Part shown: positions 1-64,000 of the stretch, in pieces
Layout of the letters: every line of letters begins with the position of its first letter
Numbering within the stretch: position 1 is the first letter of the stretch
DNA from: Actinomycetes bacterium
GTDB taxonomy: Bacteria; Actinomycetota; Coriobacteriia; Coriobacteriales; Atopobiaceae
Direction: 5' to 3'
NCBI GenBank assembly: GCA_029546925.1
Contig: JAKPQM010000014.1
Location: 1-64,000 of the forward strand
DNA length: 64,000 bases
Position numbers and translations under genes: made by a program
Notes under the pieces: generated by a model
Told to the model about the DNA's origin: nothing
What the model saw: only the letters and a program-made list of their open reading frames with translations
The model's database searches: none

Positions 1-2217
1 CACGCCGAAGCCGATGATGATGGCGTTGGATGCATCGGCGAGGATGACGTCGGTCTCGGAGATCGCACCGACGGCGGAGTGGATGACGTTGATGCGCACC
101 TCGGACTGGTCCATCTTCCCGAGCGAGTCGCGCAGGGCCTCGATGGAACCCTGGACATCGGCCTTGATGATGAGGTTGAATTCCTTGACCTCGGCGTCCT
201 CCATGGTGGAGAAGAGGTTCTCGAGGGTGACGTGCTTCATGCGGTTCTGCTCTTCGATACGGGCCTTGAGGGCGCGCTCGTCTGCCAAGCTGCGGGCATC
301 GCGCTCGTCTTGGAACACGCGGAACTCATCGCCGGCCATGGGTACGCTTTGGAGGCCCAGGATCTCGGCGGCATCGGACGGGCCCGCCTCGGTGATCGTG
401 CTGCCCCTCCAGTCGAGCATGGCGCGCACACGGCCGAACGACATGCCCGCCACGAGGGCGTCACCCACGTGCAGGGTACCGCGATTGACCAGCACCGTGG
501 CAACCGAGCCGCGGCCGCGGTCGAGCTTGGCCTCGAGAACATAGCCCGAGGCGAAGGTGTCGGGATTGGCCTTGAGCTCGAGGACGTCTGCTTGGAGCAG
601 GACCGTCTCGAGCAGCTCGTCGATGCCGGTCCCCTTCTTGGCGGAGATGTTGCAGAACATGTTCTGCCCGCCCCACTCCTCGGGAATGACACCGTATTCG
701 GTGAGTTCCTGGCGGACGCGCTCCGGATTGGCGCCGTCCTTATCGATCTTGTTGACCGCAACGACGATAGGGACGCCCGCCGCCTTCGCGTGGTTGATGG
801 ACTCGATGGTCTGGGGCATGACGCCATCGTCGGCGGCAACGACCAGGATGACGATATCGGTCACCCTGGCGCCGCGGGCGCGCATCGCCGTGAAGGTCTC
901 ATGGCCGGGCGTGTCGACGAAGGTGATGGTGCGGCCGTTGATCTTGACTTGGGATGCGCCGATCGCCTGCGTGATGCCGCCGGCCTCGCCCGCCGCCACG
1001 CCCGTGTGGCGGATCGCGTCCAGAAGCGATGTCTTGCCGTGGTCGACGTGGCCCATGACGGTGACGACCGGCGAGCGGCCCTTGAGGGTTGCAGGGTCAT
1101 CGTAGAAGGTGAAGGAGTTCTCCTCCTCTTTGGTCATGACTTTGACATTGCGACCGAGGTCGTCGGCAACGAGCTCAATGAGATCATCCGACATGGACTC
1201 GGTGAGGGTGAGCGGCGTGCCGAGCAGGAACAGGCGCTTGATGATGTCGTTCGCAGGAACACCGAGAAGCTCGGCGAAGCCGTTGACGCTGGAACCTTGG
1301 GGAACACGGACGATATCGAGCTGGGAGAGGTCCTGGTCGTTGGCCAGAGCCTCCTCGATACGCCTCTCCTCGGCCGCCTCGGCAGCCTGCTTCACTCGAC
1401 GCTCCTTGCGGCGTTTGCGGCGTCCGGTGGATTCGCGCGTTGCCTCCTCGATGGCCTCGCGGGCCTCGTCGAGAACGCGGCTGCGGTTATAGGCTTCGGC
1501 CTCACGTGCCATGCGGCTGTAACGGTCCTCGCCGCTCTCGCCGCCGCGACGATCCTTCTTGCGGCCCTTGCCGCGACCCCTGCCCTCGTCTGAGGGCGGG
1601 GCGACATCCTGAGTCTCCGCGTCGCGCTGCTGCGGGGGGCGCTTTGCCTCGCGGTAGGGACTGTCGCTCTTCTCCTTGCGCGGGCGCGGCGCAGGCTCCT
1701 CCTTCTTCTCCTTGGAAACCTCCACAGCTTGGCGCTTGAGCATCTCCTCCTGCTGGGCGATCTGGTCGAGCAGGCTGGAGTAAGATGTCTTCGCCTTGGG
1801 GGCGGTGTCGCGCACGCGGTTCTTCTCCGCCTCCTCGGCGGCGATGCGCTCCGCTTCCTTGCGGGCAGCCTCCTCCTCTGCACGGCGGGCCTCCTCTGCC
1901 GCACGACGCTCCTCCTCCGCAGCGCGCTCGGCCTCGCGTCGGGCTTCCGCCTCGAGACGCTCCTTCTCGGCCGCCTCTGCGGCAAGGCGGGCCTGCTCGG
2001 CGGCGGCCTCCTCCTCGGCTTTGCGCGCCGCCTCGATCTCTGCGGCGCGCGCCTTGAGGATAGGCTCGAGCTTCTTGCGCACGATGGGCAGATAGGCATC
2101 CTCGATGGTCGACGAGGTCGATTTGGCGGGGATCTTCATCGAGACGATATGCTCGAACATCTCTTTGCTGGTCATGCCATATTCTTTTGCAAGCTCGCTG
2201 ATTCGCGTCTTGGCCAT
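1..2217 (-). CDS. infB: Translation initiation factor IF-2 (C-terminal part outside window)
   Basis: This is the GTPase that places initiator tRNA on the 30S subunit and promotes 70S joining. The 739 visible codons contain an IF2_N helix-turn-helix at about residues 1-50 and a long Glu/Ala/Arg/Lys-rich linker to about 260. A second IF2_N segment follows, then the G domain with GHVDHGKT near 386, DTPGHET near 432 and NKID near 487, and the start of domain II. The reading frame is open at base 1, so the last domains lie outside the window. The ATG at 2217 has AGGAGG seven bases upstream. It is the last visible gene of rimP-nusA-infB, and only 45 bp separate it from nusA. The low-complexity linker is normal for actinobacterial IF-2. 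Confidence 0.97.
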   Translation of the reverse strand, partial: MAKTRISELAKEYGMTSKEMFEHIVSMKIPAKSTSSTIEDAYLPIVRKKLEPILKARAAEIEAARKAEEEAAAEQARLAAEAAEKERLEAEARREAERAAEEERRAAEEARRAEEEAARKEAERIAAEEAEKNRVRDTAPKAKTSYSSLLDQIAQQEEMLKRQAVEVSKEKKEEPAPRPRKEKSDSPYREAKRPPQQRDAETQDVAPPSDEGRGRGKGRKKDRRGGESGEDRYSRMAREAEAYNRSRVLDEAREAIEEATRESTGRRKRRKERRVKQAAEAAEERRIEEALANDQDLSQLDIVRVPQGSSVNGFAELLGVPANDIIKRLFLLGTPLTLTESMSDDLIELVADDLGRNVKVMTKEEENSFTFYDDPATLKGRSPVVTVMGHVDHGKTSLLDAIRHTGVAAGEAGGITQAIGASQVKINGRTITFVDTPGHETFTAMRARGARVTDIVILVVAADDGVMPQTIESINHAKAAGVPIVVAVNKIDKDGANPERVRQELTEYGVIPEEWGGQNMFCNISAKKGTGIDELLETVLLQADVLELKANPDTFASGYVLEAKLDRGRGSVATVLVNRGTLHVGDALVAGMSFGRVRAMLDWRGSTITEAGPSDAAEILGLQSVPMAGDEFRVFQDERDARSLADERALKARIEEQNRMKHVTLENLFSTMEDAEVKEFNLIIKADVQGSIEALRDSLGKMDQSEVRINVIHSAVGAISETDVILADASNAIIIGFGV

Positions 2218-2262
2218 GGGCAAACCTCCTTCTCTAGCTGAGTCTGACTGAACCTAGCCGCG

Positions 2263-3510
2263 CTAGATCAGGGAATCGGGGTCGTTGGATACAGCGGCTT
2301 CGGCTAATTCGGCCATGGCCTCGTGGAGACCGCAGAATTTGGAGCCGGGGCGTGCCATGTTGCGGCACTGCATGCCGTTCTCGCCCACATACTCGCAGCG
2401 ATGGCCGCCCTCTTCCTCCTTCTCGAGCTCGACGACCGGGAGATCGCGCAGTACGTCGGCGGCGAGCGTCTCGTTCTTGATATCGATGTGGAGGCCGGTG
2501 AGGCGGGCGGCGAGACGGGCGTTCTGGCCCTCTTTGCCGATGGCGAGCGAGAGCTGGTCGTCGGGCACGATGACCGTGGCGTAGCCGGTCTCGGAGTCGA
2601 CTACGACGCGGGAGACCTTCGCCGGCGAGAGGGCGTTGGCCACGAACTTGCCGGGATCCTCATCCCAGAGGATGACGTCGACGCGCTCGCCGCGGAGCTC
2701 GGTAACAACAGCACGCACGCGGCTGCCCTTGGGGCCGACGCAGGCGCCCACGGGATCGAGACGGGAATCGAGCGATGAGACGGCGACCTTGGAACGCACG
2801 CCGGGGTCTCGGGCGATGGCGTGGATCTCGACGCTGCCCTCGTAGATCTCGGGAACCTCTTGCTCGAAGAGGCGGGCGAGAAGCTCGATGCTGGTGCGGC
2901 TGATGACGATGGGCGGGCGGGAGCGGTCGCCACGGACGGGAGCCGACGTGCCGTTGGGGTCGCGGACGTCGATGATGATGGCCTTGATACGCTGGTTATG
3001 GGCATAGCGCTCGCCAGCAGGGCGCTCGTTTCGCTCCTCGGCGTTGCGGCGCTGATCGAAGTACGGGAGCTCGGCCTCGACGCCCTCGCGGATCTTGACG
3101 ATGGCGAACTCGGGCGTGACTTGGAGCACGGTGCCGGTGATCATATCGCCGAGACGATCGGAGAACTCCTCGTAGATCTGGGCGCGCGCGGCGGTGCGCA
3201 CAAGATTGTTGATCTCGGTCTTGGCGTGCTGGGCGGCGATACGGCTGGTGTCGGCGGGGGTGACGTCCACCTCGTCGAACTCGGTGTACTCGCCGGTCTC
3301 CTCGTCGAAGGATTCCTCCTTGGGCACCAGCTTGTAGACGTAGACCTTGCCCGTCTCACGGGAGATGGTCACGCGCGCGCCAAAATCAAGGTGCATGATG
3401 TCTGCATAGCTCTTCGCAAGGGACTGCTCGAGGCGGTCGAGAAGGGCCAGCTCGTCGATGTGCTTCTCCTGGCAGAGCAGCGTCAGGGCTTCAATCATTT
3501 CGGATGCCAT
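2263..3510 (-). CDS. nusA: Transcription termination/antitermination factor NusA with C-terminal Cys/His finger
   Basis: NusA binds RNA polymerase and nascent RNA and modulates pausing, termination and antitermination. The 415 residues show the N-terminal polymerase-binding domain, an S1 domain (about 135-200) and tandem KH domains (about 230-345, with the SVGACVGPKG-type loop and IGKEGQNARLA). The start is MASEMIEAL at 3510, preceded by GGAAAGGAAA. The oddity is the tail. After the KH domains there is a Cys/His pattern, C372-x9-C382-x10-C393-x2-H396, which looks like a small zinc-binding finger. The ylxR gene that often sits between nusA and infB is absent, and the 45-bp gap cannot hold it. 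Zinc binding is inferred. Confidence 0.96.
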   Translation of the reverse strand: MASEMIEALTLLCQEKHIDELALLDRLEQSLAKSYADIMHLDFGARVTISRETGKVYVYKLVPKEESFDEETGEYTEFDEVDVTPADTSRIAAQHAKTEINNLVRTAARAQIYEEFSDRLGDMITGTVLQVTPEFAIVKIREGVEAELPYFDQRRNAEERNERPAGERYAHNQRIKAIIIDVRDPNGTSAPVRGDRSRPPIVISRTSIELLARLFEQEVPEIYEGSVEIHAIARDPGVRSKVAVSSLDSRLDPVGACVGPKGSRVRAVVTELRGERVDVILWDEDPGKFVANALSPAKVSRVVVDSETGYATVIVPDDQLSLAIGKEGQNARLAARLTGLHIDIKNETLAADVLRDLPVVELEKEEEGGHRCEYVGENGMQCRNMARPGSKFCGLHEAMAELAEAAVSNDPDSLI

Positions 3511-3527
3511 GGTTCGTGTTTCCTTTC

Positions 3528-4028
3528 CTATCCGCGTGCACCGGATGTGCCGGAGAAGTCGTAGACCGGCTTGATGGTGCAATTCTTGATCTCGGAGAGA
3601 TCGAAGGTGAACGAAGCGCCGTCGCAGGCGATGGAGACCGTGGTGCCCTCGATGCCCATGAGCGTGCCCGTGTACTTGCGGCGACCGGAGAACCCGCTCG
3701 TCTGAAGGACGACGGCGCTGCCGGCAAAGCGCTCGAAGTCACGCGCCTTGCGCAGCGGCCTCGCCATGCCGGGCGATGACACCTCCAAGGTGTACGCGCC
3801 CGGAAACGGATCGATCTCGTTGATGCATGCGCCGATCCAGCTGCTCTGAGCGGCGATCTCGTCGAGCGTGATCGCGGGCAGGCCCTCGTCCGCATGGTCG
3901 ATACGAATGTCCAAGACGGGGAGCTTGGAAGCGCCCGTGATCTGGACATCGACGATTTCGATACCGTGATCTGCGCTTTTCTCCTCGAGCGCCTCGATAA
4001 GGCGCGTGCGGAGCGTATCCTCTGCCAT
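3528..4028 (-). CDS. rimP: Ribosome maturation factor RimP
   Basis: RimP assists 30S subunit maturation. The 166-residue product has the usual two parts: an alpha/beta N-terminal domain containing GIEIVDVQ and the conserved EVSSPGMARPL segment, then a C-terminal SH3-like barrel (GTLMGIEGTTVSI). The start MAEDTLRT at 4028 has AGGAGGGG just upstream. The longer frame reaching 4097 has no ribosome site and no family similarity. It is the first gene of the rimP-nusA-infB operon and ends 17 bp before nusA starts. Confidence 0.95.
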   Translation of the reverse strand: MAEDTLRTRLIEALEEKSADHGIEIVDVQITGASKLPVLDIRIDHADEGLPAITLDEIAAQSSWIGACINEIDPFPGAYTLEVSSPGMARPLRKARDFERFAGSAVVLQTSGFSGRRKYTGTLMGIEGTTVSIACDGASFTFDLSEIKNCTIKPVYDFSGTSGARG

Positions 4029-4115
4029 GCCTTCCCCTCCTTCCATACAAAAAGGGCGCGGAGCCAGACGTGCACTCCACAACCCTCGGGGAATCAAAAG
4101 CTTATTACGTTAGCT

Positions 4116-4143
4116 ACTATAGCAGTTTATCTGTGCAGGTCAA
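4116..4143 (-). promoter_or_regulatory. Sigma70-type promoter of rimP-nusA-infB
   Basis: On the minus strand there is TTGACC (4143-4138), a 16-bp spacer, then TATAGT (4121-4116). Transcription would start near 4109, giving a leader of about 80 nt before rimP. It is the best promoter match in this intergenic region. Confidence 0.75.
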
Positions 4144-4269
4144 GAGTGCAGCGCATTCCCATAAGTTCTGCGGTTTTGTGCTAGCATAGCTATGCTTGAA
4201 GCCCAGCGGCAGGAAGCCGCAGATCCACAAGCTTAACAAAGGGACCGCGTCTCCGAGGAGGCTTGCTTG

Positions 4270-5526
4270 ATGCGCGACCGATCCGATCAGAGCCCTGGGC
4301 TGCACTACGCATATCTCATCGTCATATGCTGCATCGTCATCACGAACATCCCCCTCGGGCTTCTCTATGGCTGCTCGGGGCTTTTCTTCACACCGGTCGC
4401 CGATTATCTCGGCGTACCCACCGCCTCGTTCACCTTGTATTTCTCCATCTCGAACCTTTCGATCCTCGTTGCCCTGCCCCTCATCGGCAAGATCGTCAAC
4501 CGCTTCGACATCCGCATCGTGACCGCCCTCAGCTCGGCCGTGCTTGCCGCCTCATATCTCGGTATGTCCCTCTCGAGCAGGCTTTGGCAGTTCTATATCT
4601 GCGGCGCATTCATGGGGGCATCGGCCATCCCCCATCTCTACTTTGTGGTGCCTACGCTCATCAATGCCTGGTTCAGGGAGCGGAAGGCCTTCTTCACAGG
4701 ATTGTCCCTCTCGTTCATGGGCGTGGCGGGCCTCGTCTTCTCCCCCATCCTGAGCTCGATCATCTCCTCCGATGCCGAAGGATGGCGCACAGGATATGCC
4801 CTCGTTGCGGCTACCATCCTGCTCGCAACGGTCCCGCTCTCCCTCTTCGTGGTGAAGCCTACGCCCGCATCATGCAACGCGGAGCCATTCGGCACCGATC
4901 ATGGCAGCGCCGAGTCGGATGGGAATGCGGGGGCGCGGCTCTCCGAGGCGCTGCATTGCACGTCCTTCTGGGGGCTTTTCGCTTTCAACAGCTTCATCAT
5001 GGCAGGCAGCACCATCATGCAGTTCATCCCGAGCTACACGCAGTCGTTCGCCGAGACTGCGCCGAGCGTGGCAGCGCTTACGGGTGCCGTGACATCGGTG
5101 GCGCTTCTCGGCCAGACGATCGGCATGCTCCTCCTCGGCGCGGTCTGCGATAGATCTCTGCGCTTGGGAACGGGGCTCGGCTTCGTCCTCGGCTCGTGCG
5201 GCATGCTCCTCATGTGGTTCTTCGCCGGTCACCCCGCGCCGCTCTTCATCGGAGCATTCTTCTTCGGATGCGGGTATGCCTATGCGAGCGTGGTGAACCC
5301 GTTGCTCCCGCGCGCCATCTTCGGTTTGCGGGACTACAACGCCATCTATGCGCGCATCTCGATGGGCGGAGCGATCGTCTCCGTCTTCGCCTCGGTGCTC
5401 TGGGGCATCATCGTCGATCTTCCGGGCGGCTTCTCCCTTATGTTCACCATCGGCATCGCGTGCTTCGCCATAGCCACGGCGGCCGCATGGTTCGCGCTGG
5501 CGCGCAGGTGGAAGAGCCTCGTCTGA
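4270..5526 (+). CDS. MFS transporter (monocarboxylate/oxalate-formate-type)
   Basis: This is an integral membrane carrier of 418 residues with about twelve hydrophobic segments, typical of the major facilitator superfamily. A hydrophilic break near residues 195-215 separates the two six-helix halves. The first helix pair (GLLYGCSGLFFTPVADYLGV) resembles the OFA/monocarboxylate branch of MFS, but the substrate cannot be read from sequence. GAGGAGG lies eight bases before the ATG at 4270; a TTG three bases earlier is possible but less well spaced. The gene is alone on the plus strand between divergent rimP and the convergent deoR gene, whose stop is 5 bp away. Confidence 0.88.
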   Translation: MRDRSDQSPGLHYAYLIVICCIVITNIPLGLLYGCSGLFFTPVADYLGVPTASFTLYFSISNLSILVALPLIGKIVNRFDIRIVTALSSAVLAASYLGMSLSSRLWQFYICGAFMGASAIPHLYFVVPTLINAWFRERKAFFTGLSLSFMGVAGLVFSPILSSIISSDAEGWRTGYALVAATILLATVPLSLFVVKPTPASCNAEPFGTDHGSAESDGNAGARLSEALHCTSFWGLFAFNSFIMAGSTIMQFIPSYTQSFAETAPSVAALTGAVTSVALLGQTIGMLLLGAVCDRSLRLGTGLGFVLGSCGMLLMWFFAGHPAPLFIGAFFFGCGYAYASVVNPLLPRAIFGLRDYNAIYARISMGGAIVSVFASVLWGIIVDLPGGFSLMFTIGIACFAIATAAAWFALARRWKSLV

Positions 5527-5531
5527 TCGTC

Positions 5532-6290
5532 CTAATACACGAGTGCGATAGCCAGTTCCTCGCAGCGATCGACCCACTCGTCCGAGGGCTTCGTGTCGGT
5601 AATGATGTACGAGAGGCCCTCGAGATCCATGAGCTTCAGGAATGCGACTTGATCGAATTTGGTGTGATCGGCGAGGATGGCGACCTCGTCTGCCCGTCGA
5701 ACCATGACACGCTTCACGACCGCTTCGCTCTCGTACGAATCCATGACGCCACGGTCGAGGTCGAGCGCCTTACAGCTTAACACCGCCAGCTCGACGTGGT
5801 ATCGCTCAAGGGTACGTATCGCAGGCTCCCCTTGGAAGGACATCGAGTCATGGTTGAACAGACCGCCGGTCGAAATCAGATGGAAGGGAACCTCGGCTCC
5901 CCTGTCCGTGATGCCCACAGCGTTTGATACGACCGTCAGGTCGGGACAGTCACCAAGAGCCCGAAGCGCCTCGAGCACCGTCGTGCTCGAATCAGCAATG
6001 ACGGTCTTCTTTGCCCTGATGAGATCCGAAGCTTTAATGGCGATATCACGCTTGGCGGCACCGTTGTGAAGCTGCCTTGTGAAGAAGCGCACGCCACTAC
6101 GATCGACGCCGCCACTCCAAACGGCACCACCATGAACACGTGTTACGGAGCCCTGCCCCTCCAACTTGTCAAGGTCGCGACGAACCGTCTCCTCCGTGAT
6201 ATTCCACCTTTTGCTCAGCTCGGAGACCGAGACCCTGTTGGCAAAGTGGATGTAGCGCCTCATCTCCTCTTGACGTTCTGCTCCTCGCAT
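5532..6290 (-). CDS. DeoR/GlpR-family transcriptional regulator
   Basis: This is a sugar-metabolism repressor of 252 residues. The N-terminal winged helix (about 1-55) has the family signature SVSELSKRWNITEETVRRDL followed by RVHGGAV. The C-terminal DeoRC effector domain has the phosphosugar-sensing pattern ADSSTTVLEALR. The start at 6290 follows GGGAGG. It is the last gene of the catabolic block on the same strand and is the natural candidate to control it in response to a phosphorylated intermediate. The 220-bp gap upstream suggests that it may also have its own promoter. Confidence 0.92.
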   Translation of the reverse strand: MRGAERQEEMRRYIHFANRVSVSELSKRWNITEETVRRDLDKLEGQGSVTRVHGGAVWSGGVDRSGVRFFTRQLHNGAAKRDIAIKASDLIRAKKTVIADSSTTVLEALRALGDCPDLTVVSNAVGITDRGAEVPFHLISTGGLFNHDSMSFQGEPAIRTLERYHVELAVLSCKALDLDRGVMDSYESEAVVKRVMVRRADEVAILADHTKFDQVAFLKLMDLEGLSYIITDTKPSDEWVDRCEELAIALVY

Positions 6291-6457
6291 GGGGGACCTC
6301 CCTTGGAATCAAAGATAATTCCGATGCTATTTGAGCAATTCACAGATTTTCAGCGATTATTTTACCCCTCAGGCAAAGGAGCAGAAGGTAGATTGGCAAA
6401 AAGACCGCTCGCCGACGATATACGGCGTTTCCTAGTGATTAGCGCCGGCGATACGAG

Positions 6458-6487
6458 TCGGCCCACGGGACGAGTCCCCTGGGCCGA
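6458..6487. other. Strong hairpin between symporter and deoR genes
   Basis: TCGGCCCA at 6458 and its exact reverse complement at 6480-6487 flank a second stem, GGGA-CGAG-TCCC, with one C/C mismatch between the stems. Neither strand has a T-run afterwards, so it is not a canonical intrinsic terminator. It could be an mRNA stabiliser or attenuator between the symporter stop (6511) and deoR. The rest of 6291-6510 is AT-richer and holds no gene. Confidence 0.5.
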
Positions 6488-6510
6488 AACAGGCGCGATT
6501 GAGGAAAAAC

Positions 6511-7878
6511 CTAGTTCAGGTATTTCTCCTTATCTAAGGCATTCTCCTTGGAGCTCACTATGACGTTGACCGCCGCGTCGCCCACGACGTTCATGGGCAT
6601 GACAGCCATGCCGGGCAGATAATTCATGGCTAAAACGAGTGAGTAGCAGATCATGCACAGCGGAGTGTCAAGGCCGACGCCCATCATGACCACGTAGACT
6701 AGCGTCGTTCCCGCTGCGGGGATGGGCGGAGTTCCCATCGCACACGAGATGGCGATAAGCGCCGCTGCGACGAGCATGGCGGGTGTCACGTCGATACCCG
6801 CCGCCGTGGCGATGAACGTGACGGCGATGATCTGCATCGCAGTCGTGCCGTTCATGTGAATCGTCATCCCCGTGGGCATGATGAAGCTCGAGATCTCCTC
6901 AGGGCAGCCGAGGTCTTCCACGCACGTTCTCAAATTGAGGGGAAGTGTCGCGGCAGAGGACTGGGTCGCCGCACCGAACAAGGCTATCTTTGCCGTCTTC
7001 TTAACGAAGGGTATCGGATTCAGGCCCGTGGTGACGAGGATTGCAACCGGATAGACCACGAAAAGAAGGCCTATGCAACCAAGCATCGTCGTTGTCATCC
7101 ACACGATAGTGGGACGTATGTACTCGATACCGTAGACTGCCAAGCCACGCGTGATCATACAGAAGATCGCCACTGGGGCGAAGTTGTTGATGAGGAAGGT
7201 GAGGCACGTGTTGATAATCTCGTTCACATTCTCGATAACGCTCTTCAAAGGCTTAACGCGCTCTCCCATCCTCGACATGGAGATACCAAGCACAATGGCG
7301 ACGAAGCATACCGAGAGAACCGAGCTGTTCGTCGACCACGACGCGATCATGTTGCTCGGGATGATGTTCACGATTATCGTAAGCGGATTGTACGCATCCA
7401 AGGTCTTGAGCTCCGTTGCCTCACCACCAGGAAGCGTAACGGTGAAGCCTCCCGAGAGCTTGACGGCGTAAGCGATCGCTCCCGCAAGGAATGCCGTCAC
7501 AGCGTAGAAGCACAGGAAGGAAACGATAGTCTTGATTGCGATGCGGCTCAGCTTCTTCGGATCGGCGAGCGAGCACAGGGCAAGCGAGAGCGACGTCAGG
7601 ACAAGGGGGACGATGGCAATCTGAAGACCGCGCATGAACAGCTGACCGATGATGTAGAACAGTCCAAGGCCGGAAACGCCCTCCTCGGTAGTGATATCAA
7701 CGAACAGCAAATTATTGACAACGCTCCAAATCGGATTCTCATTACCGCCTAACTGCACACGTGTCACCAAGCAGGCAATGCCGGCCGCAAAACCGAGGAT
7801 TACGGCGATGAAGATCCTCCTCACGATCGGGGGTCTCTTCGCACCCTCGACACCGCTCTCTGCAGAGCTGTCACTCAT
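6511..7878 (-). CDS. DAACS-family Na+/dicarboxylate (amino acid) symporter
   Basis: This membrane symporter of 455 residues belongs to the SDF/DAACS family (GltP, DctA, SstT relatives). Visible hallmarks are the serine-rich re-entrant loop QSSAATLPLNL and the PTGMTIHMNGTTAMQ segment, where family members usually have N-M-D-G-T; here the acidic residue is Asn. These segments form the substrate and sodium sites in the C-terminal half. AGGAGG precedes the ATG. Its place inside a sugar operon is unexpected: either the substrate is an acidic intermediate, or the carrier balances organic-acid end products. The substrate is not assigned. Confidence 0.9.
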   Translation of the reverse strand: MSDSSAESGVEGAKRPPIVRRIFIAVILGFAAGIACLVTRVQLGGNENPIWSVVNNLLFVDITTEEGVSGLGLFYIIGQLFMRGLQIAIVPLVLTSLSLALCSLADPKKLSRIAIKTIVSFLCFYAVTAFLAGAIAYAVKLSGGFTVTLPGGEATELKTLDAYNPLTIIVNIIPSNMIASWSTNSSVLSVCFVAIVLGISMSRMGERVKPLKSVIENVNEIINTCLTFLINNFAPVAIFCMITRGLAVYGIEYIRPTIVWMTTTMLGCIGLLFVVYPVAILVTTGLNPIPFVKKTAKIALFGAATQSSAATLPLNLRTCVEDLGCPEEISSFIMPTGMTIHMNGTTAMQIIAVTFIATAAGIDVTPAMLVAAALIAISCAMGTPPIPAAGTTLVYVVMMGVGLDTPLCMICYSLVLAMNYLPGMAVMPMNVVGDAAVNVIVSSKENALDKEKYLN

Positions 7879-7941
7879 AACAGCCTCCTCTCAAAGGATC
7901 AATGGACTACTGACGTAAACGACGGGAAGCGTCGGGCCTGC

Positions 7942-8928
7942 TTAGTTATCGAGCGCCTCCGCCATGTCACGCATGAGCTTGTTGTCCTCGGCGGACAAGA
8001 CGATGTCTGCGGCAGGGGCGTTCATCTCGATCTCCTTGGGCGAGGTCGCACCGGAAAGCAGGTTGACGACATCGCCCTGATTCATAATCCAAGCGAGACA
8101 AAGCGCCGGAATCGAGCACTCGTACTTCTCGGTGAGAGGCTTCCAAGCATCGATCATGTCGATGACACGCTCCATGTTCCCTGGCTGCCACCACTTCTTA
8201 TTGCTGCGCGCATTGCCAGGCTCGGGACGGTAGCCCTTGGAGATGGTTCCCGTGAGAAGCCCCTGCTCGAGCGGTGAATAAGCTTGCATGGTGATCTTGT
8301 GTTCGCTGCACAGCGGTATGAGCTCTTCCTCGACGGCACGGTCAAGCACGCTGTACTTGCCTTGGACGAGATCGAGCTCGCAGCAGTCAAGATACTCTCT
8401 GATCTGCGAGATGCTCACATTCGCAGCTCCGATTGCACGGATCTTCCCCTCCTCCTTGAGCCTCTCAAGCTCGGCTACCGTCTCGGAAATGGGCGTGTAG
8501 AAGGGTTCGACCGAGGGCCAGTGCGTCATATACAGGTCGATATAGTCGATTCCGAGACGCTCGAGGGACTCCTCGACCTCGAGGCGGACGGACTCGGGTG
8601 TGAGCAGCCTGTACAACTGCCTGTTGCCGACCTTATTCCAGACCGTTCCCTCGCGGTTCCAGACGACGCCGCACTTCGTGACCAAAATCACTTGTGAACG
8701 GTCGACTCTCTTCAGTGCCTCACCGACGATGCGCTCGCTATTGCCGAAGTTATAGCCGGGTGCAGTATCGATCATGTTGATGCCCGCCTCGACCGCAGAC
8801 ACGATGGTGTCGATTGCCATCTGCTCGTCGGGACCACCGCTCCAAGCGGGACCACCGCCGATCGCCCAGGTTCCCAAACCCATCTTCGAAATCTGGATAC
8901 CAGAACTTCCCAATTCCATGTACCTCAT
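7942..8928 (-). CDS. Aldo/keto reductase
   Basis: This is a soluble NAD(P)H-dependent (beta/alpha)8 oxidoreductase of 328 residues. The family's catalytic tetrad can be traced: Asp and Tyr in DTAPGYNFG, Lys in LVTKCG and His in YMTHWPS. The cofactor segment near the C-terminus (LLSGATSPKEI) fits the AKR pattern of class 11/12-like bacterial reductases. The start at 8928 follows AAAGGCAGGC. Inside the catabolic block it may interconvert a sugar carbonyl and alcohol; the substrate is unknown. Confidence 0.92.
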   Translation of the reverse strand: MRYMELGSSGIQISKMGLGTWAIGGGPAWSGGPDEQMAIDTIVSAVEAGINMIDTAPGYNFGNSERIVGEALKRVDRSQVILVTKCGVVWNREGTVWNKVGNRQLYRLLTPESVRLEVEESLERLGIDYIDLYMTHWPSVEPFYTPISETVAELERLKEEGKIRAIGAANVSISQIREYLDCCELDLVQGKYSVLDRAVEEELIPLCSEHKITMQAYSPLEQGLLTGTISKGYRPEPGNARSNKKWWQPGNMERVIDMIDAWKPLTEKYECSIPALCLAWIMNQGDVVNLLSGATSPKEIEMNAPAADIVLSAEDNKLMRDMAEALDN

Positions 8929-9001
8929 GGATGCCTGCCTTTCTGATTGTCATATCTCATGGGACCGATCGCGACGCACGATGCAACGCAACCGCAAATC
9001 C

Positions 9002-9976
9002 TCATGCATGCTGTGCGTGGTATTTATCGAGCTGGGCATTGAACAGGGCCCTGCTCTTCACGCCGGTTGTCGCTCCAATGCTCGTGATGGCAAGCGATGC
9101 GGCAACGTTGCCGTACTCTCCACACTCCTTGAGGGACTTGCCTTCAAGGAGACCCACGATAAACCCTGAGGCGAAGTTGTCTCCTGCCCCTATGGTGTCG
9201 ATTGCAGTGATGCCCTTCATCGCAGGCACCGTCAGCTCGGCCCCGTCGTGCCCCTTGATATAGGCGCCCTGCTTGCCGATCTTGACGATCACGTGTTTGA
9301 CGCCGTAAGCCAAGATCTTGTCGGCGACACGGGGGATATCCTGCTCTCCGGTCATCATACGAGCCTCGTCGTTATTGGGAAAGAAGTAGTCGACATATGA
9401 GAGCGCCTCGGCAATGTCATCAAATGTCTCCCCCAGCCTGGGTTTGATCATGTCGGCGGTGATAATCATCTGAGCGGCCTTGGCCGCCTTGCAGATCTTG
9501 ACCATTGCGTCGTTATCGAGTCGCGGATTGTTGAAGAAGCTTGCAAGAGACAACAGGCGTCCGCGGCCAATCAACGAAATGTCAACGTCGTCGATGGTCA
9601 TCTTCCAGAGGCTGCCGTTGCGATTCGTGACGAACGTGCGCTCGCCGTCGGCTGTCACCAAAGCAACATTGATAGAAGTGTCCACACCGTCTTTTTGCCT
9701 CACGCCTGCATGGTCGATACCCTCTCTTTCGCAATGCTCTACGATGTAGTTACCCACAGCATCGTTGCCGACCATGCTTATCAGGCCGACCTTGTACCCG
9801 AGTCTCGAAATGATGGTGGACTCGTTGATGGCATCACCGCCGATGGTCATGGAAATCTGGTCAAGCGGGTAGGACTCGCTGTCGAAGATGTTCTTGCTAA
9901 CCGGCTGCAAAGGCACATCGACAATGGCTGCACCAACGCAGATGACATCCAAAGGTACGTTCACTGTATCTCCCAT
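9002..9976 (-). CDS. PfkB/ribokinase-family sugar kinase
   Basis: This ATP-dependent kinase of 324 residues has both PfkB signatures: the N-terminal Gly-rich segment MTIGGDAINES (substrate site) and the C-terminal DTIGAGDNFASGF at about 262-274, whose GAGD Asp is the catalytic base. Of the pathway members it is the enzyme expected to phosphorylate the ketose made by the dehydrogenases. Whether it acts at C1 or C6 cannot be told from sequence. The gene starts 6 bp after the aldolase stop, so the two are tightly coupled. Confidence 0.93.
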   Translation of the reverse strand: MGDTVNVPLDVICVGAAIVDVPLQPVSKNIFDSESYPLDQISMTIGGDAINESTIISRLGYKVGLISMVGNDAVGNYIVEHCEREGIDHAGVRQKDGVDTSINVALVTADGERTFVTNRNGSLWKMTIDDVDISLIGRGRLLSLASFFNNPRLDNDAMVKICKAAKAAQMIITADMIKPRLGETFDDIAEALSYVDYFFPNNDEARMMTGEQDIPRVADKILAYGVKHVIVKIGKQGAYIKGHDGAELTVPAMKGITAIDTIGAGDNFASGFIVGLLEGKSLKECGEYGNVAASLAITSIGATTGVKSRALFNAQLDKYHAQHA

Positions 9977-9982
9977 GATCGG

Positions 9983-10825
9983 CTACCTGAGATCGGCCTT
10001 ATCGGCATCGCCGAAGAGCTCGATCTTGTACTTTGCACGATCCTTGATCGCTTGGCGAACGGCGCGCTCGAGCTCAAGGAAAGAGGCGTCGGTGTTCTTC
10101 TTGATGGCACCCATAGCGGCATCGCAGAGCTCGGTATGAATATTGATCTTCGCAATACCGAGCGAGATGGCGCGCTTGATATCCTCGTCACCGATACCGG
10201 AAGCTCCGTGCAGGACAAGCGGGACGTTCACGGCATCGCGGCACTTCTCGATAACGTTAAAATCGAGCTTGGGCTCGGCAGAGTAGTAGCCGTGCACGTT
10301 TCCGATGGCAACGGCGAGCGAGTCACAACCGGTGCGCTCGACGAACTCTGCAGCCATCGAGGGGTCGGTGTAGATGTACGATGCGAGAGCCTCCTCGTAG
10401 ACGGTCTCGTTGCCCACGTGTCCAAGCTCCGCCTCAACGGGAACTCCCAGCGGATGGAAATAGTCGACGGCAGCCTTGATCTCGGCAATGTTCTCTTCAA
10501 ACGGTAGGGCCGAGGCATCACGCATGACGGAGTTCATGCCATGCGTATAGGCATTCTTGATAATGTCCATGCTGCGACCGTGATCCCAGTGCGTGACGAC
10601 AGGGACCTTTGCCTCCTTGGCCATGGAAACCATCATCCAGCAGAAATCCTCGAAGGAGGTGTTGCCTACAAAACCCGTGCCAAAGGAGATTATGACAGGG
10701 GCATTTTCCTCCTCAGCAGCGTCGATAACACCCATGAGCATCTCAGCGTTCCAGACGTTGAAGTGAGGAATGGCGAAACCGCCCTCTTTAGCCTTGTTCT
10801 CCCAGTAAGCGATATTTGCAAGCAT
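9983..10825 (-). CDS. Class II ketose-bisphosphate aldolase (GatY/KbaY/FbaA family)
   Basis: This zinc-dependent aldolase of 280 residues cleaves a ketose phosphate or bisphosphate into two trioses. Residues D81 and H82 in THWDHG, the EAELGHVG segment, the zinc His in GNVHGYY and the LHGASGI and KINIHTEL motifs match the tagatose- and fructose-bisphosphate aldolase branch. The LHGASGI form is the one seen in GatY/KbaY. The start MLANIAYW has AAAGGAG upstream; the longer frame to 10891 lacks one. Position between PfkB and a polyol-type dehydrogenase fits the lower half of a hexitol or ketohexose pathway. Confidence 0.92.
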   Translation of the reverse strand: MLANIAYWENKAKEGGFAIPHFNVWNAEMLMGVIDAAEEENAPVIISFGTGFVGNTSFEDFCWMMVSMAKEAKVPVVTHWDHGRSMDIIKNAYTHGMNSVMRDASALPFEENIAEIKAAVDYFHPLGVPVEAELGHVGNETVYEEALASYIYTDPSMAAEFVERTGCDSLAVAIGNVHGYYSAEPKLDFNVIEKCRDAVNVPLVLHGASGIGDEDIKRAISLGIAKINIHTELCDAAMGAIKKNTDASFLELERAVRQAIKDRAKYKIELFGDADKADLR

Positions 10826-10850
10826 GTTTTTTCTCCTTTGCGTTCCCACG

Positions 10851-10868
10851 ATCGCCCGATGGGGCGAT
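10851..10868. other. Intercistronic hairpin upstream of the aldolase
   Basis: ATCGCCC and GGGCGAT form a perfect 7-bp stem with a 4-nt loop, 26 bp upstream of the aldolase start in the 123-bp gap after the dehydrogenase. There is no T-run. A processing or stability element is possible. Confidence 0.35.
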
Positions 10869-10948
10869 GCGCGCCAGTAGATGAGCCGCACGCTTGGATG
10901 ACAGCATTCGGAAAAGGTGCCGTCCGAGCGTAGGCGATGCGCAGTGTC

Positions 10949-12022
10949 CTACTCCTCGTACCCAGGGGTTCCTGCAACCTTGATGACACCCTTGACCATG
11001 TCGGTCTTCTTCTCGGGATCGATGGCGTCGGTGAACGCCTGCTGGACATCCTTGTAGTTGTACACGTTCGTAACCATGTCCTTAACGTTGAACTTACCAG
11101 TAGCAATAGCCTCGATAGTCTGTGGGAAGTTGTTGCAGTACCTGAATGAGGTTTGAATAGTGACTTCGCGGTTGATCTTGAGAAAGTCGATTGGAACAGG
11201 TTTGCTCTGCGTACCGACCATCATGATCTTGCCACCACGCGCCACGAGCTGGACAGCCTGCTGGGCAAGAAATGCCGAACCACCGCACTCAAACACGAGG
11301 TCTACGCCATGGTCTCCGAACTTGTCCTCAGAGCGGAAGTATTCGACTGCATCGACATCTTTGCCATTGACGGCCTCTTTAGCGCCAAGCTTGAGAGCAA
11401 GTTCAAGTTTGGAGGGGATAACGTCAACGACGGAGATGTCGGTGACGCCTAGAGAGAGGCATGCTTGGAGAACCATCAGCCCGATGGTGCCACAACCGAG
11501 GATCACGATATGGCTGCCCAGTTGGGCACCGCCAAGTAGCGCCGCGTGCATGCCGACTGCAGCGGGCTCGACGAGGGCCGCTTCCATGGTACTCATGCCT
11601 TCAGGAACATGGTAGGTCCAGTCCTCGGGATGTGTCATGTACTGGCAGAGCGCGCCGCGATAATTGGGCTGGGTTGCCATGAAATCGACACCCGGACAGA
11701 TATTGTAGCGACCGGTGCGGCAATAACCGCAGATATCGTCGGGAACGCCTGGTTCTATCAGGACCTTGTCGCCGACCTTGAACTTAGTGACCTCGGAGCC
11801 GATCTTAGCGACTTCGCCGGCAACCTCGTGGCCAAGGCCGATCTCCTGGTTGGGATCTTTGGGCGGAATAAAGGGGCCGAACTCGAAGCCGTGGATATCG
11901 GATCCGCACATCCCCACGTACTCGACTTTGAGCAGAATCTCCTTCGGCTTGGGTTCAGGAACGGACGCCTCTTGAATTTCGAAGTGTTTCGGGGTAACGA
12001 GAATTGCTTTTGAGTTCTTCAT
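10949..12022 (-). CDS. Zinc-dependent medium-chain polyol dehydrogenase
   Basis: This 357-residue medium-chain dehydrogenase probably oxidises a polyol to a ketose. Catalytic zinc ligands are C39, H65 and E66, with EPAA later. The Rossmann motif is GCGTIG, and an acidic residue after the second strand (VVDVIPSK) favours NAD over NADP. In the structural zinc loop three Cys are kept (C98, C101, C109), but the first position is Asp95. Loss of structural zinc ligands is common in the sorbitol dehydrogenase branch, which supports a polyol substrate. The start at 12022 follows AAGGAG. Confidence 0.92.
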   Translation of the reverse strand: MKNSKAILVTPKHFEIQEASVPEPKPKEILLKVEYVGMCGSDIHGFEFGPFIPPKDPNQEIGLGHEVAGEVAKIGSEVTKFKVGDKVLIEPGVPDDICGYCRTGRYNICPGVDFMATQPNYRGALCQYMTHPEDWTYHVPEGMSTMEAALVEPAAVGMHAALLGGAQLGSHIVILGCGTIGLMVLQACLSLGVTDISVVDVIPSKLELALKLGAKEAVNGKDVDAVEYFRSEDKFGDHGVDLVFECGGSAFLAQQAVQLVARGGKIMMVGTQSKPVPIDFLKINREVTIQTSFRYCNNFPQTIEAIATGKFNVKDMVTNVYNYKDVQQAFTDAIDPEKKTDMVKGVIKVAGTPGYEE

Positions 12023-12100
12023 TACTGCTCCTTAGATGCCCGCCCCATGCAGCTCGCAGGGCATTTTCTGCATGAGCCGCATGAGACGAAGCGATGTAGG

Positions 12101-13486
12101 CTAATCGATACTGCCGATGGACTCAACCGACTCGCCACGAGTCTCTATGCCGAGGAAGAAGACGCCGGCAGCAATGATCGCGGCGACGACAGCCAGCAGG
12201 ATGAACACGTAGCTTGAACTCTGAGCTGCAAGGGCGGTGACCAAGAAGGGGAAGAAGACGTTGCTCACACGACCCATTGCGTTGGAGAAGCCAGAGCCAG
12301 AGAGTTTGGCTGAAGTGGGCCACATCTCGGGGACGTAGACGGCAGACGCGTAGCACACGTACATGTAGATGATAGTGTTCATAAGGAAGGTCAAGGCGAT
12401 GAGGCCACCCATACCAACCAAGCCGCTCGAGGTGACCGTGCCGATCACGATACCGAAGACAGACATGCCGCCGAGAAGCAAAACTCCCATGAGCTTGCGG
12501 GGAATCTTATCCATGATGAGCGAGGCGATGAAGATGCCGAAGGGAGCACCGAACAGGCCGAACACGGTCATGAACTGAGACTGAGACGTATCATAGCCAA
12601 GGCCGTTGAGCAGGGAGGGCATCCAAGTCATCAGCGTGTACTGGATGGTATTCATGCCTATGAGAACCAGTGAGCCGACGATGGTCCTGCGCAGGAGCTG
12701 ACCATGGAATAGGGCGGAGTACGGAAGGTTCTTGACCTCAGCGGGAGCCTCGGTGACGGGAGGAAGGGGCCTGCCTGTGGAGGCCTCGATCTCTTTCTCG
12801 ATCTGAGTCATGATCTTATCAGCCTCGTCGACACGACCCTGTGCCTCGAGCCAGCGCGGAGACTCAGGAAACTTTCTCCACACCATAATCGTCGCGATAA
12901 TGGACAGGACGGATGGAATCATAAACTCGACGCGCCAGTTCAGGCTCATGCTCATGCCCGAACCGATAAGAATGAGGGCAATGAGATTGCAGATGGGGTG
13001 AGCCCAATTGCCGATAAAAGAGGTACGGCTGGACCAAGTGCCACGATTGCGACCGGGAACATACTCGGTGAAGCCGGCAAACAGGACGACCAACAGGGCC
13101 CCGAGACCGAAGCCTTGGGCGAACCTGAAGAAGTACAGAACGTACACGTTTGGCGAGAACGCAGCACCGAGCATCACGGCGATGTGGATGCATTCGTACA
13201 GAATGATGGATTTCTTACGACCAATCCTATCGCCGATCGGACCGCCGACAAGCGCGCCGAGGAGCTGGCCGATCGTGTAGGTGGTACCCCACATGGCGAG
13301 CAGGGTCGTCCCTGGCTCAAGCCAATGAATCTCGTTTAGAAGGATGTTCTGGACGGCACCGCTGATGCCATTGGACCAGCAGACCAGAAGGGCGAATGCG
13401 GTGACGAGCCACATCTTGATGTGCCATCCAGAATCAGGAAGGCGATCGAGTCGCGCTCCGATGTTTGCTCCCTTAACGTTGTCCAT
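12101..13486 (-). CDS. MFS sugar porter
   Basis: This twelve-helix carrier of 461 residues has the sugar-porter marks: DRIGRKK after helix 2, the PESPRWL motif before the central cytoplasmic loop, and PEMWPTSAKLSGSG after helix 10. The central loop (about 215-265) is charged. It probably imports the unphosphorylated sugar or polyol used by the neighbouring enzymes. No PTS genes are present, which fits a pathway where a PfkB kinase does the phosphorylation. GGAGAGGGG precedes the start. Confidence 0.92.
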   Translation of the reverse strand: MDNVKGANIGARLDRLPDSGWHIKMWLVTAFALLVCWSNGISGAVQNILLNEIHWLEPGTTLLAMWGTTYTIGQLLGALVGGPIGDRIGRKKSIILYECIHIAVMLGAAFSPNVYVLYFFRFAQGFGLGALLVVLFAGFTEYVPGRNRGTWSSRTSFIGNWAHPICNLIALILIGSGMSMSLNWRVEFMIPSVLSIIATIMVWRKFPESPRWLEAQGRVDEADKIMTQIEKEIEASTGRPLPPVTEAPAEVKNLPYSALFHGQLLRRTIVGSLVLIGMNTIQYTLMTWMPSLLNGLGYDTSQSQFMTVFGLFGAPFGIFIASLIMDKIPRKLMGVLLLGGMSVFGIVIGTVTSSGLVGMGGLIALTFLMNTIIYMYVCYASAVYVPEMWPTSAKLSGSGFSNAMGRVSNVFFPFLVTALAAQSSSYVFILLAVVAAIIAAGVFFLGIETRGESVESIGSID

Positions 13487-13520
13487 GTGTTTCCCCTCTC
13501 CTTATTGTCTTCTTGCCTTG

Positions 13521-14216
13521 CTATGGCCTGACAGCATCTTCAAGTGCTGAGTCGATCTCGGATTGCATGATGCCCCACGCCTTCTCTATATCGGGATCCT
13601 TACTCCAAAGGGCCGGGGATCCGAGGACGACGATATCTGCACCCGCCTCGTAGAGCGGGCGGTAAACATCTGCGTTCATGGAGCCGTCTGCCTCGATGAG
13701 GAAGTCAAGACCCTGATCTTGCCTCATGCTTGCCAAGGTGCGGATCTTGCTGTACATCTGCTCGATAACCCTTTGGCCCGCATAGCCTGCGTCGACGATC
13801 ATGATCGTGACCTTGGAGAGCAGGTGCAGATAGGGACGGATGGCCTCGAGCGAGGCCGCAGGATTGAGAGCTACGCCCGCCTTGCACCCAAGCGAGATGA
13901 TTTTGTTGAAGGTGATGAAAGCGTCACTCTCGATGCAATCGGTATGCGGCGTGATATAGGCTGCGCCTGCTTTAGCGCACTCCTCGACGATCCACTGAGG
14001 ATGCCTCACCATGAGATGGGCATCCATCGGCGCCGATACGTGAGGGGCAAGGCTCGCCATGAAGTCCGGGCCGATACTGTAGGTTTTGACGTAATTACCG
14101 TCCTTGATGTCTATGTGCAGAAAGTCAGCCCGCGCATCGATGACCTCGACTTGATGGGCGAAGTCGAACAGATCGCAACAGCCCATCGAAGGCGCAAGAA
14201 AAAGCTTCTTGTCCAT
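13521..14216 (-). CDS. Ketose-phosphate 3-epimerase, AlsE-like (D-allulose-6-phosphate type)
   Basis: This (beta/alpha)8 metal-dependent epimerase of 231 residues belongs to the ribulose-phosphate 3-epimerase superfamily. S10, H34, D36, H67 and D178 (in IEADGS) correspond to the active-site and metal residues. The HADYFHID-like start, the LNPAASLEAIRPY segment and the C-terminal AWGIMQSEI resemble E. coli AlsE more than housekeeping Rpe. Ala144 replaces the usual Pro in the VDPGFxGQ loop. If AlsE-like, it converts allulose-6-phosphate to fructose-6-phosphate. Its ribosome site lies in a run of eight G, unusual for this window. Confidence 0.85.
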   Translation of the reverse strand: MDKKLFLAPSMGCCDLFDFAHQVEVIDARADFLHIDIKDGNYVKTYSIGPDFMASLAPHVSAPMDAHLMVRHPQWIVEECAKAGAAYITPHTDCIESDAFITFNKIISLGCKAGVALNPAASLEAIRPYLHLLSKVTIMIVDAGYAGQRVIEQMYSKIRTLASMRQDQGLDFLIEADGSMNADVYRPLYEAGADIVVLGSPALWSKDPDIEKAWGIMQSEIDSALEDAVRP

Positions 14217-14258
14217 AAATCCCCCCCCTCTCCCAGCAAAGACTCGCTGCGACAGCTC

Positions 14259-15419
14259 CTACGAGAAGTCGTAGTCATCGTCGTAGAGCTCTTCACCGTA
14301 CTCGCATACGTCCTTGTCATCCTCGTCGTAATGGAATACGCATTTGACGGCGGACTTATCTGCCATGGCGGCAAAGCCCTTCTTCCACTCGGACAGGCCG
14401 AGGCGATGGGTGATCATCGGCTGCACCTTGATTGCACCGAACTGCAGGAGCCGGATGCATTCGCGCCAAGACGTGGAGTCATAGGCTTGGTGGCCGATGA
14501 TGCTCTTGTTCCACTCGGTGATGTTGTTGATGGAGAATTCGAGCGGCTTGAAGCCCATGCCCACACGCACGACCTCGCCGTTGGGACGCAGCATTTCAAG
14601 AGACTGCTTGAGGGCGATGTTGGCGCCGGAGCACTCGATAACGAGTCCGAGATTGTCACGGCCGCAGATCTCGAGGCAGCGCTTGACGACGTCCTCGGTG
14701 GAGGCGTTCACGCAGTGCGTGGCACCGACCTCGCGGGCAATGGGGAAGCGAGCTTCGACATCCTCTTGCAGGCCGACCATGACAATGTTGACGGCGCCCA
14801 TGATACGAGCAATCTGCACGGAGAAGAGGCCGAGGGGACCGGTGCCGAACACAACGACATCCTGACCGGGGATGAGGCTCGACTGCTGGGCAACGGCCTT
14901 ATAGGCATTGGCGATGGGATCGAGGACAGAGGCTTCTTCGTATTTGACACCTTCGGGTATCTCCCAGATAGCATGCGGATGGAGCCTGAGGATGCCGCCA
15001 GGGATCTTTGCGTACTTCGTGAACCCACCGGAACCGCCGAACACCTTGTAGTTGTTATCGAGTCCCAGACCTGTTTTGTGCTCGCAGAGCATGAAATCGC
15101 CACACTCGCAAGCGGGACATGTGCCACAGGCTTTACCGGAGTTATCGGAAACGACCCTCTGTCCGACCTTCCATTCCGTCACATTCTCGCCAACCTTGAC
15201 GATGATGCCGGCAAACTCGTGGCCGCGGATTGAGTTGAGTTGATCTGAGGTGTTGCTTCCATCGAGGTCGGCATACCAGTGCTTCATATCAGCACCGCAG
15301 ATGGCTGCCGCCTTCAGACGAATGATGACATCATCGGGTCCGCACTCGGGGGCGGGCAGGTCAATGTAGTGATAGCCGCCGAATTCACCGCTATCACAGT
15401 ACCTAGTAAGTGCCTTCAT
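14259..15419 (-). CDS. Zinc-dependent alcohol/polyol dehydrogenase with acidic tail
   Basis: This second medium-chain zinc dehydrogenase of 386 residues opens the catabolic block. Catalytic ligands are C41, H67 and E68. All four structural zinc Cys are present (C98, C101, C104, C112), unlike in the downstream paralogue. The nucleotide motif is GTGPLG. The last 25 residues are strongly acidic (Asp/Glu with Tyr), beyond the usual fold. ATG 15419 has GGAGGAG just upstream; a TTG at 15449 would add ten residues but has no ribosome site. Two distinct dehydrogenases suggest two oxidation steps or two substrates feeding one pathway. Confidence 0.9.
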   Translation of the reverse strand: MKALTRYCDSGEFGGYHYIDLPAPECGPDDVIIRLKAAAICGADMKHWYADLDGSNTSDQLNSIRGHEFAGIIVKVGENVTEWKVGQRVVSDNSGKACGTCPACECGDFMLCEHKTGLGLDNNYKVFGGSGGFTKYAKIPGGILRLHPHAIWEIPEGVKYEEASVLDPIANAYKAVAQQSSLIPGQDVVVFGTGPLGLFSVQIARIMGAVNIVMVGLQEDVEARFPIAREVGATHCVNASTEDVVKRCLEICGRDNLGLVIECSGANIALKQSLEMLRPNGEVVRVGMGFKPLEFSINNITEWNKSIIGHQAYDSTSWRECIRLLQFGAIKVQPMITHRLGLSEWKKGFAAMADKSAVKCVFHYDEDDKDVCEYGEELYDDDYDFS

Positions 15420-15545
15420 TGCTCCTCCATTTGATTCGCTTTCAGACAATCAGATTGTTTTCAGGAGATTCCCGTCCCTCGCCTCCCCTCTCCATCGTGG
15501 GACTCCAGAAATTTATCTTTATACTATTAACTTAAATAACTGTTT

Positions 15546-15583
15546 CACAGTATATATCTTTGTTTTAAAGGATATTATCTGTG
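15546..15583 (-). promoter_or_regulatory. Candidate operator/promoter region of the catabolic operon
   Basis: In the AT-rich stretch upstream of the first dehydrogenase, CACAGTATATATC (15546-15558) and GATATTATCTGTG (15571-15583) form an inverted repeat with 10 of 13 positions matching and a 12-bp spacer. CTGT-GAA-ACAG on the minus strand adds a shorter symmetry. TATAAA (minus strand, just downstream) could be a -10 box, but no convincing -35 is seen. A DeoR-type site is plausible. The rest of 15420-15545 holds no gene. Confidence 0.45.
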
Positions 15584-15641
15584 AATGGGCACAATAAGAC
15601 AGTAGACGGTATGTGCAAGGGTAGACTAGATCCGTTAAACG

Positions 15642-15676
15642 AAGCGCCCCTCGTGCTACACGCATGAGGGGCGCTT
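15642..15676 (-). terminator. Terminator hairpin downstream of leuS
   Basis: AAGCGCCCCTC and GAGGGGCGCTT form a perfect 11-bp stem with a 13-nt loop, 46 bp beyond the leuS stop. The following T-tract is weak (CGTTTAAC), so termination may be incomplete. Confidence 0.65.
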
Positions 15677-15721
15677 GGAAACTTTTGTGTTGCTTGTCGA
15701 TGAGTTTAGGCTGTCCTTATC

Positions 15722-18274
15722 CTACACGGCGACGATGTTGACCAAACGTCCGGGAATGACGATGACCTTCTTGATGTCCTTACCGACAAGCTGATCGGCA
15801 ACGACGGCCTTGGCAGCATCCTCAAGCTCCTCATCGGTGGCATCTGAGGCGACCATGGTACGGCCACGTACCTTTCCCTTGATCTGGACGACGATCTCGA
15901 CCATGGAGCTCTTGGCAGCAACCTTGTCGAACACAGGCCAAGGCTCATCGTAGAGCGAGCCGTCCATACCCAGCGCTGCGTGGAAGAGCTCCTCGCCCCA
16001 GTGCGGGCAGATAGGCGCGAGCATAGCCACGATGTCATGGGCGACGCGCCCGCAAAGCGCTCCGTCGCGCTGGCTGGCAGAGACATCCTGCAGATACTTG
16101 CTCGCATCGTTCACGAGCTCCATAACAGCGGAGATGGCGGTGTTGAACTGACCGCGCTCGAAATCCGCCGTGCACTTGAGGCCCATCTCGTTGAGGCGGC
16201 GCCAGAGCTCGGCGGAAGCGCCGGAGAGGGCTGCGGGATCGAACTCCCCCGCGTCATCCGCGCTGTTGGCGAGACCCCACACGGTGCGCCATGCGCGCTT
16301 GATGAAGCGATTGGCGCCGGCCACAACCTCCTCGTCCCAGTTGAAGTCCTTCTCGGATGGGGCGATGAAGAGGATGGCGAGGCGCATGGTATCGGCACCG
16401 TACGGCTCGATGACGCTCGACGGCGGCACGACGTTGCCCTTGGACTTGGACATGGTATCGCCGTTGGCGTCCTTGACCATGCCCTGGCAGAGCAGGTTCT
16501 CGAACGGCTCGTCGCAATCGATCAGGCCCAGATCGCGCATGACCTTGGTCCAGAAGCGCGAATACAGCAGGTGGAGGATGGCATGCTCGATGCCGCCGAT
16601 ATAATTGTCCACCGGCATCCAGCGGTCGACGGCGCCCTTCGAGAAAGGCAGCTCGTCGTTGTGTGGATCGCAATAACGCAAGTAATACCAGCTTGAGCAC
16701 GTGAAGGTGTCCATGGTATCGGTGATGCGCTTGGCAGGCTTACCGCATGCGGGGCAGGTGGTCTCGAAGAACGGCGCGTACTCGGCCAGCGTCTCGCCAG
16801 CTCCGAGGTCGAGGTTCTCGGGCAGCATGACGGGCAGATCCTCGTAGGGCACGGGCACATCGCCGCAGCAGTCGCAATGGATCATGGGGATGGGGTTCCC
16901 CCAATAGCGCTGGCGCGAGATGAGCCAGTCTTTCAGGCGGAACTGAACGGTCTTGCGGCCGATACCGCGCTCGTCCAGATAGTCGATGATGGCGTCGACG
17001 GCGGGGCTGTGCTTGCCGCCGAGCAGGCCGGTGAAGGGACCGGACTGGATGAGATAGCCCTCGGCATCCATGGCATGGTCCCAGTCGACCTCCGTCACGG
17101 CCATGTCCTGCTCGCCTTTGAGCCGCTCGTAGAGCGGATCGTCCTTCTGCGCGATGATCGGCGGGATAGGCAGGCCGTACGTGCGGGCGAACTCGAAGTC
17201 GCGCTGATCGCCGCAGGGAACGCCCATGACGGCGCCGGTACCGTAATCGAGCAGGATGTAGTCGGCCACCCAGATGGGCAGCTGCTTGCCGGTAAGCGGA
17301 TTGATGACGTAGCGGCCGGTGAAGACACCGTGCTTCTCGCGCCCAGAACCCTGGCGATCGATCGAGGAGACCTGCTCCACGGACTTCTTGAGCTTAAGAT
17401 AGGCGTCCTCGGCGGGCGTGCCGGCAACGAGCTCCGCGGCGAGCGGGCTCTCGGGCGGCAGCAGGAAGAACGAGGTCCCATAGATGGTGTCGGGACGCGT
17501 GGTGAAGACCGTGATCAGGCGCTCGGTTGGCGTGACGCCATCCTCGGCAGCCAAGGCGAAGTCGATCTCGGCACCCTCGGAACGGCCGATCCAGTTGCGC
17601 TGCTGAGCCTTGACGTTCTCGGGCCACCCATCGAGCGTGTCGATGTCATCGAGCAGCTCCTGGGCATAATCGGTGATCTTGAGGTACCACTGCGAGAGCT
17701 CGCGTTTCTCGGGCACGGAACCGCAGCGCCAGCACCTGCCGTCGACGACCTGCTCGTTGGCGAGCACGGTGTTGCAGCTGGGGCACCAGTTCACAGGCGA
17801 GGTGGCGCGATACGCGAGGCCCTTCTCCCACATCTTGAGGAACGCCCACTGGCCCCAAGTGTAGTACTCGGGATCGCAGGTACGCACGAGGCGGTCGTAA
17901 TCGTAGGAGAAGCCCATGCGCTTCATGGTCTTGATGGCGATATCCATGTTGGCATAGGTCCACGCACCGGCGGGGACGCCATGCTTGATGGCGGCATTCT
18001 CGGCAGGCAGGCCGAAGGCATCGAAGCCCATGGGGTGCAGGACCTCGAAACCGCGCATGCGGGCCTGACGCGCCATGGCATCGCCGATGGTGTAGTTGCG
18101 CGCATGGCCTATGTGGAGGTCGCCCGAGGGATACGGGAACATCTCGAGGACATACTTCTTGGGACGCGCGGAATCATCGCGCGCTTTGAAAGTCTCCTCT
18201 TCTTCCCAAATCTTCTGCCATTTGGTCTCTATCGCCTCGGCATCATATGCCGGAATGATCTTCTCGTCAGCCAT
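15722..18274 (-). CDS. leuS: Leucine--tRNA ligase
   Basis: This is a class I aminoacyl-tRNA synthetase that charges tRNA-Leu, 850 residues, normal for bacterial LeuRS. The HIGH motif is at 54-57 within [15 protein letters not shown]. The CP1 editing domain follows (about 220-420, with TRPDTIYG and DQRDFEFA). The KMSKS loop appears as TMSKSKGN near 606-612. The C-terminal part ends in the tRNA-binding domain with QIKGKVRGR. The start MADEKIIP at 18274 follows GAAGGGAAG; the longer frame to 18304 has no site. It appears monocistronic. Confidence 0.97.
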
Positions 18275-18506
18275 GGGCTTCCCTTCGCGAACTCGCTTTT
18301 GCAATGCTCATATTGTAGTCAAAAGGAGACGCGCTGCCATTGAGAAGAGCACGGTGCGAAAGAGTCCGACCCATCTCGGCAATGGTGATGAACTGGGCTG
18401 CGTTCTTGGCGGCCTACCCCATCGATGCGGGAGCCGCGATGCCCGCAGGGTACCCGCGGGGATGCCCCACCTTGGAATAACGAGCTCCATCAACTAGCAC
18501 GAGAAG
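18275..18506. other. Intergenic region upstream of leuS
   Basis: A minus-strand TACAAT at 18317-18312 is a plausible leuS -10 box, giving a short leader of about 30 nt; no good -35 is seen. On the plus strand a 32-codon open frame (18382-18480, starting MVMNWAAFLAAYP and ending CPTLE) reads like protein, but it has no clear ribosome site and no recognised relative. Several GC-rich inverted repeats lie in 18420-18470. There is no convincing T-box. Confidence 0.35.
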
Positions 18507-18537
18507 GCCCGTGTCCACAAAACTTGTGGACACGGGC
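18507..18537 (-). terminator. Hairpin terminator after the guaB-MFS transcript
   Basis: GCCCGTGTCCACAA, a 3-nt loop and TTGTGGACACGGGC form a perfect 14-bp stem, the strongest simple hairpin in this part of the window. It lies 124 bp past the MFS stop at 18662. Little U-tract follows on either strand, so rho-independent action is uncertain. Confidence 0.6.
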
Positions 18538-18661
18538 TCTGTGATGGCGCAAAACCGACGTGCGCGTGCGGACACACGCATTCTGACGCCACCATCTTCT
18601 AGGACACCCGTCCGATGAGGACAGGACCATCCTTTAGGGAGAAGGCGGCAACGGGTATCGG

Positions 18662-19855
18662 CTATGCCCGCACCTTGATATGCGCCATGCTGGCGCAGGA
18701 GATCACCACGCCGATAACAGCCGCTATCACCGTGAGCATGAGCGTCGTGTGAACGCCGAAGCTCTGGAAGAGCGCACCGCCCACGAGCGACGAGAAGATC
18801 GCCGCCAAGGTGGTGACCAGCGTGAAGCAGGTCTGCGCCTTCACCTGGTCGCGCGCATCGACTATAACCTGCGCGTACGCGACCGTCGCAGGCGTGAACA
18901 CGGCAAACGAGACGAGTTGCAGCGAGAAGGCCCCCATGAGCAGCCCCACACTCGAAGCCAGCCAGATGGCAAGCGCCTTCGCAGCGAACATGACGAGCGA
19001 GAACGCGACGAGCGCTTGGGCACGGAAACGCTTGGAGATGCGCGAGAAGAGCATCATCGCCGGCAGCTCGCACACAGCCGCCAGCGCAATGAGGAATCCC
19101 ATGTCGGAATTATCGCCGCCGACGTTCTCCACGAGGAGGATCGAGAAGTTATTCGAGAGCGAATGATGCAGGTAGACGAGGCTCGTGCCCAGAAGGAGCA
19201 TCATGAGCCACCTGTTATCGCGCGCGAAGGCGCCCCAGTCTTCGGCATCGCCGCGCGGAGAGCCGGCCCGCGCAAGGACGCCCCTCCCCTCTTCACGCGC
19301 CAGCTTCTCGCAAAGTTGGAGCAAAGCGAGCAGGACAGCTGCCGACACCGCAGCCGTGACGGGGACGGCAGCCGCACCGATCCTCTCGATGGCGAAGCCG
19401 AGCGGTACCGATACGAGCGCCCATGCAAGCGAGCCGATTGCCCTGCAGAAGCCGAAGTCGATGGCATCATCATCCGCAAGCTGGAACTTGACCGAGGTGA
19501 CGAAGGCGCATGACGAGATGATGCAGGCGGCCGAGAGCGTGCAGAGCGCAAGGAGCACGATGCCGCGCGGAGCGAGGATCACCTGCACGATCGACCCCGC
19601 GAATATGACCGATACGAGACCCGTCACCACGTGGAGCGGCGAGAAGAGCGGATCGGCGTCCGAGCGCTCGGAGAGCATGGGCTGCACGATGAGCGAGGTG
19701 ATATTGGCCAGGGCGAGCACAGCTCCCACATGGACGCTCCCATACCCCAGACCCAGAAGATACGACGATATGAACCCCACGATCGGGCAATAGCATATCC
19801 AGTAGAGCGCCTGGACAGCGGCATAGAGCAGGTTGGCCCGGTAATTCGATTGCAT
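18662..19855 (-). CDS. MFS transporter, cotranscribed with guaB
   Basis: This membrane protein of 397 residues has about twelve hydrophobic helices and a charged central loop near 195-215. Its N-terminus (YAAVQALYWICYCPIVGFISSYLL) is of the MFS_1-like/nucleoside-symporter type rather than the sugar-porter type. It starts 12 bp after the guaB stop, so the two are very likely one transcript. The pairing suggests a purine-related or other nucleobase substrate, but that is context only. Confidence 0.85.
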   Translation of the reverse strand: MQSNYRANLLYAAVQALYWICYCPIVGFISSYLLGLGYGSVHVGAVLALANITSLIVQPMLSERSDADPLFSPLHVVTGLVSVIFAGSIVQVILAPRGIVLLALCTLSAACIISSCAFVTSVKFQLADDDAIDFGFCRAIGSLAWALVSVPLGFAIERIGAAAVPVTAAVSAAVLLALLQLCEKLAREEGRGVLARAGSPRGDAEDWGAFARDNRWLMMLLLGTSLVYLHHSLSNNFSILLVENVGGDNSDMGFLIALAAVCELPAMMLFSRISKRFRAQALVAFSLVMFAAKALAIWLASSVGLLMGAFSLQLVSFAVFTPATVAYAQVIVDARDQVKAQTCFTLVTTLAAIFSSLVGGALFQSFGVHTTLMLTVIAAVIGVVISCASMAHIKVRA

Positions 19856-19867
19856 ACGCGAAGGCTG

Positions 19868-21385
19868 CTACAGGCGGAAGTTGATGCTCTGGTCGGTATC
19901 CTTGAGCACGACGTCGTGCGCGCCGCCCTCGACGAGCGAGGTGGCGGAGACGAGCGTGATCTTGGCCTTGCTGCGCAGCTCGCAGAGGGTGAGCGCGCCG
20001 CAGTTGCACATCGTGGAACGGACTTTGAGAAGCGATCCCTGCACGTTCTCCTTGAGCGGGCCCGCATACGGCACGTAGGAATCAACGCCCTCCACGAAGG
20101 AAAGGCCCTTCTTGCTGCCGCCCTGATCGTAGCGCTGCCAGTTGCGGGCACGCGCGGAGCCCTCGCCCCAATACTCCTTCATATAGGAGCCGTTCACGCT
20201 CGTGCGGCGCGTGGGGCTCTCATCGAAGCGGGCGAAGTAGCGTCCGAGCATCATGAAATCGGCACCCATCGCGAGCGCGAGGGTCATGTGGTAGTCATAG
20301 ACGATGCCGCCGTCGGAGCAGACCGGCACGTAGACGCCCGTCTCCTTGAAATATTCGTCACGCGCGTCGCATACGTCGATAAGCGCAGAGGCCTGGCCGC
20401 GGCCGATGCCCTTCTGCTCGCGGGTGATGCAGATCGATCCGCCGCCGATGCCCACCTTGATGAAGTCCGCACCGGCATCGGCCAGAAAGCGAAAACCCTC
20501 GGCGTCGACCACGTTGCCGGCACCCACCTTGACGGCATCGCCATAGCGCTCGCGAATCCACGCGAGGGTGACCTTCTGCCACTCCGAGAATCCCTCGGAG
20601 GAGTCGATGCAGAGCACGTCTGCCCCAGCATCGACGAGCGCGGGGACGCGTGCGGCATAATCGCGGGTATTGATGCCCGCTCCCACCACGTAGCGCTTGC
20701 GCCTGTCGAGGAGCTCGTCGGGATTGGATTTGTGGGAGTCGTAGTCCTTCCGGAATACCAGATGCATGAGGTTGCCGTTGCGGTCGACGATGGGAAGCGT
20801 GTTGAGCTTGTGCTCCCAGATGATGTCGTTGGCTTCTTTAAGGGTGGTGCCCTCCCCGCCCACGATCAGCTTCTCGAGCGGCGTCATGAACTCGGCGACC
20901 CTGGTGGCGCGATCATCGCGCGAGAGACGGTAATCGCGGCTTGTGACGATACCGCAGAGCTTGCCGTGGGAGGTGCCGTCCTCCGTGACGGGCATGGTGG
21001 AGTGGCCCGTGCGCTCGAGCAGATCGATCACGTCTTGGAGGCTGTCCTTGGGCGTGAGCGTGGAATCGGATACGACGAAACCGGCCTTGTAGGACTTGAC
21101 CTCGGCAACCATGGCCGCCTCGTCCTCGACGGGCTGCGAGCCGTAGATGAACGAGACGCCACCCTCTTGGGCGAGCGCGATGGCCATGCGCGGGCCGGAG
21201 ACCGATTGCATGATGGCCGACACCATGGGGATGTTGAGGGAAAGGGGCGGCTCCTCGCCGCGCTTGAATTTGACGAGCGGCGTCTTCAGGGAGACGTTGG
21301 AGGGAACGTTATCCGTAGAAGAGTACCCGGGAACCAGCAGATACTCTGAGAATGTATGGGATTCCTCAGCGAAAAACGTTGCCAT
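19868..21385 (-). CDS. guaB: IMP dehydrogenase
   Basis: IMPDH oxidises IMP to XMP with NAD, the first step of GMP synthesis. The 505-residue protein is a TIM barrel with two CBS domains inserted at about 105-225. The active-site loop is [12 protein letters not shown] with catalytic C319, followed by GIGRGQA. The flap region shows [19 protein letters not shown]. The start MATFFAEES at 21385 follows AGAAGGAG. The loop sequences match the about-500-residue IMPDH group found in many anaerobic Firmicutes and Coriobacteriia. GMP reductase is less likely because the CBS pair is present. Confidence 0.94.
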
Positions 21386-21416
21386 GATGCTCCTTCTCCT
21401 CGAGTGGTCTCGTCCC

Positions 21417-21445
21417 ATTCTAGCGCCTTGCACATCTATTTCGAA
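21417..21445 (-). promoter_or_regulatory. Promoter candidate for guaB
   Basis: On the minus strand there is TTCGAA (21445-21440), a 17-bp spacer, then TAGAAT (21422-21417), about 32 bp upstream of the guaB start. The -10 is good and the -35 weak. Confidence 0.45.
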
Positions 21446-21499
21446 CAGGAGGCGAAAAGAATACGGCGCCCACCCCGATGTTGGAAGGGGAATCGTAAA

Positions 21500-21521
21500 G
21501 GCCGCACGATACCGTGCCGCC
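21500..21521 (-). terminator. Weak terminator after ileS-lspA-rluD
   Basis: On the minus strand GGCGGCACG and CGTGCGGCC form a 9-bp stem with one mismatch around a GTAT loop, followed by TTTA. It lies 27 bp past the rluD stop. Confidence 0.4.
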
Positions 21522-21547
21522 TCGATGAGGCCGAGCGTGCAGGCCGG

Positions 21548-22573
21548 CTATCCGTGAGGCGCGTCCGCGCAGATCTGTCCGAGGATACGCTCCCCTTCGG
21601 CTGTACGTCCCATCGAGCGGGAGGCCAGCAACGAGAGCGCATCCGCGAGATCGGCGGGCAGGGCATCGATGAGGGCGATGTGCTCGCCTGTCATAGGATG
21701 ATCGAAGGCAATGCTCCACGAGTGCAGAAACTGGCGCGCGATGCCGAGGTTCTGCTTCTCCGTGCCCTTGCCGTAGAGCGGATCGCCTACGAGAGGATGC
21801 GCGCTATGGCGCATATGCACCCTGATCTGATGGGTACGCCCCGTATAGAGATGGCATTCGAGCAGGCTGTAGCCCTCGTCCGCGGGGCCCGCCTCGAAGC
21901 GCTCGAGCGTCTGGTAGGTCGTGATGGCCTCGCGGGCATCGGTGTCGTTCGAGACGCACATGCGCAAAGGGTCGCGCCTCGATCGGGCGATGCCCGTCTG
22001 TATGGTACCGGAATCCGCCGCCATAGAGCCATGCACCAAGGTGAGGTAGCGACGATCGAGCACGCGCAGGCGGATAAGGTCCTGGAGCGCTTGCTGGCAC
22101 GCATCGGTCTTGGCGCAGAGTAAAAGACCCGTGGTGTCGCGATCGAGGCGATGCACGATGCCGGGCCTGTCCTCCCCTTGCAGCATGCCAAGATGCCCAT
22201 ACCCGCAGTGGGCGACCAGCGCATTGGCGAGCGTATCGTCGAGATGGCCGGGGCTGGGATGGCAGACGAGCCCGGCTTGCTTGGATATGACGAGCAGGCA
22301 GTCGTCCTCGTAGCGGATATCGAGCGGGATATCGAAATTGGGCTCGAGGAAGCCCGTTTCCACAGGCGAGGAGGCCACATCGAGCTCGATGGTGTCGCCG
22401 AGGGCCACATGCTCGCTCTTATCGGTAGCGAGCGTGGAGTTGATGGTGCACGCTCCCTCCTCGATGAGCTTCGCGCAGGCAGAGCGCGAAGGCGCTCCCT
22501 CGAGCGTGGCGAGGAAGGCATCGAGGCGCATGCCATCGCGTGCAGGGTCGACCATCGAGAGCAGATGCGGCAT
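21548..22573 (-). CDS. RluA/RluD-family 23S rRNA pseudouridine synthase
   Basis: This enzyme isomerises uridine to pseudouridine in rRNA. The 341-residue protein has an N-terminal S4 RNA-binding domain (about 15-65) and the catalytic domain with HRLDRDTTGLL, where D144 is the nucleophile, then GRTHQIRVHM. The gene order lspA-rluD is common in Gram-positive bacteria. Its ATG overlaps the lspA stop by one base (TGATG), so translation is coupled. The precise rRNA target cannot be told. Confidence 0.94.
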   Translation of the reverse strand: MPHLLSMVDPARDGMRLDAFLATLEGAPSRSACAKLIEEGACTINSTLATDKSEHVALGDTIELDVASSPVETGFLEPNFDIPLDIRYEDDCLLVISKQAGLVCHPSPGHLDDTLANALVAHCGYGHLGMLQGEDRPGIVHRLDRDTTGLLLCAKTDACQQALQDLIRLRVLDRRYLTLVHGSMAADSGTIQTGIARSRRDPLRMCVSNDTDAREAITTYQTLERFEAGPADEGYSLLECHLYTGRTHQIRVHMRHSAHPLVGDPLYGKGTEKQNLGIARQFLHSWSIAFDHPMTGEHIALIDALPADLADALSLLASRSMGRTAEGERILGQICADAPHG

Positions 22574-23082
22574 CAGGCATGCTCCCGCTTGGATGGCGAG
22601 GCGTCGAAACGCGCAAGAAGGATGAAGGTCACCGCCAAGCCGCAGGTCACGAAGATATCCGCCACGTTGAAGATGGCGAAATCGATGAAGGTGGTGCAGA
22701 AGAAATCGGTCACGGCACCGCTGATGATGCGGTCGATCATGTTGCCGAGGCCCCCTCCGGCCACGCAGCCCATCGAGATGGCGAGGGACAGGGGCGCGTC
22801 GGGAGTACGCCAGACGAAAACGGCCATCAGGGCAAGCACGATGATAGCGAGGGCTATGAAGATGAGGCCCGCACCACGGCCGATGGAGAAGGCAGCGCCC
22901 GTGTTGTATGAAAGACGCAGCTCCATGACATGCGGGATGAACTCCCGCGTGGCCCCTTCGACCTGAAGAAGCTGCCTCACGGCTGCCTTGGTGGCCTGAT
23001 CGAGAAGGGTGACCAGCATGACTGCCAGCCAGAATGCCATGACCCGAGAGCCATGGCGTGCCGATGAAGCGAGGCGGGCCAC
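22573..23082 (-). CDS. lspA: Lipoprotein signal peptidase (SPase II)
   Basis: LspA removes signal peptides from prolipoproteins in the membrane. The 169-residue protein has four hydrophobic segments and the two catalytic aspartates D117 (GNMIDRI) and D142 (FNVADIF), with the conserved SYNTGAAFSI. The start is a GTG at 23082 with AGGAAG upstream, 9 bp after the ileS stop. An ATG at 23040 would remove part of the first helix region. A likely local client is the lipoprotein encoded at 31705-32790. Confidence 0.95.
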   Translation of the reverse strand: MARLASSARHGSRVMAFWLAVMLVTLLDQATKAAVRQLLQVEGATREFIPHVMELRLSYNTGAAFSIGRGAGLIFIALAIIVLALMAVFVWRTPDAPLSLAISMGCVAGGGLGNMIDRIISGAVTDFFCTTFIDFAIFNVADIFVTCGLAVTFILLARFDASPSKREHA

Positions 23083-23091
23083 GTCAGCTTC

Positions 23092-25911
23092 CTACCCTAT
23101 CTTGGCAGAACGGTACTCGCGCACGGCATCGGAGCAGCGCGCGCAGAGACCGTCCGCACCCAGCGTGCGCCAATTCCAGCAACGCGGGCACTTCTCGCCA
23201 TGGGCGGGAAGCACCGTGCAGGCAAGCTCCCCGCCCTGCTCGATGGCGACCTCGGAGCAGACGAAGACCTCTGCGAGGTCGCATGCATGGTCGCCCGCAA
23301 GCACGGCATAGAGCTCTGGAGGCACCGCGAGCTCGGCGCGGGCGGCCTGGGAGGATTTCTCGGGCAGGGAATCCACTGCAAGCTCATAGGCTTTGGTGTA
23401 GGCGGCGCGTACCTCGGCAAGGGCGTTGTAGGCAGGCAGATAGCTCTCATAGGCATTACGGGCGAGCGGAGCCTCGTACCAATCGAGCAGCGCGGCATAG
23501 GTCTGGCCTTGGCGCATGGACGCGGGAAGGTACGCCATGACCTCGTCGGTGGTGTAGACGAGGATGGGCTGCAGGTCGGAGAGCAGCATCGAGAGCAGCG
23601 CCGCCCACACGGTCTGGGCGCTCCTGCGCTCGAAGGAGCTCTTGCCGCCGCAGTACACGCGATCCTTGGTCGCATTGAGGTAGCCATGGGAGAGCTCGGT
23701 CACAACGAAGTCGTAGAGCGTGCGGTAGACCACGTTGAAGCGGTAGGATCGGTAGGCCTCGGTCACGAGATCGTGGACCTCGCAGGCGCGCGCGAGCATG
23801 AGCTTGTCGAAAGCCAGCAGCTCATCGAAGGGCACGGCATCGGTCGCGGGATCGAACTGGCCCTCGATCTCGCCGAGCAGGAACTTGAAGTTGTTGCGGA
23901 AGCTGCGGTATGCCTCCCCCACGTGATCGAGGATCGTGCTATCCACGGGCACGTCGACAGAGGTGTCGACCGAGGTCACCCACAGGCGCAGGATGTCGGC
24001 TCCGCGCCTATTGCACTCGGCGTTGGGGTCGATGACGTTTCCCAGGCTCTTGGACATCTTCCGGCCCTGGCCATCCATGGTGAAGCCTTGCGAGATGACC
24101 GCCTTGTAGGGGGCGACGCCATAGGCGCCCACGCTCGTCATGAGCGAGCTCATGAACCAGCCGCGATGCTGGTCGGAGCCCTCGAGGTAGATGTCGGCCG
24201 GGAACTTGAGGTTGTCGCGGTGGCGGCAGACGGCGGTATGGCTCACCCCGGAATCCCACCACACGTCGAGGATGTCGCGCCCGGGCTTGAGCTTGCGGCT
24301 GCCGCATGCGGGGCAGACGCAGGCGTCGCCAAGGTAGCTCGCGGGATCATCGATGAACCAGCGATCGGAACCCTGCTCTCGGAAGAGCTTGATCGTGGCG
24401 TCGAGCGTATCGTCATCCATGACGGTCTCACCGCAGTCCTCGCAGGTGAAGGCCGGGATGGGAACGCCCCAGTTGCGCTGGCGCGAGATGCACCAATCGG
24501 GGCGCGTCTCGACCATGGAACCGATGCGTTTGATGGAGTTGGCGGGATAGAACCTGACCTTCTCGAGCTCTGAGAGCGCCTGCTTCCTGAGGCCCGTATC
24601 GTCCATCGAGACGAACCACTGGCTCGTAGCGCGGAATATCACGGGGTTCTTGCAGCGCCAGCAGTGCGGGTAGCTGTGGGAGATATCCTCATGCATGATG
24701 AGCGCACCGCGCTCTTCGAGCCATTCGACGATGGCCGGGTTCGCCTCATTGACCTCCATACCGGAGAACGGGCCGCCGGTGCCCATGCCCGCGCCCTTAT
24801 AGAAGCGGCCGTCATCATCGACGGGCATGACCACGGGCACGCCGAACCTCACGCCGGCAAGGTAGTCGTCGACGCCATGGCCGGGTGCGGAGTGGACGAT
24901 GCCGGTGCCATCCTCGAGGGTGACGTAATCGGCGTAGATGAACACGCCCTCCTCGCCTTGATCGGCGAAGATGGGCTGCTTGTAGCGCATCCCCGCGAGC
25001 TCTGCGCCGGTGGCGTGCCAAGGAGTGCCCGCCGCTCCGCCCACGAGGCGGGCATCCTCCCAGCCGAACTTGGCTGCGCATGTCTCCCAGAGAGCCTCGG
25101 CGAAGATGTAGGCCCCGCCCTCGTGCTCGACGGCCACGTAGGCTGCCTCGGGATGCAGGATGACAGCGTCGTCGGCGGGAAGCGTCCACGGTGTGGTGGT
25201 CCAGATGGCCACATTGAGCCTGCCCTCCCACGCCTCGAGGCCGGCGGGTGCCGTGGTCATCTCGAAGCGCACGAAGATGGCCGGCGATACCTCGTCGGCG
25301 TACTCGATCTCCGCCTCGGCGAGCGCCGTGTGGCAATGGCTGCACCAGTGCACCGGCTTGCGACCGCGGTAGATGGCCCCGGAATCGAAGATAGCCTTGA
25401 AGATCTCTATATCTGTTGCGTCGTAGTCGTTGGTGTAGGTGAGGTAGGGATTGTCCCACTCGCCGAGCACGCCCAGGCGCTTGAAGCCCTTGCGCTGGGT
25501 ATCGACCTGCTCGACGGCCATGGCACGGCACATCTCGCGGATCTTCTCGATGGGAAGCTGCCGGAACTTTTCGGCGCCGACCATATCCTCGACCTTGTGC
25601 TCGATGGGCAGCCCATGGCAGTCCCAACCGGGAACGTAGGGCGTTTCCTTACCCTGCATGGCCCAGAAGCGGTTGATGATGTCCTTGGAGATCTTGTTCT
25701 GGGCGTGGCCGATGTGGATGGGTCCGTTGGCATAGGGAGGGCCGTCGTGGAGCACGAACCGCTCGTGCCCCGCATTCTTCTCGAGCAAGAGCTCGTAGAC
25801 TCCGGCCTTCTCCCATTCCGAGAGGCGCTTGGGCTCGTTCTGCGCGAGGTTGCCGCGCATGGGGAAGCCGGTGGCCGGCAGGTTGGTCGTTTCCTTGTAC
25901 TCGTTAGCCAC
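23092..25911 (-). CDS. ileS: Isoleucine--tRNA ligase
   Basis: This class I synthetase charges tRNA-Ile; 939 residues is the usual bacterial length. HIGH lies at 66-69 (GPIHIGHAQN), the CP1 editing domain follows, and the catalytic loop is KMSKSLGN near 617. The C-terminal zinc finger has two CxxC pairs (CPRCWNW and CARC). The start chosen is GTG 25911, giving MANEYKET, because GGAGG lies six bases upstream. The longer frame to 26019 would run through the leader terminator and has no ribosome site. It heads ileS-lspA-rluD. Confidence 0.97.
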   Translation of the reverse strand: MANEYKETTNLPATGFPMRGNLAQNEPKRLSEWEKAGVYELLLEKNAGHERFVLHDGPPYANGPIHIGHAQNKISKDIINRFWAMQGKETPYVPGWDCHGLPIEHKVEDMVGAEKFRQLPIEKIREMCRAMAVEQVDTQRKGFKRLGVLGEWDNPYLTYTNDYDATDIEIFKAIFDSGAIYRGRKPVHWCSHCHTALAEAEIEYADEVSPAIFVRFEMTTAPAGLEAWEGRLNVAIWTTTPWTLPADDAVILHPEAAYVAVEHEGGAYIFAEALWETCAAKFGWEDARLVGGAAGTPWHATGAELAGMRYKQPIFADQGEEGVFIYADYVTLEDGTGIVHSAPGHGVDDYLAGVRFGVPVVMPVDDDGRFYKGAGMGTGGPFSGMEVNEANPAIVEWLEERGALIMHEDISHSYPHCWRCKNPVIFRATSQWFVSMDDTGLRKQALSELEKVRFYPANSIKRIGSMVETRPDWCISRQRNWGVPIPAFTCEDCGETVMDDDTLDATIKLFREQGSDRWFIDDPASYLGDACVCPACGSRKLKPGRDILDVWWDSGVSHTAVCRHRDNLKFPADIYLEGSDQHRGWFMSSLMTSVGAYGVAPYKAVISQGFTMDGQGRKMSKSLGNVIDPNAECNRRGADILRLWVTSVDTSVDVPVDSTILDHVGEAYRSFRNNFKFLLGEIEGQFDPATDAVPFDELLAFDKLMLARACEVHDLVTEAYRSYRFNVVYRTLYDFVVTELSHGYLNATKDRVYCGGKSSFERRSAQTVWAALLSMLLSDLQPILVYTTDEVMAYLPASMRQGQTYAALLDWYEAPLARNAYESYLPAYNALAEVRAAYTKAYELAVDSLPEKSSQAARAELAVPPELYAVLAGDHACDLAEVFVCSEVAIEQGGELACTVLPAHGEKCPRCWNWRTLGADGLCARCSDAVREYRSAKIG

Positions 25912-25937
25912 GCGCGTCCTCCAATTCCGCAGACACG

Positions 25938-25974
25938 AAAAAAGCGCCTGCCCCCTATGCTGGGACGAAGCGCT
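25938..25974 (-). terminator. Attenuator terminator in the ileS leader
   Basis: On the minus strand AGCGC-UUC-GUCCC, a 7-nt loop, GGGGC-AG-GCGCU, then six T. It is a canonical intrinsic terminator placed 27 bp upstream of the ileS start, so it can only act as an attenuator. Confidence 0.8.
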
Positions 25975-26196
25975 CCGAACGTGCCTCGCTCGAATCACCC
26001 AGCGTGCGGGATCCCGCAATACTCGGCTGACCTGTCTCGGCGGTCATTCCGGCGACGTCTACTGGCGCGTGCGCGTGTTCGGGCCGCTGCTCAGGGGTGA
26101 TACCTTCGGGTACGCGTATGCGGAATCTCAGCTGCTCCGCTCTCTGTCAAACGCGCGGGTCCCGAAGACTTGTCCCCGTCAACGCACTGAGTTGAC
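25938..26196 (-). promoter_or_regulatory. ileS leader, T-box-like attenuator
   Basis: The minus-strand leader of about 285 nt has a large hairpin (CUUCGGG paired with CCCGAAG, with inner ACGCG and UUCCGC stems). An AGAGAG motif lies at 26145-26140. Right after the hairpin is GGU-AUC-ACC, with AUC (26101-26099), an Ile codon, as specifier candidate. AGUAGACG and a UGACC/GGUCA stem follow. Then comes an antiterminator option, GCUGGG paired with CCCAGC, competing with the terminator at 25943-25974. This matches the layout of actinobacterial ileS T-boxes. The canonical UGGNACC bulge is not intact, so the assignment is tentative. Confidence 0.55.
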
Positions 26197-26202
26197 ATTC
26201 TA
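26197..26202 (-). promoter_or_regulatory. -10 box candidate for ileS
   Basis: TAGAAT on the minus strand just upstream of the structured leader. No recognisable -35 lies 16-18 bp away, so the start point is only approximate. Confidence 0.35.
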
Positions 26203-26263
26203 CCACGCGAGCTCGGGAAGGGCGAGGATTCTTTCACCGCCACGGACTCTGCAAGAGGCCGCG

Positions 26264-26590
26264 CCTCGTGGCGGTACCGCCACGAGGGCTTATCCTGCAG
26301 ATTCCCCCCCCAGGGGGCCTGGCCTCGAAGCGCGTCTTAAGACGTTTCTCCAGCAGAGGTGCCGGTGACTGTACAGTCACTGGGGTCTGTCCTGCGGATT
26401 CGCGATTTCAAGGCTCCCCGCAGGGTCCCTCTCAGCGTGTTTGCCCAGCACGGGTTACGGTGACTGTACAGTCGCCAGGGGCCTTGCTGGGGAAACGCAG
26501 CCTGCGGGCTCCCCTCGCAGCCCGTCTCGAGATGTCCGCCCAGCACGGGTTACAGTGACTGTACAGTCACCAAGGGCCTTGCTGGGAAAA
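26264..26590. repeat. Array of four palindromic units, 95-97 bp apart
   Basis: Three cores TGACTGTACAGTCA begin at 26366, 26461 and 26556, exactly 95 bp apart; the second has one changed end base. A fourth, 24-bp perfect palindrome centred at 26275.5 is 97 bp earlier and carries TGGCGGTACCGCCA. It keeps the GTAC centre and changes both arms in a compensating way. Copies two and three are flanked by CCCAGCA and TGCTGGG, giving a long stem with an internal loop. Between cores lie partly conserved segments, such as CCTGCGG/CCGCAGG and GTCTCGAGATG-like sequence. No gene is inside. The array lies between the divergent ileS leader and the methyltransferase gene. Confidence 0.85.
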
Positions 26591-26609
26591 CGCAGACATC
26601 CTGTATACT
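26579..26609 (+). promoter_or_regulatory. Promoter candidate for the methyltransferase gene
   Basis: TTGCTG (26579-26584), 19-bp spacer, TATACT (26604-26609). The -35 lies inside the right arm of the last palindromic unit, so whatever acts on the repeat could affect this promoter. The spacer is long. Confidence 0.35.
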
Positions 26610-26643
26610 TCTTCAAAAACCGGACCGCCCGATGGAGGTTCCC

Positions 26644-27402
26644 GTGGACAAGCGAAGCTACACCGATATCAACGCCGAGACGATAGGCCGTTGGATCGAC
26701 GAGGGATGGGAGTGGGGCAGCCCCATCTCGCACGAAACATATCTGCACGCCTGCGCAGGTGATTGGGAAGTCAAGCTCACCCCCGTCAGGGCGGTGCCCC
26801 GCGCGTGGTTCGGTAAGCTCGATGGCGCACGGGTGCTGGGGCTCGCTTCGGGCGGCGGCCAGCAGATCCCCATCTTCAAGGCCGCGGGTGCCGAGGTCAC
26901 CGTGCTCGACTACACGCCCGCCCAACTCGAAAGCGAACGCATGGTATCCGAGCGCGAGGGATATGCGGTCGATACCGTCCGTGCTGACATGACCAAGCCC
27001 CTCCCCTTCCCGGATGCCTGCTTCGATCTCGTGTTCAACCCGGTATCGCTCTGCTATGTGCGCGATGTCGAGCCTATCTGGCATGAGGTCGCGCGTGTGC
27101 TCCGGCCTGGCGGGATCCTGCTCACCGGCTTCGACACCATCATCAACTACATCGTCTCGGCCGATGAGAAACACGTCGTTTTCAAGCAGCCTTTCGACCC
27201 CACCGTGAACGAGGACCAGGCAGCGCTGCTCGCAGCCGATGATGCGGGCGTGCAATTCAGCCACAACCTCGACGAGATGCTCGGTGGGCTTTTACGCGCC
27301 GGCTTCTCCATCGATGACCTCTACGAAGATACCAACGGCGAGGGACATCTCCACGACCTCAACATCCAAACCTATCTTGCCGTGCGCGCCATCAAGAAGT
27401 GA
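26644..27402 (+). CDS. Class I SAM-dependent methyltransferase
   Basis: This soluble methyltransferase of 252 residues has motif I VLGLASGGGQQ, the acidic end of strand two in TVLDYTPAQLE, motif II around RADMTKPLPF, and the RVLRPGG post-motif. The GLASGGGQQ form marks a family of uncharacterised enzymes common in Firmicutes and Actinobacteria. The acceptor is unknown. GTG 26644 is preferred because GGAGG sits five bases upstream; an ATG at 26632 overlaps that site and has none of its own. It faces ileS across the palindromic array. Confidence 0.88.
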   Translation: MDKRSYTDINAETIGRWIDEGWEWGSPISHETYLHACAGDWEVKLTPVRAVPRAWFGKLDGARVLGLASGGGQQIPIFKAAGAEVTVLDYTPAQLESERMVSEREGYAVDTVRADMTKPLPFPDACFDLVFNPVSLCYVRDVEPIWHEVARVLRPGGILLTGFDTIINYIVSADEKHVVFKQPFDPTVNEDQAALLAADDAGVQFSHNLDEMLGGLLRAGFSIDDLYEDTNGEGHLHDLNIQTYLAVRAIKK

Positions 27403-27529
27403 GCAGGAGCCTGCACATCGCCATCTCCCCGCACATTTCGTGTCGCTTGCGTGAAAAGGGGGATAACGGGGGACCTCCCACGCGATAATGGGGACGGAAC
27501 CCATGCCTACTCGAATAGATGAGGTGGAG

Positions 27530-29419
27530 ATGACACCCGATCAGCGCAAATATCTCACGCTCCTCTCCGAGAAGTTCCCCACCATCCAGACCGTCTATAC
27601 CGAGATCATCAACCTCGAGGCGATCCTCAACCTGCCTCGGGCCACCGAGCATTTCATGAGCGATGTCCATGGCGAGTACGAGGCATTCAGCCACATCCTC
27701 AACAATTGCTCAGGTGTTATCCGCGAGCGCGTGGGCCGCATCTTCCGCTACGAGCTCACCCCCGAAGAGCAGGCCGATCTTTGCACCCTCATCTACTACC
27801 CGCGCGAGAAGCTCGTCCGCCTGCGCGCCGAGCGCGGCGAGAGCGACCAGTTTTTCGCCATCACCCTCATGCGCCTCATGCGGTTGGCACGCCACCTGTC
27901 CTATGCCTATACCCGCTCCAAGGTACGCAAGGCCATGCCTGTAGCATATGCCTACATCATCGACGAACTTCTCCATGCCACCCATGACGAGCGTGCGACG
28001 CGCCAGATCTACCACAGCCGCATCGTCGACTCCATCATCGAGACGGGTTCCGCCGAAGACTTCATCGTCTCCGCCTGCACGCTTATCAAGCGCCTGGCTG
28101 TCGATCGCCTCCACATGGTGGGCGACTTCTTCGACCGCGGCCCTCGTGCCGATGCCATCATCGACCAGCTCATAGGCTACCACTCCGTCGATATCCAGTG
28201 GGGCAACCACGATGTGCTCTGGATGGGCGCAGCGTCGGGCTCGCAATCCTGCATCGCCGGCGTCATCCGGACCAACATCCACTACGGCACGCTCGACATC
28301 CTCGAGAAGGCCTACGGGGTGAGCCTCCGGGAGCTCTACCTCTTCGCCGAGCGCACCTACACCGCAGACGATGGTATGAGCGCTGTCGAGAAGGCCGTCG
28401 ACGCCATCCTCTTCAAACTCGAGGGAACGCTGATCGGGCGCCATCCCGAATGGGAGATGGACGACCGCCTTCTCCTGCATAAGGTCGATTCCGAGCACGG
28501 CACGGTCGAGATCGGCGGCACCGTCTACGAGATGCGCACACGCGAGTTCCCCACCGTCGACCCGGCCAATCCCTACGAGCTCACTCCCGAGGAGCAGGCC
28601 GTCATGTCCGGCATCTCCGAGAGCATCCGCTCCTCGCAGCGCCTCAAGAAACACGTCAAGTTCCTCTACGAGCATGGATCCGCCTACCTCATCCACAACA
28701 ACAACGTGCTCTTCCACGGCTGCGTTCCCATGGAGGAGGACGGCAGCCTCGCCCAGATCGAGTACAAGGGCAAGCGCTATGCGGGCCGCGCATACCTCGA
28801 CCTCGTCGATCGCATCGCGCGGAGAGCTTGGTCGACACGCGATCCCGACGCGCTCGACTGGATGTGGTATCTGTGGTGCGGACGCTATTCGCCCATGTCG
28901 GGCCGTATCGTCAAAACCTTCGAGCATGCTTATCTGACTGACCGGAGCACCTGGGGAGAACCGCAGGACGCCTACTACAAGCTCACCAAGAATCCCGAGG
29001 TCTGCGACATGCTCCTCGCCGAATTCGGCCTTGCGGGTGCGCGCAGCCACATCATCAACGGCCACACGCCGATCCATGCAGGAGCAGGCGAGAGCCCCCT
29101 CAAGGCAGGCGGGCGCCTCATCGTCATCGACGGCGGTTTCTGCCGGGCCTATCACAAGCGAACGGGCATCGCGGGATACACGCTCATCTCCGACCCCCAT
29201 GGCATGCGCATCAAAGCGCACCGGCCCTTCACGAGCATCGAAGATGCCCTCGACTCCAACGTCGACATCACCTCCGAAGATGACCGCTTCGAGATCGAGG
29301 AGGAGCCGCTGCAGGTCAAGGACTCCGATACCGGCACGGTCATCCGCGCGCAGATCGATGACTTGAGGCAGCTCCTCGACGCATACCGTTCGGGTGAATT
29401 GAAGGAGGGCTCCGATTAG
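27530..29419 (+). CDS. fbp: Fructose-1,6-bisphosphatase, class 3
   Basis: This gluconeogenic phosphatase removes the C1 phosphate of fructose-1,6-bisphosphate. The 629-residue protein is of the large class 3 type known from Bacillus subtilis, with metallophosphatase motifs SDVHGEYEAF (D45, H47), VGDFFDRGPR and WGNHDVLWMG, and a late INGHTP. ATG 27530 has GAGGTG close upstream and aligns with the family start; ATGs at 27488 and 27503 would add nine or fourteen residues without a good site. With the aldolase and kinase upstream it supports flexible hexose-phosphate flow, but it is not in that operon. Confidence 0.93.
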   Translation: MTPDQRKYLTLLSEKFPTIQTVYTEIINLEAILNLPRATEHFMSDVHGEYEAFSHILNNCSGVIRERVGRIFRYELTPEEQADLCTLIYYPREKLVRLRAERGESDQFFAITLMRLMRLARHLSYAYTRSKVRKAMPVAYAYIIDELLHATHDERATRQIYHSRIVDSIIETGSAEDFIVSACTLIKRLAVDRLHMVGDFFDRGPRADAIIDQLIGYHSVDIQWGNHDVLWMGAASGSQSCIAGVIRTNIHYGTLDILEKAYGVSLRELYLFAERTYTADDGMSAVEKAVDAILFKLEGTLIGRHPEWEMDDRLLLHKVDSEHGTVEIGGTVYEMRTREFPTVDPANPYELTPEEQAVMSGISESIRSSQRLKKHVKFLYEHGSAYLIHNNNVLFHGCVPMEEDGSLAQIEYKGKRYAGRAYLDLVDRIARRAWSTRDPDALDWMWYLWCGRYSPMSGRIVKTFEHAYLTDRSTWGEPQDAYYKLTKNPEVCDMLLAEFGLAGARSHIINGHTPIHAGAGESPLKAGGRLIVIDGGFCRAYHKRTGIAGYTLISDPHGMRIKAHRPFTSIEDALDSNVDITSEDDRFEIEEEPLQVKDSDTGTVIRAQIDDLRQLLDAYRSGELKEGSD

Positions 29420-29516
29420 GCACCCCAAGGCGAATGAAGGGCGCGCGATTGGGTACACAACTAGAGAACAATCCGAGAGATGCGCGCTGGATGCGCGTTG
29501 AAAGGTAAGCGCAATC

Positions 29517-31418
29517 ATGGACGATCAGAAGAAACGCCGTTCGATGCTCATCTACGTCATCGTGGCCCTCGTGATCTATCTGTTCTTGAGCAGGTCGCTC
29601 TTCCCGCAGATCATGAACGCGACGATCACCACGGTCGACTACAGCCAGTTTCTGGCCGATGTCGAGGCGGACAAGGTCGATGAGGTCGAGCTCAACACCG
29701 GCTCGAACACCATCCGCTTCGTCGAGAAGGACGGCGAGGAAGAGCGTATCTACGAGACCACGCTGTTCCCCAATGACACCCAACTCGTGGCGCTTCTGCG
29801 CGAGCATAACGTGGACTTCTCGGCAAATATCCCCGATCAGTCGAGCGGGATCTGGTTCTACATGCTGCTCTCCTATGTGCTGCCCCTGCTCATCTTCTTC
29901 GGTGGCGGCTGGCTTTTGAACCGTCAGCTCAAGAAGCAGATGGGCGATGACTCCCCGTCCATGAATTTCGGTGGAGGATTCGGCGGATTCGGCATGGGCG
30001 GGCTGGGCCGCTCCAATGTCAAGGAGGTCAAGGGCGAGGAGACCGGCGTCACCTTCCGTGATGTGGCCGGCCAGGACGAGGCCAAGGACTCGCTTGTAGA
30101 GATCGTCTCGTTCCTCAAGAACCCCGACAAGTACACCGCCATCGGTGCGCGCTGCCCACGCGGTGCCCTGCTGGTAGGCCCGCCGGGAACGGGCAAGACC
30201 CTGCTCGCACGCGCCGTCGCCGGCGAGGCGGGCGTCCCCTTCTTCCAGATCTCCGGCTCCGAGTTCGTCGAGATGTTCGTCGGCCGCGGTGCCGCCAAAG
30301 TACGCGACCTCTTCAAGCAGGCCAGCGAGAAGGCTCCCTGCATCGTCTTCATCGACGAGATCGACGCCGTCGGCAAGCGCCGCGATACCGGCCTCACCTC
30401 CAACGATGAGCGCGAGCAGACCCTGAACCAGCTTCTCTCCGAGATGGACGGCTTCGACAACCAGAAGGGCATCGTGGTGCTCGCCGCCACGAACCGCCCC
30501 GAATCGCTCGACCAAGCGCTCCTGCGTCCGGGCCGTTTCGACCGGCGCATCCCGGTGGAGCTCCCCGACCTCGCCGGCCGCGAGGCCATCCTCCAAATAC
30601 ATGCGGACGATGTCAAGATGGGGCCGAACATCGATCTGGGCATCATCGCCCGTTCCACGCCGGGCGCATCGGGCGCGGACCTCGCCAACATCATCAACGA
30701 GGCAGCCCTCCGCGCCGTCCGCAACGGCCGGAACCGCGTCAGCCAAGATGACTTGGTCGAATCGGTCGATGTGGTCATCGCTGGCGAGAAGAAGAAATCC
30801 ACGGTCCTCTCCGAGCACGAGAAGGAGATCGTCTCCTACCACGAGACCGGTCACGCCATCGTCGCCGCCATGCAGAAGGGCTCCGCCCCCGTCTCCAAGA
30901 TCACCATCGTCCCGCGCACCTCGGGCGCACTGGGTTTCACCATGCAGGTCGAGGAGGACGAGCGCTTCCTCACCACACGCCAAGAGGCCAAGGACAAGAT
31001 CGCCGTGCTCTGCGGCGGACGCGCCGCAGAAGAACTCATCTTCAACGAGATGACCACCGGTGCCAGCAACGACATCGAACGGGCCACCCAGCTCGCGCGC
31101 GCCATGGTCACCCAGTACGGCATGAGCGAGAAGTTCGGCATGGTCGCCCTCGGCCAGCAGCGCAACCGCTATCTGGGCGGCGGGGCCGAGCTCACCTGCT
31201 CGGAGGGCACGGCCCAAGAGATCGACGCCGAGGTTCAGCGCCTTGTGGAGGAGGGCCATCAAAAAGCTCTCAAGATCCTGCAGGAGAACCGCTTCAAGCT
31301 CCATGAGATCGCGCATTACCTGCAGCGCAAGGAGACCGTCACCGGCGAGGAGTTCATGAACATCCTCACCCGCGACGATGGCTTCGCGCCGAAGCTCGCA
31401 GCCGCACAGACGCAGTAA
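29517..31418 (+). CDS. ftsH: ATP-dependent membrane zinc protease FtsH
   Basis: FtsH degrades misassembled membrane and some soluble proteins. The 633-residue product has two membrane helices (about 10-29 and 120-140) around an extracytoplasmic domain, a Gly-rich stretch, and the AAA module with GPPGTGKT (about 221-228) and [11 protein letters not shown]. The zinc protease site is HETGH near 442, with a later Asp ligand near 518. The ribosome site AAAGG is distant, so translation may be modest. The protein lacks a long acidic C-terminal tail. A terminator follows. Confidence 0.97.
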
Positions 31419-31460
31419 GCGATAGCATCGAGCGCCCCTATGAACTATGGAAGGACCTCA

Positions 31461-31501
31461 AAGGGAGAGGCTTCGTAAAGAGGTGCTCTCCCTTATGTTT
31501 T
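31461..31501 (+). terminator. Intrinsic terminator after ftsH
   Basis: AAGGGAGAG and CTCTCCCTT form a 9-bp stem around a 16-nt loop, followed by ATGTTTT, 42 bp after the ftsH stop. Confidence 0.65.
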
Positions 31502-31538
31502 CTGCAATCAGCCGGTATCACGGGTTTCATAGGGCAAA

Positions 31539-31576
31539 GAGCCCAAAGAAACCAGCGGACTGATTTCTTCGGGCTC
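31539..31576 (-). terminator. Terminator hairpin for the lipoprotein gene
   Basis: On the minus strand GAGCCCGAAGAAA pairs with UUUCUUUGGGCUC over 13 positions with one G-U pair and a 12-nt loop; UCUUUG follows. The G-U pair makes it stronger as a minus-strand RNA. The remaining 31577-31704 holds no gene. Confidence 0.55.
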
Positions 31577-31704
31577 TCGTAATTCATACATCTGTCACGT
31601 GGATCAAAGCGCCTTCGACAAACTGGGATTTGTGCTTTTGCAAATACCTATAGCGCGCATCTGCAAAATGGGAGGCCTTTCCACATCAAGCTGCGGAGCG
31701 AGGG

Positions 31705-32790
31705 CTATGCTGCAGGGTCGAAGGTCTCGATGACATTGAACGCCATGTCGAGGGCGGTGTCCTCATCTCCCTCGCAGGCGATGTAGTACATGCGGTCATC
31801 TCCTGCGATGCAGAACTGGTACATAAACGTGCCGTCGGTCCATTCGGTCGCCACGATGTAGGAATCGAGGCCGCATTCAAGCGCCTGCAGATACGAATTC
31901 AGATCGACGACATCCTCGTTTCCATCATGATCCTCATAGAGGGCCTCGGCAAACGACAGGGCATAGTCGGCGGCGGTGCCGCTGTAACCCTCCTCGGAGA
32001 GGATGATGCCGAGCATCGAGACGATGCTGCTGCTGCCATCGGCATACTGGATCATGTTCGGGTCGACATCGCCCATGTCCTTGAAGGTTATCCAAGTAGA
32101 GGGGATATCCATGTAGCCGTTTCTATCGGAGCCGATGCGCATGCCGCCCGCACTGGAATCGCCGGGATTGCCCGCAAGGTACCCGGAAAGCTTGGAGCCA
32201 TCGGTGAAGGAGATACGGTCGATTCCGTCGTGGGGCTTGGCGGAATCTACGAGCAAGGCCGCTAAATAGAGGCCCTCGCCATCGACGATCTCGAAGATGA
32301 GGACATTCTGCGAATCGCCCGAAGGCATCGTGGCGACATAGATCTTGGTGCCGTCATCAAGGACGGGCTCGGTGTGGATATCACTGCCCTTCATAGCTTT
32401 GATCATGCTGAGGATATCCTCCTCGTTGGCAAAGCCGGGATTACCGAAATAGAAGACGAGGAGTGCGGTATCGCTTGATTCGGCAAGGTAGCAGCGCTCG
32501 AGCCTGCCGTCGACCTCGGCAAACGTATTGGTGCCTTCAAAGGCATCCTCGATCTGCTGGAGCTCTTCCCTACCGTCGATGAGCATATACGCGCCATCAT
32601 CGTTATCGAATACGACATGGCCCCAGTCCGCTTGGACCGCAGGCGTCTGCGGTGTCTCAATCGCCGTATCGGGGGTGCCGATCTTGCCATCCGCCCCATC
32701 TGCCCCTTGCTCGCCTCCGCAGGCTACCAAGCAGCCTGCGAGCGCACAGGTGAGGAATGCGGATAGAAGCAGGTTCTTGCTGGTTCTCAT
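31705..32790 (-). CDS. Predicted secreted lipoprotein, unknown function
   Basis: This 361-residue protein begins with a short positive segment and a hydrophobic stretch ending in two successive lipobox-like sequences, LAGC (Cys20) and LVAC (Cys24). LVAC followed by GG is the more typical site. After the Cys comes a Gly/Asp-rich linker, then a globular region of roughly 300 residues with repeated acidic and aromatic beta-strand patterns and four further Cys. I do not recognise the fold. AAAGGAGG precedes the ATG. It should be anchored on the outer face of the membrane after LspA processing. Confidence 0.85.
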   Translation of the reverse strand: MRTSKNLLLSAFLTCALAGCLVACGGEQGADGADGKIGTPDTAIETPQTPAVQADWGHVVFDNDDGAYMLIDGREELQQIEDAFEGTNTFAEVDGRLERCYLAESSDTALLVFYFGNPGFANEEDILSMIKAMKGSDIHTEPVLDDGTKIYVATMPSGDSQNVLIFEIVDGEGLYLAALLVDSAKPHDGIDRISFTDGSKLSGYLAGNPGDSSAGGMRIGSDRNGYMDIPSTWITFKDMGDVDPNMIQYADGSSSIVSMLGIILSEEGYSGTAADYALSFAEALYEDHDGNEDVVDLNSYLQALECGLDSYIVATEWTDGTFMYQFCIAGDDRMYYIACEGDEDTALDMAFNVIETFDPAA

Positions 32791-32892
32791 GGTCGAACGC
32801 CTCCTTTTGGGAGAATGGGTATGCGTTCGAGTATACGGCAGAACACCGGTTTCGAAAACAGAGGCGTCGAGGGTGCAGCGACCGGCCGCGCC

Positions 32893-33723
32893 CTAGCTAC
32901 GCGCGAAGAGCTCCCAGAACGCCACCGCCGACGATGCGGCAACATTGAGCGAATCCACCCCGCAGGACATGGGGATGATGACATGGCGGTCGCACAGATC
33001 GAGCACCTCGCGGGTAAGCCCGTCCATCTCATTGCCGAAGAACAACGCCCGCTTGGGGGGCCTCTTGAGGTCTTGGTCGGCCAAGCTGACGGCACCATCC
33101 TCCAAGGCGAGCGCATAGCAGGCGAAGCCGTGCGCGCGGAGGGCCTCGATGCAGGCGCCGGGCCAGAGGTCCTTCTCGATCTGCGTCCAGCCGATCTTGA
33201 AGACGTTGCCCATGGAGACGCGGATGGCACGGCGCGAGAGCGGATTCGTGCAGCCGGGAGATAAGATCAGCGCGTCTGCACCCAGTGCTGCAGCCGAGCG
33301 GAAAAGCGCGCCGATATTGCTCACGTCCACCAGATCCTCGACCACGCAGACGTGCGAGGCGCCTTCAAGGACCTCGGCAAGGCTCAGGCTGCGGGGGCGA
33401 CGGCATGCAGCGAGGACGCCGCGAATGACCTTGAAGCCCACGAGCGCACTCATGGCCCCGTGCTCCATCACGTACACGGGCACGGTTTCGCCTACACGTT
33501 CGCGCAGGTACGCGCAGGCATCGAGACGCCTCTCGTCGATGAGCATCGACACGCATTCGATACCCTCGTCGAGGGCGACCTCGAGGGCGATCTTCGACTC
33601 GACGATCATGAGGGCATGCTCATCCTCGAATCGCGTGCGCAGCGGATGATCGGTAAGATCCCTGTAGTCGGACAAGCGCTCGTCACCGAGTGAGCTGACA
33701 TTGATGATTGCCACAGATTCCAC
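32893..33723 (-). CDS. SpoU/TrmH-family RNA 2'-O-methyltransferase
   Basis: This is a SPOUT-class RNA methyltransferase of 276 residues. An N-terminal substrate-binding part with DEHALMIVESKIALE is followed by the catalytic domain with the three family motifs: NIGALFRSAAALGAD, the ALFFGNEMDGL loop and the C-terminal PMSCGVDSLNVAASSAV, which form the knotted SAM site. The start chosen is GTG 33723, with AAGGG five bases upstream; the longer frame to 33891 has no family similarity. The modified nucleotide cannot be told. Confidence 0.92.
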   Translation of the reverse strand: MESVAIINVSSLGDERLSDYRDLTDHPLRTRFEDEHALMIVESKIALEVALDEGIECVSMLIDERRLDACAYLRERVGETVPVYVMEHGAMSALVGFKVIRGVLAACRRPRSLSLAEVLEGASHVCVVEDLVDVSNIGALFRSAAALGADALILSPGCTNPLSRRAIRVSMGNVFKIGWTQIEKDLWPGACIEALRAHGFACYALALEDGAVSLADQDLKRPPKRALFFGNEMDGLTREVLDLCDRHVIIPMSCGVDSLNVAASSAVAFWELFARS

Positions 33724-33814
33724 ACGTTCCCTTGCTATCGAATCCTTACAATAGTATAGGTTGGTATGGCTTCTCACAGCAGCGGTACACGGAACGAAAG
33801 CAGCCCGGTAGACT

Positions 33815-35287
33815 ATGGCAGATGCACCCAAACACGCTCTTATCACCGAAGAAACGCAGGATGTCCCGAAAAAACCCCGGCTCTGGATCATCCCCTTGGT
33901 GCTGTTCGCGCTCGCAGTGGCTGTCTATGGAGCTGGGGTCGTCTACTTCAGCACGCATTTTTTGCCCAACACCACCGTCGAGGGCGACGATGTGTCGCTT
34001 AAACCCACATCATACCTTGCCGACCTCGTCTCGTCCCGTTCGTCCTCCTATCGGGGTACCTTCCAAGGCAAGGGATTCGAGATCCCCTTCACAGCCGCCG
34101 ACATCGATTTCACCTATGACGGCGAGAAGTACGTGAACGAGGCCATGGCGCAGCAAAACGCCCTGCTCTGGCCGCTCGAATTCAACAATGATCACGTTCT
34201 CGGTGCCACGCCTGTGCCGGTCTATGATGCGGATAAGCTCTGGGGCCTCTTCTCGCCGGTCATCGCCCAAGGCAAGGCGGCGCAAGACGAGCTCCCCCAT
34301 CGCGGCATCGTCTTCGATGAGGAGAGCGATCATTACATCGTTTCAGATGAGGCGCGCACCGCGATGCTCGATCGCGATGCCGTCATTGCGAAGACCGATG
34401 ACGCCCTCGATGCGCACAAGAGCATCATCGAGATCGGCCAGGACTGCTATGGCGTCGATCCGGAGACGCAGGCGATCCTCGACGCCGCGAACTTCTACGC
34501 AGACGCGAAGGTCCATCTCACGATGAACGGCGTCGATGCCATCGATGTCGATGGCAGGCAGATAAGCCAGTGGCTCACGATCAACGATGATGGCACTGTC
34601 ACGCTCGACGAGGACGCCGTCCGCGATTGGGGTCCGGGCGGGCTCTCCGACATCCTCGATACCGTGGGCAAGCCTCGCACCTACACCCGTCCAGACGGCG
34701 AGGAGATCACCGTGGCCGGAGGCGGCCCCTACGGCTGGCTCATCAACGGCGCGGAGGCAGCGGAGCTCATCCTCGAGGCCATCAAGACCGGAAAGCCCCA
34801 GACCGTCGAGGTCCCCACCTATCAGAACGCCGCCAAGGTCGATCCGGGCGGACAGGACTGGCCCGATAAGTATATCGACGTCGATATCTCCGAACAGCAC
34901 GCCCGCATGTACGTCGACGGGGAGCTCGTGTGGGAGACCGACATCGTGACCGGCCAGCCCAACCTCAATCGCGATACCCCGCAGGGCGTCTTCTATGTCT
35001 CGGAACATGAGACGGACGTGACCCTGTACAGCCAGGGAACCGTCAGGGAGGGCGAGCGGCTTGAGGAGGGCGAGGTCGCCGAGGACGGTTGGATCTCGCA
35101 TGTCGATTTCTGGATCGCCTACGATCGCGGCGAGCGCGGCTTCCACAATGCTGACTGGCGCTGGGAGTTCGGAGGCGACATCTACACCTGGTGGGGCAGC
35201 CATGGCTGCATCAACATGGACTACGAACCCGCACGGGAACTCTACGAGCTCACCGAGCTCGGCGACGCCGTCGTCATCCACGAGTAA
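33815..35287 (+). CDS. L,D-transpeptidase with N-terminal membrane anchor
   Basis: This enzyme forms 3-3 peptidoglycan cross-links or attaches proteins to the wall outside the cell. The 490-residue protein has one membrane helix (about 24-45) and a peptidoglycan-binding/VanW-associated region of about 300 residues with two similar halves. A C-terminal YkuD domain carries the motif SHGCINM with catalytic C465 and the upstream His in GFHNADW. No lipobox or cleavable signal is seen. The start at 33815 lacks a good ribosome site but gives the complete anchor. The overall layout matches actinobacterial and firmicute Ldt proteins. Confidence 0.92.
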   Translation: MADAPKHALITEETQDVPKKPRLWIIPLVLFALAVAVYGAGVVYFSTHFLPNTTVEGDDVSLKPTSYLADLVSSRSSSYRGTFQGKGFEIPFTAADIDFTYDGEKYVNEAMAQQNALLWPLEFNNDHVLGATPVPVYDADKLWGLFSPVIAQGKAAQDELPHRGIVFDEESDHYIVSDEARTAMLDRDAVIAKTDDALDAHKSIIEIGQDCYGVDPETQAILDAANFYADAKVHLTMNGVDAIDVDGRQISQWLTINDDGTVTLDEDAVRDWGPGGLSDILDTVGKPRTYTRPDGEEITVAGGGPYGWLINGAEAAELILEAIKTGKPQTVEVPTYQNAAKVDPGGQDWPDKYIDVDISEQHARMYVDGELVWETDIVTGQPNLNRDTPQGVFYVSEHETDVTLYSQGTVREGERLEEGEVAEDGWISHVDFWIAYDRGERGFHNADWRWEFGGDIYTWWGSHGCINMDYEPARELYELTELGDAVVIHE

Positions 35288-35344
35288 GCGAGCCGACGCA
35301 TGATAAGGGCCTAGTCGTGCCTGTCCACACACGTGAACAAAGCC

Positions 35345-35369
35345 CCCGTCCCCCTGTTCACGGGACGGG
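35345..35369 (-). terminator. Terminator at the end of the smc-ftsY-ffh operon
   Basis: CCCGTCCC and GGGACGGG form a perfect 8-bp stem with a 9-nt loop just 4 bp past the ffh stop; GGCTTTGTT follows on the minus strand. It may serve both converging genes. Confidence 0.6.
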
Positions 35370-35373
35370 AAGG

Positions 35374-36759
35374 CTAGTACCTGCGGCGACCGCCCTTGCC
35401 ACCCGACATGCCCTTGAGCATCGACTGCATCTGACGCATGCTTTTCTTGCCGCCGCCGTCGGTGAGGCCGCGCATCTTACCCATCATCTTGTTCATCTCG
35501 CTCCATTGCCTGATGAGCTGATTGACCTCCTGCACGCTCCGCCCGGAGCCTGCGGCGATGCGCTTCCTGCGCTGGCCATTGATGATCTTGGGACGGCTGC
35601 GTTCCTCCCGGGTCATGGAGCGGATCATTGCCTCGATGCGCACCAGCTGCGTCTCATCGATATTGCCGCCCTGTTGGGCCAGAGCGCGCTCGGCACCGGG
35701 AATCATGCCGAGAAGCTTGCCGAGACCGCCCAGCTTGCGGATCTGCTGCATCTGGGCGAGCAGATCGTCCATGGTGAAGCCGGAACGCAGCATGCGCTCG
35801 GCCGCCTCGATACTCTCCTGATCGGCGATCTTCTGCGCCTGCTCGATGATACCGACCACATCGCCCATGCCGAGGATGCGCTTGGCCATACGGTCGGGAT
35901 GGAAGACCTCGAGCGAGTCGGGCTTCTCGCCCATCGAGACGAACTTGATGGGCTTGCCCGTGACCTCGCGGACCGACAGCGCGCCGCCACCGCGGGCGTC
36001 GCCATCGAGCTTGGACATGATGACGCCGTCGAAATCGACGCGCTCGGCGAAGGCGGACACCACATTCACGATATCCTGCCCGCCCATGGCGTCGACGACC
36101 ATGAGTATCTGATCGGGCCTGACCGCATTCTTGATGTCGACGGCTTCGGCCATCATCTCCTCGTCGATCTGGAGCCGTCCGGCCGTATCGACGATCACGA
36201 CGTCGCAGAGGCGGTCGACGGCCTCTTGGATGGACTCGCGCGCAAGCTTGACCGCATCCTTGCCGTCACCACGGTAAACGGGGACGCCGATCTCGGAACC
36301 GAGAGTGGCGAGCTGGTCGGCTGCGGCGGGACGATGCACGTCGCAGGCGGCGAGGAGCGGATTGCGCCCCTGTCCTTTGAGCAGATAGGCGAGCTTGGAT
36401 GCAGCCGTGGTCTTGCCCGAGCCCTGCAGGCCGACGAGCATGATGACGTTGGGCGTGCGGTTCTGCGCCAAGGTGAGCTTGCTCTCGGTGGAGCCGAGGA
36501 GCTCCGTGAGCTCGTCGAGGACGATCTTCACGACGTTTTGGGCGGGTGTGAGCGAATCCATGACCTCGGAGGTCAGGCATTTCTCCTTGCAGTCCGCCAC
36601 GAAGCCCTTCACCACCCGGTAGTTGACATCTGCTTCGAGCAGAGCCATCCGGATCTGGCGCATGGCAACGCCGATATCGTCCTCGGTCAGGCGGCCCTTA
36701 CCCCTCAGCTGGGCAAAGGTATCTTGGAGGCGGTCAGAGAGACTCTGGAATACTGCCAT
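35374..36759 (-). CDS. ffh: Signal recognition particle protein Ffh
   Basis: Ffh binds signal sequences and 4.5S RNA and targets nascent membrane proteins to FtsY. The 461-residue protein has the N helical bundle, the G domain with GLQGSGKTT and DTAGRL, and the Met-rich M domain ending with RRKRIAAGSG and clusters of Met. The last residues, GGKGGRRRY, are basic. It starts 2 bp after the ftsY stop, with GGAGGA upstream, so the receptor and particle protein are translated from one message. Confidence 0.97.
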   Translation of the reverse strand: MAVFQSLSDRLQDTFAQLRGKGRLTEDDIGVAMRQIRMALLEADVNYRVVKGFVADCKEKCLTSEVMDSLTPAQNVVKIVLDELTELLGSTESKLTLAQNRTPNVIMLVGLQGSGKTTAASKLAYLLKGQGRNPLLAACDVHRPAAADQLATLGSEIGVPVYRGDGKDAVKLARESIQEAVDRLCDVVIVDTAGRLQIDEEMMAEAVDIKNAVRPDQILMVVDAMGGQDIVNVVSAFAERVDFDGVIMSKLDGDARGGGALSVREVTGKPIKFVSMGEKPDSLEVFHPDRMAKRILGMGDVVGIIEQAQKIADQESIEAAERMLRSGFTMDDLLAQMQQIRKLGGLGKLLGMIPGAERALAQQGGNIDETQLVRIEAMIRSMTREERSRPKIINGQRRKRIAAGSGRSVQEVNQLIRQWSEMNKMMGKMRGLTDGGGKKSMRQMQSMLKGMSGGKGGRRRY

Positions 36760-36761
36760 CG

Positions 36762-37661
36762 CTATCCATCCTCCCCGACAAGCGCCCGGCAGAACTCGAG
36801 CGCATCGAACGACTGCAGGTCGTCTATCTTCTCACCCACGCCGACACGGTAGATGGGCAGCTGCAATTGGTGCGAGATGGCCAGCGCGATGCCGCCCTTG
36901 GCCGTGCCATCGAGCTTGGTGATGATGAGGCCGTCGAGATCGAGCGCATCGTTGAACTCGCGCGCCTGATTGAGGCCGTTCTGGCCGGTCGTGGCATCGA
37001 TGACGAGCACCACGGTGACGGGCATGGCGGAGCGCTTGCGGCAGACGCCCACGACCTTGGCGAGTTCGCGCATGAGCTCGGGGCTGGTGTGGAGGCGGCC
37101 GGCGGTATCGATGAGCACGAGCTGGCTCCCGCGCTTCTCGGCCTCCTCGAGAACCTCGTAGCATACGCTGGCGGGATCGGAACCGCGCTCGCGCGTGACG
37201 ACATCGATGCCCGCACGCTCGCCCCAGACAGCCAGCTGCTCGATGGCGGCCGCACGGAAGGTATCCGCACCGCCGATGAGTGCCTTCTTGCCCTCTTTGC
37301 GCGCACGGCCGGCGAGCTTGCCCACCGTGGTGGTCTTGCCGGCTCCATTGATGCCCACGAAGAGCACGCAGGACGGAATGGCCTCGAAAGGATCGTGCTC
37401 GGCGGGGGCAAAGACTGCAGCCAAGTGCTCGATGAGCGCATGCTTGAGCTGCGGGGCACGCGTGAGATTCTCGCGGGCGGCCTGCTCGCGCAGGCCATCG
37501 GTCACCTGTGCGGCAACCTCGGCACCCATATCGCCCATAACGAGCGTATCCTCGAGATCCTCCCAAAAATCCTCATCGACCTCGCCGCCCATGTAGAAGA
37601 TCTCGTTCAGTGCCTCGCGGGAGCGGGCGAGCCCCTGGCGCAGGCTATCGAAGAAGCCCAT
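36762..37661 (-). CDS. ftsY: Signal recognition particle receptor FtsY
   Basis: FtsY is the membrane-associated receptor GTPase partner of Ffh. The 299-residue protein consists of the NG core only, without the long acidic A domain seen in E. coli, as usual in Gram-positives. Motifs include GINGAGKTTTVGKL, the ADTFRAAAIEQL segment, DTAGRLH and TKLDGTAKGG. It starts 2 bp after the smc stop; its ribosome site (AAGGTGG within the smc end) is rather distant, which suggests translation coupled to smc. Confidence 0.97.
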   Translation of the reverse strand: MGFFDSLRQGLARSREALNEIFYMGGEVDEDFWEDLEDTLVMGDMGAEVAAQVTDGLREQAARENLTRAPQLKHALIEHLAAVFAPAEHDPFEAIPSCVLFVGINGAGKTTTVGKLAGRARKEGKKALIGGADTFRAAAIEQLAVWGERAGIDVVTRERGSDPASVCYEVLEEAEKRGSQLVLIDTAGRLHTSPELMRELAKVVGVCRKRSAMPVTVVLVIDATTGQNGLNQAREFNDALDLDGLIITKLDGTAKGGIALAISHQLQLPIYRVGVGEKIDDLQSFDALEFCRALVGEDG

Positions 37662-37663
37662 GG

Positions 37664-40600
37664 TTACGCATCCACCACCTTTCCACTCGTACGGTCGAGA
37701 CGCTGCGAGACCACGTGGCTCACACCGTCCGCCTTCATAGACACACCATAGAGGACATCCGCTTGTTCCATCGTACGCCGCTGGTGGGAGATGACGATGA
37801 GCTGGGTCGTCTCCTTAAGCGTATCGATCGCTCCGAGGAGTTTCGAGAGGTTGGAATCATCAAGCGCCGCCTCGACCTCATCGAATACATAGAAGGGGGT
37901 CGTGCGCGCCTTGTAGACGGCGAAGAGGAGCGCGAGCGCGGTGAGCGACTTCTCGCCGCCCGAGAGCAGCGTCATCTTGGCGAGGCGCTTGCCCCTCGGC
38001 TGTGCCACGACCTCTATGCCCGTCTCATCAAGACGGTCGGGGTCGGTCATCTCGAGGTGTGCTGCGCCACCTGGGAAGAGCGTCGAGAAGATCTCGGAGA
38101 AATTCTCGTTGACCTTACCGAAGACGAGCAGGAACTGCGTGCGCATCTTGCGCTCGATCGCAGCGGTGATCTTCTTGAGGGACGCGCGGGCGCGCTCGAG
38201 ATCGTCAACCTGCTCGACGATGTAGTCCGCACGTTGCTTGAGCTTGGCATACTCGTCCATGGCGACTTCGTTCACGGGGCCGATCTCGGAGATCTGGCGC
38301 TCGAGGTCCGCTACCCGGCGCTCGCACTCATCGCGGTTCTCAGGCGCGGGCAGGAGCAATGCCTCGTCGAGGATGGCGCCGGTCCCGGTGATGCGCGCGA
38401 CGGCATTCTCGACCTGGACCTCGAGACGGCCGAGATCGACCTTCACCTCGTTGGCAGCGGCACGGGATCGATCGAGCTCCTCGCCCGCTCCCGAAACGGA
38501 CGCACGGGCATCGAGGATCGTCTTCTTGAGCGAATCGGAGTCGGCCTCGGCGAGCGAAGCGCGGTCCTTGAGACGGGCGGCCCACGCGAGCGCACGCTCA
38601 TAGATGGCATGGTAGCGATCATAGAGGGGATCGACCCGCAGGCGCACGACTTCGAGCGAACGCGAGGAGAGCCTTGTGGCTTCGATGCGACGCCCAAGGT
38701 CGCTCAAGCGCGTATCCATGTCACGCACGCGCTCGTCGAGATGGGAGGCACGTTCGAAGACCATGGCACGCTGGAGGCGCGCGTCGGCAAGCTGCGAATT
38801 CGCCCGCTCCTCGCGCTCCACGCAGCCCTTGCGCATCATCTGCGCCTCCTCGAGCTGCGAGGCGAAGGAGGCGGCCTCCTTGCGGGCCTCAAAGGCGGCC
38901 TGGCGGTGGCCTTCGATGAGGCTCCGTGCTTCCTGAGCACGGAAGAGCGCTTCGGCACGGCCCTGCTCGACTTGGCTCTTCTCGGAAAGGGCGTGATCGC
39001 GCTGGCTGGTCAGGCGACCGATCTCGGATGTGATGGAGGTGACTTCCCCGGAGAGCGAGGCGATATCCCCTCGCACGGCAACGAGGCTCGACTGCGTCTC
39101 GGAAAGCCGTGCCTCGGCGGAATCGAGATCTGCCGTCGAACGCCGCTGCTCCTCTTCGAGGGCATCCATGCCATCCTCGAGAGCACGGATACGGCGCTTG
39201 CGCTCGAGCACCCCCCTTCCGGCATCTTTGGTAGCACCCAAGATGCACCGGCCGTCGGGGAGCACGCAGGCACCTTGCACGGTGACGAAGGTGCAATCGG
39301 GATTGCTCTCGTGGAAGCGGAGGGCTTGGGCGGCCGTATCGACGAGGCGCACATCGCCCAGAAGGGCTTCTATGAGGGTGCGGGAGCCCTCCTCTATGTC
39401 CATATGATCCACGAGAGCGCTCCCCGGCGCATCGGGATCGCTGCGGCGTCCCGTAGGCACGGAGCGGGATACGATGGTCGCCCTGCCCTCTGTGCCCGCG
39501 AGCGCGCCCGCTTCGTCCGCAAGCCGGCAGGCGGCGTCGCCGTCGCACACCACCAGCGCAGACAGGTCATCACCCAAGAGGCGCTCGATGAGCGTCTCGA
39601 GACCGGATTCAACGCGGATAAGATCGCCTAGGCGGCATTCCACGGATTGCGCGTGCGCGCCTTCGGCAAGCGCGGAGGCCAAGGGGCTCTGGGCCTCGAC
39701 CTCGGCATCGACTGAGCGCAGCGCGGCATAGGTCGCTTGGGCGTTCGAAAGCCTCTCCCGGGCCTCGGCGGCACGGGTGCGTGCAGCTGCCACATCCTCC
39801 TCGAGGGCAGGCACGGAACTCGAAAGCGAGCGAGCGCTCTCGCGGGCGACCGCGAGGCTTTCCTCGGCACGGTCTTTATCGGAGGCACGTGCCCCAAGAG
39901 CTGATGAGCAGGTCTTGAGCACATCCTCGATCTGGGCAAGACGGCTCGCGTACATCTGATCTTCGACCTCGGCGTTGCTCACCTGGTCCTCGAGCTTGGC
40001 ATAGGCGAGCGTCTCGCGGTCTGCACGGGACTCGGACTCGCGGACGAGAGCACCGAGGCGCCCCGCCTCGGAGTTGGCCTTCTCGCGCGCCTCATGCGCC
40101 GCACGGGCACCCTCGGCAAGTTCTGCGACCTTCCCATCGAGATCGGCGAGGCGGACACGGGCGTCGGATAGCTCGTCGACAAGGCGCTCGTGCTCGAGCG
40201 CCGTATCAGATTTCTGCTTCTCGGCCGACGAGAGCTGCATCCGCATCTCGGAGAGCCTCGCGACCATGTTCTTGCCCTTCTCCTCGAGAAGGCGCATGTC
40301 GGATTCCATGCGGCCGAGCGCGTCCTGCATGCGACGGCGCTGCTCGCCGAGATCGCCTACGAAGAGGCCTTTCTGCTCGAGCAGGGACTGGAGCTTCTCA
40401 AGCTCGCGGGTCTTCTCGTCAACGCGGTACTGGGCGAGCTCGACGGCTGCCTCGGCCTCCCTGCCGCGTGCCGAGAGGGCCTCGTAGCCCTCCTGGAGAC
40501 GGCGCAGATCGTCGACGGCGAGAACGGTGGCAAGCTCGGAGAGCTCCGCCTGCAGGTCACGCGAGCGCATGGCCTTGTCGACCTGGCGCTCCAACGGTTT

Positions 40601-41206
40601 GAGCTGGCGCATGATCTCGCGCTCGACCACCTTGGCCTTGGCCAGGTTGTCATCCATCGATGCCAGCTTGCGCTCGGAGCGCAGCTTGCGGCGGCGGTGT
40701 TTGGAGATATCGGCAGCCTCCTCGATAAGCGCCCTGCGCTCCTCGGGACGGCTCGAGAGGATCGAGTCGAGCTTTCCTTGGCTGATGATGGAGTGGGTGT
40801 CTTTGCCGAGACCCGTATCGTGCAGGATATCGGTGATGTCCATGAGGCGGCTCGGGGCGCCGTTGATGAGGTACTCGCTCTCACCCGAACGGTACATGCG
40901 GCGGGTGATGGCGACCTCGGAGAAGTCGACGGGAAGGGCGTAGTCGCTGTTATCGAGGACGAGCGTGACCTCGGCAAGGCCCACGGCATTACGTGCAGAG
41001 GAACCCGAGAAGATGACATCCTCCATAGCCTGACCGCGCAGCTGCTTGGCGCTCTGCTCGCCGAGAACCCAGAGGATGGCATCGGCGACATTGGACTTGC
41101 CGCTGCCGTTGGGACCCACGACGACCGTGAGACCGGGGTCGAACACCATGGCGGTCTTGTCGGCGAAGGACTTGAACCCCTTCAACGTAAGCGACTTCAG
41201 ATACAC
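37664..41206 (-). CDS. smc: Chromosome partition protein SMC
   Basis: SMC is the DNA-loop-extruding ATPase of bacterial condensin. The 1180 residues give Walker A GPNGSGKSN (31-39), two long coiled coils separated by a hinge (about 510-670), and the C-terminal head with signature LLSGGEKSLTALAL and Walker B FYVFDEVEAALDD. GTG 41206 gives the classic start MYLKSLTLKGFKSF; the ATG far upstream would extend into rnc. The order rnc-smc-ftsY-ffh is conserved in many Gram-positive genomes. scpA and scpB are not in the window. Confidence 0.97.
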   Translation of the reverse strand: MYLKSLTLKGFKSFADKTAMVFDPGLTVVVGPNGSGKSNVADAILWVLGEQSAKQLRGQAMEDVIFSGSSARNAVGLAEVTLVLDNSDYALPVDFSEVAITRRMYRSGESEYLINGAPSRLMDITDILHDTGLGKDTHSIISQGKLDSILSSRPEERRALIEEAADISKHRRRKLRSERKLASMDDNLAKAKVVEREIMRQLKPLERQVDKAMRSRDLQAELSELATVLAVDDLRRLQEGYEALSARGREAEAAVELAQYRVDEKTRELEKLQSLLEQKGLFVGDLGEQRRRMQDALGRMESDMRLLEEKGKNMVARLSEMRMQLSSAEKQKSDTALEHERLVDELSDARVRLADLDGKVAELAEGARAAHEAREKANSEAGRLGALVRESESRADRETLAYAKLEDQVSNAEVEDQMYASRLAQIEDVLKTCSSALGARASDKDRAEESLAVARESARSLSSSVPALEEDVAAARTRAAEARERLSNAQATYAALRSVDAEVEAQSPLASALAEGAHAQSVECRLGDLIRVESGLETLIERLLGDDLSALVVCDGDAACRLADEAGALAGTEGRATIVSRSVPTGRRSDPDAPGSALVDHMDIEEGSRTLIEALLGDVRLVDTAAQALRFHESNPDCTFVTVQGACVLPDGRCILGATKDAGRGVLERKRRIRALEDGMDALEEEQRRSTADLDSAEARLSETQSSLVAVRGDIASLSGEVTSITSEIGRLTSQRDHALSEKSQVEQGRAEALFRAQEARSLIEGHRQAAFEARKEAASFASQLEEAQMMRKGCVEREERANSQLADARLQRAMVFERASHLDERVRDMDTRLSDLGRRIEATRLSSRSLEVVRLRVDPLYDRYHAIYERALAWAARLKDRASLAEADSDSLKKTILDARASVSGAGEELDRSRAAANEVKVDLGRLEVQVENAVARITGTGAILDEALLLPAPENRDECERRVADLERQISEIGPVNEVAMDEYAKLKQRADYIVEQVDDLERARASLKKITAAIERKMRTQFLLVFGKVNENFSEIFSTLFPGGAAHLEMTDPDRLDETGIEVVAQPRGKRLAKMTLLSGGEKSLTALALLFAVYKARTTPFYVFDEVEAALDDSNLSKLLGAIDTLKETTQLIVISHQRRTMEQADVLYGVSMKADGVSHVVSQRLDRTSGKVVDA

Positions 41207-41240
41207 GGCGGTCGTGCCCCTCTCAACGGTACCGGCGCTC

Positions 41241-41966
41241 CTAAGAGGCGTCGGATCGATCGCTGTCGTCGGATGCGATGTAACCGAGGCGCGCCAGGGC
41301 ATCCTGAGCGGCATGCTCCTCGGATTCCTTCTTGGTAGCCCCGCTTCCCGTGCCCTCCACCTTGTCGCACACGGATACCTCCGAGGTGAAAACCGGGTTG
41401 TGGGCGGGTCCCGACTGATCGATGAGCTGGTAGACGGGAGCGCATTTGAATTCCTTCTGCGTGCATTGCTGCAGCAGCGACTTAGGGCTTAAGGGACGCT
41501 TTGCCAGCTCGGGTGTGACACGTACGATCAGCGTGCGCTCGACGAACGCGCGGCTCGCCTCGACGCCGGCATCGAGATAGATCGCTCCGACGAGGGCCTC
41601 GTAGACGTTCTCGAGCGCGGAATGCATACCGCGCGCACCCGTCCCCCGCTCGGAATCGCCCATGATGATCAGCGGAGCGATGCCCAGATCCTCGGCAACA
41701 TCGGAGAGCATCTTGCCCGAGACGAGGGATATCTTGAGCCGGGTGAGCTCGCCTTCGTCCATCTCGTCGAAATGCTCGTAGAGATAGCTCGAGACGAGCG
41801 CGCCGAGGACGGCGTCGCCCAAGAACTCGAGACGCTCGTAGGAGGCCGAGATGCCCATCCCCTCCACGGCGGAAGGGTGGGTTATGGCCGAAGATACGAG
41901 CTCTTGGTCATCGAAGTGGTGCCCGCAGATCGCCTCGATCCGGGACAGCCGGCCATGCATGCTCAA
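41241..41966 (-). CDS. rnc: Ribonuclease III
   Basis: RNase III cuts double-stranded RNA, including rRNA precursors. The 241-residue protein has the signature ERLEFLGDAV (44-53, with metal-binding Asp51), the catalytic E124 in ENVYEALVGA, and a C-terminal dsRNA-binding domain (about 150-225). The likely start is TTG 41966, since AGGAG lies eight bases before it, while the ATG six bases later is too far from that site. It starts 15 bp after acpP. Confidence 0.95.
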   Translation of the reverse strand: MSMHGRLSRIEAICGHHFDDQELVSSAITHPSAVEGMGISASYERLEFLGDAVLGALVSSYLYEHFDEMDEGELTRLKISLVSGKMLSDVAEDLGIAPLIIMGDSERGTGARGMHSALENVYEALVGAIYLDAGVEASRAFVERTLIVRVTPELAKRPLSPKSLLQQCTQKEFKCAPVYQLIDQSGPAHNPVFTSEVSVCDKVEGTGSGATKKESEEHAAQDALARLGYIASDDSDRSDAS

Positions 41967-41981
41967 ACGAACAACTCCTGC

Positions 41982-42221
41982 CTATTGCGCGCTCTCGATT
42001 GCGTCGACCGCATCGCGCACGGTGGCGATCTCCTCCAGCGACTCATCATCGAATGTGAGGTCGAACTCGTCCTCCAGGCTGGTTACCAACTCGAGCAGAT
42101 CGAACGAGTCGGCACCGAGGCTCTTGAAGTTCGTATCCTCGTCGACCTCGACATCCTCGTCGATTTCGAGGGTGTCGAGCACGACCTCGATGACACGCTC
42201 GAGAATAGCGTTGCGATCCAT
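41982..42221 (-). CDS. acpP: Acyl carrier protein
   Basis: ACP carries growing acyl chains on a phosphopantetheine arm. The 79-residue acidic protein has the attachment serine S39 in LGADSFDLLEL, where most ACPs read DSL; Phe follows here instead of Leu. AAGGAGG precedes the ATG at 42221. It sits between plsX and rnc, as in many Gram-positives, next to the phospholipid precursor gene plsX and downstream of the coenzyme A gene coaD. Confidence 0.95.
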   Translation of the reverse strand: MDRNAILERVIEVVLDTLEIDEDVEVDEDTNFKSLGADSFDLLELVTSLEDEFDLTFDDESLEEIATVRDAVDAIESAQ

Positions 42222-42293
42222 TCCATCCTCCTTGTCGCGGGTGTGGGACCCGTGCACGTACGAGCCGCGAATCGTATTGGAACTATTCTACCC

Positions 42294-43286
42294 TTACAGC
42301 GTGCCCGTGCAGGCGTCGGCTATCTTTTCACACAGGCCGCCGCGCACAGCTTGGGCGCACGCGAGCACACCGTTCTTGAACGCGTCCGCGCTCGTGGCGC
42401 CATGACCCTTCACGACCGGGACCTTGAGGCCGAGGAGGATCGCCCCGCCCTGCTCGTCTCCCGAAAGGTCGGCCGCAATCTCCTTCAGCGTGGGCTTCAG
42501 GAGCAGGGCCCCGAGCGCAGCGCGCTTGGAAGCGGCGACACCCTCCTTGATTCGCGCGGAGATGAACTTGGCCGTGCCCTCGAGGGTCTTCAGGGCCACG
42601 TTGGCCGTGAAGCCGTCGGAGACGATGACGTCATACGAACCGGTGAGGATATCGGTGCCCTCGGCGTTGCCCACGAAGTTGATCGTATCATCTGCCGCGA
42701 GCGCCGCATGATAGGAAAGCGCCAGCTCCGAGCCCTTGGTATCCTCGGAACCGTTGCAGAGGAGTGCGACCGTGGGATTGCGCGTGGCAAGCGCAACACG
42801 CGCGTAGGCAGAGCCCATGTGGGCGAACTGGACCAAGGCCTCGGGTTTGACATCGGCGTTGGCGCCGAGATCGAGAAATACCGTCTTATGGCCATGGAGG
42901 CCTGGAAGCGGGGATGAGAGGGCGGGGCGTTTGATGCCCTTGATCCGGCCGATACCGAAGGTCGCGGCCGTGAGGACGGCGCCTGTGGAACCCGCCGAGA
43001 AAAGACCTTGCGCACGACCGTCGGCAACAGCCTTGGCCGCCATCACGATGCTCGAGTCTTTTTTCTTGCGGACTGCATCCGCAGGGCGCTCATCCATGGC
43101 GATGACGCTTTTCGAGACGAGGGCCTCTGCACGGTCGAGCGCCTCGGCGAATGGCACGACGATCTCATCGTCGCCCACAACCAATAGCTCGAGATCGCTA
43201 TCCGAGACCAAGGCATCGGCGAGACCGCTCATGAGCTCCCGAGGATCCTTATCACTACCCATCACATCGACGCAGATCTTGGTCAT
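42294..43286 (-). CDS. plsX: Phosphate acyltransferase PlsX
   Basis: PlsX converts acyl-ACP to acyl-phosphate for phospholipid synthesis. The 330-residue protein has the family opening TKICVDVMGSD, the SAGSTGAVLTAATFGIGR segment, the FLDLGANADVKPE motif and a C-terminal KGHGATSADAF. ATG 43286 has AGGAG five bases upstream. It follows the rpmF terminator, so its level depends on read-through or an unseen internal promoter. Confidence 0.95.
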   Translation of the reverse strand: MTKICVDVMGSDKDPRELMSGLADALVSDSDLELLVVGDDEIVVPFAEALDRAEALVSKSVIAMDERPADAVRKKKDSSIVMAAKAVADGRAQGLFSAGSTGAVLTAATFGIGRIKGIKRPALSSPLPGLHGHKTVFLDLGANADVKPEALVQFAHMGSAYARVALATRNPTVALLCNGSEDTKGSELALSYHAALAADDTINFVGNAEGTDILTGSYDVIVSDGFTANVALKTLEGTAKFISARIKEGVAASKRAALGALLLKPTLKEIAADLSGDEQGGAILLGLKVPVVKGHGATSADAFKNGVLACAQAVRGGLCEKIADACTGTL

Positions 43287-43314
43287 ATACACTCCTAGCG
43301 CTTGGGATTCTTAC

Positions 43315-43337
43315 AAAAACCGACCCCGAAGGGTCGG
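43315..43337 (-). terminator. Intrinsic terminator between rpmF and plsX
   Basis: On the minus strand CCGACCC-TTCG-GGGTCGG followed by five T: a perfect 7-bp stem with a UUCG tetraloop. It is the best-formed intrinsic terminator in this operon and splits the ribosomal from the lipid genes. Confidence 0.85.
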
Positions 43338-43363
43338 CTGCGTGTACGTGTCCGGCACCGACG

Positions 43364-43543
43364 TTACTCGGTAACGATGACCTCGCGGTCTTTGTAGTAG
43401 CCGCAGTTTGGGCACACATGGTGCGGAAGCTTGGGCGAACCGCACTGCGGGCAGACGGAACGGCTGGGGGCAGCGAGCTTGCTGTTAGCCGAACGACGGG
43501 TATGGGTTGCGCTGCGACCTTTTTTCTGTTTAGGTACTGCCAT
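43364..43543 (-). CDS. rpmF: 50S ribosomal protein L32
   Basis: L32 is a small basic protein of the large subunit. The 59 residues start MAVPKQKKGRS and carry a zinc-ribbon with two CxxC pairs (CPQC and CPNC), so this is the zinc-binding form. GAGAGG precedes the ATG at 43543. It follows yceD, the standard arrangement. Confidence 0.97.
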   Translation of the reverse strand: MAVPKQKKGRSATHTRRSANSKLAAPSRSVCPQCGSPKLPHHVCPNCGYYKDREVIVTE

Positions 43544-43653
43544 CTTTGGACCTCTCTTGACTCTAACGCCCGCAAGCGGACGGCCTTGCTCATCGTCTCT
43601 GACCGGGATACTATACCACGCTTGAGCACGATGTGCCGCGGAATCCACCATAT

Positions 43654-44220
43654 TTACTGGGACGGATCTGCGCGTTCCCCAAGATCTAAGGATGCGAGCA
43701 CGGAGAACGGGTTGGATGCGGCACGCCGCTCGATGATGAGCTGGGCATGGCCGCAATCGACCTCGTTGAGATTCTCGCCGCACATAGGGCACAGGCCCTT
43801 GCAATCCTCGCTGCACAGCACGACGAAGGGCGTCTCCATCAGAAGCGCCGGGAGAAGGGCATCGGCAAGGTCGATGGTGTTATCGGGGGCCACGAGCGCA
43901 TAGTCGAGATCATCGTCTTCATCCTGCTCCAGCTGGCCGAGTTCCTCGAAAAGGTAGTACTCGGCGACCTCGGCGGAGATATCCATCTCAGCGGGATCGA
44001 GGCAGCGGTCGCAAACGCCCGCAACATGGGCGCGGAGCATGCCGGTAACGAGGATGCCATCCCCCGCATTGGTAAGGACCAGATCGAAATCGATGCCCGA
44101 TGGGAGCGAGAACTCATGGCTGCCGAGGCTGTAGGAGTCATCATCGGCATGGCCCGAGAACGACAGGGTATCCCCTGCCTCCGCGAGGCGCTCATCGAGT
44201 ACGAACGGAAACGGCTTCAC
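43654..44220 (-). CDS. yceD: YceD/DUF177 family protein
   Basis: YceD proteins are needed for normal 23S rRNA accumulation in bacteria and plants and are almost always encoded just before rpmF. The 188-residue product has the central VCDRCLDP site and a C-terminal CSEDCKGLCPMCGENLNE Cys cluster. The start is taken as GTG 44220 because no ATG precedes the conserved part; its ribosome site is poor, so it may be coupled to the upstream gene 26 bp away. Confidence 0.9.
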   Translation of the reverse strand: MKPFPFVLDERLAEAGDTLSFSGHADDDSYSLGSHEFSLPSGIDFDLVLTNAGDGILVTGMLRAHVAGVCDRCLDPAEMDISAEVAEYYLFEELGQLEQDEDDDLDYALVAPDNTIDLADALLPALLMETPFVVLCSEDCKGLCPMCGENLNEVDCGHAQLIIERRAASNPFSVLASLDLGERADPSQ

Positions 44221-44246
44221 TCAAAAAACCAGCTTCGCTCAAAGGC

Positions 44247-44744
44247 CTACCAGGGAACGGTATTCGACGTGTTGCGCGGGCCGGAATTCTCATCGAGCGT
44301 CTGGCGAACACGGGAAACCGAACCGGTGAGCGACTTCAGATTATCCTCGAGATGCGCAAGGACGGTGTCGGCATACTCTTCCGCGTTGTAGCGCGTATCG
44401 CGCTCGTATTGTGCGGCTTGGTCGCGGACGGCATCGGCCTGCTGCTGGGCAAGGCGCACGATCTCCTGATCGCCAGCGAGGATCATGGCCTGCTGCTGGG
44501 CATCGGCGATGATGGAATCGGCCTGCTGCTGGGCACGCGCGATCGTCTCGTTCTCCTCTTTGAGGATACGGCGCGCATCGGCGAATTCCTGCGGGAACAC
44601 CCTGCGGATCTCATCGAGGATCTCGTAGATATCCTGCGCATCCACGATCTTCTTCTGGCCGCCGCCCGTCAAGGGCGACCTGGCCTCGCCTACCATCTGC
44701 TCGAGCTCGTCGACCAAGCTCTCGATCTCCTCGCCTGGCTGCAT
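44247..44744 (-). CDS. Conserved coiled-coil protein
   Basis: This 165-residue, mostly helical protein is rich in Gln, Ala, Asp and Glu. Repeated ARAQQQADSIIADAQQQA-type segments suggest a long coiled coil like those of DivIVA or ATP synthase b-subunit-like proteins. Proteins of this kind are often found between coaD and yceD-rpmF in Gram-positive genomes, commonly labelled ATPase without evidence. AAAGGAG precedes the ATG. No catalytic motif is visible; a scaffold role is a guess. Confidence 0.8.
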   Translation of the reverse strand: MQPGEEIESLVDELEQMVGEARSPLTGGGQKKIVDAQDIYEILDEIRRVFPQEFADARRILKEENETIARAQQQADSIIADAQQQAMILAGDQEIVRLAQQQADAVRDQAAQYERDTRYNAEEYADTVLAHLEDNLKSLTGSVSRVRQTLDENSGPRNTSNTVPW

Positions 44745-44859
44745 CCAGGGCTCCTTTCAATCAACGTTCGCACGCAAGCGCCGCGCGAGCATGGATAGGC
44801 ACAATCAGTGTAATAGTATCAGAACTTCCCACTCGCGCACGTAACGGGGAAAAACCCTC

Positions 44860-45375
44860 TCAAACCCTACCGAAACGGCGAGCGAGGCGTCTCTCTATGC
44901 AGGTGGGCACCAAGAACGATACATCGCGACCGAGCGCCGCGAGCTCGCGCACGATTGACGACGAGATGTACCCGTAGTCGCGGCTGCCCATGACATAGAC
45001 CGATTCGATATCGGGCGCCATGAAGTTGTTGAGATCGGCCTGCTGGAGCTCGTATTCGAAATCGGTCATGGCACGTAGGCCCTTGACCACGGCACCTGCA
45101 CCGATCTGATGGCAAAGCTCGACGAGCAGCCCCTCGAATCCGACGACTTCGATGCTTCCCGCGATGTTGCATTCGGCAAGGGCATCCTCGATCATGGCGA
45201 TGCGCTCGTCGAGCGAGAAGGCAGGGCCTATCCCGTTCTTGCTGTATGAGGCGGCAACAGCAACCGTCACCCGGTCGAAGAGGCGGCAGCTGCGTTTGAT
45301 GACATCGATATGGCCGTAGGTCACCGGATCGAATGTGCCGGGAACGCAGACGTGTTCGACTCGATCAAGCTCCAT
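44860..45375 (-). CDS. coaD: Pantetheine-phosphate adenylyltransferase
   Basis: CoaD catalyses the adenylyl transfer that makes dephospho-CoA. The 171-residue protein has the nucleotidyltransferase signature PGTFDPVTYGHID (TxGH), the KGLRAMTDFEYE substrate segment and the ISSSIVREL motif near the C-terminus. Its start overlaps the end of rsmD by 11 bp, the common rsmD-coaD coupling; AGGAGA lies upstream. The product feeds CoA and the ACP prosthetic group used by the acpP product in the same operon. Confidence 0.96.
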   Translation of the reverse strand: MELDRVEHVCVPGTFDPVTYGHIDVIKRSCRLFDRVTVAVAASYSKNGIGPAFSLDERIAMIEDALAECNIAGSIEVVGFEGLLVELCHQIGAGAVVKGLRAMTDFEYELQQADLNNFMAPDIESVYVMGSRDYGYISSSIVRELAALGRDVSFLVPTCIERRLARRFGRV

Positions 45376-45949
45376 GATCTTCTCCTATCCGATAGAAATC
45401 GACCGCGGTCCCACCCAGCTTCTTGGTGCGGATGAGGCGGGCATGGGCGGCATTGAGCAGGGGCGCCTCGGTCGCACGCTCGTAGACCACGATGGCATCT
45501 GCGGCAGCGCATCCGGCAGCATAGAGATCCTCGACAAACCGCGAGACCTCGACGGCTCCCATCGCATAGGGCGGATCGAGGAAGATGAGGTCGAAGGGCG
45601 CACCCAGACCGGCAAGCGAAAAGACCGCTTCGGGGCTTTCGGCGCGGACGACCCGATACGATGAGGGCGCGGCTCCAAGCGACAGCAGGTTCTGCCTGAT
45701 GGTTCGAACCGCCTGCGTGCTGGAATCGACGAAGGTGCAGCGATCGATACCCCGCGAGAGCATCTCGATGCCGAAGGAGCCTGAGCCGGCGAACGCATCG
45801 AGGCAGGAAACGCCCCTGAGATCGAGTTCGAAGAGCGAGAGCACCGACGAGGCGATCGATTCTCGGGTACGGTCGGTCGTCGGACGCGTGTCGCGTCCTG
45901 CTGGGGCAGATATGGGGCGGCCCTTCCACTTGCCTCCCACCACCCTCAT
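45365..45949 (-). CDS. rsmD: 16S rRNA (guanine-966-N2)-methyltransferase RsmD
   Basis: RsmD methylates G966 of 16S rRNA in the family prototype. The 194-residue protein has the RVVGGKWKGRPI start, SAM motif I LDAFAGSGSFGIEMLSRG and the catalytic DPPY motif. Its ATG overlaps the recG stop by four bases (ATGA), and its end overlaps coaD, so recG-rsmD-coaD are translationally linked. Confidence 0.95.
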   Translation of the reverse strand: MRVVGGKWKGRPISAPAGRDTRPTTDRTRESIASSVLSLFELDLRGVSCLDAFAGSGSFGIEMLSRGIDRCTFVDSSTQAVRTIRQNLLSLGAAPSSYRVVRAESPEAVFSLAGLGAPFDLIFLDPPYAMGAVEVSRFVEDLYAAGCAAADAIVVYERATEAPLLNAAHARLIRTKKLGGTAVDFYRIGEDHGA

Positions 45950-48105
45950 GAGCGTGCCGCCCCATCGAAATAGATTGGGAAGCGTTTGCGCATCTCATGG
46001 GCGAGCGGACGGTGGATATCGGATTCGAGCGCAGGATCGACATGCGCTATGGACCGGGCATCGGCGTGCGCAGACTCGATAAGATCGAGGTCGCAGGAGA
46101 GATCCGCTATGGAGAGCGTCGCCCCTCCGCTTTGGCGGTACCCGAGCACCTCCCCCTCGTGACGCAGCCTGAGATCGAGATCGGCGAGCTCGAAGCCGTC
46201 TGCAGTCTTCTCGAGGGCGGAGAGGCGCGTGCGTGCGACGGACCCTTCGCGGGCAGCACTCGCCAGGAAGACCGTGCCGGCGTGCGCTCCCCTGCCCACG
46301 CGTCCGCGCAGCTGATGGAGGGTGGCAAGCCCGAAGCGGTCGGCGTTGTACACGAGCATGACCGTGGCGTTGGGCACATCGACGCCCACCTCGACGACGG
46401 TCGTCGAAACGAGCACATCGATCTCGCCAGCGTGGAAACGGAACATGGTCTCGTCCTTCTCGGCGGCAGGCATGCGACCGTTCAAAAGCCCGACCGTGTA
46501 ATCGGGAAAGACATAGCGGGCAAGATCATCACGGGTTATCGTGGCAGCATGGAGGCTCTCTTGGGTGATCGCGCCCTCGACCACGTCATCGAGCGCGGCA
46601 CCGTCGTCGTTTGGATCGATGGTCGGGCAGATCACGTAGGCCTGATGGCCCTGCTCAACGGCAGCGCGGATGGCCGCGTAGGCGATATCGAGGTTCTCGG
46701 GTGTCAGGACCGCTGTCTCGACACGCGCGCCCGGCACGGGACGTTTCTTGATGCGCGAGACGTCCACATCGCCGTAGAGCGAGAGCGCAAGCGTGCGCGG
46801 TATGGGCGTGGCGGTCATGGTGAGCAGATCTGCACCCAAGCTCTTCTGGTGCAGCGATGCCCGCTGATTCACGCCGAAGCGATGCTGCTCGTCGATGACG
46901 ACGAACGAGAGCTCGGCGAAGGCGATATCCTCGGAGAGGATGGCCGTGGTGCCGAAGACGACGGACATCTTTCCCGCCGCGATGCGCTCAGACGCCGCCG
47001 CGCGCTCCTGCGCGGGCGTGGAGCCGGTTATGAGGGTCCAGCTCACATCGGCCCTGTCGAGGAGCGGTCCGACCTTATCGGCATACTGGCGCGCGAGCAC
47101 CGAGGTGGGGGCCATCACGGCGGCCTGCGTGCCCGAATCGGCGACCACTGCGAGCGCGACGGCGCAGACGGCGGTCTTTCCCGTGCCCACATCGCCGAGG
47201 AGGAGACGGTTCATGATGTGCGGGGCGGCCATATCGGCGAGGATGTCCGAGACGGCATCCTCCTGCTCGTCGGTGAGCTCGAAGGGAAGCGCACGCCTCA
47301 GGGCCGCAAGATGCGGGCCCCCAACCATGTGGCGCTTGGGTTCATGGGCGCCCACATCGATGCGGCGGCGCGCGAGCAGCGCCAGCTGCAGGCAGAGCAG
47401 CTCATCATAGGCGAGTCTTCTGCGCGCGGCGCTAGCGCTTACGAGATCGTCTGGATAGTGGATCTCGCGGAGCGCGCGGGCAAGCGTCATGAAACCATGG
47501 TGCGCGACAAGCGAGGCGGGGAGGAAATCGCAGAGGTCGCCCACATCGGCAAGGGCAGCTGACATGATACGGCGCATCCACGAGGCGGTGATGCCCTCCC
47601 CTACAGGATGGACCGGAAGGATGCGGGCGTAGTCGGACTGCCCATGGGAGCTCTCAAGCTGCTCGAGGAACGGGGCCTTCATCTGCTTGAAGCCCTTGTA
47701 GAAGAGGATCTCGCCCGAAAGGGCGACGATATCGCCCGCATGAAGCTGTTGGAAGAGCCACGGTTGGCGGAAAAAGGTTGCGGTGAGCGTGCCCGTATCG
47801 TCGAAGATGTCGACCGTCACGATATTCATGCGCGGGCGCGGCTGGCGCTGCGACACCCTGTCGACCGTCCCGACCACCGTGACCTTCTGGCCGACATCGC
47901 AGTAGGCGATCTTGGTGGTGTGCGTGAAATCGAGGTGCCGGCGCGGGACATGCAGCAGCAGGTCGCGGACGCGCATGATGCCCAGCCGTTCGAGCGCCTC
48001 GCCACGCGCGCCCGACACATAGCGGAGCCTCCGCACGCTATCGGAGTATGAGCAGCTGCGGCTCAGACGCTCGCCTGCGGACGCGATGCTGAGATCGCCT
48101 CCCAT
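45946..48105 (-). CDS. recG: ATP-dependent DNA helicase RecG
   Basis: RecG remodels stalled replication forks and recombination intermediates. The 719-residue protein has the N-terminal wedge/OB domain (about 60-160), then helicase domain 1 with GDVGTGKTA near 300 and DEQHRFG near 404, helicase domain 2 with TVVEVGVDVPNA and the QLRGRVGRG motif, and the C-terminal hook. It starts 12 bp after fakA. The asp23-fakA-recG order is typical of Gram-positive bacteria. Confidence 0.96.
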   Translation of the reverse strand: MGGDLSIASAGERLSRSCSYSDSVRRLRYVSGARGEALERLGIMRVRDLLLHVPRRHLDFTHTTKIAYCDVGQKVTVVGTVDRVSQRQPRPRMNIVTVDIFDDTGTLTATFFRQPWLFQQLHAGDIVALSGEILFYKGFKQMKAPFLEQLESSHGQSDYARILPVHPVGEGITASWMRRIMSAALADVGDLCDFLPASLVAHHGFMTLARALREIHYPDDLVSASAARRRLAYDELLCLQLALLARRRIDVGAHEPKRHMVGGPHLAALRRALPFELTDEQEDAVSDILADMAAPHIMNRLLLGDVGTGKTAVCAVALAVVADSGTQAAVMAPTSVLARQYADKVGPLLDRADVSWTLITGSTPAQERAAASERIAAGKMSVVFGTTAILSEDIAFAELSFVVIDEQHRFGVNQRASLHQKSLGADLLTMTATPIPRTLALSLYGDVDVSRIKKRPVPGARVETAVLTPENLDIAYAAIRAAVEQGHQAYVICPTIDPNDDGAALDDVVEGAITQESLHAATITRDDLARYVFPDYTVGLLNGRMPAAEKDETMFRFHAGEIDVLVSTTVVEVGVDVPNATVMLVYNADRFGLATLHQLRGRVGRGAHAGTVFLASAAREGSVARTRLSALEKTADGFELADLDLRLRHEGEVLGYRQSGGATLSIADLSCDLDLIESAHADARSIAHVDPALESDIHRPLAHEMRKRFPIYFDGAARS

Positions 48106-48117
48106 GGTGCCCGTATC

Positions 48118-49803
48118 CTATTCGATCGAGAAGATCACAGGATAGAGGGGCTGCTCCCCGCGGTGGGACTCGATATCGAGATCGGGATAGGCATCCTCGA
48201 TACGCTCGACAAGAGCGCCGAAGTCGGCATCGGCCATGTCCTCGCCTGCAAGGATGGTGAGCGTATCGCCCTCCTCCTCGTCCATCATCTTCGCGATGAG
48301 GTCGAGGGTGACCTGATCGACCGAGGAGCCGACGACGAGGATGTCATCGTCTTGGATGCCCATGATATCGCCCGCATGGATGGGGCTGCCGTCCGCCGCC
48401 GAGGAGTCGCGCACGGCATGGGTGACCTCGCCATCGCGCACACCGTTGAGCGCATCGGCCATGTTCTCGGCGTTCTCGGAGGCAGAAGCCTCGAAATCGA
48501 TGGCGAACAGCGCAGAGAAGGCCTGGGGCACGGATTTCGTGGGAACCACGATGGCATGGCAGGAATCGCACGCAGCGGTTGCGGCCTCGGCGGCCATGCG
48601 GATATTGCCGTTGTTGGGGAGGACGATGACCTCGTCTGCGTTGATCTGCTCGATGGCAGCGAGGATATCGGCCGTGGAGGGGTTCATGGTCTGGCCGCCC
48701 GAGACGCACACATCGACGCCGAGCGATTTCAAGATCTCCTCCTCGCCGGAGCCCGCGGCCACGGCGACGAGGCCGAGCGGCTTGCGGGGACCCTTATCGG
48801 CCTCAGCAGCTGCTCTGTCGGCGGCGATCTTGGCGGTGCGATCCTTGGCCTCGAGGTCCATGTTATGGATGAAGACCTCGAAGATCTGGCCGCGATGGAT
48901 CATGTGACGCAGCACATAGTCGGGGCGGTTGGTGTGTACGTGGATCTTGAAATCGGGGAATGCCCCCACGAGCAGCTCGCAATCGCCGAGCGAGGCGAGG
49001 AAACGCAGGTTCTCATCGACATCGAAGGATTCGTCGGCGGCGTGGAAGAGGAACTCGGTGCAGTAGCGGTACTCGGAACCCTCCCAGTCGTCGTTGAGCT
49101 CGATGGCGACGACGCTGGCCACCTGGGCCTTGGCATCCTCGGCAGAGACCGGGTCGATCGTGGGATTGAAGTCGCGGAGCTCTCCGGCCTTGCCCTCGAC
49201 AGCGTTGACGAACGCCTCGAAGAACATCGCGAAACCGAAGGCCCCGGAGTCGACGACGCCGTTCTCCTTGAGGACAGGCAGCAGATCGGGCGTGCGCGCA
49301 ACCGACTCGTAAGCCTCGACCACGAGATCGTCGAGCACGTCGAAGATGGATTTCTTGGACTTCTTGAGGGAATCCGCCTTTGTCGCCATATCGCGGAGCA
49401 CGGTCAGGATGGTACCCTCGACAGGCTTGCGCACAGCTTGGAAGGCTACCTCCTGACTGCGCTTGAAGGCATGGGCGATATCGGCGGGCGTGATCTCCTC
49501 GCCCTTGATGTCGCAGAGGCCCTCGGCGATACCGCGCAGGATCTGGCTGGTGATGACGCCGGAATTGCCGCGGGCGCCCATGAGCGAGCCATGCGTGATA
49601 GCCTTGGCGATATCCGGCATCGAAGCCGATGCCGGAAGCTCCTCGACCTCGGCGACGACGGTGCCTAGAGTGAGCGACATGTTGGTGCCGGTATCGCCGT
49701 CGGGCACCGGGAAGACGTTGAGTTTATTGATCTCTTCCGCACGATCTGCAACGACTTGTGCGGCAAGGGGGAAGCACGTGCGGATGGCGTTTGCAACAGA
49801 CAT
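48118..49803 (-). CDS. fakA: Fatty acid kinase FakA (DhaL-like phosphatase/kinase)
   Basis: FakA phosphorylates fatty acids bound to FakB partners, feeding exogenous acids to phospholipid synthesis through PlsX/PlsY. The 561-residue protein has an N-terminal DhaL kinase domain with the metal and nucleotide site NVFPVPDGDTGTNM and the MGARGNSGVITSQ loop, a central domain, and a C-terminal DegV-like region. The start at 49803 has GAGAGGG at a long distance. It follows asp23. FakB (DegV) proteins are not in the window. Sharing an operon with plsX and acpP fits the lipid role. Confidence 0.92.
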   Translation of the reverse strand: MSVANAIRTCFPLAAQVVADRAEEINKLNVFPVPDGDTGTNMSLTLGTVVAEVEELPASASMPDIAKAITHGSLMGARGNSGVITSQILRGIAEGLCDIKGEEITPADIAHAFKRSQEVAFQAVRKPVEGTILTVLRDMATKADSLKKSKKSIFDVLDDLVVEAYESVARTPDLLPVLKENGVVDSGAFGFAMFFEAFVNAVEGKAGELRDFNPTIDPVSAEDAKAQVASVVAIELNDDWEGSEYRYCTEFLFHAADESFDVDENLRFLASLGDCELLVGAFPDFKIHVHTNRPDYVLRHMIHRGQIFEVFIHNMDLEAKDRTAKIAADRAAAEADKGPRKPLGLVAVAAGSGEEEILKSLGVDVCVSGGQTMNPSTADILAAIEQINADEVIVLPNNGNIRMAAEAATAACDSCHAIVVPTKSVPQAFSALFAIDFEASASENAENMADALNGVRDGEVTHAVRDSSAADGSPIHAGDIMGIQDDDILVVGSSVDQVTLDLIAKMMDEEEGDTLTILAGEDMADADFGALVERIEDAYPDLDIESHRGEQPLYPVIFSIE

Positions 49804-49851
49804 GAGTGGAAATCCCTCTCGATCGGTTCGAGCGCATGCGGCTCGTTGGCT

Positions 49852-50196
49852 TTACGAAACGCGCATACCCTCGATATGCACCTTGACTTCGACGTCCTCG
49901 AGTTCGGCGATCTGCTTGAGCAGGAATTTGACGGAGCTGGCAAGATTGTTGACGACGGAGGCCATGTTGACGCCCTGCTCGACGATGACGTGCAGGTTCA
50001 CGACCACGTGGCCCCCTTCGGACAAGACGCCGATGCCCTTGCGCAGTTTATGGGCGGGAAGGAGGCGCGCAACACCTCCCTGCTCATCGGTGGTGGCCAT
50101 GCCGGTGACGCCGTAGCACTCGAGTGCTGCATAGCCTGCGAGGTCAGCGATGACATCATTCGAGACTCTGAGCTTCCCGGGGATGAGATGTGCCAT
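49852..50196 (-). CDS. Asp23/Gls24 family envelope stress protein
   Basis: This 114-residue protein of the Asp23 family usually sits just before fakA. The ELECYGVTGMA-type motif, the Gly-rich loop and the VKFLLKQIAELEDVEVKVHIEGMRV end are family hallmarks. Family members are associated with alkaline or envelope stress, and their genetic link to FakA suggests a membrane-lipid role. AGGAG lies six bases before the ATG at 50196; the longer frame to 50241 is not supported. Confidence 0.93.
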   Translation of the reverse strand: MAHLIPGKLRVSNDVIADLAGYAALECYGVTGMATTDEQGGVARLLPAHKLRKGIGVLSEGGHVVVNLHVIVEQGVNMASVVNNLASSVKFLLKQIAELEDVEVKVHIEGMRVS

Positions 50197-50249
50197 ATCG
50201 ATCTCCTCTCGACGCTCCAAGCGAAAATTCGAGTTCTGCAACCGCTAAA

Positions 50250-50255
50250 AGTATA
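50250..50255 (-). promoter_or_regulatory. -10 box candidate for the asp23 operon
   Basis: TATACT on the minus strand, 54 bp upstream of the asp23 start, in the short gap after the ABC exporter. No good -35 is seen. Confidence 0.35.
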
Positions 50256-50280
50256 ACGCAGGAAATGACGATGTGGGCCT

Positions 50281-52104
50281 TTAAGCGCTTTTATCGAACT
50301 GGGAGTTGTAGAGCTCGGCATACAGACCGCCGCGCCGGAGCAACTCCTCGTGACTTCCCGACTCGACGATATCGCCGTCTTCCATCACCAGAATGACATC
50401 CGCGCCCTTGATCGTGGAGAGACGGTGCGCGATGACGAAGGAAGTGCGCCCGTACATCAGGCGATCCATGGCGCGCTGGATGAGCTCCTCGGTGCGGGTA
50501 TCGACGTTCGAGGTCGCCTCATCGAGGATGAGGATGGGCTTATCGGCGATGATGGCGCGGGCGATGGTGAGGAGCTGGCGCTGGCCCTGGGAGAGGTTCG
50601 AAGCCGTCTCGCTGATCTCGAAGCCATAGCCGCCCGGCAACATGCGGATGAACTGATCGCAGTATGCCATCTGCGCTGCGATCCTGACCTCCTCATCGGT
50701 GGCGTCGAGCTTGCCGAAGCGGATGTTCTCGGCAATGGAGCCCTGGAAGAGCCAGGTATCCTGCAGGACCATGGAGAAGTTGTTGCGCAAATCCGCGCGG
50801 GCGAGATCACGGATATCATGCTCGCCCACGTAGATGGCACCGCCTTCAACATCGTAGAAGCGCATGAGGAGCTTCACCATCGTCGTCTTACCCGCACCCG
50901 TGGGTCCCACGATAGCGATGCGCTGGCCGGGCGAGACGGAGAGGGTGAAATCGTTGATGATGGTCTTTCCCGGCATGTAGCCGAAACGCACGTGATCGAA
51001 ACGCACGGCGCCCTCCCCATCGGCAAGACAGGCACCCTCGACGGAGGTATCGGCCTCGGGGTTTGCTGCGAGAAACTCGAAGACGCGCTCCGCCGAGGCG
51101 AACATCTGCTGAAGCGATGCGGATGTGCTCGCAAGCGCTTGGACGGGTTGGATGAAGTTGCGCACATACGCCACGAAGGCCTGGATATCGCCTAGAGCGA
51201 GCGAGCCTGCCACCACAAGCGCGCCGCCCACCGCAACGACGGCCGCATATCCGAGATTTCCCACAAAGCCCATGAGCGGCATCATGAGGCCCGAGAGGAA
51301 CTGGCTCTTGAGCGCGGTGTCGTAGAGCTCGCCGTTCTTATCCTTGAAGTCCTCGACCGCCCATCCCGCCCGATTGAAGGTCTGGATGACCTCTTGGCCG
51401 GCGAAGTCTTCTTCGATGATGCCGTTCACCGCACCGAGCGTGGCGGCTTGGGCTGCGAAGTAACGTTGCGAGAAGCCCACGATGCGCGTGACGATGACGA
51501 GCGACAGCGGCAACATGGCGAGGACCACCAAGGTGAGCGGCACGGAGATCGAGAGCATCATCACGAGCACCCCAACGACCTGCACCACGGAGGAGATAAG
51601 CTGGACAACGCTCTGGTTGAGCGATTGGGCGACCGTATCGACATCGTTGGTGATACGCGAGAGCACGTCCCCTATGGAGTTGCCCTCATCCGAGAAATAC
51701 GCGATCTCGATCACGTTGATCTTCTCGGCAACCTCTTTGCGCATGCGGTACGAGAGCTTCTGGGTGATGGTGGTCATCATCCAGGATTGGATAAGGCCGG
51801 CACCTGCGGAGACAAGATAGATGGCCATCAGGCTGATGAGGATCTGATGGATACGGGCGAAATCGATCCCGCCTGCACCATCGATCACGGCAGTGGCTCC
51901 TTCGAAGAGCACGGTTGTGGCCTCGCCCGCCATCTTGGGTCCGATAACGGAGAGCATGACCGAGGTGACGCTCATGATGGCAGCCATCACCATGGCGAGA
52001 CGGTACTCCCCCAGGTAGGAGAGGAGCTTGAAGAACGTGCCCTTTATGTTCTTGGGTTTGTCCGCGACCTGCGCGAAGCGCGGTCCCCGTCCTGTCGGCG
52101 GCAT
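50281..52104 (-). CDS. ABC exporter half-transporter (consensus ATPase subunit)
   Basis: This fused membrane plus ATPase protein of 607 residues has six helices in about 30-320. The nucleotide domain has Walker A GPTGAGKTT, signature LSQGQRQ, Walker B LILDEATSNVD with the catalytic Glu, and the H-loop AHRLST. Its ATG overlaps the stop of the next exporter gene (TGATG), so the two are made together and probably form one heterodimer. AAGGAGG is nine bases upstream. The substrate is unknown; drug or peptide/lipid export is typical for the family. Confidence 0.93.
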   Translation of the reverse strand: MPPTGRGPRFAQVADKPKNIKGTFFKLLSYLGEYRLAMVMAAIMSVTSVMLSVIGPKMAGEATTVLFEGATAVIDGAGGIDFARIHQILISLMAIYLVSAGAGLIQSWMMTTITQKLSYRMRKEVAEKINVIEIAYFSDEGNSIGDVLSRITNDVDTVAQSLNQSVVQLISSVVQVVGVLVMMLSISVPLTLVVLAMLPLSLVIVTRIVGFSQRYFAAQAATLGAVNGIIEEDFAGQEVIQTFNRAGWAVEDFKDKNGELYDTALKSQFLSGLMMPLMGFVGNLGYAAVVAVGGALVVAGSLALGDIQAFVAYVRNFIQPVQALASTSASLQQMFASAERVFEFLAANPEADTSVEGACLADGEGAVRFDHVRFGYMPGKTIINDFTLSVSPGQRIAIVGPTGAGKTTMVKLLMRFYDVEGGAIYVGEHDIRDLARADLRNNFSMVLQDTWLFQGSIAENIRFGKLDATDEEVRIAAQMAYCDQFIRMLPGGYGFEISETASNLSQGQRQLLTIARAIIADKPILILDEATSNVDTRTEELIQRAMDRLMYGRTSFVIAHRLSTIKGADVILVMEDGDIVESGSHEELLRRGGLYAELYNSQFDKSA

Positions 52105-54176
52105 CAATCATCGCCTCCTTCCACTACGGAAAGGCCTGGCTTGCCGAGTCCCAGCTCCTCGGGCGCAAGCTGGGACGTGGCGATTTCGAGGTACTCTGCG
52201 CAGCTGCGCAGCAGCTCCTCGTGGGTGCCCCTGCCCACCACACGGCTGCCCTCGAGCACGATGATCGTGTCGGCGCGCATGACCGTGGCGACGCGCTGCG
52301 CAACGACCACGACGGCCGTATCGGCCATCTCATGGTCGAGGGCACGGCGCAGCTTGGCATCAGTGGCGTAGTCGAGGGCGGAGAAGGAATCGTCGAGGAC
52401 GAGGATCTCGGGATCTGCTGCAATGGCCCGTGCGATGGCAAGACGCTGACGCTGGCCACCCGAGAGATTCGAGCCGCCTTGCGCAACCGCGCTCTCGCCT
52501 CCCTCGGGGAGCTTCTCGACGAACTCGGCGGCCTGCGCGATGGCGAGGGCACGGTCGCGCGCGGCATCGGTAAGCCCATCGACCCCGAAGGCGACGTTCG
52601 ACGCCACGGTGCCCGAGAAGAGCCGCGCAGTCTGGGGAACATAGCCGATGCGCGAGCGCAGGTCGGAAAGGGTCATGCGGCGCACATCGACGCCATCGAC
52701 GAGCACAGCGCCGCCGGTCACGTCATAGAGACGCGGTATGAGCTGGACGAGCGTGGATTTGCCCGAACCGGTGGAGCCCACGATACCCAGCACTTCTCCC
52801 GCATTGAGGACGAAGCTTACGTGGCTTACGGTATCATCGTCGGCATCGGGATAGCAGAAGGACACGTCCGAGAATTCGAGCTGGCCGCGCGGGCCATCTT
52901 CGGCAGGGGTCTGGGGGTCTTCCGGATCGGTGATGGAGAGCGGGCAGGCAAGGACCTCGAGGATGCGATCGGCGGCAACGGTGGCGCGCGGCATCATGAT
53001 GGCCACCATGGCGATCATCATGAAGCTCATGACGATCTGCAGGGCATATGAGCTGTAGGCCATGACATCGCCCACCTGCATGGCGCCTTGACCCACCAGA
53101 TCGGCCCCAAACCACACGATGGCCACGGTGGCGGCGTTCAGGATGATCTGGATGAAGGGACGCAGCATCGCCATGGCATGGCCCGTGAAGAGCTGGGTTT
53201 CCATGAGATCGGTCGACGCCTCATCGAAGCGGTCCTCCTCGTAGGCCTCGCGACCGAAAGCGCGGATGGGCATGATGCCCTCGAGCATCTGGCGGCAATA
53301 GAGGTTGACGCGGTCGATCAGGGACTGCATGAGCTTGAACTTGGGGACCACCAGCACGAACAGGACGACCATCGCGCCCAAGAGCGCAAGGACGGCAGCG
53401 ACGATGATCGTGCCGAGGCCGGAGGGCTGCGCCAGCACCTTGGTGATGGCGACCACGCCCATGATGGGCGCGAGGAGTACCATGCGCATGAGCATGACCA
53501 CGGTCATGGACACTTGGCTGGCATCGTTGGTGCAGCGTGTGATCAGGGATGCCTGGCTGAACCGGTTGACCTCCAAAGGAGAGAAGCGCATCACCTTTGA
53601 GAAGATGTCCTCGCGGATATCGCGCCCGATGGCCGCACCGGTGCGCGCGGCCGTATAGCCGAGCACGACGGCAGCGGCAAGGGCCACTGTGCAGTAAGCG
53701 AACATGGTTCCGCTCGTCGAGATGAGGTAATCGCGGCGGATATCATCGAGATCGAAGCCGAGCTCGGTATATTCCGCCTGCACGAAGGCAATGGCGCGCT
53801 GGGGCGCGAGCGCATCGTCCGCAAGGCCGACCCGTTCGGCAATGGCACGGGCAAGGATCTGCGCGAGCTCGGAATCCGCGTTCCTATCGGCGGGCCTGCC
53901 CATGAAGCTGCGGACGCCGCTTGCATTGGCGGGTGCGTAGGCGGCCTCCACGATGGCAAGCTCATCCGCATCGAGACCGGCCTCGAGATCGGCGAGCGTT
54001 GCCGCGCGCACATGGGTGAAGGTTGCTGACGGTATGCCCTGCTGGCCGACGCCGATATCCACGATATCGCTCATCATCTGCGGCAGAGCCAATTCGGAGA
54101 TGGACTGAACCACGAGGAGCACGCACACGATCGCGAATGCGGGGATATGCTTTCTGAAGAACTTGAGTATGCTCAA
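52104..54176 (-). CDS. ABC exporter half-transporter (degenerate ATPase subunit)
   Basis: This is the partner subunit, 690 residues. Between helices one and two (about residues 40-150) is a hydrophilic insertion of about 100 residues predicted to be outside the cell. The ATPase domain has Walker A GSTGSGKST and signature LSGGQRQ, but the Walker B catalytic Glu is Asp (VLDDSFSALD) and the H-loop His is Gln (AQRVAT). These changes mark one degenerate site, as in known heterodimeric exporters. The start is TTG 54176 with AGGAG five bases upstream. It precedes its partner in the transcript and faces rpmB. Confidence 0.93.
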   Translation of the reverse strand: MSILKFFRKHIPAFAIVCVLLVVQSISELALPQMMSDIVDIGVGQQGIPSATFTHVRAATLADLEAGLDADELAIVEAAYAPANASGVRSFMGRPADRNADSELAQILARAIAERVGLADDALAPQRAIAFVQAEYTELGFDLDDIRRDYLISTSGTMFAYCTVALAAAVVLGYTAARTGAAIGRDIREDIFSKVMRFSPLEVNRFSQASLITRCTNDASQVSMTVVMLMRMVLLAPIMGVVAITKVLAQPSGLGTIIVAAVLALLGAMVVLFVLVVPKFKLMQSLIDRVNLYCRQMLEGIMPIRAFGREAYEEDRFDEASTDLMETQLFTGHAMAMLRPFIQIILNAATVAIVWFGADLVGQGAMQVGDVMAYSSYALQIVMSFMMIAMVAIMMPRATVAADRILEVLACPLSITDPEDPQTPAEDGPRGQLEFSDVSFCYPDADDDTVSHVSFVLNAGEVLGIVGSTGSGKSTLVQLIPRLYDVTGGAVLVDGVDVRRMTLSDLRSRIGYVPQTARLFSGTVASNVAFGVDGLTDAARDRALAIAQAAEFVEKLPEGGESAVAQGGSNLSGGQRQRLAIARAIAADPEILVLDDSFSALDYATDAKLRRALDHEMADTAVVVVAQRVATVMRADTIIVLEGSRVVGRGTHEELLRSCAEYLEIATSQLAPEELGLGKPGLSVVEGGDD

Positions 54177-54273
54177 ATGCTCTCCTATCCCCTATCCGCT
54201 CGAAACCTCTCCTATCTTTGCATAAACACCGGACGGATATCGTGGGCGCGCGGGCATTTTATGAGGATTTGCC

Positions 54274-54301
54274 TTGCAGTGTGCGCAGGCTGTGCTATAT
54301 T
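54274..54301 (+). promoter_or_regulatory. Promoter of rpmB
   Basis: TTGCAG (54274-54279), 16-bp spacer, TATATT (54296-54301) with an extended -10 TGC. Transcription would start near 54308, 50 bp before the ATG. Confidence 0.75.
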
Positions 54302-54357
54302 TACACGGCTAGCGATTTATGTGGCGTTCATTCGTCATGTCCATGGAGGTTCGAGTT

Positions 54358-54546
54358 ATGTCTAAAGTCTGCGATATCTGCGGTAAGCACACCGTTGCCG
54401 GTCGATCCATCTCCCACTCCCACCGCACGGTCAACCGCTCCTTCCGTCCCAACATCCAGCGCGTCACGCTGCTCGTCGACGGTCGCCCCCAGAGGAAGAA
54501 CGTGTGCACGCGCTGCCTCAAGAAGGGCGATCTCGTCCGCGCATAG
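54358..54546 (+). CDS. rpmB: 50S ribosomal protein L28
   Basis: L28 is a basic large-subunit protein. The 62 residues begin MSKVCDICGK and end with a second Cys pair CTRC, so this is the zinc-binding form. GGAGG precedes the ATG at 54358. In many Gram-positives rpmB lies divergent from and next to asp23-fakA; here the two exporter genes are inserted between. Confidence 0.97.
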   Translation: MSKVCDICGKHTVAGRSISHSHRTVNRSFRPNIQRVTLLVDGRPQRKNVCTRCLKKGDLVRA

Positions 54547-54570
54547 CCCTTCTCGCTCATCGAGTGCCGG

Positions 54571-54592
54571 AGCCCTCCTCGGAGGGCTTTTT
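54571..54592 (+). terminator. Intrinsic terminator after rpmB
   Basis: AGCCCTCC-TC-GGAGGGCT followed by TTTT, 25 bp after the rpmB stop; a classical GC stem plus T-run. Confidence 0.85.
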
Positions 54593-54612
54593 GCGTTGGA
54601 GCTTGTGCGGGG

Positions 54613-54686
54613 AACTGCACCCTTCTTCGAAGTTATTCGAACTCCCCATACAAAAGTCCGAATAGTTTGGATAAAGGGTACAGTTC
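54613..54686. repeat. 74-bp palindromic element, copy A
   Basis: Outer arms AACTGCACCCTT and AAAGGGTACAGTTC and inner arms TTATTCG and CGAATAG make an imperfect long inverted repeat of 74 bp. It ends 2 bp from the stop codon of the minus-strand gene at 54689. It has the same length and layout as copies B and C. Confidence 0.85.
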
Positions 54687-54688
54687 TT

Positions 54689-55924
54689 TCATAGTTCCCG
54701 CGTCGAGATGACCATCAATTCCCCCGCCCTGACCTCGAACGTGATTGCATAATCATGTCGTCCGAAGCGATCTTGCCTCGACCGTTCCTCGAGACGCTTC
54801 CGTGCATCTGCTGAGACGGGTCCGGGCATGAGCGACCAGATGAGGTCCTGCCGCGCCCTCGCAAGGGATAAATCCTGCAGCACGGCACGTTGCACGAGGA
54901 GGCTCCGCGAGCCAGAGCGCTCGATTGCTTCGATAATCTGCCCCATCACCCTATCGAGCCCTCCCTCCTCCGCGAGATCTTCCTTGGTCATCGAGAAGAC
55001 CGAGAGTCCGAGCGACATGAGGTCGCGGTCGCGACGCTTATCCGAGACGATTGCGGCGCGTGCATGCCCGAGCGCCTCATCGAGCTCGCGAACCAGATCC
55101 GAATTGCCGGGGTCACGCTCCAGCGCCATAGCAGCCTGCACGACCTCGAAGAGACGGAAATGATCCTCTCCGTCGTAATTGAGACCCACGTTCGTTCCGC
55201 AGAACATGATATCGGGCACGCGCGATTCGGCGTCGCTCAAGGCGCTGAGTCGCTCGCCGAGCTCCTTGCGTGGATTGAGACCGATCGGCCAGAGGTCATA
55301 ACCCAATTTGCTGAGGGGAAGCATGGCCAGCGCGGCGATGATCGCCTCCATGGGCGACCATGCATTCTCGCAGATGCGGTCGATGGTTTCGAGAGCCTGG
55401 GATGCGCCCCTGACCGCGTGTGCCTCACGCGCATACGCGCGGAGTCGCTCGACGCTGGTCACGGGCTCGATGTCGTAGGCAACCATTCCAAAGCGCGGGT
55501 TGTCGGAAGAGCGCGAGAACCGCCCGCAGAGCTCCATACCGAGGAGCAGGTGGGCCACTGGATCCATTATGCGTGCAAGCTCGATGAACATGAGCTCGGG
55601 GCAGCTCATGGCAATGCCGTTCCCAAGGTGGACGAACGAGTTCGCAGGGTGCTGGCAGGTACGGAACGAGCAGCTGACGCCCTTGAGCCTCAAACGCTGG
55701 TTCTTTGCCGGAACCAGTACATCAAGCGGTCGCTTCTCCGAGAACTCCACCGCATTTCCGAGAAATGCGAGATCCTTCGCCAGTGCCTTTCCCGTCCATC
55801 GTCGAACTTGCCCCTTATCCGGGGCAATCAAGTCGCACCTTCTGGTAAGGCGCATCTTAAGCTTTCCGCAGCGGATAGCCCGTGTGATCCTGAGAGCGGT
55901 GAGCGAGTTGAGCGTAAGGTGCAT
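54689..55924 (-). CDS. Unrecognised protein, 411 residues
   Basis: I do not recognise a family with confidence. The protein is soluble-looking, rich in Arg and Leu, with no signal peptide. The segment SCPELMFIELARIMDPVAHLLLGMELCG has the look of proteins common in Coriobacteriia that are loosely related to AbiEi-type or DUF559-bearing proteins; this is memory-based and weak. The second half is mainly helical and charged, with a short terminal strand region. ATG 55924 has AAAGGA seven bases upstream; the longer frame to 55978 would enter the repeat. It is framed by repeat copies A and B and seems a single-gene insertion. Confidence 0.75.
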   Translation of the reverse strand: MHLTLNSLTALRITRAIRCGKLKMRLTRRCDLIAPDKGQVRRWTGKALAKDLAFLGNAVEFSEKRPLDVLVPAKNQRLRLKGVSCSFRTCQHPANSFVHLGNGIAMSCPELMFIELARIMDPVAHLLLGMELCGRFSRSSDNPRFGMVAYDIEPVTSVERLRAYAREAHAVRGASQALETIDRICENAWSPMEAIIAALAMLPLSKLGYDLWPIGLNPRKELGERLSALSDAESRVPDIMFCGTNVGLNYDGEDHFRLFEVVQAAMALERDPGNSDLVRELDEALGHARAAIVSDKRRDRDLMSLGLSVFSMTKEDLAEEGGLDRVMGQIIEAIERSGSRSLLVQRAVLQDLSLARARQDLIWSLMPGPVSADARKRLEERSRQDRFGRHDYAITFEVRAGELMVISTREL

Positions 55925-55958
55925 GGCGCAGTCCTTTTTCAAGATGGAATGAAAGGAA

Positions 55959-56032
55959 AAGCGTACCCTTCTCGGCATCTATTCGTCCTTCGAAATCAAA
56001 AGCCCGAATAGTTTTGGTAAAGGGTGCACTTC
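55959..56032. repeat. 74-bp palindromic element, copy B
   Basis: Same 74-bp layout: AAGCGTACCCTT ... CTATTCG ... CGAATAG ... AAAGGGTGCACTTC. It begins 34 bp upstream of the start of the unrecognised gene and ends 16 bp from the corA stop. Confidence 0.85.
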
Positions 56033-56048
56033 TGCTTGGCCAACGCTC

Positions 56049-56990
56049 CTACAGCATCTTCTTCCTCCACAGCCAGTAGCTAAGCACGACGCAGATGATC
56101 ACGGTAACCAGACAGATAATGGCGAAGCCATGCTCGGTCAGCGCAAGCGGCATGTACTCGAGCTTGACATTCATGCCGTAGAGACCGCCGATCACGGTGG
56201 GGATGGAGAGGATCAGCGTGATGGAAGTGAGCCGCCGCATCACGGTGTTCAAACGCGCCTCCATGACCTGCGAGAAGAGCTCGCGCGTACCGTCGATGAT
56301 GTCGTGGTAGATCTGCGCCATCTCTATCGCCTGCTGGTTCTCGATGATGGCGTCGCCGAGCAGCTCCTCGTCCTCCTCGGTTCCCCGGATGCGCGCCGAG
56401 CGATCTACGCGGCGGAGCATGTTTGCGTTGCCACGCAGCGACGTCGAGAGATACACGAGGGTGGATTCAAGCTCGTGCATGCCGATGAGGTTGGCTTCGC
56501 TCGCCGGAGAACCGATGCGCTCCTCGAACCGTATGCGCCTCCAGTTGATAGCAGACAGCGCGCGCTGGAACATGAGCGCGTTCTGGTAGAGCACGTGGTA
56601 GAGGAAGTTGATGGGCTTTGCTGTATCGAGGTCGCGCATGCGCCCCTTCACGAGCAGCTCGAGCACGGGAGCCTCGGCGGAGCAGACCGTCACGACGCAG
56701 TCATTGGTAAGGATGACGCCGAGGGGGATGGTAGTGTGGGTTTCCACATCGTTGCGTACCTCAGCAATCGGAACATCGAAAATAACGAGCGAGTAGCCGA
56801 CCTCAACTTGTACACGCGCTCGTTCCTCAGGATCGGTGGCTGCAATAAGGTCATCGAAATCTATGCCGAGGGTATCCGCTACATAGGCGAGCTCCTCGTT
56901 GGCCGGCGCAGTGAGGCAGGCCCATACGCCCGCCTCGAGGGTATCCGCGGGAACGATCGTCGGTTTTTCCGTGCGATAAAGTGTGAGCAT
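56049..56990 (-). CDS. CorA-family divalent cation transporter
   Basis: This Mg/Co-type channel of 313 residues has a large cytoplasmic funnel domain, a long helix (about 205-250) and two membrane helices at the C-terminus. The first of these ends in YGMN, the ion-selectivity motif, and the last residues WLWRKKML are basic. Start MLTLYRTEK at 56990 has AAAGG upstream; the extension to 57023 has none. Sequence divergence in the N-terminal domain fits the broader CorA group rather than housekeeping MgtE. Its 3' end abuts repeat copy B. Confidence 0.92.
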   Translation of the reverse strand: MLTLYRTEKPTIVPADTLEAGVWACLTAPANEELAYVADTLGIDFDDLIAATDPEERARVQVEVGYSLVIFDVPIAEVRNDVETHTTIPLGVILTNDCVVTVCSAEAPVLELLVKGRMRDLDTAKPINFLYHVLYQNALMFQRALSAINWRRIRFEERIGSPASEANLIGMHELESTLVYLSTSLRGNANMLRRVDRSARIRGTEEDEELLGDAIIENQQAIEMAQIYHDIIDGTRELFSQVMEARLNTVMRRLTSITLILSIPTVIGGLYGMNVKLEYMPLALTEHGFAIICLVTVIICVVLSYWLWRKKML

Positions 56991-57023
56991 GGGCCGGCCT
57001 TTCGGAGACAAACGGTCTTGCAT

Positions 57024-57316
57024 CTAGTATTCTGCCATCGTTACGACTGCGTTGTGACGTGTTTCTGGCCTCGGATGCCCCATATCGCGGGAACCTATCG
57101 CACGATTGATGCAGCATCATCCTCCATTTCGTTCCAAGAATCGAGAGGAAGCTCGTCCGTGACGACAAAACACGCTCGTCTATTGGCTGCGGAAAGCTGA
57201 GAAGGCCTTGGGCGTCTCGTTCGAAGTACTTGACGATGCCCGATGATTCCACCTGCTCATGAGCTACGGACTTGTAATGAGAACCCCGATCGAACTGTGG
57301 CCTACCGGCAGACTTG
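57024..57316. other. Region without supported gene
   Basis: Short open frames occur on both strands, none with a ribosome site and family match. It lies between corA and the flavin reductase pseudogene and may hold decayed sequence. Confidence 0.5.
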
Positions 57317-57822
57317 TTACGTCAGCTGCAGGCCCGTCTTCCACGCGGCACCCACAACGTCACCAACCACGCGGTACACGAGGTCCGTGGCATCGTAGAT
57401 TATGGGACGCATCTTGTAGGAGTCCACCTTGCCATCCTCGCCGAGGATGGACTCGTCGACGAGCGTGTTCACGATCTGGCCGATGAAGCGCTTCTCGCCC
57501 GCCCAGTCCTAGACTTCCTTGACTATGCATTCCATGGTGAGCGGGAACTCCTCGATGACGGGAGCATCCACATGCTCGGAGGGTATGAAGGTGAGGCCGC
57601 TCGCTGCGGCCTTGTCGACCTTGCGCCCGGTAGCGATGCCAAAGTAGTCTGCCTCCGCCACATGTGCTGCGTCGGCCAGAGCCACGGTGAAGGCACCGCG
57701 CGAGGATGTTGTCGGCGGTCTTGTGGTTGCCGATGTTGATGCAGATCTCGCCGCGCGCGCATTCGCCGCCCCCATGCCACGTCCATAGCGTTGGGGGTGC
57801 CGCCCTCACCATAGTCTGACAT
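57317..57822 (-). pseudogene. Flavin reductase-like pseudogene (FMN-binding split-barrel family)
   Basis: Joined across frames, the minus strand reads a flavin reductase: DYGEGGTPNAMDVAW, then GECARGEICINIGNHKTADNILAR, then GAFTVALADAAHVAEADYFGI, ending in GAAWKTGLQLT before a TAA at 57319. Three lesions break it: a likely extra G in a G-run (near 57770), a likely missing base before GAFTV (near 57697), and an amber TAG at 57511-57509 between KEV and DWAGEKRFIGQ. The N-terminus is also cut, since the family's leader before DYGEGG is missing. Read-through of the amber alone would not rescue it. Confidence 0.85.
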
Positions 57823-58144
57823 CGGTATCGAACAGGCCGACTTCGAGTCCACCGGCTACAGCTACAAACTCTCGCTCATCGCGGGCAAGTGGAAGCCCGT
57901 CATCCTGTGCTGCCTCATGGAGTACGAGCCGGTGCGCTTCAACCAGATGCGGCGCTACCTCAAGCACGCCACCGACAAGACGCTCAGCCGCATGCTCAAA
58001 GAGCTCGAGGCCGATAACTTGGTGGCACGCACGGCCCACCCCGAGGTGCCGCCCCGTGTGGGGTATACCCTCACCGAGCGGGGCCGCTCGCTCGTTGCCG
58101 TACTCGACAAGCTCTGCGACTGGGGCATAGAGAATAGGCGGTAG
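57815..58144 (+). pseudogene. HxlR-family regulator lacking a start codon
   Basis: The frame encodes nearly the whole HxlR winged helix: YSYKLSLIAGKWKPVILCCL, RFNQMRRYLKHATDKTLSRMLKELEADNLV and the wing PPRVGYTLTERGRSL. However, a TAG at 57812-57814 stands just before it, and no ATG, GTG or TTG occurs until Met at 57917, which is inside the domain. The gene therefore seems to have lost its first codons, probably by the same event that cut the divergent flavin reductase. Use of a rare ATC start cannot be excluded. HxlR proteins usually control adjacent flavin or aldehyde enzymes. Confidence 0.65.
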
Positions 58145-58229
58145 AGGCGATGAGGAAAGTACCGCCTTGCCGGAAAAGTAACGTACAATGCAATTGCGGT
58201 CCGGCATTCCCGAGAACAGGGGGCGGAGC

Positions 58230-58799
58230 ATGAAGGCCCTCATCATCGTCGGTGCCAAGAAGAACGGCAATACCGACAAGCTCGTCCGGCAGTTTGCGAA
58301 AGGCGCGGCTTCCGCCGGCCACGAGGTCGAGATCGAATACCTCTTCAAGAAGAGCATGCGCGGCTGCATCCATTGCCAAAGCTGCAAGCGTAACGGCGGG
58401 GCCTGCGTGTGGAACGATGGCGTGCCCGAGATGCTCGACAAGCTCCTTGCGGCGGACGTGCTCGTGCTCGCCTCGCCCGTCTACTACTTTGCCCTCTCGT
58501 CACAGCTCAAGATGTTCATGGATCGCACCTACGCTATCATCGAGAAGATCCGCGGCAAGCGGTTCTTCTTCATCTCCACGGCCGACGGTCCTTCCGATGT
58601 CTGTGCCGCCGGCTTCGAGAAAGTGCTCGCGCCGATCGAGGGCTGGACGATGTGCTTTGCGGGAACGACCTTCGAGAAGTCGATCGCGCACTGGGATATG
58701 TCCACCACGGACGACATCACTAAGTCCGCTGCATATGCCGAGGCAGAGGACGCCGGAGGCGCGCTCTCGTCAGACGTCGCGGCGGAAGGGGTACGATGA
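58230..58799 (+). CDS. Flavodoxin-fold NAD(P)H-dependent oxidoreductase
   Basis: This 189-residue flavoprotein begins MKALIIVGAKKNGNT, the FMN phosphate-binding loop. It contains GCIHCQSCKRNGGACVW, a Cys-rich segment seen in iron-sulfur-flavoprotein-like reductases, and ASPVYYFALSSQLKMFMDR. Without a complete four-Cys cluster pattern a [4Fe-4S] centre is uncertain. ATG 58230 has AGGGGG six bases upstream; the frame to 58188 adds an unrelated lead. Its stop overlaps the next start (ATGA), so it works together with the small monooxygenase-like protein, perhaps in quinone or xenobiotic reduction. Confidence 0.9.
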   Translation: MKALIIVGAKKNGNTDKLVRQFAKGAASAGHEVEIEYLFKKSMRGCIHCQSCKRNGGACVWNDGVPEMLDKLLAADVLVLASPVYYFALSSQLKMFMDRTYAIIEKIRGKRFFFISTADGPSDVCAAGFEKVLAPIEGWTMCFAGTTFEKSIAHWDMSTTDDITKSAAYAEAEDAGGALSSDVAAEGVR

Positions 58800-59125
58800 G
58801 CATCACCGTGAACATCTACTACACCGGAGCGGATGGGACCGCACGGGCCTTTGCAGCCGAGATGGTCTCCTCGGGCACGGTGGACGCCATCCGCAGCGAG
58901 GAGGGCAACCTGCGTTACGAGTACATCCAGCCGCTCGACGACCCCCGGACGGTGCTCCTTATCGACAGCTGGCGCGACCAAGCGGCCATAGACGCACACC
59001 ATGCCTCGCCCATGATGGCCAAGATCGCGGAACTGCGCAGCAAGTACGACCTCCACATGCACGTGGAGCGCTACATCTCAGATGACGGAATACCGGAAAG
59101 CGATAAGGGCTTCATCCGGGAGTAG
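58796..59125 (+). CDS. Antibiotic biosynthesis monooxygenase-domain (quinol monooxygenase-like) protein
   Basis: This 109-residue ferredoxin-like fold protein has the ABM family pattern: EGNLRYEYIQPLDDPRTVLLIDSWRDQAAIDAHHASPMM. Such dimers act on quinols or other aromatic compounds without cofactors. The ATG overlaps the reductase stop by four bases, so a linked function, such as reduction and oxidation of the same quinone, is likely. GGAAGGGG precedes the start. Confidence 0.88.
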   Translation: MSITVNIYYTGADGTARAFAAEMVSSGTVDAIRSEEGNLRYEYIQPLDDPRTVLLIDSWRDQAAIDAHHASPMMAKIAELRSKYDLHMHVERYISDDGIPESDKGFIRE

Positions 59126-59323
59126 ACAGCTGACCTTTTCAACGAGATCAGCGAGGCTGCGTGAATCTGCGGATCGCACGCGTCAAGCAACGTATGGTCT
59201 TCGCTAAGATCAAGAGGGATGGCATATCCCCGATACCCGACCATATACCCGCATCACGACGTTCTTGCCCTTCAGGCAGAACAGGGTATCGAGTTCCACT
59301 GATACCCCCAATTGAGGAATGAG
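59126..59323. other. Intergenic region with possible gene remnant
   Basis: Fragments on the plus strand read MAYPRYPTIYPHHDVLALQ in one frame and PLIPPIEE in another, as if a coding sequence were broken by a frameshift. No family was recognised. It precedes repeat copy C. Confidence 0.3.
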
Positions 59324-59397
59324 AAGTGCACCCTTCTCAAACACTATTCGGGCTTCCCGAGCGAGAACCCGAATAGTTGGCGCAAAGGGTACACTTC
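59324..59397. repeat. 74-bp palindromic element, copy C
   Basis: The best-preserved copy: AAGTGCACCCTT pairs with AAAGGGTACACTTC, and ACTATTCGGG pairs with CCCGAATAGT. It ends 6 bp from the stop of the SDR gene at 59404. Confidence 0.87.
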
Positions 59398-59403
59398 CCG
59401 CTA

Positions 59404-60222
59404 TTAGAAGCTCGTCCAGCCGCCATCCACGTTGAGCTGAGCGCCGTTGATGTAGCGCGCCTCGTCGGAGATGAGGAAGAGGATCGCGTTGGCGATGTCA
59501 GCGGGCCATCCCGTCATGTTGTTGCCGTCCCAGTCCACGCCGAGCGAAACCGCGCCGCGCACGTTGTAGAGCTCGTTGCCGTCGACGTCCATAACATCGC
59601 GGTCAGGCCACTTCTCCATGGCGTTGCCGAGGATATCGGTCACGCAGGCGCCGGGGTTCACCACGTTGGTGCGCACGTTGCGGAAGCGATAGCTGTGCGC
59701 GAGGTTGCGCGCAAGGCCCAGCACCGCATGTTTGGACGTGATGTAGGCCGCGCCGGCGGAGCTGCCCACTTGGCCGCCCACCGAGCCTACGATGACGATG
59801 TTGGCGGGCGGGCCCTCGTGATCCCAGAGCAACGGCAGGCAGTCGCGGCACATGCGGAAGCAGCTGTTGACGTTTACATCCATGACATAGTCGTAGAGCT
59901 CGTCATCGGTCTTGTGCGCGGGGCACATGAGGTCGAGCACGCCCGCGATGTAGAGCAGGCTGTCGAGGGTACCGTACTTCTCCCGCACGATATCGATGGC
60001 CGTTTGGCGAATGGATGCATCGTTCACGTCGCCGCCCACGAAATCGAGGGTGCCAAGGCCGCCTTCGAGTTCCTCATCCTCGACAAGATCCTCCCAAGCC
60101 TCCACGTTGAGGTCGAGGACGACGAGCTTGGCGCCCTCGCGGTAGAGCCTGCACACGGTCTCAGCGCCCATGCCGCAGGCGCCGCCCACGACCAGGATGA
60201 CCCTATCTTTGTTCGTTGACAT
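59404..60222 (-). CDS. Short-chain dehydrogenase/reductase
   Basis: This NAD(P)-dependent SDR of 272 residues has the nucleotide motif GGACGMGAE (TGxxxGxG variant), the acidic cofactor residue in VLDLNVE suggesting NAD, the catalytic Ser in VIVGSVGG and YITSK with Tyr and Lys, and the C-terminal INGAQLNVDGGW. AAAGGAGG is upstream. It follows the GcvT-like gene with 50 bp between, so it probably acts on the same compound or its demethylated product. Confidence 0.93.
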   Translation of the reverse strand: MSTNKDRVILVVGGACGMGAETVCRLYREGAKLVVLDLNVEAWEDLVEDEELEGGLGTLDFVGGDVNDASIRQTAIDIVREKYGTLDSLLYIAGVLDLMCPAHKTDDELYDYVMDVNVNSCFRMCRDCLPLLWDHEGPPANIVIVGSVGGQVGSSAGAAYITSKHAVLGLARNLAHSYRFRNVRTNVVNPGACVTDILGNAMEKWPDRDVMDVDGNELYNVRGAVSLGVDWDGNNMTGWPADIANAILFLISDEARYINGAQLNVDGGWTSF

Positions 60223-60240
60223 GACGTTCCTCCTTTGGTG

Positions 60241-60267
60241 CCCATTCGGGGAGTATCCCCCGATGGG
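60241..60267. other. Hairpin between the GcvT-like and SDR genes
   Basis: CCCATTCGGGG and CCCCCGATGGG pair around a short loop, with one T looped out. It is located in the 50-bp gap, upstream of the SDR ribosome site, and may tune relative expression. Confidence 0.45.
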
Positions 60268-60272
60268 CATCC

Positions 60273-61268
60273 TTACAGCCACTTGGGCTCGACAACGATG
60301 GCCGGGCTATCGTTCGGACCGATGGTCACATGCGTGCCAAGCGGGCACTTCTCGGCATCCACCACGCCGAAGCCGATGTTCTTGTCCACGGTATATCCGT
60401 AGATGAAAGCCGGGCTGTAGCCCACAGGTACACCGCGCTTGCGGATGATCTCCTTCTGCGCGATATCCTCATAGCTCTCGCGCTCGATCTCAAGTCCTAC
60501 GAAGGCGCGTTTCTCGCCCGCCCCATGCGCGGCGATGAGCGCGTCCTTACCGAGGAAATCCTTGTCCAGATGCACCGACCAGCCGAGATTGGCCTCGTAA
60601 GGCGTAAGGCCCTTGTAGTCCTGCCTGAGCGCCAGCCCCTTCTCCATGGGAAGGGAACGCACATAGACCTCGAGCGTGGCGAGACGAGGAGCGTCGAGGT
60701 GCGCGGCGGCAGCTGCGATAGCCTCTGCCACGGCGATGGAGTCCTCGCGCCTGCAGTAGATCTCATAGCCGAGCTCGCCCGTGAAACCACCGCGATCCAC
60801 GACCACCTCGATGTCGCCCACGCGGTTCTCGGCGATCTGGAAGCGCTTGAGCCCGTCCACGGGCTCATCGAGCAGGACTTCCATCACCTTCGCTGAATTG
60901 GGACCCTGCACCGCGTACATGTCCCACACCCGCGTAATGTCCTCGTAGGCCACATGAAAGTCCTCCTTGTGCGCATCGAACCAGCGCACTGCATGCGGCC
61001 CGTAGAGCGTGGAGAGCCACCAAGTGCCGCCACCGCGATTGAACGCCACGAGATCGTCGATGATCTCGCCTCGATCGTCGAGCATGGTGGTGTACTTGCC
61101 GCAGCCCTCGGGCGTACCGGCGATACGATTCACGAGCATCCAATCGAGAAAGCCCTCGGCATCCGGTCCCGTCACCTCCACCAGGTCGTGCGTCCAGCGG
61201 TACCAGCCTGCGTTCTCGCGCACGGCCTTGGCCTCGGCACGAGCGACCTCATCTTCCCTGAACAGCAT
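60273..61268 (-). CDS. GcvT-like aminomethyltransferase / folate-dependent demethylase
   Basis: This 331-residue protein of the GcvT fold has the folate-site segment GGFTGELGYEIY, the central VQGPNSAKVMEVLL motif and the final beta-barrel. In the glycine cleavage system GcvT works with GcvP and GcvH, but neither is nearby. Free-standing relatives demethylate methoxyaromatics, dimethylglycine or similar compounds with tetrahydrofolate as acceptor, and that is the more likely role here. The start at 61268 is preceded by GGGGAG; a GTG at 61277 is possible. Its operon partners are a Cys-rich protein and an SDR. Confidence 0.85.
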   Translation of the reverse strand: MLFREDEVARAEAKAVRENAGWYRWTHDLVEVTGPDAEGFLDWMLVNRIAGTPEGCGKYTTMLDDRGEIIDDLVAFNRGGGTWWLSTLYGPHAVRWFDAHKEDFHVAYEDITRVWDMYAVQGPNSAKVMEVLLDEPVDGLKRFQIAENRVGDIEVVVDRGGFTGELGYEIYCRREDSIAVAEAIAAAAAHLDAPRLATLEVYVRSLPMEKGLALRQDYKGLTPYEANLGWSVHLDKDFLGKDALIAAHGAGEKRAFVGLEIERESYEDIAQKEIIRKRGVPVGYSPAFIYGYTVDKNIGFGVVDAEKCPLGTHVTIGPNDSPAIVVEPKWL

Positions 61269-61284
61269 GTCTACCACTCCCCTC

Positions 61285-62514
61285 CTAAAGCGCCCGATCG
61301 TCGATCTTGCGGCCTACGGTGATGATGAAGTCATCGTCGTCCTCGTCGATCCAGACCGACCATTCGGGAGATACCAGCGTGTGGCAGGCACCGTTCCACT
61401 GCGCCTCGTAACCCAAGGTGATCTCATCGAGCGGAGCCATCTCGAAGCGGCCGGTGAACGTTTCCTGGCTCACGCGGATCTCGACACCGTCGCCGTCGAA
61501 AGCCTCCCACTCAAAGGGAACCAGCTGGCACCCGAGCACCGCAGAGATGTAGGCCCCCATGACGCGAGGATCGTTGTCACCGATCTCACGGGGAATCTCG
61601 AGCCAGCTGCGCAGACCTTCGCGTGCGAAGAAATCGATGAAGGAGTTCTTGCCGGCCGTGGCGAAGACGATCTTCAGGATGCGCTCGAACTCATCGTCAT
61701 CCTCAGCCATATCGCGTATGGCGATGAGCGGGAAACTGACCGACCAGACCCAGCCCATCTGGGCGACCCACCTGTACTGCCACTCGAGCGAGTTCTCCTC
61801 GCCGAAAGCTTGGACATACTGGCCGTTGCGCAGACCCTGGCCGTGCTTCACGCGCCGCTCGGGGGGCGTATCGTGCACGGGCGCATGCGCTTGCCCGCGA
61901 TGATCGAGCCATCCCTGGCGTTCGAGACCGAAATGATCGAGACGCTCGGCTACCACGCGGCAGTGCGGATTGCCGCAACCCCGAGCCTCGCACATATTGA
62001 GCTGCACGTCGTTGGTGATAACCCCGTGCTCGCCGCCTGCCGCTATATCGAAGTTCGCGGTGAACATGCCGGTAGTCATGTTGCACATCTCGGAGCCGAC
62101 GATATCCCACGGACACGTATCGAGCTCCTTCTCGACGCGATTCTCGGTGAATTGGATGACGCGGCCGGCCATATCCTCCGCCTCATCGCCGTAATCGCCC
62201 CAGATGGCTCCGATCCACGCTGATCGATTAACCAGCTCAGGGATGTTCCAATCGTCGTAGAACGCATTCAAATACTGGAAGAGCTCGTCCTCGCCGCCTG
62301 CGCATGCCGCGCAGTTCATCATGTTGGCAATCTCGGTGATGGCCTCGGTGCGATCCTCCCAACTATCGTTTAGGATGCGCATCACCTGGAAGATGTTGGC
62401 CGAGAAGGACGCGATGGTCCTCAGGCAGTACGAGTAGGCTTCCTTCTCCGGAATGATCTTGCCGAACGCAGTCTCGACACCGCGATGGGTGCCGACATGC
62501 TCGAGCAGCGCCAT
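61285..62514 (-). CDS. Unrecognised Cys-rich protein of the GcvT-linked cluster
   Basis: I cannot place this 409-residue protein. It is acidic, soluble-looking, with no signal peptide. It has a CAACAGG pair, single Cys in DTCPWD and SEMCN, and a triple MCEARGCGNPHCR, which together could bind a metal or iron-sulfur centre. The C-terminal half has two aromatic, acidic segments (EWQYRWVAQMGWVW and EWSVWIDEDDDD). AGGAGG lies close to the ATG at 62514; the frame to 62751 is an artefact of the leader. It is the first gene of the three-gene transcript and starts 17 bp before the GcvT-like gene, so it is likely part of the same enzyme system. Confidence 0.8.
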   Translation of the reverse strand: MALLEHVGTHRGVETAFGKIIPEKEAYSYCLRTIASFSANIFQVMRILNDSWEDRTEAITEIANMMNCAACAGGEDELFQYLNAFYDDWNIPELVNRSAWIGAIWGDYGDEAEDMAGRVIQFTENRVEKELDTCPWDIVGSEMCNMTTGMFTANFDIAAGGEHGVITNDVQLNMCEARGCGNPHCRVVAERLDHFGLERQGWLDHRGQAHAPVHDTPPERRVKHGQGLRNGQYVQAFGEENSLEWQYRWVAQMGWVWSVSFPLIAIRDMAEDDDEFERILKIVFATAGKNSFIDFFAREGLRSWLEIPREIGDNDPRVMGAYISAVLGCQLVPFEWEAFDGDGVEIRVSQETFTGRFEMAPLDEITLGYEAQWNGACHTLVSPEWSVWIDEDDDDFIITVGRKIDDRAL

Positions 62515-62546
62515 ATCCCCTCCTCTATCGTGGGAAAATATCAAAA

Positions 62547-62581
62547 AGCAGCATTGTGCTGCTATCATCCTCGTGGTGCAA
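62547..62581 (-). promoter_or_regulatory. Promoter and operator candidate for the GcvT-linked cluster
   Basis: AGCAGCA-TTG-TGCTGCT (62547-62563) is a perfect palindrome with a 3-nt centre. It overlaps a minus-strand promoter candidate: TTGCAC (62581-62576), 17-bp spacer, CACAAT (62558-62553). The divergent regulator gene begins at 62787. The rest of 62582-62786 holds no gene. Confidence 0.45.
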
Positions 62582-62786
62582 GCACAAGCTGCCAAGCGGG
62601 CGATGCGCGGGAAAATACCCCTTCTACCCCTACAAGATGGAGGGGCGATGCGCATGTACCGCCCGCCGAGCAACAGCAGCCTTTCGTAGGCGCATACGTG
62701 GTAGTCCTCATTCAATCTCTCATAGTCTGCACATGGAATCGATGCATGCATGATCTTATTCAGCCAACATTTTGGGGGGTTTAGGA

Positions 62787-64000
62787 TTGAAGCTCAACGC
62801 GGATATCATCTTCGATAATCTACCAGTCCAGCTCGCAGCCCGCATGGAGGGGCCTAAGGAGGAGAGGCTCCTGCTCGGCAGGCCCCTTCTCTACGAGGGG
62901 ATGGAGCGCCCCTTCAAAGCCGGAACGCTCACCATCGTGCGTGCCGAGCGTCTCCCGCAGCGCGCGCATGCGGAGATGGGCGCTGTCATCATCTGCATCG
63001 GATCGTCTTCCCGTCTTAGGCGCTACCGGGAGCGTTGCTGCGTCATACAGGTTGACGGACTCTGCGATTTCTACACGCTCTTCAACATAGTGCAGGGTAT
63101 CTACGATACGTATGATGCATGGGAGCGCGACCTTGCCGATATCCTCGGCGATACAGGGGATGTTTCTCGCATGCTCACGCGCTCCGAATCCCTCCTCGAC
63201 TCCGAGCTCCTCGCAATCGACAAAGACTTCAAGGTCATGGGCTTCTCCGACCACAACACTCTCTTCTCCTCCTCAAGCAGCAAGGATCCGACTGGTCTCC
63301 AAAATTTGAGCCTCGATGCTTTCGACCAGTTCCTGAGCCTCCACGACCTCTCGATGGAGAGGCAGGAGCCGTTCATCATCGACTTGCTCGGTGAATCGAC
63401 GCTCAATTACAACCTCTACACGAATGAGGGATATACCGGCTGCGTCACCATACGGTACAGTTCCCGCTCCTACCGTCCGAGCGACAAACCCGTACTCAAG
63501 GTTCTCGGCTCGTTCATCTTGGGTGCATTCAAGCAGCTTGCCACTTTCGAGGCGGACGACAGGGGAACCATGCGTCGTGCCGTCCAAGACCTTGTCGAGG
63601 GATACCCGCTCGATCCGGTAGGCAAGAGCATCTTCGAGAAGGCCGCGAGCCAACGCTCTTTCATCTGCATGCGCCTCAAGTTATCGAATCGCTTGGCAAA
63701 CCTGCCTGTAGGCTATATCCGCAACATGATCGAGAGCGCATTTCCCAAAAGCCTCACGTTCGAGCATCATGGGAACTCGGTCGTGGCGTTCATCGATCTC
63801 GACGAGCTCGACGGATCCGTTCCGTATACCGAGGCCATACGAGCAGCACTCAAGCCGTTCACCAGCACGATGGGTATGTCCGCCGGCCTATCCGATCCGG
63901 TCAGAGATCTGCTCCAAGCACGCCTCTACTATCTCGAAGCGAACATCGCCCTCGAGAATGGCATGCTCTTCGCGCCGGACGATCCTCTCCACGTCTTCCA
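62787..64000 (+). CDS. PucR/CdaR-like transcriptional regulator, truncated by window end
   Basis: The frame is open from a TTG at 62787 to the right edge (about 404 codons), starting MKLNADIIFDNLPVQL. The layout fits PucR/CdaR regulators: an N-terminal sensor (about 1-130), a GAF-like middle, and a GGDEF-like central part with GMSAGLSDPVRDLLQARLYYLEA. The C-terminal helix-turn-helix would lie beyond the window. GGGGGG seven bases before the TTG is the only ribosome site; a Met at about codon 20 is an alternative. It is divergent from the Cys-rich/GcvT/SDR cluster and probably controls it. Confidence 0.75.
   Translation, partial: MKLNADIIFDNLPVQLAARMEGPKEERLLLGRPLLYEGMERPFKAGTLTIVRAERLPQRAHAEMGAVIICIGSSSRLRRYRERCCVIQVDGLCDFYTLFNIVQGIYDTYDAWERDLADILGDTGDVSRMLTRSESLLDSELLAIDKDFKVMGFSDHNTLFSSSSSKDPTGLQNLSLDAFDQFLSLHDLSMERQEPFIIDLLGESTLNYNLYTNEGYTGCVTIRYSSRSYRPSDKPVLKVLGSFILGAFKQLATFEADDRGTMRRAVQDLVEGYPLDPVGKSIFEKAASQRSFICMRLKLSNRLANLPVGYIRNMIESAFPKSLTFEHHGNSVVAFIDLDELDGSVPYTEAIRAALKPFTSTMGMSAGLSDPVRDLLQARLYYLEANIALENGMLFAPDDPLHVF

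What the first reader, a model, noticed from the sequence alone, without database searches (positions are those of the whole stretch)
26264..26590. Tandem palindromic array with compensating changes between ileS and a methyltransferase gene
Three TGACTGTACAGTCA cores sit exactly 95 bp apart, about nine helical turns, and a fourth palindrome 97 bp earlier keeps the GTAC centre while both arms change together (TGGCGGTACCGCCA). Compensating changes argue for selection on base pairing or symmetric protein binding rather than chance duplication. The flanking CCCAGCA/TGCTGGG arms add a second stem. It may be a DNA site array for a dimeric regulator, a structured RNA repeat, or a new intergenic repeat family.
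Basis: seen in the sequence. Interest (0 to 1): 0.75.

Follow-up and report, generated by a model that had tools for sequence, protein, structure and literature searches.

The report
Phased palindromic intergenic DNA repeat family
The four palindromes are one array of a previously undescribed repeat that occurs in dozens of gaps between genes in just two closely related Coriobacteriales species, nearly always spaced 95 bp (nine DNA turns) apart; its mutation pattern says it is read as DNA, probably by a protein, and not as a folded RNA.

Summary
They are units of a dispersed intergenic repeat family. I collected 115 units in 62 arrays from the window's genome and its sister species (OH1046). 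Each unit is an imperfect 62-bp palindrome: TTTnCCCAGCA box, 11-bp pyrimidine-rich gap, GACTGTACAGTC core, mirror image. Within arrays the spacing is 95 bp in 45 of 53 cases (94-96 in 52). The family is absent from the other same-genus genomes searched and from about 390 other Coriobacteriia.

The 'compensating changes' do not hold up. The two arms of a unit are no more alike than arms of different units (z = 0.0), and G-T equals A-C opposition (325 vs 338), so there is no RNA strand. Between sister species core and boxes are conserved while the bases between them diverge freely: the signature of a protein-read DNA site. Arrays sit mostly just past gene ends beside functionally unrelated genes, like REP/BIME repeats, but lack REP tags and a linked RAYT transposase.

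Best reading: a new lineage-specific, helically phased DNA-binding-site array family; binding protein unknown. Perfect private palindromes, including the fourth, are best explained by template switching.

The parts
26245..26306 (.). eroded unit 0 (perfect inner palindrome 26264-26287, core TGGCGGTACCGCCA at 26269-26282); right arm resembles the 'B' arm type
   Evidence: its OH1046 counterpart is exactly 95 bp from the next unit
26342..26403 (.). unit 1, 62-bp imperfect palindrome, core 26366-26379, right arm of type B
   Evidence: PSSM 61 bits; nothing at 5 or above elsewhere in the window
26404..26436 (.). 33-bp spacer (spacers are weakly dyad-symmetric in the family consensus)
26437..26498 (.). 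unit 2, core 26461-26474 (TGACTGTACAGTCG), boxes near 26440-26450 and 26485-26495
   Evidence: 80 bits
26499..26531 (.). 33-bp spacer
26532..26593 (.). unit 3, core 26556-26569, boxes near 26535-26545 and 26580-26590
   Evidence: 74 bits
26604..26609 (+). TATACT, a -10-like hexamer (TGTATACT) 10 bp past the last unit, kept in OH1046; any -35 region of the methyltransferase promoter would overlap unit 3
   Evidence: sequence and alignment; no promoter call at the tool's threshold
26632..27402 (+). class I SAM methyltransferase gene downstream (neighbour, not part of the repeat)
   Evidence: Pfam Methyltransf_11, E 1e-19
26028..26191 (-). T-box leader of ileS, lies between ileS and the array; not part of the repeat
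   Evidence: RF00230, 34 bits, E 9e-6, below gathering score
23092..25911 (-). ileS (neighbour, not part of the repeat)

Best explanation
The region is one array of a lineage-restricted interspersed DNA repeat. Each 62-bp unit is a two-fold symmetric, three-part site: a central GACTGTACAGTC core and two mirror-image TTTnCCCAGCA boxes about two helical turns (20.5 bp) either side. Units are strung at 95 bp, so cores and boxes fall at about 2, 5 and 2 turns (9.05 turns per repeat), on one face of the helix. I infer that a multimeric DNA-binding protein of these two species reads the sites on double-stranded DNA and bridges neighbouring units, and that the arrays work as protein-bound DNA (architectural, boundary or supercoiling sites) mostly just past gene ends. 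Unit number changes in 95-bp steps by tandem gain and loss. Occasional template switching between inverted arms makes the private perfect palindromes. Shown: family, spacing, symmetry, arm independence, constraint on core and boxes, location. Inferred: a protein, its bridging, and the architectural role.
For: Left and right arms have the same column composition and vary independently (within-unit arm identity 19.99 of 31 vs 19.98 for shuffled partners, z 0.0; G-T 325 vs A-C 338). Spacing is 95 in 45 of 53 adjacent pairs, 96 in six, 94 in one, and 84 (about one turn less) in one, despite a mean identity of 0.59 between 157-bp two-unit stretches in the same genome. Between orthologous units divergence is 0.08 in the core and 0.06 in the box, against 0.31 in the gap between them and 0.22 in four spacers. 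The gap keeps its purine/pyrimidine class (Y at 0.92-0.98 for positions 19-22, R at 0.98 for 23, Y at 0.99 for 25). Arrays are intergenic, lie nearer the upstream gene's 3' end (17 of 21 tandem arrays in G003, p 0.007; 12 of 18 in G000, p 0.24; median 47-53 bp vs 194-199 bp to the next start), and adjoin unrelated housekeeping genes.
Against: No binding protein was identified and no binding experiment exists. The conserved positions were partly chosen by the detection profile, although shared arrays were paired by their flanks. About ten arrays are missing at the matching site in the sister species, so no single site is essential. Three of the 18 ortholog pairs are nearly identical, suggesting some recent DNA exchange. 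The 95-bp period may partly reflect ancestry of the tandem unit and not helical phase.
Confidence: 0.6

Rival explanations
1. A REP/BIME- or MITE-like selfish repeat: a non-autonomous mobile element spread by a transposase acting in trans, with the conserved blocks being transposase recognition sites and no host function.
For: Dispersed, intergenic, biased to 3' ends as described for REPs (PMC3733652); restricted to two sister species; present/absent differences at matching loci; an empty site of 29 bp in G002 where G000 carries a 157-bp array; outer arms of three two-unit arrays are 31/31 perfect inverted repeats that stop at the unit edge.
Against: No GTAG/CGTC tag (4 and 4 of 124 flanks); no unit near any Y1/RAYT-type gene examined, and G002 has six Y1 genes but no units; no target-site duplication seen; almost no recent copies (best same-genome pair of separate arrays 0.88, the next 0.78); core and boxes stay conserved in place at shared loci.
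Confidence: 0.25
2. Structured RNA: each unit folds as a hairpin in a transcript (terminator, stabiliser, small RNA or riboregulator).
For: Strong palindromes, many just past stop codons; a few units are perfect private palindromes.
Against: No covariation above shuffles on 45 units (72.4 vs 72.2% paired) or on 104 units (z 0.0); both-arm changes in orthologs about as expected by chance (26 vs 22.6); G-T not favoured over A-C; no Rfam match to the units; found between convergent, tandem and divergent genes.
Confidence: 0.06
3. Operators of one transcription factor with a regulon.
For: Tripartite dyad operator shape; the window array abuts a conserved -10-like hexamer upstream of the methyltransferase gene.
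Against: Neighbours have unrelated functions (sigma-70, PNPase, RNase J, glutamine synthetase, ATP synthase epsilon, FtsH-like, TypA and others); several arrays lie between convergent genes with no promoter to act on.
Confidence: 0.08

Closest known systems
REP / BIME repeats of Proteobacteria (PMC3733652, PMC2817692)
   Same: interspersed, intergenic, palindromic, biased to gene 3' ends, arrays with regular linkers, lineage-specific; REPs and BIMEs are reported to bind gyrase, IHF and Pol I (PMC2817692)
   Different: 62-bp fully symmetric units instead of 20-40 bp hairpins with a GTAG/CGTC tag; one fixed 95-bp period; no RAYT gene flanked by units; arms evolve independently
MITEs / elements with terminal inverted repeats
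   Same: the commonest array is a 157-bp two-unit body, and in three cases its outer arms are perfect 31-bp inverted repeats
   Different: the terminal repeats are private to each copy, no target duplication was seen, and copies are old and diverged
Chromosome-wide protein sites such as matS/MatP or parS (works like; compared from general knowledge, with matS in PMC3330122)
   Same: a few dozen palindromic sites scattered over the genome next to unrelated genes
   Different: much longer tripartite sites in phased arrays, restricted to two species; domain-wide distribution could not be tested on contigs
CRISPR arrays
   Same: repeats alternating with spacers of constant length
   Different: 1-4 diverged repeats per locus, many loci, spacers share a weak consensus, no Rfam CRISPR match above the gathering score

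Membership tests
REP/BIME | dispersed intergenic palindromes preferring 3' ends of genes | tested here: met
REP/BIME | GTAG or CGTC tag at one end of a 20-40 bp palindrome | tested here: not met
   62-bp symmetric unit, no strongly conserved flank columns; GTAG 4 and CGTC 4 of 124 flanks
REP/BIME | cognate RAYT gene flanked by the repeats, co-occurring with them | tested here: not met
   no unit in the loci fetched around Y1_Tnp genes; G002 has six Y1 genes and no units
MITE | terminal inverted repeats | tested here: inconclusive
   perfect outer arms in 3 (30/31 in a fourth) of 42 arrays, 0.15 expected at 28/31 or better; private sequence in each copy
MITE | target-site duplication | tested here: inconclusive
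   none seen at arrays with perfect outer arms; most matching empty loci are not cleanly alignable
Structured RNA element | base-pair covariation in the stems | tested here: not met
Structured RNA element | one transcribed strand (G-U tolerated, A-C not) | tested here: not met
   G-T 325 vs A-C 338; per-unit bias p 0.11
Structured RNA element | transcript over the units | not testable with these tools
   no RNA-seq available
Transcription-factor operator set | related functions of adjacent genes and a promoter-proximal position | tested here: not met
Protein-bound DNA site array | dyad-symmetric motif with conserved blocks and fixed spacing, half-sites evolving independently | tested here: met
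Protein-bound DNA site array | a protein that binds it | not testable with these tools
   no candidate found; a genome-wide gene-content comparison was not done
Chromosome-organising sites (matS-like) | non-random distribution along the chromosome | not tested
   genomes are in about 20 to 142 contigs of unknown order

The most novel reading that the evidence does not exclude
A previously unknown nucleoprotein system of one bacterial lineage: a multimeric protein assembles on tripartite dyad sites phased at nine helical turns at a few dozen intergenic loci and forms short filaments or bridges that organise the chromosome or insulate operon ends. The whole system was gained within one genus.
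Probability: 0.3. Interest if true: 0.75.

Novelty: new variant of a known kind. Interest (0 to 1): 0.52.

Why it matters
It is a compact, well-replicated case: more than 100 natural variants of one site, with exact spacing, in two sister species with many shared loci and with empty loci for comparison. It shows how to tell a DNA-read palindrome from an RNA hairpin by arm independence and strand symmetry. It also makes a concrete prediction (one protein, bound at 9-turn intervals) that a pull-down could settle. If the protein is a chromosome organiser, it would show such a system being acquired recently and spread to a few dozen sites.

Tried and rejected
Structured RNA and compensatory change: tested three ways and rejected. 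RAYT mobilisation: Y1 genes occur in all five genus members regardless of the repeat and carry no units nearby. Regulon: no shared function. A different-sequence version of the array in the sister species G002: none in 400 kb searched de novo for similar tandem palindromes (0 similar pairs, against 23 in the array-bearing regions). Phage or plasmid origin: no match in viral contigs, phages or plasmids. Recombination at the core as the source of outer-arm identity: considered because outer arms of adjacent units correlate (z 3.9 to 4.4) and facing arms anti-correlate (z -2.3 to -3.2). Template switching between inverted repeats, which homogenises arms and can invert the spacer (PMC8604942), explains the outer-arm identity with a known process, so I did not claim a recombinase; the anti-correlation stays unexplained. 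Literature searches for a described Coriobacteria palindromic repeat or a tandem palindrome family of fixed spacing gave nothing relevant.

Full report
WHAT IS THERE. The window holds three 62-bp imperfect palindromes (26342-26403, 26437-26498, 26532-26593) whose cores begin at 26366, 26461 and 26556, exactly 95 bp apart. A fourth, eroded one is centred at 26275/26276, 97 bp before the first. Two cores are exact TGACTGTACAGTCA; the middle one ends in G. Matches to the core are far above chance. The array lies between the T-box leader of ileS (minus strand; RF00230 at 34 bits, below the gathering score, E 9e-6) and a methyltransferase gene, 38 bp before its start.

A GENOME-WIDE FAMILY. A search of the window's own genome gave 72 partial DNA matches on more than 20 contigs. 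The core pattern with up to 2 mismatches matched 42 places, against 0 for the reversed control. I read the surroundings of these places and of the same family in the sister genome G003, and scored them with a symmetric profile. G003 is taken to be Coriobacteriales bacterium OH1046, because contig length and array position agree with RQYE01000001. The final set is 115 units in 62 arrays: 20 of one unit, 32 of two, 9 of three, 1 of four. Background in the window outside the array did not reach 5 bits; arm statistics used units above 35. The set is not a full census: it covers places reached by the searches.

SPACING. In 53 neighbouring pairs the spacing is 95 bp in 45, 96 in six, 94 in one and 84 in one. 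The 84-bp case aligns with an 11-base gap, about one helical turn. Two-unit stretches within one genome are on average only 59% identical over 157 bp, so length is kept far better than sequence. Orthologous spacers were 33 vs 33 in four of six cases and 34 vs 33 in two, while distances to the flanking genes often differ. In OH1046 the eroded palindrome of this very locus sits exactly 95 bp from the next unit.

ANATOMY. The symmetrised consensus has three blocks: TTTnCCCAGCA, an 11-bp gap, GACTGTACAGTC, an 11-bp gap, TGCTGGGnAAA. The gap is variable but keeps its pyrimidine/purine class near the core. The 33-bp spacer has a weaker consensus that is itself two-fold symmetric. Box to core is about 20.5 bp and box to next box about 54 bp, so motifs fall at roughly 2, 5 and 2 turns (inference from 10.5 bp per turn). 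A second arm type (GCGAATCCGCAGGACAGG) recurs, including on the right of window unit 1.

NOT A FOLDED RNA. If arms were selected to pair, the two arms of a unit should match better than arms of different units. They do not: 19.99 of 31 against 19.98 in shuffles, z 0.0, n 104. The pair-counting tool agrees: 72.4% paired against 72.2% shuffled. In 15 ortholog pairs both arms changed at 26 gap positions, 22.6 expected if independent. G opposite T (325) is as common as A opposite C (338), so neither strand is favoured. Template switching between inverted repeats is known to homogenise arms (PMC8604942). A handful of other units are perfect private palindromes near the core (5 against 0.3 expected), and three two-unit arrays have perfect 31-bp outer arms.

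UNDER CONSTRAINT AS DNA. Between orthologous units the core (0.08) and box (0.06) change far less than the gap (0.31) or four spacers (0.22). Three of the 18 pairs are nearly identical between species, probably through recent exchange, and only dilute the contrast. The profile used for detection favours conserved cores, which is a caveat, but shared loci were paired through flanks, and at matching loci without an array no remnant was seen above 8 bits.

DISTRIBUTION AND CONTEXT. With a covariance model over 60 genomes only G000 and G003 matched. With a core-plus-box pattern over 398 genomes of the class the only other hits were single one-mismatch places in two genomes. Viral, phage and plasmid collections gave nothing. 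A de novo scan of 400 kb of the array-free sister G002 found no analogous tandem palindromes of another sequence. A clean empty site shows a convergent-gene gap of 29 bp in G002 that holds a 157-bp array in G000. About 22 arrays are at matching loci in both species, often with different unit numbers (1 vs 4, 3 vs 2, 2 vs 1), and about ten are missing from the other species. Arrays are intergenic, mostly just past a gene end, beside genes of unrelated function.

INTERPRETATION. The data fit a DNA site read by a symmetric, probably multimeric protein, with several sites lined up on one helical face. What the protein is, and whether the arrays organise the chromosome, insulate operon ends or are parasitic, is not shown. 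The closest described class is REP/BIME repeats. Two of the REP features tested, the tag and the linked RAYT, are not met, so I do not file it there. It is a new lineage-specific repeat family that works in a REP-like setting, with unusually strict spacing.

Noticed in passing
window 26028-26191 (-): Diverged T-box leader upstream of ileS; this stretch is also conserved in OH1046 (L053) and in L054, where the palindromic array is absent.
   Followed up: partly
L031 (G000 C15:10814), L135 (G003 C14:105540), L144 (G003 C2:192946): Two-unit arrays whose outer arms are 31/31 perfect inverted repeats ending at the unit edge, while inner arms differ; a fourth array (G003 C14:191430) has 30/31. Each pair is private in sequence, and none of these three arrays is found at the matching locus of the sister species.
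   Followed up: partly
two-unit arrays of G000 and G003: Facing arms of neighbouring units are less alike than chance (z -2.3 to -3.2) while outer arms are more alike (z 3.9 to 4.4); only the second half has a ready explanation.
   Followed up: partly
L146 (G003 C1:322823-324090) and L133 (G003 C13, next to 196575): About 1 kb of extra DNA with a weakly native-looking gene (one with a NERD nuclease-related domain and a zinc ribbon) lies directly beside half units broken at the core.
   Followed up: partly
intergenic DNA of G000 and G003 regions: Other repeat families: GTGACAAGGGGACAGGTCA(T/C)TTGTCAC and CACGATCATCCC / CACGAACATCCC palindromes, several next to the arrays.
   Followed up: no
L031 6018-6386 (+): RNase P RNA gene begins 47 bp after the array at G000 C15:10814.
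   Followed up: no
G000 C63:15874-16641 and G003 C5:822-1582: Arrays nearly identical between the two species although other orthologous units are about 70-90% identical; suggests recent DNA exchange.
   Followed up: no
window 26632-27402: Close relatives of the methyltransferase (about 57-75% identity) are widespread in Clostridia and Coriobacteriia genomes, many from animal guts.
   Followed up: no
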